From: Desmodesmus armatus
Taxonomy: Eukaryota > Chlorophyta > Chlorophyceae > Sphaeropleales > Scenedesmaceae
DNA: 64,000 nt
Assembly: GCA_007449985.2 (NCBI GenBank)
Contig: VIIQ02000032.1
Coordinates: 1 to 64,000, forward strand
Direction: 5' to 3'
Shown here: in pieces, positions 1 to 64,000 of the stretch
Position numbering within the stretch: position 1 is the first letter of the stretch
How the letters are laid out: each line of letters begins with the position of its first letter
Notes under the pieces: generated by a model
Seen by the model: the letters and a program-made list of their open reading frames with translations, nothing else
The model's database searches: none
What the model was told of the DNA's origin: nothing
Program-made: the position numbers and the translations under genes

Positions 1-973
1 TGATCATAGCAAGCATGGAGAGTGTGGTGACGCGTACTGGTAGTTTGCATTGTGTGCTCAGTCAGCCAAAAACTTGCCAACCCCATGCACAAAGCATATG
101 CGTGACAGTCTGATGCAAGGTGATGCCTTCATGTCACAATCAGTCATGTTCACAAGCAGTCAACCAGCTGTTGGGCATCTAACGACAGCCAGCAGCCTCC
201 TCTTTTTTGGGGGGGAGTATGTTACATGGACTTTTCGCCCAACAACAATGGCATTGCCCACCAGGATCGAGCCAGGTGAACCTCATAAGTTGTCTCCCCT
301 GCGGTGGTTCGCACACCTACACCGGGTGACCAAGAAGGCAGAACCACCAGAATTGCAGCAAGTGCCAGCCATGCTAGGAACCTATTGTGTGCAGAGATGA
401 GGGCAGGCAACTATACAGTGTGGACACAAGAAACAGAACAAAGTTCAGTCAAAATACCCATAGTAGGCCAAGCAAGCGTGCTCTGCGCACTTTCATTTTG
501 TACAAAGTGTGTGCCAGGGCCGACTGTTCGGCATGTTGAACACAGTAGCAACACAATCTGGTCACCCAATGGACTGAAGCCGGGTCAGCAAGGCTGGGCA
601 GGGCGGTGCGCAGATCATCATACACGGGACATCAAGAATGAAGTGCTTAGATCTTCAAATTGTTGCTGGTGCCAGTACGGCCAGCACAGCAGCGCGGTTG
701 GCCTTTGCTCAACAAACGGCAGCATCCCATCCTTAATGCATCCTTGCTGCATGCTTATCACAAACTCACTGCTGCTTGCCTCAAACTGAGCTGCCAGCTA
801 CCCTCCCCCTCTTTCACCCTTATAGCAGAGTCTGCTCACCCCCAGCAGAAGTTCTATACTCCTTCATGTCCACCTGTTGGCTTATTTGGACTTTGTTTGA
901 TAAATATATAATAATTCTTTTGAATATTGGTATAATGTTGGTTTAAAAAATAGATACCTTATGCCTGCCTCAC
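1..973. other. Downstream flank of SelO, no gene resolved
   Basis: The last SelO exon should lie here on the minus strand, but none of the usual C-terminal motifs can be read in any frame. A minus-strand TGTAA (TTACA at 227-231) is a candidate polyadenylation signal. Positions 895-960 are AT-rich. The short open frames here look like chance. Confidence 0.4.
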
Positions 974-6542
<5,569 letters not shown>

Positions 6543-6848
6543 TTGTGGCGCTGGTGGGCAGGTAGGTGGTGAGCACACCCGGTGCTGACTGCAGAGCTTC
6601 ATGGTGACCACAGTGATTATATGCACGACACAGTGAGTTCCACAGTTGCATGAACGCTGACAACGTCGAGAATACACAGGGTCACTGATTAGTGAACCAC
6701 TGTCATTTCATGTCGCCCCGTTTCTGCTTGTTCTCCGGTGCAGAACATCAAAAAGTGGCTGTCGTTGGCTAGATCTGGACTCAACACTGCACGTTGCTGC
6801 TGGTTCCACCCAAGGCCCTAGATTTTCGCCAAGCAGCAACAGGCCACG
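6543..6848. promoter_or_regulatory. Putative shared divergent promoter
   Basis: Only 306 bases separate the SelO start codon (6542, minus) from the start of the small membrane-protein gene (6849, plus). The interval carries no convincing coding sequence. A shared bidirectional promoter is inferred from spacing and orientation only; no specific factor sites were recognised. Confidence 0.45.
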
Positions 6849-7924
6849 ATGTCGTCCATGAGTGGTTGGACCCTGAAGCAGACCCCTGGATTCTTGCCGG
6901 TACGTGGAGTGGGGTGTGATTGGGGCACCGGCACTGCTACTGATGATCTGGTAGAACACTGCTGTGGCCAGGCTGTGGTGTGCTGCCTGGCACAGCTGGC
7001 CCATTACAGTGGAGAGGGTTATTGTACTTGCTTATCTGCCCCGTTGAGGCTCAGTGGCCGGCCTCTGGGGGCGGAGCACACACCCACCTGACCAGCAGCA
7101 TCCCCCTTTGTCGAGGGGGTATACCTCCGGGCTACATAGCGTCAGCATGACTGCATAGTCTCGACTGGCCACTCATTCGGGTTCATCTTCATCAGCTTCT
7201 TGAGTATAGCAGTTGCAGTCTACCTGGACACTCCCTATGCCCCTCAAGAACACGTCGCTGCTTTGTCATTGCTGCAGGTGCCATTCAGCAAGCACTTCCC
7301 GATCTTTGCTGCTGCTGTTGGCCTGACAATCGCCTGCAGCTGGCTCAACAACCGCAACTTCAAACCCATCGAGACCATGAGCGCTGAATACAAGACCAAG
7401 GAGAACATCATCGTGAGTCACGCTGCATCTGCTGGCAGGGTTTTGCACGGGGTGTTCAGATTTGAGCAGGCTATAGCGGGACATGTCAAGTGGGCATCGT
7501 ATCTCACCGGGGCAATGGTCCTGAGTTCGCCAACATCACTGTGAACGCTGCTGATAAGTCTCAGCGCCTGAGGTCTGGCAGCTGCCATTTGGTTCTGGCA
7601 GCATTTGTGTCCCAATTAGGGTTGGGAAACGAGCAACCCAATATTATTGGTTACTAATCAATCAGTGCCCGCCGTCCAGTGCCTGCACCGTTCAGTGCCT
7701 GAAACCCTGTAAGCCTCCAGCAGCCCAGCATTAGCCCAGCTTCTGTTGTTACAGTGCTGCACACACTTCTCCCGCCTGATCCCTCAAAATGCTCACACCA
7801 CACCCTGCGTGCTTGTTCCGTGCTGCAGGCTCGCACCGATGCCCCTGCCGTGTTCATCAACCCCATTCGCACGGGCCTGCCAGGCAGCATCCTGGGCCCT
7901 GATGACATCCCCGACCGCGGCTAA
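6849..7924 (+). CDS. Small single-span membrane protein, 93 residues, possibly mitochondrial
   Basis: Three exons join exactly in phase 0: 6849-6899, 7278-7412 and 7829-7924, ending with TAA. All junctions are consensus (GTACGT and GTGAGT donors, TGCAG acceptors). The product starts MSSMSGWTLKQTPGFLP. It then has one hydrophobic stretch around residues 23-38 (HFPIFAAAVGLTIACSW), a charged middle and a Pro/Gly-rich end (FINPIRTGLPGSILGPDDI). Size and architecture resemble small accessory subunits of mitochondrial respiratory complexes, but I do not recognise the family. Its head-to-head pairing with SelO, whose relatives are mitochondrial, is weak supporting context. The gene model is good; the function is an inference. 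Confidence 0.7.
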
Positions 7925-8293
7925 ACCGCCAGCCCTATGCACCACATCCACCAGGCAGGCAGCTCTGCCAGCCATGTCAGTCAGCTTATGCAGCAGGGCT
8001 AGCAGTGACAGGAGTGACGGTGGCAGTGGACGTCACAATGACAGCAGCACAGGTCGTGTTGGGAGTGCAGCCTTGGGTGTTGGGGGCGGTCGTGAAAAGT
8101 GCACTGGCGTCAGCAGCAGCGCATACCATGGTTTGAGCGCACGGTAACCAGCCTCGCCGCCAGCTTGTTCTTTTGGCTGGTAGAGCTTGTACTTGCGTGC
8201 TGCGTGAAAGGCATGCAGTAGTTGGTCAAGTCCAGCCTGGCCCAGGTATGCTGACCTGTTCAGAAACATCGACAGACACTGCAGCCAGTCAAA

Positions 8294-8418
8294 GTCCTGT
8301 GAGACAGTGCCCGGAACCGAGGAGGTAGCGTGATTTCCTGTGGAGACACTGGGAACACACAAGATGGTAACACAATGTAGCTAGCACTGGGGTCCCCCAC
8401 CGCCACCCCAGGCAACAA
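8294..8418 (-). repeat. Dispersed repeat, arm 1 (inverse of 10236-10358)
   Basis: About 125 bases match, in reverse complement and with few changes, the stretch at 10236-10358. Shared landmarks are GCCTGGGGTGGCGGTGGG, CCCAGTGTCTCCACAGG and TTCCGGGCACTGTCTCACA. One copy is downstream of the SPD1/Ycf45 stop codon and the other lies in its last intron. It may be a small non-autonomous element or the trace of an inverted duplication. Confidence 0.8.
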
Positions 8419-9162
8419 AAGTCAAAGTCCTGTGGGTGCTGGTGTTTGTTCACCACACCTCTACTGCATACCCACATATCATGCTTGTCTGAAGCAGTTA
8501 CTGGGCTATCACTGGGTCGCGGCATGTTGTCGTGTGTATGGTGCAGCATTTGCCAGGCCTGTCAGCTTTACAGTGTTGCCAGCCTCGGGCCTCTGCCACA
8601 GTGGGAGTCCAGCTGGTTGCACAAGCACGACCGCTTTTGTGGGGGAAGTGCACATATGCAGGCTACTTTGTTTGAGCCTTTGCAGCGTTGGAGCTTGTTA
8701 CTAGCGTTGGTACCTGCAGGCAGCAGTCATGTTGTAACATAAGAAGCCTTTGCCGTGCCTGTTCCACTTTGCTTTCGGTCCATTATGGCCATCATATCAT
8801 GGCCAGTACAACATGGCCAGTACAATAGTAATGGGGAGGAGGTTGTTACAAGTAGATACTTTCACCACAAAGCGGTCCTCTCTACACTTGATCGACTGGG
8901 CAAGCCAAAGACGTACTCCTGAAACGAAGTATTGAAAGTAATTCCATGTGACACCTGCTGGCACCACATGATCAGCTCAGTATGCCAGAAGATGGTACCG
9001 TCGCCTGTAAGTTCCTTGCTTCAGGCACTCTCAACGAATCCAGTGTACACACAATTTTGCAAGTAGTCAGCAGTACAGGAGCTCAACCATCCCACCAACG
9101 ACATGCAGCACAACTTGCAGCCAGCCTGTCCAACACAGCAACTGTTTCTGGGCCAATAGCTT

Positions 9163-9224
9163 ATGTCATCACCCTTCGACAGAATGTCATCACCCTTTGA
9201 CAGAATGTCATCACCCTTTGACAG
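9163..9224 (+). repeat. Three tandem 21-base units
   Basis: The unit ATGTCATCACCCTTTGACAG plus one base is repeated three times in a row, almost without change (the first copy has C for T). It encodes a seven-residue repeat in one open frame, but no gene is otherwise supported here. Confidence 0.9.
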
Positions 9225-9577
9225 GGCCAGGTGCAGACTTGCTCAGCATAAAACCACTCCTGTGCCTCGTCAGTGTGCCACACCCATACCTGTTATATGC
9301 CAACACATATATCCTTGCAGCCCCCCCCCCCCCCGCCCCCTCCCACAGGGCGCCCACACTGACCTCACAAGCATGTGCACAAATCAACAGCTCAACAGAC
9401 AACAAAAACCAACAGATAACTGCAAGTCCACAGATCAACAGACAACAACAACAGCAAACGGGCAACAACAGCAGTGCAACAGTGGCGTCACCCAGGCGGC
9501 CTGCATGCCACACCCTGACCGTCAAACAAGAGGGTACTACTGCTGCCGGCGCCAGGTCAAGTTTCTCGACCTTGTCA

Positions 9578-9808
9578 TCATTTGATGTGGTCCACCCCAG
9601 GCCTCCTGCTGCTGCTGCTGCTGCTGCTGCTTTTCTTCTTCCCCTGCTTCCCTTGCTTCTTCGCCTTCTTCAGGTGCGGCTGCTGCTGCTGGTAGTGCTG
9701 CTGGTAGCCTCCGCCCCCCATGTAGCCTCCCCACGACCGCTTCCCACCAACCCGCTGCTGATGCTGCTGGTACTGCTGCTGCTGCCCCATCCCACCCACG
9801 TAGTAGCC

Positions 9809-9839
<31 letters not shown>

Positions 9840-12800
9840 CCCATCGCACCCATGTAACCCTGCTGCTGCTGATGATGATGAGGGTGCTGCCGGGGTTGCT
9901 GCATCATCATGCCGCCGTGTGCCTGTGGTGCTGACCACTCTGCAGGGGGCTGCCAGCCACCCAGCCAAGCTGCTGTGGAGGGGACACGTCCAGACTCAAA
10001 GCTGACCAGCAGCTTGGACCCTGCTGCTGTTGGTGCTGCCGACCTGCTGCGCAGCTGAGTGTCAACACCTGGAACAGAGGAAGGGCGGCACACAATACAT
10101 GGAAAAATGCAGTGCTTATGTCAGCCATCTTGTTTACAATGTGCTGCTGTATACCTGGTCGTATCTGAAACCGTTCAGACAGTAGTCATGCCGCATGCAG
10201 TATTGTACTGTGAGGTTGCTTTGTTAGGCTTTCGTTGCCTGGGGTGGCGGTGGGGGACCCAGTGCTAGTTACATTGTGTTCTGTGTTCCCATCTTTGTGT
10301 GTTCCCAGTGTCTCCACAGGAAATCTTGCTACCTCCCCGGTTCCGGGCACTGTCTCACATGCAGTATGGCGCAACACCCCAACCTCTTGCTGACATCCCC
10401 TCCCCCCAAAGAAAACCACATGTTGTTGCCCCTGCATCGCTGGCACATAATTCAGTCCCTTGGGGTGATATGTGATGGTGTGTGTGGGGCCAGGTCCAGG
10501 TCCAGGTGCACCATCCCTCCCTCAGTGAAACCAACACCCCCCACCCCCTTTCTCACCCTCCCCAACAGAACCACTGCCTGTCTTGCTCTGCAAGTGCATT
10601 TGGGGGGGGGGGGGTGCAAGTGGATTTGCCGCTGGGCGGTGGGTTTCCAATAATGCATTCAGTCCTGACCTGCTGGTGTGTGGGGCCAGGTCCAGGTCCG
10701 TTGTGCTGCTGCTGCCGCTGGCGTGGCTGTGTGACAGCAGGCAGTCCACACTGGCAGCTACGTCTGCATGCAGCCGCCACCTGCGAGTTCGTAGTGACGA
10801 CAGCAAGGCAAAATCAGAGCAGCTTGTTTGTTGCTAGTCGACTTCAACCACTCCTTCACCAGCAGCATGAGTCTTCCACAGCAGTATTGCTCGTGTTGAC
10901 GCGCTGTAAGTACATGTCACTGCTGTTGTGGCAAAATTGTGGTGACTTACTTATTGGTGCCCAGAATCTCCACCAGAGAGCCAAAGGTGACGGCCCCACC
11001 ACGCTCCAGACGGGTCTGCAGCAAAACGATATACCACAAGTGCAAGCAGCTTCAGCTGGAGATTGCTACCAATGCTTGCATTGGTGCCAACACATGAAAT
11101 CGTGAAAACGGGCGAGTGCTGTGCTTGCGCTGCTGCAAATTGGGTGAACCGCAAATCAAGCAACCCCACCCCACGCACACCCCACACCCTGCCACTCAAA
11201 CCCCAGCACAGCACAGCACGCAAGGTCACACGGGAGCCAGACCTACCTTCTGGCCCCTGTTGTCGGCGTTTGCCAGCTTGTCACCAAGCGTCACTGCCTT
11301 CACCCCTTCCACCAGTCGCGGACGATGCAGTGGTGCTTGCGCTTCTGCTGATTAAGTAACCTCCACCCCACCCTCCGCCACCTATACCAACATCTACCCC
11401 AGCACGCAATGTCAAATGGAGCCACCCATACCTTCTGGCCCCTGTTGTCAGCGTTTGCCAGCTTGTCACCAAGCGTCACTGCCTTCACCCCTCCCGCCAG
11501 TCCTGCACGTTGCGCTGGCACTTGCGCTTCTGCTAATCAAGTAACCTCCACCCCACCCTCTCCCACCTACACCAACATATACCCCAGCAAGGCCACAAGG
11601 GAGCCATACCTACCTTCTGGCCCCTGTTGTCAGCGTTTGCCAGCTTGTCTCCCAGCGTGACTGCCTTCACCCCTCCCACCAAGCCCTGTAGGTCGGGGTT
11701 GCGCTTGCGCTTCTGCTAATCAAGTACCCTCCACCCCACCCTCTCCCACATATACCAACATATGCCCCGGCAAGGCCAACAGGGAGTCGTACCTACGTTC
11801 TGGCCCCTGTTGTCGGCGCTGGCAAGTTTATCACCCAGCATGAATGCCTTCACCCCTCCCACCAGGCCCTGTAAGTCGGGGTTGCCTGTGCCCCCACTTC
11901 TGCAATTCAAGGGACCCCCACGGACCTCCACGCACACCCCACACTCTCCCACCCACACCCCCGCACAGCATAGCACACAAGATCAAAGGGGGGGCCACAC
12001 GTACCTTCTGCCCCCTATTGTCAGCGCTTGCCAGCTTGTCACCCAGTGTCACTGCCTTCACCCCTCCCACCAAGCCCTGTAGGTCGGGGTTGCGCAGGAG
12101 GTCACCTAGGCTGGAGCCGTGGGCTGTTGACACCAGCAGCACGCCACGGGCAGCAATGGTGCGGCACGCCGCAGCCTCCTGTGTGTAGCAGCACAAAGAC
12201 AGGCGGTTCAAGCACTATCCTTGCTCCTCTACATGGCTGTTCTGAAGGTCGAGGGGGACTAGTCTTGCTAGTGCTGCTGCAGTGCCAGCTGGGCGACAAT
12301 GGCTGACCATGTACAAAGCTGACAGGGCAAGCATCAAGCACATCATGGAGACCCTAGGAATGGCCAGCCTTTGCAGCAGACGTGGATGCTAGTGTCGGGT
12401 TGGGGCTTGCACATGGTGTGGCAAGTAGCATTCAGGATGCCTGGATCGTTGATGTTCATTGACACATAGCACCCCTACAATGCCTGTAACGGGTGTGAAC
12501 CACACATCAGGCCGCATGCATGCCAGGTGCAGTTGTGTCAAAATACATTGGACATTCCCCCAGCAGCATCGTGCACCAAGCTCATGCATGTAATGCTCCA
12601 AGCCAAGCCTCTAGCTGTTGCCCACCTCCTTGGTTGCAATCTCATCCACAATGATGACCTGCAGGAGCAAGATTTGCAGCAGTGGGTATGGGGGCAAAGT
12701 TCACTAACATGCCTGATCAGATGCCCCAGAGTGACTCACTGCACTACTAAGAGGAGGATATGCTGTCCATCTCACTCAACTGGCTGCATCACAGCACTGC

Positions 12801-15800
12801 ATTGCCACTACTGCCACTTTCACGCTGCAGCAATGGTGGCTGGTGCGACTATGCCGACAACCCCCTAAGTCGGCCCGGTCTGGGAGCATGAGAGGCGGGA
12901 AGTCGTGCCTGTCTGCCGCCGGACGCCATTCACTCAGTGACTGTGCTTCTATATGTTGTCCATCATTATGGCTAAGAACGATTCACACCAGGACAGGCAG
13001 TGGTTGCAGCAAGGACTGCACAGCATGCCATGCTTCCATAAGTTGTGTGAGTAGCCATGCCTGCTGTCTGCTGTGCTGTGCCGTGCTGTGGTGTCATGCC
13101 AGCCTGGCGTACCTCAGGTGTGTGGTTCATGACAGCCTCGACCATGACTGCTGCCTGCTGGTGGCGCCGTGGCACCATCATGCGGCGCGCGTTGCCGATG
13201 CAGGGGTGAGGCTGCTCGCAGTCACCTGCGACACACACAACACACAGAAAGTACATGGGTGTCAGTTTCACTACGTACCTGTTGATATTGGCAGGTTCTC
13301 ACTAGGGTTTGATTGCACTTGCCCCCTCTCCTCCTTACTCAGGAAGCCACCACCGGGCTCATGCGCCAAGCCCATCCCCCACCAACTGATTCCGCAGCCG
13401 CTGTGCCTCATCCCGCCCAATCCTCTTGCCCCCTCCCTCCCCCCCCCCCCCCCGCCCCCGTCGTCTTATAAGCATAACCACCACCCTCTCACCTGCGATC
13501 TCGTTGCTGGTGTCCACAATCACCACAGTCATGCGGATGTCACCTGCTTTGAATGTGAGGCTTGCACCCATCGCATCCCCCCCCCCCCCACCTCCCCACT
13601 TACTCAGGGAGCATCCACCGTGCGCTCATGCGCCCAGCCATTCCACCACCAACACGATCCCCAGACGCCATGCCTCAATTCACCCAAACATCTTGCCTCC
13701 TCCCTTGTCCTCCCCCCCCCCCCGGGCTTACTATCCTCTCACCTGCTATCTCGTTGCTGGTGTCCACAATCACCACAGACATGCCCAGGCCCCCCTGGCT
13801 CTCAGGCAGGCTCATCAGCCGCGCCACATCACGCAGCAGTGTGGTCTTGCCTGCAAAATATACCCCAGTACAACAAACAAAACAAAGTCACTGACCTTGC
13901 GCAGTGCACAGGCTACAATTCAGGCAGAGACATAAGACAGACTGCACGTTTGAGCGATGCCATGTATTAGGGATAGCGATGCCGAACCGCGCTTCGCATT
14001 GCTCAGAGATAGCACGCACCTACGCCGGGCGCCCCAGCAGCAGCAGACCCTTTGAGGGCTGAGAGGCGATGGACGGCACCAGGCTGCTGCCACTGCCGCT
14101 GTCGAGGCCCCTTGCTGCATCCCGCATGCCGCTCAAGACGTCAGCCAGCAGGTCTGCAACACCTGCAGCAGCAGCGGGACAGCATGCCACAACATTTGAG
14201 CGACTCACAACTTTGCTTGATCTCTTGCATTGTATGCCAACTGATGCAGGCAAACACAGTCAAGGATGCCAACGCAGACAATGCCGTGACAAGAAGCACA
14301 AACCTGTTGCAGAGTTGGCAGTGCCAGATCATCACAATCACACGCCTACATGGATGGCACCACACCGACACAACCAACACCATGCACCACCTGCCCCGTT
14401 GCCCCACTCCCTCCCACCCACCTGGCACGTCCCCCCCCCCCCCAAAACACCTTCTGTACCCAGCCAGCCGCCCATCCACCCGCCTGCCCAGTCACCACAA
14501 TCCAGTCTTGCCCACTGAAGTGCCTGCCCACGCAGTACCGTGGGGCAGTACATTAACCCCTGCCCTGTTCCGCATGGTGCTGATGCGGTGCAGGCTGCCA
14601 GGCACACCCAGCCTGTTGATAGCGCACTGGGAAACATACGCACTGCCCCCCCCCCCCCCCCCCGCGCCCCGGGCTGCTGCTGCCACGGCTGTCTTCACTA
14701 CCACCAACCCCAATACCCCACACACAGACCAAGCAGACACCCTCCTCCTCCCCCCTGCCCCCCCCCCAAAGCCCACCTGGCACATGCCTGCCCACTCGGT
14801 AGGTGAGGCCATACACCGCCCCCGCCCTGTCCCTCATGGCGCTGATTCGATGAAGGCTGCCAGGCGCACCCAACCTGCTGATAGCACTCCGAAACATACG
14901 CACTGCCCCCTCCCCCCCCCCCCCCCCCCCCGCGCGCCGTGGGCGGCTGCCACCACGGCTGTCATCACTGTCACCAGCCCTAACCCCACACACAGACCAA
15001 GCAGACCCCCCCTGCCCCCCCCCCCCACCCCCCCGCCCCCCAAACACACCTGGCACATGCCTGCCCACTCGGTAGGTGAGGCCGTATACTGCGCCCGCCC
15101 TGTCCCTCATGGCGCTGATGCGGTGAAGGCTGCCAGGCACACCCAACCTGCTAATAGCACTCCGAAACATACCCACTGCCCCCCCCCCCCCCCCCCCCGA
15201 GAGCTGCTGCCACTGCTGTCATCACTGCCACCAGCCCCAACCCACACACAGACCAAGCAGACACCCTCCCCTCCCCTCCCCCCCCCCCTCCCCCCCCCCC
15301 CCCTCAACACACCTGGCACATGCCTGCCCACCCGGTAGGTGAGGCCGTACACTGCCCCCGCCCTGTCTCTCATGGCGCTGATGCGGTGCAGGCTGCCAGG
15401 TACACCCAGCCTGTTGGTGTCGCTGAAAAAGCTGCAGCGCCGACCCCCAGGGCTGTTGGTGATGCCACTGCCATTGTTGCCGCCAGCCCCGGCTGACTGG
15501 TTGGCACCCCGCCTGGCGGTACCACGGGTGGTGCGCTTGGCTGCCGCTGATGATGGCTGCAAGCGGGACAAAACACACGACAAACATGATGCTTGGAACA
15601 GAGTCGGTGGTTGGCACATGGTGTGGGACCACAGGCAGTGCTGATTATTTGCATTGCTGTTGCAGCACTCCAGAACACATGCAGACTCATGCCTGACGCT
15701 TGGCCGTGACCTTCGCAAGCATTATCACCAAATGAAACAGTTTGATTATCACCATTTGAAACAGTCATGCCCCCCCCCCCTACACATACAAACTTTGTAT

Positions 15801-17882
15801 TGCATGCCACCGATGGAACGCAAACATGATCCATATCTCCCCGCCCCCACACACAGGAACATCCAATTTTCAACACACACCTGCATGTCCCCTGTGACTG
15901 CCTCCTGCAGCCGTGCCAGTGCCTCATCCAGATCGAGGGTGAGTGGCAGCTCCACACATGACTTGTCAGACAGCCTCAGGCTGATGGGTCGGCCCAGGTC
16001 AGCAGCCAGGTCAACCAGGAAGGGCTGAGACCCGGGCTGGGTGTAAGGGGCTAGCTCCTGCAGCAGCCTGGAGGGTTAGAATTGGGGGGGGGGGGGGAGC
16101 AGTGGGCAGATGTGGGGTGGAGGTGGTGGGGAGGGCTTCAGGTGTAGGTCGACCCAAGGGATGCCAAAAAAATGTGGGATGCCAAGTTATGATTGAGTTG
16201 CCTAACCTGGATGCAACCAAGTAGGAGGCCGGCCCAGGTCTGCAGCCAGGTCAACCAGGGCTGAGACCCGGGCTGCGTGTAAGGGGCTAGCTCCTGCAGC
16301 AGCCTGGGTGGGGGGCAGAGGTAGGCAGAGGGGTGGTGTGCGAGAGTAGGGGGAGGGGCTGTGAGTGTAGGTCGATCCAAGGGGTGTCAAGGGGTGTCAA
16401 ACAAAAGCAGAAACACAAGGTTTTGGGTTGAGTTACTAATCTATTGCTTATCTATATGAACCCAGTAGGATGCCAGCCCAGGTCTGCAGCCAGGTCGGCC
16501 CAGGAAGGGCTGGGATCCGGGCTGCGGGTAAGGGGCTAGCTCCTGCAGTGCAGGAGGTTGCTTGTTTCCTGCTTCTTTGCCAGTGTATGCACAGTGCTGA
16601 CAGGGACCCTTGTTGCATCCATGGCATGCCTTCCTACACAAGCCCTACACAAGCCCTACACAAGCCCAGAGCGTCAGTGCATGTGTGTGTGCTGGGCTCT
16701 GTGTTCAGCCAGCTTACCTTTTGTTGGGCGGCAGCAACTCCAGCAAGCTGTTCAGATCATCCGCACTGTCCTCCTCTTCCATGCTGACACTGCCCTGTGC
16801 GCCACGCCTGCCCCTCACGGCCCGTACCTTCCGCCTGCTGCCGCTGCTGCCATTGCTGCCGGCGCCGCCGATAGCATCACCGCTGCCCTCCTGTTTTGAA
16901 AGCTCTGACAGATACATGGTGTATGAACCATCCTCTTCCTGCTGGGGGTGCATCTGGAACACTTCGGGAAATGGTGCTGGGCCTTGTGCGGCTGCTGCGG
17001 CTGCTGCTGCATGGCCTGCGTGCATCAGCTGCTGCTGCTGCTCCAGCTGGCGCTGGTGCTGGTGCTGTTGGCGGGACTCCTCCTGCAACATCAGCACCTC
17101 CTGCACCAGCTCCTCCTGCAACATTAGCAGCACGTGAACGCCTAGTCAGAGGACTGCACAGGACGCAAACTGCGCTGAGAAACACAGCCTGAACATTATG
17201 GCAAGGCATGTGCACAAGAAGCAAGCCCTTACAGCATCTACCAGGACCAAATGCACCAATAAAGTTATGCAAGGCCTGGTGCAAGCCCCCTCAAGCTGAC
17301 AGTACTGAAAATGTGTACAGGTGCAGCTGCTTTCACGTTCAACAGGTGGTGCCCACTCAGCGCACACTGAGCCCGCACCTGAGGGTTGTCAGGGTTCCTG
17401 TCCTCCTGCAATGAATTTGCAGGCTGCCACATGCCTGCTGCTGCTGGAGCAAAGGCAGGTCCTGCAGACATGCCCATCCCCATCCCCATGCCAATGGGTG
17501 GTACTGCTGGGGGCGCAAAGAAAGGCGCTGCGGGTGCCATTGATGGCATGATCGCAGGTGGTGGTTGGTTGCCGCTCATGTCTGCATAGGCCAGCACATA
17601 GGGCACGTCCAGGCACACTGTATTCCATCGGCACAAGGTGAATGCTGGGTCCGCCAGCAGCAGTTCCTTGATCTTGCTGTCGTATCCGGCTGCTTTGAGC
17701 ATCTTTTTGACAGATTTAACCTTCAGATTCTGGCTCAGCATGTTGCCAAGCCTGCCAATGTCGCACTCGTGGTCGGGCTGCCAAAGAAGTATGGTGGCAG
17801 CAGCGTGCTTGACAGCATTCTGTGCATCGCCTGGAGGCCACAGTATAGTGAAGGCTGCGTGACACATGCTGCGTCTATTCAT
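9578..17882 (-). CDS. SPD1: Ycf45/SPD1-like P-loop ATPase, nuclear-encoded, with internal exon duplications
   Basis: Ycf45 proteins are AAA-type ATPases related to the SpoIIIAA ATPase family; the plant nuclear homologue SPD1 acts in chloroplast development. Core exons on the minus strand: about 17882-17379 (start uncertain), 17115-16718, 16067-15881, 15556-15313, 14162-14020, 13850-13743, 13225-13113, 12658-12626, 12178-12005, 11015-10951, 10068-9578. Landmarks are LLELLPPNKR, LVDLAADLGRP, GSLHRISAMRDRAGAVYGLTYRVGR, Walker A APGVGKTT split across 14020/13850, VVIVDTSNEIAG, NARRMMVP, Walker B VIIVDEIATKE, STAHGSSLGDLLRNPDL, VKAVTLGDKLASADNRGQK and RLERGGAVTF. A Gln-rich tail ends in a Lys/Ser-rich patch. 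A missing G in the C4 run at 14032-14035 breaks Walker A as read. The 10951/10068 junction is off by one base. Introns hold extra copies of four exons (separate entries). The N-terminal region before residue 150 is not family-like and is uncertain. Confidence 0.85.
10236..10358 (+). repeat. Dispersed repeat, arm 2
   Basis: Reverse-complement partner of 8294-8418, located in the last intron of the SPD1-like gene (between 10951 and 10068). No open frame or terminal repeat was recognised within it. Confidence 0.8.
11247..12178 (-). repeat. Five tandem copies of the VKAVTLGDKLA exon
   Basis: The complete exon is 12178-12005. Four shorter copies follow in the intron at 11899-11797, 11712-11614, 11529-11432 and 11344-11247, spaced about 180-200 bases apart. 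All have a CAG acceptor and a GTAGGT, GTATGG or GTACGT donor, and all keep VKA(V/F)(T/M)LGDKLA(S/N)ADNRGQ. Only the copy at 11712-11614 (99 bases) is a clean phase-0 insert. The copies of 103, 98 and 98 bases would shift the frame. The exon at 12005 joins directly to 11015 in frame, so the copies are not needed. Confidence 0.9.
13333..13850 (-). repeat. Two copies of the VVIVDTSNEIAG exon end
   Basis: The true exon is 13850-13743. A copy of its last ~50 bases and its GTGAGA donor lies at about 13545-13493 and reads MTVVIVDTSNEIAG. The intron following each copy is also similar, with a C-rich run, giving a repeat period of about 250 bases. The extra copy has no Walker A part. Confidence 0.85.
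14520..15420 (-). repeat. Four tandem copies of the LHRISAMRDRAG exon
   Basis: The in-frame exon is 15556-15313. Three more copies of its last ~100 bases lie in the next intron: 15147-15050, 14874-14777 and a decayed one at about 14623-14520. The first two extra copies are 98 bases with intact CAG acceptor and GTGTG or GTGGG-type donor and read LG(V/A)PGSLHRISAMRDRAGAVYGLTYRVGRHVP. The fourth loses similarity after LHRISTMRNRAG. Each unit carries a long C run (G on the coding strand). The phases differ at the two ends, so including an extra copy would shift the frame. Confidence 0.9.
15990..16560 (-). repeat. Three copies of the LLQELAPYTQPG exon start
   Basis: The exon that starts at 16067 (RLLQELAPYTQPGSQPFL) has partial copies at about 16305-16205 (LLQELAPYTQPGSQP) and 16548-16465 (LQELAPYPQPGSQPFL), about 240 bases apart. 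They fill the intron between 16718 and 16067. Acceptor-like CAG bases precede the copies, but they run out of frame soon after the shared part. Confidence 0.85.
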
Positions 17883-19815
17883 GATGCACAGACTGCTGGC
17901 ACTGGGTCCTGCAAAGCTGATCTCCAGCTGCTTTGGACCAGTCTGCTGCTGTTGGTTTCCGAGCCAGCGCTACTGCAGGTGATCGCCGTCCCAAACGGTG
18001 AGCATCTTGACGAGACAGTCTAGGCAACTCTCGAGGGGCCCGATGGCCTAATTGTTGTGACCGTTTCGGTCAAACACAATTAAATGACAGCCAGGTTGGC
18101 CTGTTCAGGAAGCAGAGCCATACAAATACGCATGCAAAACGTAAAATCGTGCACTCATAATGTTTTGAGAGCAGTCTTGAGTGATCCGCTGCCGATGAGG
18201 TGAGCAGTTGCGCAACAGCTGTCTGCAGACTGGAAGCAAGGGGTACTGGGGGGTACTATTATATATTATAGTACCCCTTGCTCAGCAATGCTGGAAGAGG
18301 AGGACAGTGCTGATGATCCCAATGAACTGCAGACCACAAAGGCAATACCACATGAAGTGGCCAAACTTTGGACTACTACTGAAAGCAGCTCCATGCACAC
18401 GATCAGTACGTCATGTCACTTGCGTTTGCATAGCAAATCTACAGAGGTTTGATGCACCCTCATCAACTTGAGGCCTGGCCCGCTTGTGTGCCAGTGCGAC
18501 TACCGGTGATGGGTGGACAGTTTTTTTCAATGACCAAGAGGCTGTGGCAGGCCGAGCCAACTGGCTAGGCACCTTGGGCCAGTCATGTCAGTATTCTAGG
18601 CAGGCAATGAGCACATTGCAAGTACAGTCCAACCCACAACCTAAACTCATAAACGCATACTGTTACATCAAAGCCTGGCCACACCTCCCCCTGATGCCGC
18701 CCCCATCAGGAACTTGTTCAGCGCCTCAACTGTCTGGAGGCTGCTCAGTGCGGCCTATGCTTCCCTCAACTAGGCAACGACCGTAGCAATGCTATGCATC
18801 ACGCACAATGAAGCATCCCTTGCACCATTCACACCCGCACCTATGCAGGAGGTGGTGTTGCCCACACCCCACCCACACCACCCAGCACACTCATAGACAC
18901 TGCGTAGCTGCAACAAGGCATGCACAAGTGGCCCCCACCCCAAAAGACATTTCACCCTACCTACGCACGTTGACTGGCACCCGCCACTGCTGCAGCTTAC
19001 TTGTTGCCACCATGCTGACCCCTAGATGCCTGACCAAGCCCCTGCTGACCCCAACTCCTGGGCCCTGATACGGTAGGACCATGGAGGCTACCATGCTGGC
19101 TCTTCCTGCCATTTGGCAAGTTCTCCAGTGAAACGCACGGTAAAAGCATGCAACACATTTTCAAATGCCGCTGCTGCTGCGCTCTGCTCCTGGGCTGCCA
19201 TCACCACTAGCAGTCCTGAGGCCCTGCCAGTGCACATGACTGCTCCTCCTGCTGCTGCTGCTGCTCAGGTCTGCTGAGGGGCGTGCCAACCTGGCACACC
19301 GTCAGCTCACATCCGCTGCCCTGCCAGTGCACATGACCGCACAGGCCCCTGCTGCAGCTGCTGCTGCAGTGGCTGCAAGTGGTGCTGCCGAGTTGGTCCT
19401 TGGGGCTGTCAGCAGCGAGCCTGCACACACAACAGCATGAGACAGGCAGGGCGGAGGGCCCTGAAGGCATAGCGCAGCACAGCACGGCACAGTAGGGCAG
19501 AGCACTTGGCAGCAATCGCTTGACATGCCACAGCTAGAAAGCCTTATTTCAACGGCACACCATTGTATCCCACAGTCCCTATACTCTCTTCTCGACCATG
19601 ACAGCTCTTTCCCTTCAGCTCTGCAAGCACCCTTGAGGCATCCCTTTGAATGCTTATGGCAATGGAGACCGCGCAAAGCCCATAGCCATGCTCATGCTCT
19701 GCTGCCAAGCAGCTGCCTCAACACAGCCGAGTCAGCAGCAGCTGCCTACCAAATCCTGCTGGCCCAGCAGTGCCGTCATGCCTCTACCGCTGATCAGTTT
19801 GCCTTCAACTCACCT
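17883..19815. other. Intergenic region with a nested hairpin
   Basis: No exon is supported. It contains the inverted repeat at 18235-18282 and a direct repeat of CCCTGCCAGTGCACATGAC at 19212 and 19319. Alanine-rich minus-strand frames at 19302-19515 have no clear splice context or family match. The 3' UTR of LRR gene A and the promoter of the SPD1-like gene must lie here. Confidence 0.45.
18235..18282. repeat. Two overlapping inverted repeats
   Basis: AGCAAGGGGTAC (18235-18246) pairs perfectly with GTACCCCTTGCT (18271-18282). Alternatively GGGGTACTAT (18250-18259) pairs with ATAGTACCCC (18268-18277) around an eight-base TA loop. The right arm is shared, so the two hairpins exclude each other. 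Typical of a template-switch (fold-back) event. Confidence 0.85.
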
Positions 19816-21607
19816 TCACTCTGCCAGTGCTGCAGCCGCCTGCTGTGCCACTTTAGGGTCGCTGTGATTGAGGTGGCGCTGAAGTACTTGGCGCCACACA
19901 GGCTCATCATCCTGCAAGCAACAGCAGCAGCAATCAGCATGGTTGGTGGCACACGTTATTGCATGTGTTGGAACCTATGTTGCATGCATGCATGCATTCT
20001 GGAGCCATGCTTGCCACTTGAGCACCAACAGATGGTACTAAGGCCCTCACAACCACTGGTCGCAATGCCAGACGCAGTACACAAAGATGGCGGACAGGCA
20101 AGGGTACAACAATCTACTGTCAACTCACCTTCCTTGTCAGGCAGACACTTGTGTGGTACCCATCCAATGGGCCTGTGTACTCCAGCGCAGTCAGCTGCTT
20201 CAGCTGTGTAAGCTGCAGCAGGAGCAGCCCCTCCCCCCAGATGCTCAGGCATACCAGATCCAGCTCCCTCAGCCCTGTCAGCTGACAAACCGTCGGTACA
20301 ACCGCGGCAACTGTGCAATCCTGGTCATCAAACAAGCGCAGTGTGTGCAGCCTGCTCAGCCCCCGCAGTGGAGCCAGCAGCTGTGCGCTGCACTGCAAGC
20401 CTCTGAGATCAAGTGACTGCAGGCCAGGGCAGCAGCTTACAAGGCTGCCTTCAAAGGCTGGGGCTGCACTGCCTGCAGGCTCCGCAAGCCAGGAGATATT
20501 CAGAGAATGCAGTTGTGGTAGCTGCCTGCCAGCAGGGAACGCGTGCTGCCACACCCCTGCTGGCAGTGTGCACCCACTAAGATCCAGGTGCTGCAGCTTG
20601 CTGCCTGCTGTCAAAGCTGAGTAGGCTTCCGCCGCAGGGCAAGTGCCGTCCCTTACTGCTCGCAAGCATCCCTGTAGGGTGAGGTGTGTCAGCTGCTGTA
20701 GGTGCTGCAGGTGGTGCAGCAGCTGTGCTGACACTGCAGCTGGGTCACCGCTGCGTGCAGATATGCCCTGCAGGTGCAGGTGCTGCAGCTTTGTCTTGCC
20801 AGCCAGGGCACCTGGCTCAAAACTGCAAGACGCCAGCTGCAGGCGTGTCAGGTGATGTGTGCCCGACAAGATGCTGGCGGTGACTGATGCAGAGATACCC
20901 AGCCGCAGGTCAATCAGCTGGGTGAAAGCCTGCAGGGGATGCAGGGCATTCTGATCTCCGATTGGTGGATGCAGGACGACACCAGAGATCTCGAGGTAGG
21001 TCAGCTGCTGCAGCTGCCACAGCACGATAGGGTGTAGAATCCCCCTCGCCTGGAAATCTGGCGATGTGAGATTCTGGCTGCTGCTGATGCTGAGGTGCTC
21101 CAACCCTGCAGGCACCGCTGAGAATACTGCTATCAGCCCTGGTAGGGAAAGAAGCAGTTGGCAGTCCCTGAGCCGCAGCCGCTTGAGCGCTGCGGCGAAC
21201 CCCGCCGTGCTGTGGACATAACTGCCCGGCTGAAGGTTAAAGCATTCGAGCTGCAAGCTACTGAGCTGCGTGTTCAACGAGAGCAGCTTTTGGATGGTTA
21301 CTCTTGTATCACCTGCACCCCTTAGGGTGACGCTGCGCAGGTGCTGGCTGTGCTTGGCCAGGAACAGCAGCACACCGTCCACGTGACGCTGCAGGGGAGT
21401 GACTGCTGTGATGCTGGACAGCGCTGCTATAGCTGCCTGGTGCAGCCTGCTGTGGGCCGAGGCGGCACTGAGCAAGCTGCGCAGGTCATCGGCTGCACAG
21501 CACTGCAGCACTGCCAGCAGACATGGGTCTGGCAGCTCCGGCAGCAAGCACTGTGCTGACTCCTCACTTTCCATCCTGTGCAGCAGCAACGCATGCATGG
21601 GGTGCAC
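19816..21607 (-). CDS. F-box-like leucine-rich repeat protein, paralogue A
   Basis: Two exons: 21607-20129 and 19911-19816, joined in phase 0 by a GTGAGT donor and TGCAG acceptor. The preferred start is 21574 (MESEESAQCLL), conserved in the other two paralogues; 21607 is an alternative upstream Met. Residues 1-50 resemble an F-box (LPDPCLLAVLQCCAADDLRSL). The rest is a run of leucine-rich repeats (LQHLDLSGC, LTHLTLQGC, LQSLDLRGLQC). The short last exon reads DDEPVWRQVLQRHLNHSDPKVAQQAAAALAE. Such proteins usually bring substrates to an SCF ubiquitin ligase; that role is inferred. About 524 residues. Opposite orientation to paralogues B and C, 31 and 35 kb away. Confidence 0.88.
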
Positions 21608-22173
21608 GAGCTGTGATTGTTGTTTTCAACCCCAGAGGTTGTTTTCAACCACATCGGGTTCCCTACAGTCTGATCTAGTTCGGACATAGTCACTTTCGAA
21701 GCAATACCTCGTTTGCCAAACGGTGCCCTGGAATACATGCTTGGTTGCATAAATTCCACATGCACGTATTGGCTGTATGAAAATGGCCGACAGTGACTTG
21801 CAGGTCAGCAGTTACTGATGTCCAGCTGAGAGCTCTCAAGCTGAACACACACAGCGCTCCAATGGAGTCATCTTTGGAGCTATGGAAGTCTGCTGTCTGC
21901 CCAGGCGATGTACCACCCCTTCAGCATGGGGAACACATGACCGTGGGGCAGGTGGGTGGGTTGGTGCGGTTGAACGTGCTGCAGAGGCTTGCGATATGCA
22001 GGCCAGTTCATTGCTACAGAGGCAGCAGCTGTTTGTTGCTCCACAGGGAGCTCTTTCAACAGCGTATCGTAGCCTCTGATCAGAAAGTGTTGCCTGTACT
22101 GGCATCCGCAACTGCAACTGACAGGCTGGCCTAACTGCTCCACCAACCGCACACGTAACCGACTCTGCTTCAG
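21608..22173. other. Divergent upstream region of LRR gene A and the SET-domain gene
   Basis: It contains a short direct repeat of gttgttttcaacc (21629-21660). The first coding exon of the SET-domain gene must lie here or begin at 22174. Two candidate frames (ATG at 21859 and at 21882) have no decisive splice or family support. Confidence 0.4.
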
Positions 22174-25100
22174 GTCCGGCATCCCGATCTGCAGCGTGCC
22201 TTTGCTGCAGAGTCCTCCAAGTGGTTCCTGTCAGTCAAGCGTGCCTGCAAACGATGGAAGACACAGAAAAAGCTGGCAGACACAGCAGTTCCCCACCTAC
22301 TGTCCCTGGTCAACCCCACCCTCACAAAAAAGGTGGTCAGCAACACCACAGCAGCAATCGCAGAGCGCCTGGGTACGTATCTGCCGACTGCTGGCAAGAG
22401 TTTCAGAGTGTGCTGAAAGGGCAGCAGTAGTTGGATCCAAGGGGCGACTTGCAGCGGAGTTGCCAGATGGTATCGCTATCCCTGCTGCCCTCAGGCAGTT
22501 TGCAACATTGGGTTCGCAACAGTGGGGTCAACACTATGATTGACACCAGCTGCATGTGTGCTGGAACCTGCAGGATGGGACAAGGTGACGTGTGGACAGC
22601 TGAAGTCCATGCTGGAGTCCTGCACACAGCCAGAGCAAGCGCTGCGCCTACTGCTGCGCAACAGCCGCAGCCACCCAGCCACGCGTGCAGCAGAGGCAGC
22701 CATTAAGCAGCAGGAGAAGCAGGACAAGAGCACGCAGCAGCAAAAGAGCCAGACCAAGGCAGCCGCTGCGCCTGGCAGCAGCGCTTCAGATAGTGATGAG
22801 GACTCTGAGGGAGACAGTGACGGGGAGGATGCAGAGTCGGAGTGGGAGCGGAAGCACAGCTGGCTGGCGCTGCCACGGGATGTGCCTGTTAAGGGTGTGC
22901 GTGCTGGGGTTGTTCCGGAGACTGACCCAAGGGGGCCGCTGCGGGGCCAGAAGGGCATCTGGGCAGTAGAGGACCTGCCCGAGGGGCACCTGATAGGTAG
23001 GTCCTGCTGCACCTGCAGGAGACCCACGTTACTTGTAGTTATCCCGTTTGGGATGTCTGTGCTTGTTGGACAGCACAGAAGTGATTGCCTCTTGGGGAAT
23101 GAGCAGGGTGAGGCAGTCGGTAGCACTGCAGCAGAGACGGGGATCCAACCTGACACTCCCTGATCCAGGCTAGAGCCAAATGTACCAACATGTGCTGTTG
23201 CTGGCAACATATCTTCAGCCTACCAAGCCCCATGGGCCGAGGCCATGACCCTAAACCCTAAACCCTCAACCTAAAGCCCTCAACCCTAAACCGTTTGCTG
23301 AAGCCCTTGTGCTGGCATACTTGTGTGCCTGTTGTGTGCTGCTGTGACTGCTGCGGGTGCAGGTCCGTACCGGCACTACTGCATGTACACCAAGGCATTT
23401 GATGCCATACTCAAGACCAAGCCCTCACACTGGCAGGGCCCCCCATCAAGCTGGAAGCTGCAGCTGGACGTGAGGCCCTCCTGACTGCTGCTTCAGCTCC
23501 GTCACTGCTACTGCTGTTGAAGTGGCAACTTCGGGAGCTTAGATAGGCCCCTTGTACCCTTCGTGTGTCAGGCATGTGCATGCCAAACCTCTAGCCCCTT
23601 CTATATCTCTAGCCACCTACTAGACTCTGATGGCTGACTATTTGCCAGCCCTATTTTCAAAACCTGTTCAGAGGTAGGCTGTACCGCTAGCTGTGCAAGT
23701 TAAGTTGCCTCTGCTGGACCTCAAAGATGCTGCTGCTGCCATGTCGTGCAGAGCTATGCCTGCAATGACACTACTGGTGAGGTAGGTGTTGTGGAGGTTT
23801 CGCCAAACGAGGAGGCACATGCCCCGCCCGGGAAGTACAGCCTCATCTTCAGTGGCTTTGGGTGAGCACAGCTTGGCAAGAGAAGAGAAGAATCTGAGCA
23901 AATGCCTGCAGATGGTCAAGGTTTGGCCGGATAGCAGGAGTGCAGCCAAGTAGCCACAACCAAGACTGCTTTTTGAGGGAGTGTATCCCCACAGGGCAGT
24001 ACAGTACATCACACAAATCGGCCTGTCTGCAATGCCTCGAGCTTAGGCATGCTTGAGGCCTTGATGCTCCCAGATGCAAGCAACGTGTTCTATGGATGAG
24101 CTGATGCGACTAGGTGTGTTGAGCATATCTATGCAGCAAATGCACTGCCACAGCATCACTGCCGCCTTATCACTTCCGATATGTGTTTGTGTGCATGCGA
24201 CTGCAGCTAGGACAAGCAGAATGCGTACGTTGCCTCTGCTTTGCAGGTTGGGCAATGAGACGGCATACGCAAACGACCCACACCTGGACCCTGTGACACA
24301 CTTGACAATGGTGAGACCAGGGGCTCACCACACGGTCATCACAGGGCCGCCGCATGGCAATGTGCCGGTCGGCAGCTAGCAGTGCGAGGCCTGCCAGGGA
24401 CAGTGTGGGTGTAGACGTCTTGTTTGTCTGCTTCTGCGGCACAGCGGGAGGGAGGCGGCAGTCTCCACAGCAGCGCTGAGCAAGCGGTGTCAACACACTA
24501 CAGCAGCATATAATCATTGGGTGGACGCAACCTGCTCGGAACAACTGCATCCGAGCTTGATCTTTGCCACAAAGCTGCGCTGATGAGTGCACATCTACCC
24601 ATGTGACGAACTTGTGTGTGCCGTTGGGGTGCAGCCCGGCATGCCAGATGAATACCTGGGGCCCCACATTCCAGACCCTGCTAGCGGCAAGGAGCTACCG
24701 GGCTCTGCACAGGTTTGTGAGCAGAAGCTGTGGCTGTTTTTGTGTGGCCACAGCTTTGGTTCTGTCAGCAGAAACATTGACTTCATAAGCATGTGTTGTT
24801 GGTGCACTTCCCAAGCCCAGCATGTTGTGCTAGGGACGGCAGCTTGGCAGCTATTTCCAATTGTCAGCAGCCAGTTGTATGCAGCCCCTAGTGGCTGCAA
24901 GGGAAGCCTGGTTAGAGTATGGCATTAACTTTAAACCTCATCCTGTGGAGCTGGTGCCCCCGGCCATTGTTTGCTGTCAACACACTGCATGCTGCCGGTC
25001 TCTGCAGATTTGTCATGTCAGCATCTGTGGCTGGGCCTACGCCTTCATGATCACCATCCTACCCCTGCGGAAGGACTATGAAGTGCTGTATGACTACGGG

Positions 25101-28100
25101 CACAGCTACTGTGAGTCATAAGATGCACCAAGCAGCAGTCCTGCAGCAGTACTCAGCAGCATTCAGCATATTGCAGCACTACCACAGAGCATGCAGTTGG
25201 CTTTGCAGAGCTTCTCAGATGCCTGCACACTGATTCACGCCACCATTTGGCACACACCCCGTGCTCTGCCGAATTTGGCGATATACACCAAGCTGTGTTC
25301 AGCACACTCAGCAAGGAAGTCAGTTACTAAGGCTGCATGCTGTCGACTTGGCGGGGACCATCTGCAGGGGCCTTTGCAGCTGAGAGCTACCACGCCTGCA
25401 ACAAGGAGAAAGAGGAACAGCAGATGTTTGAGGAGCAGCAGGCAAAGCTGCAGGTATGCTGTCCAGCACAAGTTGCTCTTGGCACCATGGCCAGTTGGGT
25501 TTGCTTGCTGTCGTACACCCTGTTGTGGGCATACCTGTCTGTGAGGCTTCTGCACCTCAGGCAGGCAACGCCAGGTGTGAGGTGGCGCACTGCCCCATGC
25601 TGTATGTCATCAAAGCCAAGTGTGCTGTGTGATTAACGGTTGCTGCAGGCGCTGACAGAGCAGCTGCGCGCAGCAACGCAAGCCAGCAGCGGCCTTACCC
25701 TCAGCCTCAATAACACCAGCGTACACCCAGCCAGCACACAGGATGTGTCTCAGACAGCAGCAGCACAAGCAGCCCCCAAGGCGCCCATGAGCCAAGGAGC
25801 GCCAGCAGAGTCCGGCTTCGGCAGCTGTGGACCCCACTCTGGGGTGTCTGACATGCGGCAGCAGCTGCATGGGATGCAGCTTGCGCAGGACAGCTCAGCA
25901 CGCAGGGACGGCAGCGGAGGTGGCAGCATGGGGTCTGCTGCTGGGGTTGGTGCAAGTGTGGCTCAGCAAGGGCAGCACAACCTCAGGCAGCTCCAGCACA
26001 GGCATGAGCAGGACCAGGGCCAGCAGCAGGAGCAGGGTGACCGCCTTGGGCGGGAAAATGGGCCAGCACGGTCTGCAGGAGAGGCTGCCGCCAGCACAGG
26101 AGCTGTTGCAGCTACAGCCAGCAAGTGCGAGTCACCAGTGGAGGAGGTGGGTGCTGCAACAGCGGCAGCAGAACATGGCATGTCATGGATTGCATGCAAA
26201 CTATCCGCTTTCTGCTGATGCGCGCCCAGAGCAATGTTGATCAATGTTGGCGTCCGTAGAGTCTTTTGGCAACCACCCGGGTTGCAACAGATCCCCAGGT
26301 TGCGCCATGCATCAGTTAGCTCATCACAACCCATGCATTCATCGCGTGGCTTGCTCTCCGTGGCCATCTTCTGTGCTGTGTTGTGCTGGGTTCGAATGTG
26401 CTGACCCCATCCTCCTGCCTTGCAGCAAGATGATGCCTGCTCAGCACTGCTGCGGTCAGTCCGGGGCTATGCAGGCCTGCAGTTCACAGAGCAGCAATTG
26501 GAGGTGCTGCAACGCAGCCAGCAGCTGGCACACGAACGCCAGCATGTCACACAGGCTAAGGATGCTGCTGGAAATCTGCAGCAGGTGCAGCGCATCGATG
26601 ACCCTGATGTTGAACAGGTGCGACTTGCAAAGGGAATTCTTTTTGTCTTTTGCTGTGACAGGTCAAGGAGTACATGAGCAGCAGTGACTAGGGAGAATGT
26701 TGCACATCCACTGCAAAGTGCAATATGGCCAAACATGCAGCACACCCATACAAGGGTCCTGGGGGTGTGTTGTCGTGGTGACTCGCGAGCAAACATCCTT
26801 CCAGCAGCCAGCCAACCAACCAACCGATCAAGCAACCCAGCCCCCATAGCTACATGCACAGTGGAGGCATGGTCTAGCTGCTGACTGTCCATCATATACA
26901 CGTCATCTGCCACCACACCGGCTGTTTGCACTTGCAGATGATCCAAGACGTGCAGATGGCGCTGTCTCATGAGCTGATACTTTATCCCAACGGCATCGCC
27001 TTCAGCAAGCTCAAGTCCACGTGGTGGGACAAGTTCAGGGCAGTCAAGAACTACTACTGTGACAAGGTGGGCCCCCCTTTGTTGACTGCGCATCATGATT
27101 GCTCATTATGATTGCTCACTATGATCGCACTCATCAAGAAGAGACCACCAACGAACCAGTCAGGCAGCTGTCCTGTAGTGCCCATCCGTGTGCTGGCCTG
27201 CATGCTAGCAGTGCTTTCGACGGATGTTAAGGGTGAGACTAAGCCAAGACGTGTTCGTCAGTCTGCACAAAGCAAGCTTACACAAGCCAATGTGAACACC
27301 TGTACCCCTGGAGCGTTGTGATGTGATGTGCTGTGAAGCCACTGCATCAAGGCACCAATGGCTTTGCAACATCAGCTGTTTTTTGAATCTCATGTGCTGG
27401 TGTCATGCTGCACTTGCCTCGCTCTGCGCTGCTGCTGCCGCCCCCTTGCAGTGGGACTTCATTGTCCGTCACAGCCAGCTGTATGAGCTGTCAGAGAAGC
27501 ACTTCAGCCGCAACACAAAGATACACCTCACAGCAGGTGTGTAGCTGTTGCACGGCAGCATTGCTTGCATCACCACAGTATTTTGGGGGGGGGGGGGGGG
27601 ATTACAAGTAGATACTTTCAGTATTGTATTGTTGGGCATGCACACCTCTTGTGACAGCCCATGTTCTGTGCATGGGACTAGATTGCTTGTACAGGTGAAC
27701 TGCAGTCAGGCGGACTTATGCAAGAGTGTGATAGCCACTATCCAAGGTGGCGGTTGTTTTCACAAGCCAGTTGAATCTATTTATTACACACACCAGCCAG
27801 CATGCACACAACCAAAAAAGATCATGGCCGCAGCCAGAAGTCACATAAGTCACCCTTCAAATCTAGTATCTTCATACTGTCTGCACGCCTGTCCTCTGCA
27901 CTGCAGAGTGGAGGGAGGCCCTTGAGGCGCAGATGGAGGCTGAAGGCCGCCCTGTTATCAGACAGCAGCAGTACAGCAGCAACAAACGCAAGCGCGGGGA
28001 GATCACACGCACCGAGGTGCAGGTGATCCGGGATGACGCAGCAGAGCGGCAGCTACGCAAGCAGCTGCAGCAGAAGGATGGCGAGTTGCAGGAAGCACGA

Positions 28101-29279
28101 GACCAGATAAGGCAGTTGGAGAGGGACGTGCAGCAACTGATTGTGCTGGCGCAGGATGCACGGCTGCAGGTGCCGCCACAGCTGCTGAAGTCACAATGGC
28201 AGCTGCTGGCAGCTGCAAGGGGTGGCGGCGGCAGCCGGGGTGGGGTTGCACGCAGCAAGGCGGATCAACGCAGGCGTAGCAGCAGCAGGAGTAGGAGCAG
28301 AGGCAGAAGCGGGGGAGACAGGAGGGACAGCAGAGACAGGTATAGGGACAGCGGGAAGCACAACAGCAGGAGGAGCAGCAGGAGTAGGAGCAGAAGCAGA
28401 AACGGGGCCAGCAGGCGGGACAGCAGAGACAGGTATAGGGACAGCGGGAAGCACAACGGCAGGAGCAGCAGAAGTAGGAGCAGAAGCAGAAATGGGGCCA
28501 GGCAGGGTAGCAGAGACAGGTATAGGACCATCGACAGGAATGGCAGCCGGAGGAGCAGCAGAAGCAGGAGCAGAAGGCGCAGCAGTAGCAGATGCAGAAG
28601 CAGGGGAGGCGCGGCCTGGCGCAGCCATAGCAGCCGTGACAGAGCACCAGCGTGCACTGCGTCCCCACCAACAGCAGCAGCACGCTCGCAGCCTCCTGCT
28701 ATAGACCCCAGCCTGTTCGATGTCGCTAGTGCTCCCCTGGCTGCCTTGCACGGTGGTGGTGGCGACTCAGACAGCCGCAGTGAGACTCCAGACGGCCTCT
28801 TGGGTCATGACTCATCGGATTCCTCCGACAGTGATGAGGAGCTGGGAGGGCAGGGCCCAGGCCGGGTTGCTGCTGCTGCTGGTGGGTCAGTGGCTGCTGC
28901 TGGTGCTGTCAATGGCAGGGAAGCAGCAGGCAGCAGAGCTGGCCACGCCTCAGGGCAAAGCAGGGTGCAGCCTGCCTCAGGGTATGCTGGTGCCAGAGGG
29001 GTTGACAGGGATGGCAGGGACGGGGATAGGAGTCGGTTGGACAGGGGGTACAATAGCAGTAGCTCGGGATACAGGCAGCAGATTGGCAGCAAAGGGCAGC
29101 AGCGGGGTGGTCAGGGGCAAGGAGGCCGTGATGCTGACAGGGGCCGGGAGAGTGACCGGGTGCAGGGCGACAGGCAGGGAGGCGGGGCTTCTAAGGAGGC
29201 TGACCGAAGCAAGGGTTACAGTGCAGCTGGAAGCAGGTACAGCAGTAGTGGCAAGGCTGGCCAGTACAGGCGACCGTAG
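22174..29279 (+). CDS. SET-domain protein with coiled-coil and RS-rich C-terminus (N-terminus not resolved)
   Basis: Thirteen exons join in phase: 22174-22372, 22574-22996, 23363-23469, 23752-23861, 24247-24310, 24635-24712, 25008-25110, 25368-25453, 25649-26146, 26426-26617, 26938-27066, 27452-27536, 27907-29279 (TAG). About 1148 residues, plus a missing first exon. SET-like signals are GIWAVEDLPEGHLIG, YRHYCMYT, YSLIFSGFG, NETAYANDPHLDP and the closing YEVLYDYGHSYW, spread over residues 190-400. These fit a lysine methyltransferase fold, although the usual NHS-type core is replaced by NETAYANDP, so activity is uncertain. Next come an EEQQ coiled coil, a Gln-rich linker, a conserved-looking block (ELILYPNGIAFSKLKSTWW, WDFIVRHSQLYELSEKHF), a second coiled coil and a long Arg/Ser tail with three repeats. 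The tail suggests nuclear speckle or splicing-factor contact. TGTAA at 29374-29378 is the likely poly(A) signal. Confidence 0.8.
23246..23293 (+). repeat. Interstitial telomere-like tract
   Basis: Two perfect CCCTAAA units plus degenerate ones (CCCTCAACC, CCTAAAGCC, CCCTAAACC), within an intron of the SET-domain gene. The unit is the plant/green-algal TTTAGGG telomere repeat read on the other strand. Weaker traces occur near 31908-31925 and 45090-45110. Confidence 0.85.
27583..27600 (+). repeat. Long G run in an intron
   Basis: A run of about 17 G follows ATTTTG in the intron after 27536, next to the short motif shared with 8848. A likely site for length error in the assembly. Confidence 0.8.
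28296..28540 (+). repeat. Coding tandem repeat in the RS domain
   Basis: Units containing DSRDRYRDSGKHN followed by SSRSRSRSRNG are repeated two and a half times (period about 117 bases) in the last exon of the SET-domain gene. The frame is kept, so the duplication lengthened the RS tail. Confidence 0.9.
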
Positions 29280-29976
29280 GTCATACGGTGATGCGCAGCA
29301 CATGCTGTACAGCATGTGTGGGGTGCTGCTAAAGTGTTTCTGGCTCGGGCATGTGTACTGCACCTTACCTGATTGTAATGGTTTGTACGATCATGTAGGA
29401 TGTCTTGAGCAGATTTGCAATGGCTCTGCCCAGGGAAGCAAGAGCGGCTCATTCTACACTATGCATCCATACTGCAGCTGCCAGATTGTCCAGCTGAGCA
29501 ATTGAGCAAGTGTGGCATTTTGATCAGATGAACACCACAGGTCTCTCATGACAATCAATCATCGTGAGGCTGAAAGCCTTCAACGCAGCCAACGCCTGTC
29601 GCAGTGTTTGACTGGGTTGTTCAGTTTGTCGGTTGATCGGTGCGACAGGGTGCCTTTGACTCAAGCCTGTCTCACACGACTCAGTTCTACCGAAAGCGCT
29701 GTGAATGCATGACTGGATCGGGCTCAGTTGACGTCAGGTGGGCTGCTCTGATCTACACAGTCTACAACATCAACAGCAGTGCCCTGGCCCTGTACGTGCA
29801 ATCCAGTGCCCTAAGTCCACCATTCCTGACGTATTCATCGCCTTATGCTGCAGCTGCTTGGCTTTTGCAGCTTCTGAGGAGCCAATCAACTTTCCTTGCA
29901 TTGCTGCCGTTGTGTGTAGGGCCCGCCAGCGGACACAGCACCAGCTGAGCAGCATTCAGGCCAGAATACAACAGCA
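29280..29976. other. Spacer between SET-domain and P-loop NTPase genes
   Basis: Holds the poly(A) signal of the upstream gene (TGTAA, 29374-29378) and the presumed promoter of the downstream gene. No further exon was supported; the frame at 29640-29948 has no family match. Confidence 0.5.
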
Positions 29977-32900
29977 ATGCCAACAACCGACCTGCTGAAG
30001 ACCTTCGGGCTCAGCAGGAACCCCTTCACAGACCGCACAGCAGAGAAGACCAACCATGACACAACCTCCCTGTACATCCACAGCGACCTGCGTGCATTCA
30101 AGCCAAATGACACGACATACGTGTTCTTCGGCAGACGTGGCAGCGGCAAAACCACGATCAGACTGCAGATGGAGGAGGCTTACAGGAATTACAACGAGGC
30201 AGCAGCAGAGGGCGGCAAGTCCAAGGGCCACTTTGTAGTGGACCTCAGCAAGCCAGGGCACCTGACAGCTTGCCTGACGGAGTTCAGGACCAGCATAGGA
30301 GCCACCCTTGACAACTGGGATGCAGCATTCCAGGTGCGGCGGCAGGATTCGGGCACAATGCCTTCCAAAAGCAGCTAGTGGTGCTTGGCGAGTCTGTACT
30401 CAGCTGGCTTGAGGGCAGTTGGCGGTCCTGGTGCACCCCGCTATCCCCACCGACCCACTGACGTCACCCAAATCACGCCACCTCACTCCAGTTTTTTATG
30501 ACAGTCCGGCACTTAGTGTTGCCCCCCACTCGGCAGCATATGCCTCACCACCTCCAGGCGCTGTTGTAGCTGTCACCACTGGCTGGGGGACCGACCAGCA
30601 GTGACGTGGTTAAGGGTGCATTTTCTGCCACGCAGCCACGCAGCTCACAAGCATGGTTACCACCTAGTTCAAATGCTGTCACCACTGCCTGTGCAGTGTA
30701 CCCGCAGGACAGAACAGATTATGGTCCCTGCAGGACGACCAGCACAGGCAGTGACACGAGTCAACAAACTTTATCAGATACTGTCACCGCTGCCTGCATT
30801 CTTCCCTGCAGGACAACTGGACGAGCAGTGACATGGTGGACTGCATCCTGTCCTACGCAGCCACGCGGCTCATGAACGTGATCACAACCAACACGGATGA
30901 GGCGAAGGCCATGCTTGAAGTGCTGCGCAATGACCCCCGCGCGGCACAGCAGTTCCTGCTGCTGGCGCACCTGTACGCGCGCACAGACACGTACTCGCTC
31001 ACGTGGCTGCGGGCGGTGCTTATGCGCTCAAAGTGAGTGGAGGGCGGCAGTCGGTGCTGCTGCTGCTGTGCTGATGATGCTTATCCACGCAGCAGGTTCG
31101 CAGTTTGCAAGGTGGAAGAGCACGTCTAGGGCAGTCACAAACCACGGTAAAGTACCAGGCATGGGCTCTACAAACTGCACAGACCACAAAAAAGCCAGTA
31201 GCTTGTGAGGGCCCCCAAAAAGTCCACTTAGCCGTAGTCAAGAGAGAACTGCATGAAGGATGACGTAATGCTGTGCTGCCCTGCGTTGTTGCCTTGAAGG
31301 TACACGCCGCTGCAGGTGGCTGCTGGAGTGGGTGTTGCAGCCACCGTGTTGGCTGGCGGTGTGGCAGCAGCCAAGAGCCCTGCTGTGTCGGAAGCAGTGT
31401 CAGAGCAGGCGGACGCAGTGTGGGAGCGGCTGGAGAGTGTGGTGCCACCTCTGCAGGTGTGATTTTGGGGGTTTGCGGGTTGAACAGTCTTACACCTGCA
31501 AGAGAGAGTGTGGTTACTCTGTGCAGGTGTATATATCACCCATGCAGCTAGCAATGCGCAGTGGGGCTGACCCCAGAGTACGAACAGGTTCTCTTGAGGG
31601 TTCATGGTTTGACAGGATTGAGTGCTCTGTCAGTTGTCAAGTCTGCTGCAACGTCTACAGTCACTGTTATGTGTGTGTGCCTCTGCAGACCCACCCCAAG
31701 CTGGTGCTGGGCGGCCTGGGCTTGGTAACACTGGGTGGTGCGCTGTGGTGGAGGTGAGTGAGTGTGAGACATGTAGAGTTAGTCACTAACCTCAACATAC
31801 ATGGCGCGTGTGCATACACAACTTTCTCCTGAAGAAAATGCCTGGCAGCATGACTGTGTGCCATATGTTTGTTCCATGTGGCTTTGACTGGCCGGGGTCC
31901 CCATGCTGGGTTGGGGTTAGGGTTGCTGCATGACTACCCTCAGCACTGCGCTGCATCAACAACAGCCTGGCAGGCAGCCAGGTCTTTGCATGCAACGTAC
32001 TGCAGCTATATGACTGGCATGTTGAGCTTGGTGGGGTCACTTCTTGCACAGCCTCGCACTGTGTTTGTGTGTTTTGACCCTGTCGCTGCCGTCTGCATGT
32101 CCATGCAGGATGCGCTGCATCAACAACAGCATGGCTCGTGCTGCGCAGATGCAGTCGCACATCCGGGTGATCAAGCAGCAGCCAACACCAGTGCTGGCGG
32201 CACTGCTGGATGCAGAATTTAGCGACCAGGTGAGGCAGCATGGCTATATGTTAGTAACGTCATAAGTTGTACCAAATTTTCAGCTTTTGAGTTTGACTTG
32301 GAGTGTGACACCAGTGAAGGGTGTTAGGTTTAGAGGTGCAGGGTAAGGGTGCATTGTTCCCTTTACTCGCGACCATGCCTGTCTGCCTCTTGACCAGTCA
32401 CTGGTGCTAGGTCCCGTGCAAGTACAAAGTACACCTCTCTTCTACTGAAATTTTCTGCATCCACATTTCTCTTCTACTGATCTTTGCGCCACCAATGCAT
32501 GAGCCTCGTAGCCTGATCCTCAGCTGCAGGGCCTCTGCAATGCCAGGGTTGAAGGTTTTCATCCGTGGTAAAGCCGCATGTCCTGCCATGACAGTGTCAT
32601 GTGTGGCATGTGTGCCGGCATCAGCTCATGTGAGGATGTCCTTACTGATGCTGCAACTGTTTGTGTTTTTCTTGTCATTGCGTGTACGTTGTCAGGACAA
32701 GCTGGACACCATCAAGCTGCTGGTGATTGGTGTGAGTGCACACCAGAAGCTGGAGCTGCTGGAGCGCCTGGTCACCCAGCTGGGCTATGATAGCCTCACA
32801 GTGTTTGGGGACTGCTTTGACGAGGTAAGCAGCTTTGAACAGCTCACTGATTCAGTGGCCGTCGACATTACCTGTTGAAATTCCAAACACCCATGTGGGA

Positions 32901-35357
32901 GCCAACACAGCCTGTGTTGGTGACGGAAACTCACTGCATCATCCACAGCATCTGTGTATGCGCCACAAGACGCTACAGCATGTGACGTATACTCCCGTCT
33001 GGATAGAGGGCATATACATTGTTTTGATCACAGCATGGGTGATGTGTTGCCGCCTGTTTCCCCTGCAGGTCACACTGCTGGACCCTGTGCGGTTCCCGGG
33101 CGCCATCAAGGTGTTTGCGCGGGAGATCTGCCGCAACGACCTCCTCAATTTCGGCCGCCTGCACTTCTTCTTCCCAGACTCGCGGCTGGCCCTGGACCTC
33201 AGCACGGACAAAACCCTCAAGGAGGCACGCTTCGACAGGCACTTCGTGCGGGTGAGTGCCAAGCGAAGCCCTCAACCCTGAACCCCCCTTCCCACTTGAC
33301 CAGCCCGTGTTTGCAATCTCATTGGAACTGATGCTTGCCTCTTGACGGTCGATTAGTTGGGACTGTGTGTTTGTGAGGGTGGGGGGGGGGCAACTTGCTG
33401 AAGTAAGGGTTTGGGTGGCAGACAGGCTGAGGTCATAGCAGGGGGCTGAGGCGGGCCTTTGTGTGGCTACTGCTGGGGATGCTCTTCCTGAGGCAGGCAG
33501 AACTTGCATGAATCATAGGCACTGACTTTAAGTCAAAGTAGGTCGCATGTGGCTGCATGGCTTGACTGCTTGCTTTTTGTTGCAGGACTTGGTGTGGAGC
33601 CGGCATCAGCTTGAGGAGTTGGCAGAGCGGCGCTTCAGGGCAGCACAGGTTGGTGACAACCACAGCTGTAACATTCATGTGTGCTTGGCCATTGTCGTGT
33701 GCTTTTGCCGTTGGTTGCTTACTACTCAGCCGGGACCTGACTGAAGGCCACTATCAGACGATTGTTGCCTTTTCTTTCTCCAAAGGCTCCTCCCCTGCCT
33801 CATGCGCCCTTGGCCCTCTTGACTTCCCCTTGCATAGTACTAGTTTCACCCTTGAAGCCCGCCTTTCGAAAGCCCCTGCCCTCTGCCATCTCACACTTGC
33901 GCCCTGAGGACTGCCCCATGATTCTTTCCCTTTCACTCCTTCCGTTGCTTCCCCCCAACCTGTCCTTGCCTCCCACTCCCCCTGCAGGATGACCTGAAGG
34001 CTGAGGCCCTGGCGTCAGGCCAGTCGTACCTGTCGGACCCCTCATACCAGGAGGCAACGCAGATGAGCTTTGCTGACCTCTTCAAGAAGGTAGGGGAGGT
34101 TGGGGAGGGGGGCTTTGCAGCTGAGTCAAGACAGGGCCGTGGCGGTGGGGGAGTTCAGCACCCTGGCTGAGCAAGGGGCCAAGGCCAAGGGGTTGCAGCA
34201 GGAGATCTGACCACTGCTGAGCCCATGTACCAACGCTTGATTCAGTCGGATGCATGCAGGTGGATGTCTGGCACTGCTTTATGGGGGTGATGTGATGGTT
34301 GACGTCAAGTTCGGTATGCAAGTCCATGCTGTGTGCGAGAGAGTGTTACTGTGACTTCAAGTGTGAGACTCCCCAGGAATATACCGTCCAAATAAAATGA
34401 CTCACTGAGTGATTCAAGGTTACTGTAGGTTACTCTAGGTACGGCTGCCACAACTGAGCTGCTTTTGGTGGGGTGGTTGGGCATGTAAGCATATGTGCTG
34501 TGCTGTGGTGTGATCACCTCCAGGTGCGTGGTGAGGACTTCAGCAGCTACCTGAGCAAGCTGAGCACACCCCGTGAGCTGCTGATCATGATGACAGAGAT
34601 GTTTGCGCGCATTGAGGCACACCCAGAGGGAGGACTCACAGCACAGGTGGGTGGGGTGGGTGGAAGCCTTTCCCTAAGAGGGGGCGTGGGGGGGGGGGGA
34701 CTGGGGGGGGGGGGGTGGAGGGGTTGTGGGCTTTGGAGGGTGGAGGGGGTTGTGGGCGGAGGGGGGGGGGGGGGGGGGGGGGGGGGCTTGGGTTTGGTTG
34801 CCACCCAGGGTGGACAGCAGGGGGGTGAGTGTCTCATCTTGATTGCATTTAGGTGCCAGGTGTGACGACTGAACAGAGGGGGTTCCGAGTGGTATCAGAG
34901 GCAAGCTGCTTCTGTTTGTTTGTGCAGAGAGTGGGGGCGAAATGACAACCTGGTGGGAACGGCAGTGAAAGCACGGTATCGGTTAAAATAAGCACGGTAT
35001 CATGAAACTTGGGTCCCTGGAGGAGGTCCCCCTCTTTTGGAAGGGGGGGGGGTGCTCTGTTGGCAGCAGCAGGCAGCACCCTCTTGCTTGCCTCCCTGCC
35101 TTATGAGCACGGCACGCATGATGCCACAACACACTATGCTAGGGTATCAGCAAAAGAATGCCAGCATTGCTGTAATGCTGTCTGTGCATGTGCATACCTG
35201 CGTGTGCACCCTTGGTTGAGTGTGGTGTTCAGGGGCTGGACTGCACACACTGGCCTCACCTGCACACCTCCTTTGCCCTCCTTCCCACGTATGCCTGCCG
35301 TACTGAATGCAGGATATGGAGATCGCTGTGACAAAGGCCTTGGAGCAGTCTGTCTGA
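29977..35357 (+). CDS. P-loop NTPase with two inserted membrane segments (KAP-like architecture), 521 residues
   Basis: Eleven exons join perfectly in phase: 29977-30333, 30812-31032, 31300-31456, 31689-31753, 32109-32229, 32696-32824, 33069-33251, 33586-33648, 33988-34089, 34524-34646, 35313-35357 (TGA). Near the N-terminus is Walker A in VFFGRRGSGKTTIRLQM (about residues 49-65). Two hydrophobic segments follow: QVAAGVGVAATVLAGGVAAA (about 198-217) and LVLGGLGLVTLGGALWW (about 250-266). Next come LLVIGVSAHQKLELLERL, DSLTVFGDCFDEVTLLDPV and the conserved-looking AREICRNDLLNFGRLHFFF. Membrane segments set inside a P-loop domain recall KAP-family NTPases, but I cannot prove membership. FPGAIKVFAREICRNDLLNF resembles uncharacterised bacterial and eukaryotic P-loop proteins. 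No frameshift was found. Likely a membrane-anchored ATPase or GTPase of unknown role. The start is supported by the Met just before the conserved FGLSRNPF motif. Confidence 0.85.
30567..30845 (+). repeat. Repeated 3' splice-site region in the P-loop NTPase gene
   Basis: The true acceptor and exon start (CTGCAG at 30806-30811, then GACAACTGGACGAGCAGTG) has degenerate copies just upstream: near 30567-30606 (GGGGACCGACCAGCAGTGACG), 30675-30712 (CTGCCTGTGCAG, CCGCAGGACAGAAC) and 30727-30760 (CTGCAGGACGACCAGCACAG). The preceding CTGTCACCACTGCCTG box is repeated too. About three or four copies. Confidence 0.7.
34680..34790 (+). repeat. Dense G runs in an intron
   Basis: Several runs of 8-20 G separated by a few bases follow the donor at 34647. 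On the coding strand, and so in the pre-mRNA, they could fold into G-quadruplexes. The opposite strand gives a false Pro-rich frame. Confidence 0.9.
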
Positions 35358-36420
35358 GGTCACCAAGGCCCAGTGTGGTGGTGTTGGCCAGCAGGCCAGT
35401 ACTGCAGTTACTTGATGAGGGTCAGCCAGCCGTTGGTGCTGGTGTGTGCATGGGCGGCCGGGCTTCGCATGCGTGCAAGTGCGGAACGTGCGTGTGTTGA
35501 ATGTGTTGATCAGCTTTCAGGGTTTGTGCGTGTGCGTGTGCGGTGTTCTGGTTGCAGCTATGGGCCGGCTTTCGGCTCTCATGCGTGAGTTAATGGCTTG
35601 ATCAAGGTCCAGATCAAAAGGCTTGACAGGCTTGAGTGATCTTTTGCGGGTATCTGCAGCATGCGTTGGTATGGCTGTGCTCAGGTACCAAAACAGCTAG
35701 GCAACACACATCACAGTACATGCGAGACTCGACGTGTCCAAGGTTTGTTGGGGAACTTGTCAGCTCTGCAGTGAAGCCAAAGCCGTGGCAGCAGTTCCTT
35801 AACATAAGAAAGGCTGATGATGCTCCGAAAAGGGTGAAAGCATGGCTGCATCTCAGGCCACAATGTGTCACTGTACAGTCTGCCGTCAGGTCCCACCCCT
35901 TTCTCAACTGTCATAGTCATGTGTTGTTGGAGGAAAGCTTTCAACAAACAAACTCAAGTGTTCGCGTTTCAGGCAGTGTTCGGGGCTTCCGAGCTCGATC
36001 GGGCTCAACCTGCACCATCCTGTAGCTGACCTTCCCACCCTCGGACGTAGGGAGTTCAATATGGGTGTAGCTTCTCAACATCGTTTCTGGGAACATAACT
36101 TTGGAGCATTGCCGGCACATGGCGCATGGTGAGCACACTTATGCAACCCTACCCCAGCAGCAGGGGTTATGCAACCCAGCAGAACTGTGCAGTATTGCTG
36201 GTCCAGCAACAGGGGGCCAGAGCAGGCTGAGCTAGGCTGATCAGGCTTGGTAAGCCTGTACAGACGTCATACCAGCACCCTATTCCACATACAGCTGGGG
36301 GCCATGCTATGACACTTGCAGCCTGGTGTGCAGCAGGTTGACATGTGGGCGTGAAGGTGTCGGGTACAAAGTAACTGGGTCTGATGGGAAGCTTACAGGC
36401 CCCCTGTTCAACTACTGCAG
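35358..36420. other. Spacer before the PRAF-type gene
   Basis: No coding exon was supported. It should contain the 3' UTR of the P-loop NTPase gene and the promoter, and possibly a first exon, of the PRAF-type gene; 36421 is itself preceded by an acceptor-like CTGCAG. Frames at 35636-36025 have no family match. Confidence 0.4.
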
Positions 36421-39400
36421 ATGCAGTTTGTGAGGGACAATGACGCCGTGGGGGCTATTCTTGCTGGAGCAGGCTCGCGTCCTGCAGAGGAGCTTGTGAC
36501 TGCCCTGCGCAAGGTCAGTGCCCAGCACTAGCAGGGTACTTGATAGGGCAGCTATGAATAGCACAAGCCTGCCAACCAAGCTGCACGCAGTACATGTATG
36601 TGGGAGGCAGTGGTACGTCACACAGCCACATTAGCAAGTTGCAATGGAGGCATGGGGGGTTTCAAGCCCGTCATGTGTTTGCGCTTCCCAACAAGCAGCA
36701 GCTTGGCTGGTCCAGTGTGTGCTGATCATCACCGTTTGCTGTCAGCGCTGCAGGGAGGCTACCTGCGCAAATATGGGCGGTTTGGGAAGCCGAAGCAGCA
36801 TTGGTTCAGGCTGTCACATGATGACAAGGAGCTGCTGTGGGACTCCAGCAATGTGAGCAGCAGCCAGGCAGGCAGGAGCTAGGCAGCAGCGTCTGTAGGG
36901 TTCTGTCACCTGCAACAGCGATTACGCAACCGCGTGTGCCTGCCAGACTGATTGCTGCGCAAAAAAGGCGCTCAGTGGTGCTTCTGACCCACAGCACCAC
37001 GGCAGCGAGTATAGCTGCAGCTGTGGAAGCCGGCAGTGCCACAGCAGCAGAGGCGCTACTTGCAGTGACACACTTCAGAGTCCACTGGTTCAGGCAGTGG
37101 CCATCAAGGCAGCTGTTTTGGTGCTTCAGATGTCGGCAGCCGCCGAAGACAGCAGCTGGTTGCCGTCTTTGATGGCGGCACGTCAGGGTTTACTACCATC
37201 GCTGTCTCGTCAGAAGAATACGTATGCACATGCTCACTTTGCTTGTGTGCGGGTCCATGTTTGTTGCTCACTCCCTGCAGGGCAAGATCCGCAGCATCGC
37301 ACTGCTGTCAGTGTCCAGTATGTTCAGGGCCAGACAACTCCAGTGTTCAGGCGTGAGCCGTTGCCTGATTATGAGTCAGTCTCCTTCTCACTGCTGTACT
37401 CTGAGGGCAAGGGATCCGCCAAGGAGCGCAGCCTGGACTTGGTGTGCAGGAACTCTCAGGAGTTTGAGACATGGTGAGGGTTGGAGTGCTGCGCAAGAGT
37501 GCTGGGCATGCGACTCAGGACGGCGGGCTGCATCATTGGGCCTGGAACTTGGCCCACAAATTGGGTAGTCAACAGGGCAGCAGCTAGCAGCGTGTTGGCC
37601 TGCAGGAGCCGAAGCAGCTGTTGACGTGTGCTGACATGTACCCATGCACTGCTGTGCTGGTGTGGTGATTCCTGCAGGTTTTTGGGCATTCAGCTGGTCA
37701 TTGTGCTGAACCAGAACCTGGCACTGCAGCAGCAGCAGAACCAGGCGGCAGCAAATGGGCAGGCGGCGGCAGCAGCAGCAGTGTCGACGCGCAACAGCGG
37801 ATCTGGTGGTGCCACGCCTCTCAGGAAGCAACCGTCAGGGCCACTGTCGCCACGGCGGGTGAGTCTGCAGCTGGGGATGGCGTTGCTGCGGCTGTTGCTG
37901 GCTGACCCTGCTCAGAATGCAGTGGACCTGCAGAAGGGTAGTCAACTGGACGGCAATGAGGGCTTGTGTGAAACAGCAGCTGCAGCTGCTATGACGTACA
38001 GAGTGGGCTCTTTGGCCTTGCAGCCGCACACAGCAGCAACATGACGGCAGTGGAGGTTCACTTGGCTTGGCCTGGATGTTGGATGTGTGGCAGTTGACTC
38101 TCCCATATCTCTCACCACCGTCCGCATGTACATTCACAGCATCATGTAACGCTGCCTGCTGTCCTGGATCAACACCTGCTCAACTTTGCAGTAGGAAGAG
38201 AAGGGGGACAAGATGTATCCCTCACCTGCCGCATGTACGCTCACAACTTTGTGTGGCACTGCCTGCTGTCCTCATTCCACTGTCTGCTTCTCCCCGCAGT
38301 CGGACGAGAAGGGGGACAAGATGCAGGAGTTCAGGCAGATAGCTGCCTCGCTACAGCCCGTCAAGGCGGCCCTCACTGGCTCCACCCAGCGCAGCATCAG
38401 CAGGGAGCTAGCGCTGTCAGTCAAGCGGGAGATTGGTGACTGCTACATATGGGGCAGCTGGGGCGAGGCAGACGCGGGCGACGCCAGCGATGGGGCGCTG
38501 CAGTGCTGCGGACTGCCGACTATGGTGGCCAACACGCATGCACTGGATGTGATTCAGGTGGGTGGGTGAGGCCAGCACGGCCAGAGGCAGCAAGGTGCAG
38601 GGTTTTTGCCCTGTTGGTTCGCAAGTGCTGGGATGATGGTGCGATCTATGAACGTGTAGCTGACCAAGCAAGTGACCAGCAACAGCATTCTATCTCATCA
38701 CTCAGTCTGTTGTCAATAGTTGGCCTGGTGGTGCCAGCTTAATTGAGTCTGATAAATAAGCAGCTTGGCCCTGCATGGAGCGCTGGACAGTTGAATAGCA
38801 CAGATGGCAGGTGTCGAGCTGCACACTCAGCATAGTGGTTGTGCTGGTGCATGTTGCATGTTCTGCATGTGTGTGACCTGCAGGTGGCTGTGGGCCCCCG
38901 CCATGCAGCCCTGTTGACGCGTGGGGGTGAAGTGTACACCTGGGGAGCAGGCATGGGGGGCAACGGCGGCAACGGCACTGCAGCAGGCAGCAATTATCCG
39001 CAGCAGGTGAGGGCGCCTGTGCAGGCCGGGCTGTCTACATGAGTATGGTGTTGTTCGTGCTGGCATGCATGAGTCATCCTGAAAAAGCTTTGCTGGTAGC
39101 TTGCTGAGGAGGCTGCAGTTTCTGGCATCACAGCTGCTGCATGTGTTCTGTTGTTGTTTTTGGTATTTCCTGCATCTACCTGTTCACCAGCTCCCCAGCA
39201 TGCCTGCTGCTGTACCGCTTCAGGTGACTCGCCTCACAGGCAAGGGCACTGCTGCAGTGGCCTGCGGCAACTCCTACACTGCGGCAGTGCTGAGCGATGG
39301 CAGCCTATGCACCTGGGGCTCAGGGCTGGGAGGCCAGCTGGGCCTGGGGCCAACGTGACTGCTGCAGTGTGGCCGACACGTGTGCTGGCAGGTCTTGAGG

Positions 39401-42400
39401 GTGTCAGGTGGGCGTTGCAGGAGAGCTGGTTTCGTGCATGGCCAGGTTGTGCTTGTGCAGAAAGCAACTGCGATCAGTCCGGACACCAAGTCACAGCATG
39501 CCATGCAGGCGCTGTTTGTGCGCAGGTGTGCAAACACTGCGTGTTTGCAGGGGAGGGACTTTGCAACACGCGGCTGTGATGGATGATGGATGGTTGGGTG
39601 ATGCTGACAATCTACATATGTTTCGTTGCGGTTGTGTTGTCGCAGGTTGTCCCAGGTGTCATGTGGGCCATACCATGCTGCCGCCATCGGCAGTGACGGC
39701 AGGCTGTTCACGTGGGGAGACGGCTTGTTTGGCAAGCTGGGCCACGGAGACCACTGCACCTCACACACTCCCCGCTTTGTAACCACGCTGGCAGGTAAGT
39801 ATGCTGATGTAGTGGCCTGCATGGTACACTGTCGCCGGCATGTTCCAATAGCAACCCTGGCCATTACTGGCTACAAAGCTACAACTGGAAAGGCATTGAA
39901 GCTGCTTGTATATGACATTGACGTCATAGTGTTGATGTCTGCTGCTTTGTATGTGTCCTGCTGCAGAGCACTGGGTCATCTCTGTCAGCTGCGGCTGGTG
40001 GCACACTGCAGCAGCTGCTGTAGCGCGTGCCAGACTGACAGGACGCGGAGTGAGCAGCGCGTCCCTCGACAGCTACGTCAGCGACACCGACAGCACAGTC
40101 AGCGCAGGAGCCATGCGGCGCACAGCCAGCAACAGCGGCAGCTTCCTGCGCGGCAACATCGTCAGCAGCAGCGGCACCAGCCCGGCACCGCCAGAGGTGC
40201 TGTCCCCCGCAGCAGCATCAGCTGGCACCCCCAGCAACGGCCGTGCGCTGCTGCCGAGTGTCTTGGCCAGCAGGGCTGCAGACATGGGCGGTGCGATCTT
40301 CACATGGGGTGGGGACTTCCGGTGGCAGCAGCCGTGGGCGAAGGACCACCATCAGGGCTGCTTAGGTGTGGGAGACCTGAGTGGCAGGCTGGTGCCTACC
40401 CTGGTGAAAGGGGAGGACAACCATGTGCAGGTTGCGTGCGGGCTGAACTTCACGGTGGCGCTGACGAACAACGGCGAGGTGTATCAGATGGGGAGCACGG
40501 GGGCGCAGAACAACAGGGAGAGGGACAAGGCAGACTGGAAGGTGCGGTGTTGAGGCGCTTAGGTGCTGCCTGGAGTGCTGTCAAACTTGTGTTCCCTTCG
40601 GTGTATCACGACATATGTCTGCATTGGTGTGTGATACCTGGATGTGGGGTGTGAAGAGTGCGCGCAAGGTGTTGGAAAGCCATGCTTGCACGTAGATGTA
40701 AGAAGTCTGACCGGTGCTGTGTTGTGTTGTGCTGTGCTTTGCAGAGTGCTCTAGTGCCGGTGCTTGTGCGCGGCCTGCTGTGCAACCACTCAGCAGAGCG
40801 GCTGGCTGCTGGCATGTCTCATGTGGCGGTGGTTGCAACACAACGCGCCAAGACCAACAGCGGCAGCGGCAGCACACCTGTCACTCGCCTGCTTACGTGG
40901 GGCAAGAACACTGCAGGACAGCTGGGCATTGGTGCAGGCAGGGAGGACCATTTCATGCCGCAGGTATGGGGGCAGCAGCATACGGTTTGCAGTAGCGCAG
41001 CCGCAGCCAGCTACAGGGAAATGCAGATGGTAGAGACCAGTCATGTCAGAGCGTGCCATCCATTGACTTGCCAGTGTGTATGCTGGACGCCTACCTCAGC
41101 AGCTATACCAACTTCTTCAGCGCCCTTGAAAGCTTGCGACGTGCGCTGTGTTCGCCCTGCAGATTGTTTCTGCTGTCGCTGGCCGGCGCATCTTGTTCCT
41201 CACTTGCGGCGGCAGCTACACCCTGGCCGTGTGCGAGCACGACCCGCGGCAAAGGTGGTCGCGTGACAGCCTCGACGAGGGAGGGCTCACCTCAGCACAG
41301 TCTGGCTCCCTAGTCAGCAGCAGCGGCCCCAGCCGGCTGCTGCTGGCAGGCGGTGCCCTTACCCCGGGAGGCAGCGGTGGGGGTCCAGGCGGTGTGGCCG
41401 ACAGGGTGGGCCTTTCAGCAGCAGCGAACAGCGGCGGCATGCTTGGGGGCGCCTCAGGGGTGCAGCGTGCTGGAGGGACCGGCGGCATGACAGTCAGCGC
41501 GTCCCTCAGCAGCTTGGCTAGCAGTGTCGCTTCAGGCAGCAGGGGAGAGGGCGGCGGGGCTGGCGGCAGCGGCGGCGGCAGCATGGCGAGCGGCCTTGCG
41601 CGGAAGAGCGACAGGGGACGGCTGGAATCCAGGTATAGCGACCGCGGCTTCCCTGTGCATGCCGGGCCCCATGGGCACGGCGGCAGCAACAACAACGGCA
41701 GCAGGGAGCTGCAGCACCAGCAGCAGCAGCACGCTCAGTTGGCGGGCACTCGGAGCATGGGTGTGCTGACGCGCAGCTTGGACCGGAGCTTGGGAGGAGT
41801 ACTGGGGCCGAGCGGTGGTGGGACAGGGGGTGCGCACCACGGTCAGCATGGGGTTGTTCCATCGCATGTCAGCTGGGCAGCAAGCCCTGGGGAGGGCAGC
41901 AGCAGCAGGTCACTCCTGCGCATGGGCCACAACAGCAGCAAGGGCTTTGGTCAGAGCCCGGGTGCAAGCAACAGCCTGGGAGTGCAGGACATGTCGCTGC
42001 AGGCGCTTGCGAGCGCCAGCAAGCGGCAGCACCACCTGCCGCTGCCTAAGAGCTTCAAGAAGCTGGCTAGCCGGGGCCGCAGCGACAGCCGGCATGCCAC
42101 ATGGGCCGACTGGCAGTCGCAGGGCCAGGGCGTGAGCAGCAGCAACACACGTGGCCCTGGGGCTAGCACACCGAAGGAGCAGTGGGCCACTGCTGCCAGG
42201 AGCACCAGCCGGCAGCTGAGCTACAGTGCGCGCAGCGAGCCTGACCTTGCAACGGTCAGTGCCAGCAGCAGCATGACCAGCGCTGCGCTGTCAATGACGC
42301 CCAGCCCCAGCATACACAGCTTGCAGGAGGGGCGGGTGGCTGAGGGCCCGGGGGATGTGCAGGGGTCGAGCAGCGAGGACTTCCAGCGGCAGCTGAGGTG

Positions 42401-45400
42401 GGTTGGCGGGTTCGGCGGGTTCTGTTGGGGGGCTTTTTGGGGCCCCGTGCATGGAAGTTGTTCCTGCAGGGTAACAGTGCACATAGGCGGTTCGTAAGCT
42501 TGCTTTCCGATTTCGCCAATGTTGGGTGCGGCGGTCTGCACCTTGCAGTGTTGCTGTCAATGTCAGCCACAGCAGCAGCCACCTGCAGTGCATGGTTGAA
42601 CGTGCGTACGTGTGACCTTGAGACCGCACCTGTATGCACCGATCACACAGACACTGCTCGGGCTGAACGCCCTGGCGTTTTCGTCAACCACACAAACTGA
42701 AACCATTGACACCGTGCACTGTTCACACACACAGGCACCATTGTAAGGCCCTGCTGACGCTGTGGTGACTTGTCCTGCACCGACGGCCTCTTGTACTTGC
42801 AGGTACTGGCAGGAGCGTGCAGCCAACATGGAGCAGCAGCTTTCCCGCAGGACGCACGAGCTCGAGAGCCTGCGCAGGGAGCTGCGGTTCAGCAACACAT
42901 CGCAGGGCACAGCAGCAAGCGACAGCGCGCACCACAGCAACTTGCGCCCAAGCAGCCTGGACATGCGCAGCAGCGGCAGCGGTGCAGCAGTTGCTGCTGG
43001 CGCTGACGTGGGCCATCCTGGCAGCAGCGGCACAGCCACCAACCTCGCCATGCGCAGGGGCCTGCAGCCGCTGGCACCTGTTGCAACAGCACCTGCTGGC
43101 AGGACCCTTGCAGATGATGCCTATAGCAGCAGCGATGTGCTGGGGCAGTCGTCTGCAAGCAGCAGTATGGCAGCAGTGGGGACCCAACCTAGCTCTGCAG
43201 CAGCAACCCCTGCTGATGCAAGCTCCTCTGGAGCTTCTTCGGCTTCTGCTGGTGTGGCCGGTGCTGCTGCTGCATTGATGCAGCCGTCGACCATGCTGCG
43301 GCCGAACCACCAGCAGCAGGGGCGGCTGCGTGGGGTTGATCCACCGCATCCGCCGATAGGGAGCTACCCCCTGCCGAGTGACAGCCCCGGGCCGCAGTCT
43401 GCGCTGGACAGCCCCTCAGACAGCATGCAGGATGCCCGAGAGGACTGGGCATCCCCTGGCTCAGGGTCAGACACGGCAGCGGGCTCGGATGGGATGGCTG
43501 CAGCTGCGGATGGGGATGGGGAAGGGGACCATCCCACTGCTTCACGCGATCCTGTGTCACTCAGCGGGGCGGCCAACACCACGCAGCGGTCTGGCAGTCC
43601 CAACTTGCACAGAGGCACTTCCCTGGCGACGTGGATCGGTGGGGACCTGGCACGAGGGGTCTTCCTGCGCTCCAGGGGACCCTCCTTGGCTAATGGGGTT
43701 AATGGGACGAGCAGTGCAGGCACATCTGCTGCAGGGGGCACTGCACAAGCAGATGGCAGCGTGCCGCACCAGCAGCACCTGCAGCAGCAGCAGCAGCATG
43801 CTGGTGGCGGTTCCCATCAGCGCAGGAGCACTACGGAGTCATTTGTGTTTGCACAGGTCGATCAGCTCGAGGGACCTACCGGGCTAGCAGCGTTGCGTGA
43901 GGCTGCGTCCTTTGCATCTCAGGACACCAGCCCCTTCGCAGCTGCAGCAGCCGGGGCTGACACAAACGGACTGCTGCACCAGCGGCAGTGGCAGGGTCAC
44001 AAGAAGAATGCCTCGGACGGTGACCAACAGCAGCGGCAGCAGCAGCTGCTGCAACAGCAGGAGGACATGTTCCGGGTGATGAGTGAACACAGTCAACAGG
44101 CGTCCCGTGTGCTGGCATTGTTTCAGCAGAGCCAGCGCAACCGGCAGCAGCTGGAGCAGCAGCAGGCGGGTGTGGAGCTTCCAGCCCTACCTCCTTCTGA
44201 CAATGCGGGCAGCCACGCAGACAGCTTGCAGCCTGTGGAAGCTACAGCCGTAGCTTCTGCTGGCACTGCTGCTGCTACCAAGCAGGCTGGTGTCACTGCT
44301 GCTGGGGCAGTCAGGGGCAGTCTGGATGCAGCAACAGACAGCAGCAAACCCAGTGAACCTCCCGATGCGAGAGACGCTGATGCCGCTGCTGCTGCTGCAG
44401 CAGCAGCAGCCAGGGCAGATGGGCTTCCTGGTGTTGCAGCTGGGCCCGTGTCGCTGCTCAATGTTGCTGCCACTGATGAGGCAGACCCTGCACTGTCACC
44501 AGGGGCACTACAGGAGTTGGAGGCATTACGGGAGCAGAACCGGTTGCTGCAGCAGCAGCTGCAGGAGCTGCGCCTGCAGCAGCAGCAGCCGCAGCAGCAG
44601 CAGCAGCCGGCTGTGGTTGCCACACTCCCGGCGCCTGTGACTGTCGGCCGCAGCAGTCTGGGCAACGTGGGGTCAGGTGCAGGTGCCCTGGGGGGTGGTC
44701 TGTCGAAACACAGGCGGGCTATCTCCGTGGACATAGGTAGGTGGAGTGCTGAGGTGGGGTGAAGTGAAGCTGGATACAGGGATCTGCTATGCCCTTGTGG
44801 TGCCGTGCAAGCCTTGTCACACGCCGTTTTGTTTGGCAAGAGCTTGCCAGGCGCAGCAGCCTTCCCACACACAAGGACTGTGGCATGCCAGGGTGGCGGC
44901 GCATATGACATAAGTCGATGGTGCTTTGACTCGTGGCATTGCGCATAGCTGTGGCCTCAGTTGCCTCATCAGTAGTCCTGCCTGACTGTACAGCACCAGT
45001 CCTCAAGCCTCATGCATGGCTTGTGCCCACACCACACCCAACAAGCACCCTCGCTGTAACCTGTCACAGACAGCAACAGCGACCCTGGTTTTAGGGTTGA
45101 GGGTTTGGAACAAAAAGCGAAACTAAACAAAACCAAAAGCCTGCGGTGCTCGCTTGGCTACTGCTGGGGCTGTGCTGACAGTGTTTGATGGCCCTGCCTG
45201 TTGTCTCTGCAGGCTCCACTCCCAACCTGACCCGTGAGGTGGCCAAGGGAGTCTACCTGTCTCTCCAAGCCTTGCCTGATGGAGGGTACGAGCTCAAACG
45301 TGTGCGCTTCGCAAAGCAGGTGAGCAAACTACTCTAGTGGGTGGCTTCTTTTGCCACCCACTAGAGGCAAAAGAAGCCACCTGTCCGGATTTGCCGGCAA

Positions 45401-46975
45401 ATCCGGACAGCTCGTTGGTGTTACCTTGGGTGGCTGACCAGGTAGCCGAGGGGCATGTTGTCCGGTGTTTGGGGGAGGGTGCTGCAGGTGTGTGAATTGG
45501 CTGTGCTGGCGCTGTGAGTCAATCAGCGGCTGCAACATATGCGTACCGTGCGGCAGCAGGTCCTTATCTGTATGTGACAAGTGTGAGACAGCCCATGGTT
45601 TGTGTAGTATCTATACCCAATCACTGGGTGTAAGAGGTACATACAGTGCGTAAGAGTCCATCCATGCATCAGGATACATGCAAGCACTGAAGTGCACCCA
45701 GGTGTGTGGCCACTGGCGTGCCCATGCCGTGAATAATGCTGCACAAGTCATTGTGACTGACGTGCAGTGCTGTGGCTGCCCTGTTGTGGCCTGCAGATGT
45801 TCAGCAGCGAGGATGCAGAGCAGTGGTGGAACGCCAACAGGGAGCGCATCTATGCAGCATTCAACATCTCACAGCAGCACCCTGCACCCAGCTGGCAGCA
45901 GCACCATGGGCAGCAGGGCCAGCAGTCGCCAGAGCTGCTGTCTCAGCAGCAGCAGCTGCTGCTGTCACCACAGCAGCAGCTCGCCAGCAGTGGGAGCGGT
46001 GTCTCTAGGATGCTGGTGTCCCTCAACAACCCCCACCCGCTGGGGGGTTCCTCAGTTGGAAATGCAGCTGCAGCTGTGGGCCTTCGGGAGCTGCTGGTCA
46101 AACGGTGAGTTGGGTTGGCTGCCGTGTAAACAGGACCCCCTTGCACCCTGTTACATAAGAGTGAACTGAGCTTGCTAGACAGGGCGTGTGCAAAACTATC
46201 GGCGGCGCTACCCAGCTTGCAGTATCACGCCGCCACACCGTGCCACCCACCGTGTGTTGCCAACTGCAGGAGCAGCAACGGTGACTGGACGCCGCCCGGC
46301 ACCTCACCTTGTGTGACCAGCCCCCACAGCAGCACCATGGACCTGGAGCCCCTTTCCCTCCCTCCCAGCGCCCTACTAGACGCAGCCTTTGCTGCAGCAC
46401 ATGCAGACCAGCCGCACATGCAGGACACCCAGCAGCAAGAGCAGCAGCAGCACACGCACCCGCGTGGCTGGCTGGGTGTGTCAGTGTCTGCCGAGGGGCC
46501 CACCGTCTCGCGCAGCAGCAGCTTAGGTCCTGCTTCTGCCACCGACGTGGCAGCAGCGGCAGCAGCGACGGGGGCTTTGGGGTTGAGGATTCAGGCTGGC
46601 AGCAGCAGGCTTTCGCAGTCAGCCCTGCCGGGTGATCCGGACGCCGCTCAGGGGACGTCTCCCCACCAGCAGCAGGGCGGGGTGCATTCTGGGCCGCTGT
46701 CACCACCTTCAGGAGGTGCGGGCGCTGGCAGCAGTGTGTTGAGCAGCAACGGATCGGGTATTGAGTCAGTCTGGCAGCCAGTGCTGCCACGCAGGGGGTC
46801 CCTTGGCCCTGGTGCTGCTGCTACCGCTGCTGGGCCAGACACGCCGGCACGGCTGTCCGCGGCTGGTGGGCCGCCGGGAGTGGCGGCAGGCGGGAAGCAC
46901 AGCCGTTCAAGCTCGGGGCTGTTCAGGTGGCTCAGCAAGAATCCTGACGGTGCCAGCAGCAATGGGAGCGTGTAA
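36421..46975 (+). CDS. PRAF-type protein: PH domain, RCC1 repeats, BRX domain; very long
   Basis: Fifteen exons: 36421-36513, 36754-36852, 37281-37473, 37678-37858, 38300-38557, 38884-39006, 39224-39407, 39646-39794, 39967-40541, 40745-40963, 41163-42397, 42803-44736, 45213-45319, 45797-46104, 46270-46975 (TAA). About 2120 residues, roughly twice a plant PRAF. Order: PH domain (GGYLRKYGRFGKPKQHWFRL to SLDLVCRNSQEFETW), RCC1 blades (VYTWGAGMGGNGGNG, CTWGSGLGGQLGLG, LFTWGDGLFGKLGHGDH, TWGKNTAGQLGIG), Ser/Gly/Gln-rich linkers with a coiled coil (YWQERAANMEQQLSRRTHEL) and a BRX domain (NLTREVAKGVYLSLQALPDG, RVRFAKQMFSSEDAEQWW). PRAFs bind phosphoinositides and small GTPases in plants. Two one-base losses, near 37315 and 39346-39349, break the frame; all other junctions join. 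The start at 36421 is uncertain because a CTGCAG precedes it. Confidence 0.9.
38102..38325 (+). repeat. Tandem duplication of an intron end plus exon start
   Basis: About 107 bases (intron end, acceptor and the first ~25 coding bases of the exon at 38300) occur twice. The upstream copy is about 38107-38212 and reads TTGCAG, then TAG and GAAGAGAAGGGGGACAAG: its first codon is a stop and the copy breaks off after ~25 bases. It is therefore dead if spliced at the equivalent position in phase 0. Confidence 0.8.
45334..45410. repeat. Cluster of overlapping palindromes in a PRAF-gene intron
   Basis: Three perfect inverted repeats overlap or touch: TCTAGTGGGTGGC (45334-45346) with 45353-45365; GGTGGCTTCTTTTGCC (45340-45355) with 45366-45381; and a 30-base palindrome at 45381-45410 with half-site CTGTCCGGATTTGCC. 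The first two cannot form together. No coding content. Confidence 0.9.
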
Positions 46976-48246
46976 AGTAGGGAAGAGACCGGGGTGGCAG
47001 GAGGGGTGGGTACTAAGGGTGTCGGCAGCGGCAGCATGGGAGCGTGCGGGGACAGTCCTGACAGGACAGCAGGGAGTACTGAATTGTTATTGATTTCAAC
47101 ATCAGACTTTATGCATGCACATCAGCTGCTGGCGCAGCATGTCAGCAACTTGCATTGTGTACACTTCTTTCCATCTGCACTCTCTGTACTTGCCTTTAGG
47201 GGTGTGGTTGGGTGATGGCGTTGGTAGGGCCAACCAGGGTGTGGCTGTGGGTGGTTTGGGGGCCAGCCCTGCTCACTCTTGCTGCTATGCATGTGTGTGC
47301 ATGTCCTCGGCAAGTCAGCTGTTGGCGCACGACATGGTGCTGATGCATTGTTGCGCATAGCGCTTGCTGTTGCGGTGTGGTGTTCGTTTTGTTGCTGCCT
47401 TGATGCATGCAGTCGCAATGAGCACGTCCATGTAAGTGCATGGACGTGGTTGATAGGCAGCACATGGCAGGGACAGAGCCATCATGGCATTCCTTGAAGC
47501 AAGTGCTCGCCCCTTACGGACCCTGTGCCTATGTGCGCAGCATTCATTTGCCCCAGTCAGCCGTTAGAGTTATGGGATCTACATCTCCACCCATAAGGCA
47601 CTCTCCACCTGTGCCTCAGCCTGCTTTGACATACTACTGTGGCTACGTCCTGAGCAAGGCGCATCGCTGTGACCCGCAAGACGTGTGCTAGAACAGCCAC
47701 CAGCACATCTTGAGCCAAATCCAGCCGGCAGCGCTGATTGTTTTCCCCCATTCCCTAGTGCACACACAGTTTTTTGAACGTCTTCTAATCACAAGCAAAC
47801 TAATTTTCTGTTCAAGGTGTAGGAGCTTTGCTCAGTGATCTGGCATGCATGCATCTTGGCACCTGGCTTGGCTCCTGCTCAGTAGCTTGCACGCAGCTTT
47901 ACCAGCCCCTCCTTGTACTGTTTCTTGGGGATGCGACTACTTGGGTGCAAGCCCTCCTTGCACTTCCTACCACCACACAACCTCAAGGGTTCCGCGTTCC
48001 AAGCCGGGGAACGTTCCCTACTTGAGAACGCACAGCACAGTCTCGCTACTCTCGACCACCGTTTACAAGAGATATTATTGTGCCATTTGTGCCTGCATTG
48101 CACAGTCTCCTTGCTGCAGCGCTTCTTGCACACTGCCAATTCTCGTTCCCCCCTCTCCCAGCTTTCACAAGCTCTACTCAGTAGACAATGATGATGAAGA
48201 TGAATACCCAAGTTGCTTTGAGCACCAAGGCTGTGACCATCCCCAG
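46976..48246. other. Spacer between PRAF-type and DUF506 genes
   Basis: TGTAA overlaps the PRAF stop codon (46971-46975). The first exon or exons of the DUF506 gene must lie here but could not be fixed: the first visible exon at 48247 starts within a codon. A Ser/Cys-rich frame at 47845-48393 is probably a shadow. Confidence 0.4.
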
Positions 48247-51200
48247 GAGCGGAGCACGTTCCTCCGCTGCTGCCGCAGTGTCTGGGGCCTGCAACGAGTG
48301 CGTTTGTTGTTGCTAAGCCACTCACGCCGCTTGCCATCGAAGACCTGGATGCTGGACTGCTGTGGAGTGTCGACGGCGTGGCCTCACACGTGAGCCAGCT
48401 GCAGGGGACCAACCACTGACCAACAGTGCTGCTTCGTGCTTCCCATGCACTGCCCTTGCGTCAGACAGAGGAATAATTTACTTTGCTAACCGTACCAGCG
48501 TCATGTCCTTTCTCTGAACCTGCACAGGCCGCACCCCACCCGCTGGATGACACAGAGCTGGTCAGGGAGCTGGTGACAGAGGCGCACAGCATCAGCAGCA
48601 GCAGTGGAGTTGGCAGCCCAGAGGTATGCAGCAATGAAATTTGCCAAGTCTGAAACTTAACCTTCTGTAATCCTTCAGCAGCGCCACACACGCAAGCTGC
48701 AGTCAGTACACAGGTTCATGACCGATTCCACCTCCTTGCCTCCACCCTCCATACCCTGCCCTCATCATATGACATGTCCCAATAGCAAGCATGCAACAGC
48801 CACAGCAGGCTGCCGCTCATCACCTTTGCCCCAACTCACCCCTGCTCTGCCTCCCCTGCCTGCCCCTCTCCCCCCACATAACAGATCGCCAAGCACGTGC
48901 AGGCATGGCAGCCTCCCTCCGAGCCCACAGGCAGCAAGGCCGCCCTCCTGCAGCCCCTGGCCCTGCAACTCTACTCCAGGAGGCCCCTGCTGTACTTGCG
49001 GGGCCACCCAGAGCCCCTGCCCGCCTCTGTGCTGCTGCGCTCCACACGGAAGCCCAGCCTGGCGGCCATCAGTTGCGGTGTGCGGCCTACCAGCCTGTTC
49101 AAGGCGCCTGACAACACAATGGTGGTGATCAAGTTTGACCCACGCTTCGGCTTTGCTGGTGGGTGTGTTGCAGCTCTATCCACAGGTCAAAGAATCAGGA
49201 CAGCCCGGGTGTTGCTAACGCTGCGCCCATTTGTCCCTACAGTCTGGTTGTGTGAGTATTGAGCCAACTTTGGCACTCACAGGTTATCGCCTGCCTCCAG
49301 CACTGCATGCGCTTTACACGCCCGCCGACCCTTGTATCGCACGGCTTGTGCCCACGCTGCTGCGGACATACCTAGACTAGCACACACGCCTGCTCTCCTG
49401 TTTTTTTCCCTTTTCTCAAACATACCTCCCTGCCTGCGCCTGCCTCCCTGCCTTTCTTCCCCCACCCCTCCCTTCTTACAGACATCCTGGTTGACCCCTT
49501 CTTCCTGGACGCCTTCCAGCAGCAGCCCTCGACACCAACCTATGACAAGCTGCTGTCCAGCCTGCCGCGTGCATTTGTGGGCACCGCGGCTGAGCTGAAG
49601 CAGCTGGTGGCTCTGCTGACTGCACAGAGCATGAAGGCATACGCTGACAATGTGAGCGCATGGGGGAGGGGGGCGGCTGGGCTAACTGTGGTGCAAGGAT
49701 GTCAAGTTGCCAGCGGCCAGTATGACTGCATGACTACTTGGTTGTCAAGCTCGTGTCACTTCTGAACTCATATCGATGTGTTGATAGCCACCATATGTGT
49801 GCTGGACTGTGGTATGACGCTTTGCTTGCAGTGTGGTCCTCACCCTGTTGTGCCACAACTTGTGTATCACAATCAACAGCACCGTTGGCAATGTCACACA
49901 TCTGCGGCTGTTTTTGTTGGACTGTGGCGGCTATTGCGAGCGCTCGGCCTGCTGCAGGGTCTGCCATAGTCAATCCTGCCGTCTGCTAGTCTGTACCACC
50001 TCCGTCTATCGCAACCCGTGCTGATCCTACCAGTCCCTGCTGCTGCTGCTGCGCCCCCCCCCCCCCCTCCTATCCCCCCAGGCTGCCAGCATCCCCCCCT
50101 GGAGGCGCTATGATGCCATGCTAGCCCGCTGGCTGCCCAAGTCATTCAATGATGAGGAGATCACTCAGGCACAGCTGGCCCCCGCAGCTGCCAACAGCAC
50201 TGCTGTTGGTGGCTCCTGGGGTGCTGTGTCCGCTGCTTCCAGCGGCAGCAGTGCAAGCAGCTTTGTGGGTGGTGTGCAGCAGCCTCGTGTGGTTTATGGC
50301 TTTGATGTGCCCTCTCGCACCCCAGAGCAGCAGCAGCAGCAGAAGGAGGAGGAGGAGGAGGAGCCAGTAGCTTCACCTGTGGCAGCAGCTGTGCTAGATG
50401 CAGTAGCTACAGCAGCACCAGCAGTAGCAGTGGGTGCAGTGCAGGCTGCTGCAGCAGAGGTCAGTGTGCCTGGGGAGGAGTACCTGTCTGTCAGCTCTGT
50501 CGGCGCAGTTGGTTCTGCTGGATCAGAGGCATTGTCCCAAGTGTCAGCTGATGCTGGTGAGTCATCAGACAGCCAGGACTCTGACTCAGAGCCTACAGAG
50601 ACCAAGCGTCCCCACCCTGCCAGCCTGGCAGCTGCTGCCACTGCTGCTCCCAAGGCAGCTGCTGATGTAACTGCAGCAGCAGTGCTGACCGGTGTGCAGG
50701 TTGTGACAGCGCCTCCAGCAGCCACGGCAGTACCAGCAGCAGTCGAGGCTGCTGCTGGTGGTGCAGGGGAGTTGGTGGCAGTGGCGGCTGCGGCTAGGGA
50801 GGCAGACGGGTGGATCCAGCATTACAGTAGGGCCGGCAAGCCTCCTGTTAGCAGCAGCAGTGCTGCCGGTGACATTGGCAGCAGTGCTGCTGGTGACACT
50901 GGCAGCAATGTCAGCAGTGGCAGTTTGCACAAGGCACCTGGTGCGGGGTGCCACCAGTGGGTTTGTCGGGGCTCCTCGGTGGCAGTCATGGCAGCAGTGG
51001 CAGCAGCAGCTGACCCCGGCAACGCAGTGGCCTTGGACGCTACTCGTGGCAGCAGTGACGGCTGGCGGCTGAGCAGCAGCAATGCTGCCGCTGCTGGCGG
51101 CAGCAGTGCTGGCAGCAGTGGCAGCCGGCGGCTGAGCAGCAGCAGTGCTGGCAGCAGCAGCCCCCCAATGATGACCTGGCCCTCCGGGCTCCCACCCTCA

Positions 51201-51863
51201 ACACCCTCAGTGTCTGAGCCAGTGGGTAGTATCAGCAGCATCTGTGTGAAGCCAGCAGGAGCCGGCAGCAGCAGCGGGGGCGGTGGCAGCGCCAGCAGCA
51301 CGGGTGGCGGCCGCGTGTTTGTGGTCAAGCTGACAGGTGCGGCGGCTGCAGCAGCAGTGAAAGCGCAGAAGCAGCACCTGGCAGCTGCTGCTGCTGCTGG
51401 GGCTAAGGCTGGTGCCAAGGCTGGTGGGGAGGTAGCCAGCAGTGCAGATATCCGGTCAGCTTTCTTGAGTGGGCTGAGGCAGAGGGTGGCTGATTGGGAT
51501 GTGGCCGGTGGTCGTCAGCAGGACGGGTGCCAGGACAGAAAGGTCGACGGTGGCAGCGGCAGTGGTGGCTTTGGCAGCAGGGTTGGGGTGGGCTGTGGCA
51601 GCGGTGGGGGTGATGGTGGGGGTGGTTGTGGTGGGGTATGTGCAGCTGGGGGTGTGGGGAGCCTGTCGGGTGATTGGGGCATGAGCAGGATGTGCAGGAA
51701 GCTGCTCAGCAGCAGCATGGCATGGCCCCTTGGATTTGGTCAGTTCTGGTGGTGTTGTCAAGTCAGTATTTTGTGGCCGTATCATGGTTGTATCATCGAC
51801 AGAGCTAGTGCTTCAAGCACTCAGTTAGTTGACAGAGCGTGTGTGATCATGTATGTGCCTTGA
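48247..51863 (+). CDS. PDDEXK_6 / DUF506 family protein with long Ala/Ser/Gly tail
   Basis: Exons: 48247-48389, 48528-48623, 48885-49158, 49482-49651, 50082-51863 (TGA), all in phase. A first exon upstream is missing because 48247 begins mid-codon. DUF506 is a plant nuclease-like (PDDEXK) family of unknown function. Matching pieces are LAIEDLDAGLLWSVDG, VVIKFDPRFGFAG, DILVDPFFLDAF, YDKLLSSLPRAFVGTAAEL, KQLVALLTAQSMKAYADN and IPPWRRYDAMLARWLPKSF. The order agrees with the family, which normally ends near the IPPWRR motif. Here about 570 further residues follow, mainly Ala, Ser and Gly with a glutamate block, that look disordered. The extension could be real or contain an unrecognised intron. 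About 821 residues visible. TGTAA at 51976-51980 is the likely poly(A) signal. Confidence 0.82.
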
Positions 51864-52702
51864 CCATCAGTATCGTCGCTAACAGTCTAAGGTTAGTTTC
51901 AAGTGCTGGCCTTTGTGGTACTGGTGTTTGATGGCAGGGCCAGCACTTTGCGGGCCGCACGCAGCGCATCAGCGTTGTAACCATAGGGCACACAGTTTGT
52001 GACGGGTTTGAATCATCTGCTGCTGCATGCTTTGAATGTGCTGAGATGTAGACTGCGTCTGTGAGGGAGATGCAGGAGACTGCAAATGCTGTGCTGTTTC
52101 TGGCGTGCTCTCTGAGCGTGTGTGCTTCAGCAACTTTTGCTTCAGCGGCACCTGAACACAGCAACATGTCCATGTGTGAGCTTGTAGTTGACCGCGACCA
52201 ACGCTAACTCTTCTGCTTAATGAACAACATCAAAACTCGCACTGTCACTTTCCTGCAACCCTTCAAGTCACCTGACCGTGGACTCCACATGGGCTGAGCT
52301 GAGCTCAGCACAACACATCACACATGTACTGTACAGTACAGTCATATGTCAGCGGTTGTGTTTATAGGCTTCGCATCAATCGTTGATTATCTACGATGCT
52401 CGAGAGCAAGTAAGAGCTGCACCCCCATCACTTGTTGACCAACCCAACCCAGATTGATCTGGTGATCACCATCAGTTCCGTCACCACTGAAGGACCGATT
52501 CCCCCTTTTGCTTAGTCCAGAGTCTAGATATTTCAAGCAAATCAACGTCAAGGTGTGCAGTAGCGGGCCCCCGGCGTGACATCCACCAGCTGCTTTGAGA
52601 GCTCCAGGGGTACTGCTTTGCTGATTTTCCGTTGCCAGTGCCCTGGCGCTCAAATGCCGTGTGCTACTTTTATGTTGACCCAAAGCACAGCCCGATCACC
52701 TC
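51864..52702. other. Spacer between DUF506 gene and LRR paralogue B
   Basis: Contains the poly(A) signal of the DUF506 gene (51976-51980). No exon is supported on either strand. The promoter of the LRR gene is presumed to lie in the last few hundred bases. Confidence 0.5.
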
Positions 52703-54911
52703 TTGCATGCGTTGCTGCACAGGATGGAAAGTGAGGAGTCAGCACAGTGCTTGCTGCTGGAGCTGCCGGACCCATGCCTTGTGGCAGTGCTGCAGTGCTG
52801 TGCAGTGGATGACCTACGCACCTTGATCCGTGCCGCGTCGGCCCACAGCAGGCTGCACCAGGCAGCTGTTGCAGCGCTGCCCAGCACCATCACAGCAGTC
52901 ATTCCCCAGCGGCGCCATGTGAATGGTGTGCTGCTTTCCCTAGGCAAGCACAGCCAGCACCTGCACAGCGTCAACCTGAGGAGTGCACATTTGACAGCCG
53001 CAGACATCCACCAGCTGCTGTCACTCCCGCAACTCAGCAGCTTGCAGCTCGAATGCTGTATCCTGATGTCACGGGGTCGTCGCCAAGGCATGCAAGGGTC
53101 AGCTGCAGCGCTGAAGCAGCTGCAATTCAGGGACTGCAGGTTGCAGTTTTCCGAAGATGAGATGATGTCGGCGCTGTCGCTGCTGCCTGCTGGGCTGCAG
53201 CACCTCAGCATCAGCAGCAGCCAGCAAGACGGATACCATCAGTCCACGGGTTCTTTTTGCACTGATGTGCTGCAGCAGCTGCCGCAACTGACACACCTGG
53301 AGCTTTCTGGTGTACTGCTGCAGCCCCGGGGTGGGCCCCTGCAGGCCATGACACAGCTAGCCGACTTGCGGCTGGCTGCCAATACTGTTCATACCTCAGT
53401 CACGGCCAGCATCTTGTCGGGCACACACCACCTGACACGCTTGGAGCTCACAACCTGCATGTTTGAGCCAGGTGCCCTGGCTGGCAAGACCAAGCTGCAG
53501 CATCTGCACCTGCAGCTGTGCCACATGACTGGTGCAGCAGGGCCAGCCCAGCTGCTGGACCACCTGGATCACCTGCAGCAGCTGACACACCTCACCCTAC
53601 AGGGATGCTTGAGAGCAGCAGATGATGACATTATCCCTGCGGCCGAATCCTACTCAGCGTTGACAGCAAGCAGCAAGCTGCAGCACCTGGACATCAGTGG
53701 GTGTACGCTGCAAGCAGGGGTGTGGCAGCACATGTTCCCTGCTGGCAGGCATCTGCCAGAGCTGCAGTCTCTCAACATTTCCTGGCTCGAACAGCCTACA
53801 GGCAGTGCAGCACCAGCTCCTGAAGGCAGCAGCCTTGTGAGCTGCTGCCCTGACCTGCAGTCACTAGATTTCAGGGGCCTGCACTGCAGCGCACAGCTGC
53901 TGGCCCCACTGCAGGGGCTGAGCAGGCTGCACACACTGTGCTTGTTTGATGGCGAAGACTGCACAGTAGCCGCAGCTGTGCCGACGGTGTGTCAGCTGAC
54001 AGGGCTGAGGGAGTTGGATCTGGTATGCCTGAGCATCTGGGAGGAGGGGATGCTCTTGCTGCAGCTTACACAGCTGCAGCAGCTGACTGCACTGGAGTAT
54101 ACAGGTCCTTTGGATGGGGACCACACAAGTGTCTGCCTGACTAGGAAGGTGAGTGCGACAGTAGGTTTGTTCATATTTTGCATGTTTGCCATCTTTTGTA
54201 TTGCGTCTTGGATTGTTGATAGCCAGGCTGAGTGTGCTAGTTGAACATGCCATATGCGATATGCCCTGCATGGCACAGTGCCGTGAGCTCCAAGGCGCAG
54301 CAGACTCGTACAGCAGTTGCAGCTTGCAAGGTGGGATGCTGGTCCATTCATGACACTTCAATCTGCCAATGTATGTCGGTGTTTAGACTCCTTTGTTGGG
54401 GCGGCCAGTGAACACTGGTCGGGTGTGCATGGTTGCGCTGCGCTGGCAGTCGCTGTAGCACACCGAGGAGGTGTGTGGGTTCAACTCCCATGCTTTTTGG
54501 TCCGGGCACTGGGCACCTCCTGGTATAGGGGTGTTAGGCAATTTCATTGGTGAGGCTTTGCCTCGGGCCCCCGGCAGTTGGGTTCGCCTGATTGCGCTGT
54601 GTGTGGCCAGCCAATGGGATTACGCCCCCCCTGGTAAAACAAAAAAAAGACCAGTGGTGTTTTGGTCCCAGTGGTACTGTCTGTATAACTAACTGCCAAG
54701 CCTGGCTTCACAGACTCTGCTCGGAGCATGCATGCAATAATGGTACGGACCGTATTGTGGGCCAATGATAAGCACGCTGATGCCAATTGCTGCCACTGTG
54801 CCTTTGCAGGGCGCTGGTGATGAGCCTGTGTGGCGCCAAATCCTCCAACGCCACCTGAATCACAGCGACCCTGGAGTGGCACAGCAGGCGACTGCAGCAC
54901 TGGCAGAGTGA
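52703..54911 (+). CDS. F-box-like leucine-rich repeat protein, paralogue B
   Basis: Two exons, 52703-54148 and 54820-54911, phase 0. The preferred start is the Met at 52724 (MESEESAQCLLLELPDP), matching paralogues A and C. The F-box-like start, the leucine-rich repeats (LQHLDISGC, LTHLTLQGC, LQSLDFRGL) and the last exon (GDEPVWRQILQRHLNHSDPG) are very close to paralogue A, more so than to C. About 505 residues. The intron (671 bases) is about three times that of A (217 bases) because of an insertion at about 54384-54690. Function as a substrate adaptor of an SCF ligase is inferred from the fold only. Confidence 0.88.
54384..54690 (+). mobile_element. Candidate tRNA-derived SINE in an LRR-gene intron
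   Basis: The segment has a T-arm-like GTGGGTTCAACTCCCAT (54475-54491) with a B-box match (GGTTCAACTCC), a loose A-box match (TGGCAGTCGCT) about 30 bases upstream, and an A-rich tail (AAAACAAAAAAAAG, about 54637-54650). The same intron in paralogue A lacks it, while both intron ends align, so it is an insertion. No target duplication was identified. Confidence 0.4.
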
Positions 54912-56654
54912 AAGGTGAGTTAGCAGCAGCATAATGATGGTAGAGTAGCTCTGGCGGCCACCAGCTTTCAAGGCTTGGTCGAGGCTGCAGAGCATGGGCA
55001 GAGGGCATAGGCACCTCTCTGGTTGGATCCTCAGTGATTTGATCCTTCTGGTTTGTTTCGCCATCTCAATGATATCAGTAAATGGCTGGCATGAGTTCTT
55101 CAAGTCGAGCTTCATAGCTACAGGTGTAGCTTTGTTTTGATTTGATTTGATATGCCAGGGTTTTTTTTGGAAGCTGGTGTATCGTATTTAGGGACGCTTG
55201 GAGAAGTTTCGCAACACTGAAGGGGCCAGGGAGGGCTGCTGTGCTGTGCTGTGCATCTCAAGCCTTCCTATGTTTGTGTCATGTGTGTGCGTGCGCAGGC
55301 TCCCAGAAAAGCACCAAGGGATAACTCAGCAGAACCGGCAGCAGCCATGGGCGGTGGCCTCCAAGCTGCTGAGCAGGAGTCAGAGCAGCGCGGCTAGCCA
55401 TGTGTGCAATGGCAGCGCAGCAGTTGGGAGTTGCTGGTGTGCCTGTTGGTGCCGGCAGCAGCACTGCAGCAGCAGCTGCAGCACTGCTGTACAATGGCAA
55501 GGGTCGGCAAAGCTATTGGCAGTGGCAGCGGCAGTCCAGCAGAAGGGGGCAGCAGCAGCAGCGACAACAGCAGCGCGGACATGGGGCGTGCTGACAGCCA
55601 TCATGTTCAAACCCCTGGGGTTGGGTCCAGTAGGCATTCAGCAGGCATCTGGGATCAGCATGGCGGCAGCAAGTACGCGGCAGGAGCAGTGGTGCTAGTG
55701 TGTGGGGTTGCTGAGGGTTCAGGGGCAGCAGCACTCATGGCAGCTAAGAAGGACTGCCCAAGGCTGTGTTAATGTGTAGGTGGTGGGGTGTCTAGCACAC
55801 GTCCTCACATACAGCAAGTAAGTACGTGGGCGGCAAAGGTGTAGGGGGTGGTTCACTTTGCGCTGAAGTTGTTGCCAAGTTGAGGGAGGGATAGGTGTTG
55901 AACAGCCCTCCAGTAGCGTTGAGGGAGCTGAACAAGCTCCTGTGGTTGATTGCAATGGTGGCTGATGGTTGAATGCTGTTGTGGGTGTATGTTTTGTGGG
56001 AGACCAAACGTCCAATGCACACCTTACCTGCCTTGACGTACCTGGCCCAAGGTTCCTACTAGGCCAGTAGCCTAAGAGGTGAACATGTCGACACTCTTTG
56101 CACACTTCTGGGTCATCGAACAACATGCTGACGTCAAACCTTGCGTCCCAGACACCCCCAGGCCCATATCATCACCAGTTCACTCGAGTTTCAACCAACC
56201 CAGTACCGGCATCTGCGATCTTACTACAACATATCTCAGCCTACTTTAGATGGCTGAGATTCCGCCGTATCTGCGTGACAATGCAGCAACATTGCCTCAG
56301 CACAACACAGCACACAGTGTGACATTGAAATGCGCTGCCAGGCTAGTCACAGCGTTCGACAAGTATATGTCATTTTTGTGAACGTGAAGTGATTTTTTAT
56401 TAACAACCCATGCGGTCTACTGTAGTTCGTAGCTTCAACCAACCAGATCAGGGTGCCCTCCGTCAGTCAGTCACCAAAATCAAGATTCACAATCCAGCCC
56501 TTGTTTTCACCAACACCTCATACGTATACAGAGCACAGCGCACAGAGGCACTCAAGGTAACAGCAGTAGCTGGCTGTGTGAACTCACCAGATCGTCAGAC
56601 CGCTATCTCTCCAGATCTTCAAAGTACACATACAGTTCAACCAACATACTGCTA
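54912..56654. other. Spacer between LRR paralogues B and C
   Basis: No splice-supported exon. Alanine/Gln-rich frames at 55198-55772 come from CAG and GCA repeats. The 3' UTR of B and the promoter of C must lie here. Confidence 0.45.
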
Positions 56655-58669
56655 ATGCACCTCTTGCGCGCACTACTGCTGCTGCTACACAGAATGGAAA
56701 GTGAGGAGTCAGCAGCATGCCTGCTGCTGGCGCTGCCAGACCCCTGCCTGCTGGCGGTGCTGCAGTGCTGTGCAGACGACCAGCGCAGCTTGCTCAGTGC
56801 CGCCCGGGCCCACAGCAAGCTGCATCAGGCAGCTGTGGCAGCGCTGTGCAGCGTCACTGCAGTTGTGTGGCGCCAGCAGCAGGTGGACGGCGTGCTGCTG
56901 TACATGGAAAGGCATGGCCAGCACGTCAATACCCTTGATTTGAAACTTGACAAGATTAGCACAGTCTCTCTCCGTCAGCTGCCCGTCCCGTTGCAGCTCA
57001 GCAGCTTGCAACTCGGCTGCTTATGCCTGCAGCTGCAGCTGGGGAATGGCTTCCAGGGCGTCCTGGGCACTGCAGGGCTAGCAGCGCTCAAGCAGCTGCG
57101 GCTTAAGGACTGCAAGCTGCTTGATGATACATCAGACGAACAGCTAGCAGCAGCCCTGTCGTTGCTGCCTGTTGGGCTGGAGCACCTCAGCGTTTCCGGG
57201 TTCAACAACAAAGCCCGGTTCCCAAGTGCTGTCCTGCAGCAGTTGCAGCAGCTGACCTACCTAGAGCTCCATTTTGTCGATATTCTGGGCCCTGATGACA
57301 CCAGCAACCCTTTGCAGCCAGTGCAGGCCTTGACCCGCCTGCAGGACCTGCGCCTGCAGCCTGAGAGGTTAGCAAACGGCGACGAGGCCACGGTAACTGC
57401 CAGCATGCTGTCAGGTATGCACAACCTGACGCGCCTGGTGTGCTATGATATGGAGGTCGAGCCAGGTGTTCTGGCTGGCAAAAGCCAGATGCAGCATCTG
57501 GCTCTTACTTGGTGCTCAGCAACTGACGGGGCAGCAGACTGGCGGTGCCTTGCTGCACCACCAGACAGCGCCCCGGGGGTAGCTCAACTGCTGTCACACT
57601 TGCAGCAGCTAACAGAGCTGTCGTACTTGGACCTAACGCACACACTGGGTGATGATCACCAACCAGGTGATGATCACCCCCTGTCAGCAGCAGTATACGC
57701 ATCCCTTACAGCCAGCAGCAAGCTACAGCACCTCAAGATCAATTGCTGCAGAGTGCCGACAGGGGTGTGGCAGCACGTGTTCCCTGCTGGCAAGCAGCTG
57801 CAGCACCTGAAGTCTCTGCAGATGCTAGGGCTGAACAACTGGTGCGGCGGCGCAGCTCCTGAGGGCAGCCGGCTTGTCAGTTGCTGCCCCAACCTGCAGT
57901 GTTTGGACATAAAGGGTGCGCAGTTCGATGCAGAGATGCTGGTTGCACTGCAAGGGTTCAGCGGGCTGCACACGCTCGGCTTGACCCTTGCTGATCCCAC
58001 AGCAGCTGCAGATTTGCAGGCAGTGTGTCAGCTGACAGGGCTGAGGGAGCTTAAGCTACAGGCGGCTCGGGTGGGGTGGATGGGACAGAGAAGTTGCTGG
58101 GTCAGCGACACAGAGGGGTGGCTACTGCAGCTGTCACAGATGAAGCAGTTGACAGCACTAACGTATGATGGTCCCATCTTGGGTCTTTGCAGAGAGGTCA
58201 CACTTACTACTGGAGTGAGTTGAGAGCTCATGCTTTTGGACCTGTTTGGGTGTCGTGCTTTTCGTGTCCTGGCATATTGACAGCTCATGCTAGCTTTATT
58301 TGCTGCTTGCAATTGTTGCCTAGGTGCTGCTGCTGCTCTGTCCCACAATGTAGCCAGGAGCAGTGGCGATGGAAGCTTTAGCTGTGGTTTGAAAGGCAAG
58401 CCTCGCTCTGTGGCAAGCATGTGCTGGTTGCTGTCTGTTGTCCTGAATGCCCAATGTTTTGTCGCCATCTGTATCTCTGTACCCGTGCCTGCACTGCTGC
58501 TGTGGCTCTGCAGCCCCCTGATGACGCATCAGACGAGTATGACAGTTCTGATGACTCATCGGACGTGTCATACGAGCCTGTGTGGCGGCAGCTGCTGCAG
58601 CTCCACATGAAGCACCAAAACCCTGGCGTGGCACAGCAGGCGGCTGCAGCACTGGCAGGGTCAGGGTGA
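56655..58669 (+). CDS. F-box-like leucine-rich repeat protein, paralogue C
   Basis: Exons 56655-58214 and 58514-58669, phase 0, TGA stop. The preferred start is 56694 (MESEESAACLLLALPDP). The LRR region is more diverged than A and B (LQHLKINCCRV, LQCLDIKGAQ). The last exon adds an acidic stretch (DDASDEYDSSDDSSD) before the shared YEPVWRQLLQLHMKHQNPG. TGTAA at 58784-58788, 115 bases after the stop, is the likely poly(A) signal. An alternative third exon (58965-59028, LLKAAAIKAQSWPYSGGHRAV) would join in phase if the donor at 58666 is used, but lies beyond that signal. About 558 residues. Tandem neighbour of B. Confidence 0.85.
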
Positions 58670-59734
58670 GTCAACTGCAAAAGCAGCGAACTAACAGTCT
58701 CAACAGCAGCAGCACCACACAGAGGGTAGGGAGCCGCGCTTTGCAACTGTTGTGCGGGTGGGGACAGCTCAGATAGCAATTGTTGTAACAGCTTGGAGTA
58801 GGAGGAATGTATATTTAGGCATCCGACATTGATGAGGCTTCTTTGGTTTCCACGTGCTCTGCTCTTTGCCCTACTGGTCGTGCTCTGTTGTGCCGTGGTG
58901 TGTCCTGTGCTGTGGCTTTTCCTTTCCTCACCTTTTGCATCTGCTGCTGGTGCCTCTGCAGCCTCCTGAAAGCGGCAGCCATCAAGGCCCAGTCCTGGCC
59001 CTACTCAGGGGGACACCGTGCTGTATGAAACAGCCATGTCTTCAGTTGCCCTCATGCCCTGCAAGACCCTCCAGCTGGGAGCAGATGCCCAACACGTGAA
59101 AAGTGCGCTGCATGGTGCGCAACAGCTACACTCAATTTTGAATGGCATCCAAGATATGCTTGCTGCCAATAGATGGATGTCATGTTGGTTGTGAACAGCC
59201 ACCATCAATTTGTGATCATTGGTGTCATGGTGTGGCAACTGCATGAGGTCCGCCATGAGGAGGTGGTCTTGTTGATTGGACAGTTACAATTTTGCGGCAA
59301 GCATGGGACCTTCGTGTCCTGGAACCATCGTTGCAATGGAACCATGTGCTTGTGCTGCTTTGTGTGTTGCTGCGGTGGGTACTGTTGCAGAGTGGGCGTG
59401 CTTGATGCAACACATAGCCCCTCGTACTGCTGCTGCTGTTGTGTCTTGGATGTCAATGCGTTGTGGCGTCCGTGTTGCTGAGACTGGGCATGTGCCTGTG
59501 TGCAGGCATTCGTGCACATCTTGTCTGTGTCGCTTTGTTCGATGTGCACTCAGTGGGGGCAGCCAGTTTCTCAAGTGCGCTGCTGGCACGTGTGGTGGCA
59601 GCCGTGGGGGCATGTGTAAGCATCAGCTTGTTGGTGTGGGTGCAGGTTGTGGTGTATGCATGTGGCCTGAATGGCCTTGACTCAAGCTTGAGCATGGCTG
59701 GCAAATGTTTGTCAGTTGCACAATTGCGGGTAAC
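58670..59734. other. Downstream flank of LRR paralogue C
   Basis: Contains TGTAA (58784-58788) and the optional exon 58965-59028. Beyond that, Cys-rich frames at 59276-59738 on the plus strand show no splice or family support. Confidence 0.45.
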
Positions 59735-60608
59735 TTAACCCTTTAAGCCCGGGCTCTAGGCGGGCTTTTTTGGCCCCAGGACCCCTTGGATGCGAATTGC
59801 AATAACTTTGGCCACACCGGGCCAATTGGAGTCAAACTTTGACCAGGGGTCAACAAGACAATGTGTTACAACATGCTGCTGCGCGCTGGCCGTTCTCAGG
59901 CGTGTTCAGCTTATAATAACGCCTCAAAGTCAACCCAAAGGTTGACCAGTCAAAGGGTCCAAGTCGGAGGTGTATTGCGTTTCGCTGGCGACATCCCGCA
60001 CCCGCCGCAAGGCTCAATAAGATGCATATATGTGTCAGTCGTCCCTACAAGGAGCGAAAAGGCCTCAATCCCACTTATACTGCTGCTATAGGGCCCCTGG
60101 CTTCCACGAGCCAGGTTGACCATTGGAAATAAAGTTCAAATCGGTGACAGCAACGGCGACGAAACAGCTTTGTATGTTGCAAACAAAATTTAAATCGTAT
60201 TCCAAATGAGCAGAACTACTTTGCTGCACAGCCTGCTGCTGTTGATGTCTATCCATCGACCATTTGTCAACCAGCACCAAGTCCGCCTGCTGTTGCCAGT
60301 ACCCAGATTTAGATACAATATCAAGCTTTTAGAAGGTATACATGTTTTGTGAACTTTTTTCAGGGCGTGCAAAGCCCTTTATGTTGGTTTTCAGTACACC
60401 TTGCACCATTGCTGCTGTACACCTCGACGTCAACCGGTAATCGCGCATACATACGTCCGCGCACGACAAACAACGCCAGCAATACTGAACACAAACATCT
60501 TGGGCTTTCAGAATCTGTGCTCAGATTGTCCAGACACCAAGTGAGCGCAAAGATATAGTCTTGCAAACTTTTGGGCCAAAAATGGGCCTCCCGGGTTTAA
60601 AGGGTTAA
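59735..60608. mobile_element. piggyBac-like non-autonomous transposon (MITE)
   Basis: The 874-base element is bounded by TTAA on both sides (59735-59738 and 60605-60608). Its inverted ends are CCCTTTAAGCCCGGG at the left and, in reverse complement, CCCTTTAAACCCGGG at the right. The similarity extends on both sides to a TTTTTGGCCC block. A TTAA target site with CCC-starting ends is the hallmark of piggyBac elements. No transposase frame is present, and base composition is more AT-rich than the flanks. It must have been moved by an autonomous relative elsewhere. Confidence 0.85.
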
Positions 60609-61800
60609 TGCCATGGCTGCTGCTAAAGAAGATGACAACTGTGGTTAATAGTGTCATGGCTCCCACTGTTGACCACATATGGTACCTTTTAGATAGGGCT
60701 GCAGCAGTCAAGAAAGCTGACGAGACACCTCCAGCACTTGCATAGGCAGAACATGCAGGCCAAGGTCAATGTGCCATCTGTGTTAGCGTAGGCTGTGGTA
60801 CTCAGTTACATGTGTAGGCAGGGTCCCTCAACACAAGGCTGAAGGCCAACTGCCCATTCTAGCAAACACTCCTATACACAATGACTATTCCCAGCATCAA
60901 ACTATGCACATCAGCTGCGCCACCACTCCGGCACTCCACCACAGGCCTTGGCTCTGTTGAGCAGGTGCCTACACATTCCTGATGGCTCTAATCCCATGGT
61001 TGAGATCATCAAAGGTAACATTAGTGCTGTCCGGCTGGACTTGGTTGCAATCGCTGTGTCACAGGCACCACTAGGGGCCAACGCATCACTATGCCACAGC
61101 GTGTGTAGCAGAGCCGACAATCCAGCAGGCACCAGGCTGCAAGCACAGCCACGCTGCTCGCCAATAGATGCCGGTTCCCTGCAGCGTGTGCCCCATCAGC
61201 ATGCCAACCAACCTGTTCATTGCTACAGGGCCTCACACATGTCATGTCAAGGGGCATGGCTGTTCCACCATCAACAGTGCTGTCAATGCCTATATGCTTA
61301 TACCACATGTCACTAGCCAGCCGGCCGGGCAAAGAGTCAGAGTCAGGTACACCACCATGCACACATTGGGTGACATCAGTAGCAAATCCTGTGGCAAAGT
61401 AAGGTTCCTGATGCTCACTGGAAGTGCACTCAGATGGAGTGCAGCAACCAATGCGGCCCAACTGTGGTGCAAGCTGCAACACACACATGCACCTCACACA
61501 GAAGGGCTCACATGCCTGGGAACCACTGCCAAGCAACCTCTTGCCGCACAGTGCTACACACCACCACTCAAGTCCTGCAGACACCATGCGCGTGTGTGTA
61601 CGCAAACTTCCGCTGCTGGCCTTGCCGCTGCTGTAGGTCTGGCTGCAGCACTGCTGCTGAGCACTCTCATGCTAACACCAGCTGCTGCAACAGACACCAA
61701 AGGACAACAGGGACTGCTGTCTGCCTGCATTGATGCGCCGGCACAGCTGCGAGAAGCTTTGCGTTGCACACACGGACCCCCTCCCCCTGACGGCGCCATT
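60609..61800. other. Intergenic region downstream of the partial gene
   Basis: No supported gene. Frames on both strands (for example 61168-62139 plus) lie across the terminal exon of the minus-strand gene and read as shadows. Confidence 0.5.
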
Positions 61801-63583
61801 TTACCGCCAGAGGTAGAAGCTGAAGTGGCCGTCCGAGTTACCATCGCTGCGCATCATGAGAGAGCCTCCCTTCACACCAGACAGCAGCGTCACCACATCT
61901 GCAAGCAGCGTGGTCCGGCGGCCTGGCACATAGACCCCTGTGATGGGCAGCACATCTGCGCTGAGACTGCTCAGTGTGTCGGGGTCGGTGGCATCGATGG
62001 TTGTCTGTACCACGCCCTGTGCTGTCAATGTCATGCCCTGGACGTACTTGAGCCCACAGATGTTGGACGCGTCAGCATCAATGGTGCTGCAGGTAAGGAA
62101 AGGTGTGAGACGCAGGCAAGCAGGGACACAGTCAGGTGAAGGTGAATGCAGCTACGTTGCTGTCAACCTGAGCTAGCCGCGACCGGTGCTGCGCGTTGCT
62201 GACGGCGAACATTGCAAAAGAGGAGCACTTGCGTTTTGCTCTGTGCTGGGCCATGGACTTATGCAACCGAAGCCTTTTAGGCTGCACAAGCAATGCTCTA
62301 CACCTTGAGCTCTACATACAAGGCCAGGCATGGAGCTGTTAGAACACCATGTGGCGCACACAATGTCTTATGCGGGCATGGATGCGAAGCAAAAGGCACT
62401 TTGATTTGCAGGCCGCCCCTCTCACCATGTGAAGCTCATCATAGTGCTTTGAGTAGCAGGTGTCGGAGAGGGCATAATGCCGGTCCCGGTGCATGTCCCA
62501 ATGCTAGGTCCATCGCCGCATGTCAGTTTGGACCTGCGGTCAGGCAACAGCAGCAAAAGTGAGGCTGGGGTGCGTGTACAATAACTCAAGTAAGTCACTT
62601 GACGCCCACAGAAATTCCTGCTCGGCCCTCCACACGCGCAGTAGCTAGCGACGCCAGTGCACAATGTGGTGTTGTGTGTGATGATGCACGTCGCAACCCT
62701 GCAACTTACGTGTATGCGACGACGACGGGTCGATCATCAGAGTTCCAGTCATCACCGTCGGCGGTACACCCCTTGGTGTAGCCCACGGTAGTGGTCTCAG
62801 TGTTTTTTACTGATCTGAAGTTGTAGACGTTCTTTGCCTCCTTCCTGCGCAGGTGAGGCTGGTAATTGTGATCCATATCGAACTCCCTGGGAGCACCGTA
62901 AGGGTCATAGTAGCCGTTGTATGGCTCAGCGTAGTAGCCCTCCATCGTGGCCTTCTTGCCGGGTTTTTTCTGGTAGTACTCGGGGCCGGACGGGTAGCCC
63001 TGCAGCTGCGCGGCAGCGTTCGGCATGGCTGCGTAAGGGCTGGCAGCCCCGCCCATCATGTCGTTGAGCGCCTGCTTCTGGGCCTGCGCTTGTGCCTTCT
63101 TCCCGTGCTTTTTCCCGCCCTTGTGGTGCTGGTCGTGCGCCATCACCATCGCGCCCTCCTTCTCCTGGCTGTCTTCGAGAGGAATGCCCGCATATAGCTG
63201 AGGGTTCGCCATGTACTCCTCGTAGCTTATCTCCTCGCCGAGTGGATCTTCGCTGCTGACGACGCCCTTGATGGTCGGCTTAGGCACGGACAGCACCGCG
63301 GTTTTGTCGAGGGCGGGCTTTTTCTTCATGAAGGCCGCTGCGAGGCCAGCCAGTCCGGGCTTGGCCTCCGCCTGCACCTGTGCTGCGGGTGTGGCAGCGG
63401 ATGGCTTTGTCTTGATGCCCTGGGCCTTGAGGGCCATAGCAGCGTACTTGGCAGCCTTGCTGCTGTACTTGCTGGGGCGTGCAAAGCTGCTGACGCTGTC
63501 GTCCTCCAGTTCTGCTGCCAGCATGTCTGCCTCTGCCTGGTAATACTTCTGCAGCTTCAGCATCTTCTCCTTGTCTGCACCAA
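61801..63583 (-). CDS. Unrecognised protein, 3' part of a gene cut by the window edge
   Basis: Two exons join in phase: 63583-62710 and 62086-61801 (TAA). The exon at 63583 starts mid-codon after a TGCAG acceptor, so more exons lie upstream, probably beyond 64000. About 385 residues are visible. Order: charged helix (ADKEKMLKLQKYYQAEADML), Ala/Lys-rich stretch, acidic SSEDPLGEEISYEEYMANPQ, a His/Lys-rich patch, a Tyr/Gly/Pro-rich stretch (YYAEPYNGYYDPYGAPREF), then a compact C-terminal domain (YVQGMTLTAQGVVQTTIDAT, LLADVVTLLSGVKGGSLMM, SDGNSDGHFSFYLWR). I do not recognise the family. The conserved-looking end suggests a folded domain. Confidence 0.75.
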
Positions 63584-64000
63584 CTGCAACAGCAGGAAAG
63601 ACAGCAGGGAAGACAGCAGAGCAAATGAAAACCAGGCCATCTGTTGAGTGGGGCACTGGCTGGAGACGCAGGGACTGCGCGCATGGTGTGCGTGCTAGCT
63701 GATGTACTGATAGCTGAGATGTGCATGTTTGCCTGCTGCTGCCTGTGGTGCTGGTGTGCATAGCACGCTTTGTGCATGGCAGCTGCTCCAGCCAAATAGC
63801 TAGGAGCTACCTTTAGTAGCTGCCCTAGGCCGCAAAAAAGTACACTTTGCACTCATGAGCACCCAACCATGCAGGTAGCAGCCACGTGCACGTGTACCAG
63901 GCTGCAGTAGGGTATCACCCAACCCCAGCAACCTCAATGGCCCTTGACTAACTCTCGCCTACACACATACACATGCCTATCTACATGCTGAAATTGTAGC
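63584..64000. other. Intron or upstream sequence of the partial gene
   Basis: This follows the acceptor at 63584-63590 on the minus strand. No exon was found up to the window end; it contains repeats of CAGCAGGAAAGACAGCAGG type near 63590-63620. Confidence 0.4.

Follow-up and report, generated by a model that had tools for sequence, protein, structure and literature searches.

How does a single algal gene come to carry extra copies of pieces of four of its exons, and why do most of these copies, lying in introns, differ from the working exons mainly at synonymous sites? These questions are raised by a gene in the window, by which we mean the whole 64,000-base stretch of DNA that was analysed, bases 1-64000 of contig C29 in a 115.8-Mb genome of 831 contigs.

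The host gene and its four arrays

On the minus strand, the host gene begins with an ATG at 17882, ends with a stop at 9578-9580 and has about 12 exons, recognized by exon motifs, tblastn and the PF19568 match. The exons were joined via GT-AG sites and tblastn, with the junction between exons 11 and 12 uncertain. A preliminary description of this DNA had called the gene SPD1/Ycf45-like, and the family is supported by two results. The protein joined from the exons, with the Walker A residues supplied by hand, matches PF19568 (Spore_III_AA) at 53.6 bits versus a cut-off of 27, and its best named relatives are mostly chlorophyte, with Tetradesmus, Monoraphidium, Gonium, Trebouxia and Chlorella among them and a single match labelled Balamuthia. 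An AAA model is also matched above its cut-off. Ycf45 and SPD1 are names used for this family. The gene shares both its domain and its closest proteins with the Ycf45/SpoIIIAA-like ATPase family, so that what is odd about it is the gene structure, not the protein family. One exon is damaged in the assembly: beside its donor, exon 5 has one base fewer than the exons of both paralogs on contig C84. The deficit, within 14020-14034, breaks the Walker A frame, and an intact Walker A is absent from the assembled gene. The missing base may be an assembly or sequencing indel, or a real lesion, in which case the gene as assembled is without a normal Walker A motif.

Four separate tandem arrays are found in the gene, with 3, 4, 2 and 5 copies; in transcript order we call them D, C, B and A. 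In array D the repeated part is the 5' end of exon 3 (spacing 236/249, period about 240; repeat family D11). The other three repeat 3' ends: of exon 4 in array C (spacing 262/273/263, period about 265; D7), of exon 6 in array B (spacing 250; D16), and of exon 9 in array A (spacing 185/182/183/208, period about 185; D3). Repeat searches and alignments thus confirm the copy numbers first described and come close to the periods of about 240, 270, 250 and 190 given there. A self-comparison, which the preliminary description had asked for, recovers all four arrays by self-BLAST, with best bit scores from 138 (B) up to 649 (C). TRF scores arrays A and C at 859-1094, and B and D are absent from its list. 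The four arrays exceed chance.

Two statements of the preliminary description must be given up. The affected exons were said to be non-adjacent, and exons 3 and 4 adjoin. Exons were said to be copied, and all 10 extra copies are partial exons with one splice site and adjoining intron; whole-exon duplication is rejected, as the alignments show exon ends in 10 of 10 extra copies. The extra copies of A, B and C comprise about 50-115 nt from the 3' end of the exon, together with the donor and intron, and those of D about 90 nt from the 5' end of exon 3, together with upstream intron. In the following list, working copies were placed by exon motifs and tblastn, extra copies by repeat search and alignment.

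9578..17882, minus strand: Ycf45/SpoIIIAA-like P-loop ATPase gene
15881..16067, minus strand: exon 3, working copy of array D
16459..16548, minus strand: array D copy 1 (D1), 5' part of exon 3 with a 1-nt insertion; it has lost the homologous acceptor
16215..16299, minus strand: array D copy 2 (D2), 5' part of exon 3, preceded by an AG acceptor; a 5-nt deletion breaks the frame
15313..15556, minus strand: exon 4, working copy of array C
15047..15204, minus strand: array C copy 1 (C1), 3' part of exon 4 with its donor; read from an acceptor-like GCAG it is in phase 1-1 (by eye)
14774..14931, minus strand: array C copy 2 (C2), 3' part of exon 4 and donor, like C1
14521..14669, minus strand: array C copy 3 (C3), decayed, with frame indels and the homologous donor lost
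14020..14162, minus strand: exon 5 (Walker A)
13743..13850, minus strand: exon 6, working copy of array B
13480..13540, minus strand: array B copy (B1), 3' part of exon 6 with its donor; read from AAAGCAG it is in phase 1-1 (by eye)
12005..12178, minus strand: exon 9, working copy of array A
11782..11887, minus strand: array A copy 1 (A1), 3' part of exon 9 and donor
11599..11704, minus strand: array A copy 2 (A2), 3' part of exon 9 with its donor; read from TTAGCAG it is in phase 0-0 (by eye)
11417..11522, minus strand: array A copy 3 (A3)
11232..11337, minus strand: array A copy 4 (A4)
11124..11136, minus strand: GCAGCAGCGCAAG, in the intron beyond the last A copy; it has GCGCAA in common with exon 9 (by eye)

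Do the copies retain both splice sites, as the preliminary description often found them to do? The donor half of that claim stands, with GT at the homologous donor in seven of the eight extra A, B and C copies and C3 the sole exception. The acceptor half holds only loosely, since the AG acceptor-like sites of these copies derive, by eye, from sequence other than the real exon acceptor. Read by eye from such upstream AG sites, B1, C1 and C2 are phase 1-1 pieces and A2 is a phase 0-0 piece, and only these four are in-frame cassettes; A1, A3 and A4 are out of frame from their upstream acceptor, and indels interrupt the coding blocks of C3, D1 and D2. AG|GT stands at the exon end in the working copies of A, B and C and in every extra copy of these three arrays except A1 and the decayed C3. 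It is in register at existing donors, in full exon and copy both, for A2, A3, A4, B1, C1 and C2, and nowhere in D. Within the coding blocks, both C1 and C2 read AG|GTTGGG at a place where the full exon 4 reads AG|GC. Comparison of copies with working exons led us to reject AGGT splice-equivalence inside the exon blocks as a general feature.

The paralogs bear on the age of the arrays. Contig C84 holds two tandem relatives of the host gene (L011-L012, C84:5735-16311), the first 5'-truncated and the second fuller, although exon 9 of the second diverges after DLVGGV. Their exon matches to the host gene are 68-86% identical, the arrayed exons are single-copy in them, and outside the exons almost nothing aligns, while the intron parts of the array copies still align at 60-88%. 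By this sequence comparison the arrays are younger than the split from the C84 paralogs. The single-copy exons on C84, and a divergence that varies within and between arrays, also support the serial tandem duplication originally proposed. Bases 1-30000 of C84 hold two arrays of their own, at 10442-11653, which are at least partly glutamine-rich coding repeats.

Similar arrays elsewhere in the genome

Is the host gene exceptional? With arrays defined as self-BLAST matches of 45 nt or more at an offset of 90-700, after low-complexity filtering, 19 sampled 10-kb stretches contained 33 arrays, with none in eight of the 19 and four or more in five. This sample is biased, as 14 of the 19 stretches lie on contigs surfaced by an earlier search and four of the five array-rich ones are among them; the remaining five stretches held 1, 0, 1, 4 and 0 arrays. 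Four arrays in 8.3 kb are thus in the tail of the distribution, yet not exceptional, within a biased sample. That one gene should be hit at four places had been thought unusual, a judgment that finds no support, for this genome, in the five array-rich stretches of this biased sample, or in the arrays of the same kind in a Lon-like gene and two SNF2-like genes.

In the first SNF2-like gene (L035, C139:85300-86300), an exon has 3' partial copies, three units in total, and one 5' partial copy; in the second (L037, C43:518300-519500), an exon has about five units. The arrays of both copy parts of exons holding the GLGKT and DEAH motifs. The third gene (L025, C205:60001-70000), which we take to be Lon from the AAA match of its product and its Lon motifs, has many exon-end arrays, including one of eight units around GDPAA..LLEV, all eight of which carry AG|GT at the same place. 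By eye, the 5'-type copies in L025 (PPEV) and L035 end without an obvious donor. Model searches for exon duplicates in the kinesin, AMP-binding and SNF2 families, in which 264 rows (142, 23 and 99) were judged by eye and 14 of 68 candidates were scored in the 23-row search, gave two confirmed loci, both SNF2-like, which suggests that genes with duplicated exons are a minority. One kinesin candidate (L036, on C55) proved not to be a duplication, and a kinesin pair (C50/C647) consists of diverged paralogs, 77-87% identical. In a scan of 1,639 stop-free segments, those with at least five changes were tested at P<0.01; up to about 16 chance hits are possible and the rows overlap, so that clear cases alone are relied on.

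Several other repeats were seen along the way. The window has further tandem pairs at 1668-1892, 5288-5548, 19221-19365 and 38116-38323, and short telomere-like ACCCTAA repeats at 23248-23292, internal to the contig. Nearly the whole of one 10-kb stretch (L020, C612:200001-210000) matches itself at an offset of about 380 with 89% identity, and is a long tandem array.

Might the arrays be a product of assembly, with diverged haplotypes or strains woven into false tandem copies? The missing base of exon 5 suggests a base error or lesion. Moreover, among 40 arrays (the window and 18 sampled stretches), the top-scoring pair is never above 92.0% identical, which is odd for an ongoing process; pairs of 96-99% identity do exist, and were seen only in L009, L010 and L037. 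This shortage of near-identical top pairs could reflect either few young arrays or the collapse of near-identical ones by the assembler. The arrays themselves are hard to reconcile with such weaving, as they have up to eight units, regular periods and shared junctions. Nor were haplotigs that could have supplied the copies found among the scored candidates in the assembly for the host gene, for window 48-52.5 kb (40 of 550 candidates) or for the Lon-like gene (40 of 328). In the search from window 48 kb, the first 4.5 kb or so of the query matched itself alone, and the rest is a gene family. We regard false assembly as unlikely. Were it the answer, the locus would be a warning of phantom exon pieces in the gene models of such assemblies.

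Substitutions in the extra copies

Seven array sets together show 48 synonymous and 19 non-synonymous changes, where 45 non-synonymous changes are expected when the observed changes are moved to random positions with the same base. In this test array B alone is not significant (P=0.45), and L037 is borderline (P=0.055). Codon models, in our own implementation and with the tree fixed by hand, and testing solely the branches within the extra copies, reject omega=1 for C (p=8e-4, omega 0.05), for A (p=7e-5, omega 0.12) and for A2-A4 (p=0.005, omega 0.10). Thirteen selected pairs of working exon and copy differ by 75 synonymous and 13 non-synonymous changes, against at least 137 non-synonymous changes expected under free drift; the pairs, which have working exons in common, are not independent, 27 of the 137 come from A1 alone, and the set includes neither C3, D1 nor any L037 copy. 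The frame-broken D2 has four synonymous changes and no non-synonymous ones. Array B alone has one of each and gives no constraint signal. The compared blocks are short, 42-129 nt, and those of B, L035 3' and L037 overrun the donor by one to three codons. The signal agrees in two other genes (L035, L025). Most extra coding blocks, then, are not drifting freely; in A, C, D2 and the two other genes they differ from the working exon mainly at synonymous sites, a constraint-like pattern that is surprising for sequence inside introns.

One might think that ordinary neutral intronic repeats had clipped exon ends by chance. Arrays are common in the sampled stretches, C3, D1 and D2 are decaying, and array B is without the signal, all as such repeats would have it. 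The deficit of non-synonymous changes, which appears in the random-position test, the codon models and the 13 pairs, runs against this explanation, and we consider it highly improbable. From the same deficit we also argue against two other neutral schemes, in which copies are seeded serially or trade places within one lineage.

Are the copies instead in use? Splicing would draw on equivalent exon-end copies, as cassettes or alternative halves, and selection at the protein level would follow. Such use would fit the constraint on copy-only branches, the homologous donors kept in A, B and C, the four in-frame pieces read by eye, and the uniform AG|GT of the eight Lon-like units. However, most of the partial copies could be added to the full exon but not swapped for it, and their inclusion would give the protein a second catalytic segment; the constraint on D2 looks no weaker than that on intact copies in spite of its broken frame, a poor fit to present use; and the 5'-type copies of L025 and L035 seem, by eye, to have no donor to offer. 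We hold use of the copies to be possible, though doubtful.

Another explanation places the divergence in functional blocks, either as alleles, in a hybrid or highly diverse population, or as paralogs since lost, from which recent unequal exchange or gene conversion would have produced copies that are now dead and young. Synonymous-only differences even in D2 would then be expected, as would the dS of 0.23-0.45 in 10 of the 13 pairs (the exceptions being B1 at 0.11, L035 5' at 0.64 and A1 at 1.05). An island of conserved exon with diverged flanks also fits, as in the A3/A4 pair, where the exon is 96% and the intron 61% identical. The comparison of exon and intron parts bears on constraint as well: full copy versus extra copies gives 81-91% for exon and 60-75% for intron in array A, and 88% versus 66% in array B, which speaks for it; in array C the two are about equal (87-92% and 81-88%), and in the A1/A2 pair the intron (88%) exceeds the exon (84%), which speaks against it. 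Against exchange, a dS near 0.3 would be extreme for alleles, no second haplotype was found among the scored candidates for the host gene or the Lon-like gene, and A1-A4 and C1-C2 share junctions, so that part of their divergence postdates the partial state. We find this explanation somewhat more doubtful than use of the copies.

Origin of the arrays and known systems

What started the duplications? Slippage at G/C runs had been suggested. The window has 22 G/C runs of at least nine, 14 of them inside the host gene, and 12 of these lie in or beside arrays B, C and D, which would fit the suggestion in part. Array A has no such run inside, and a run is present in 15 of the 40 arrays, where arrays placed at random within the same stretches would give 11.2. 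With so weak an enrichment, and with array A lacking a run, slippage at G/C runs is rejected as sole cause; the runs are a helper at most. For array A, the 6-nt GCGCAA found in exon 9 and in GCAGCAGCGCAAG is a possible microhomology of the founding duplication.

We lean, with some reserve, toward the host gene being one example of genome-wide 'exon-end arrays', produced by recurrent local tandem duplication that splicing tolerates, with the coding sequence of most copies not freely drifting. A stretch of about 100-400 bp, reaching from an exon end across its splice site into the adjoining intron, would be duplicated in tandem, probably through microhomology- or homopolymer-driven slippage or unequal exchange, and some arrays would expand afterwards. 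The duplications would be tolerated since the pre-mRNA can skip the copies. A copy ending in AG|GT could act as acceptor and then as donor, so that splicing would step over the copy and leave the mRNA unchanged. The most likely reasons for the constraint would be occasional use by splicing, or replacement by, or exchange with, functional exon versions. Use by splicing would explain the deficit simply, but sits badly with frames that are broken and exons that are copied in part. Copies that are broken yet changed at synonymous sites only would be explained by exchange with functional versions that had diverged, but this needs very high diversity, of which the candidates scored in this assembly for the host gene and the Lon-like gene gave no sign. 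A bolder proposal, which we offer only tentatively, is that many genes keep spare exon ends in their introns, on which splicing or exchange draws while selection guards the amino acids, a splice-level redundancy of exon halves.

No description of exon-end arrays in an alga was found among the open-licence titles and abstract openings listed, and the passages of PMC8226300 considered do not mention them. New introns and exons have been proposed to arise from tandem duplications that span splice junctions, of which usually only the end products are seen. If our preferred account of exon-end arrays is true, this genome preserves many of the intermediates, spread over several genes, and selection on the intronic copies can be measured. 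It could then be used to test splice-site choice among equivalent copies, and to ask whether redundancy or recombination sustains them.

How do the arrays compare with known systems? Tandem exon duplication that gives mutually exclusive exons involves whole exons with both splice sites. The likeness lies in nearby extra copies of coding exons that are apparently under selection; here, in contrast, exon ends are copied, often out of frame, and the homologous acceptor and donor are not both duplicated. Dual-specific splice sites in tandem-repeat genes, of which polyubiquitin UBC is an example (PMC10809524), resemble the present case in that each repeated unit carries AGGT, a potential donor and acceptor. 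The UBC sites delimit whole ubiquitin units and are backed by RNA, whereas the present units are partial exons in introns, with a putative use in splicing. Another related system is intron gain in which exon segments containing AGGT undergo tandem genomic duplication, as reviewed in PMC3443670. In both, exon sequence with AG|GT is duplicated in tandem, and for the present arrays, too, we propose that the extra sequence is tolerated because splicing removes it. No new intron is seen in the host gene: in the exons compared, its alignments with the C84 paralogs stop close to the same exon boundaries. The unit here straddles an existing exon-intron junction, reaches up to eight units, and recurs in several genes of one genome.
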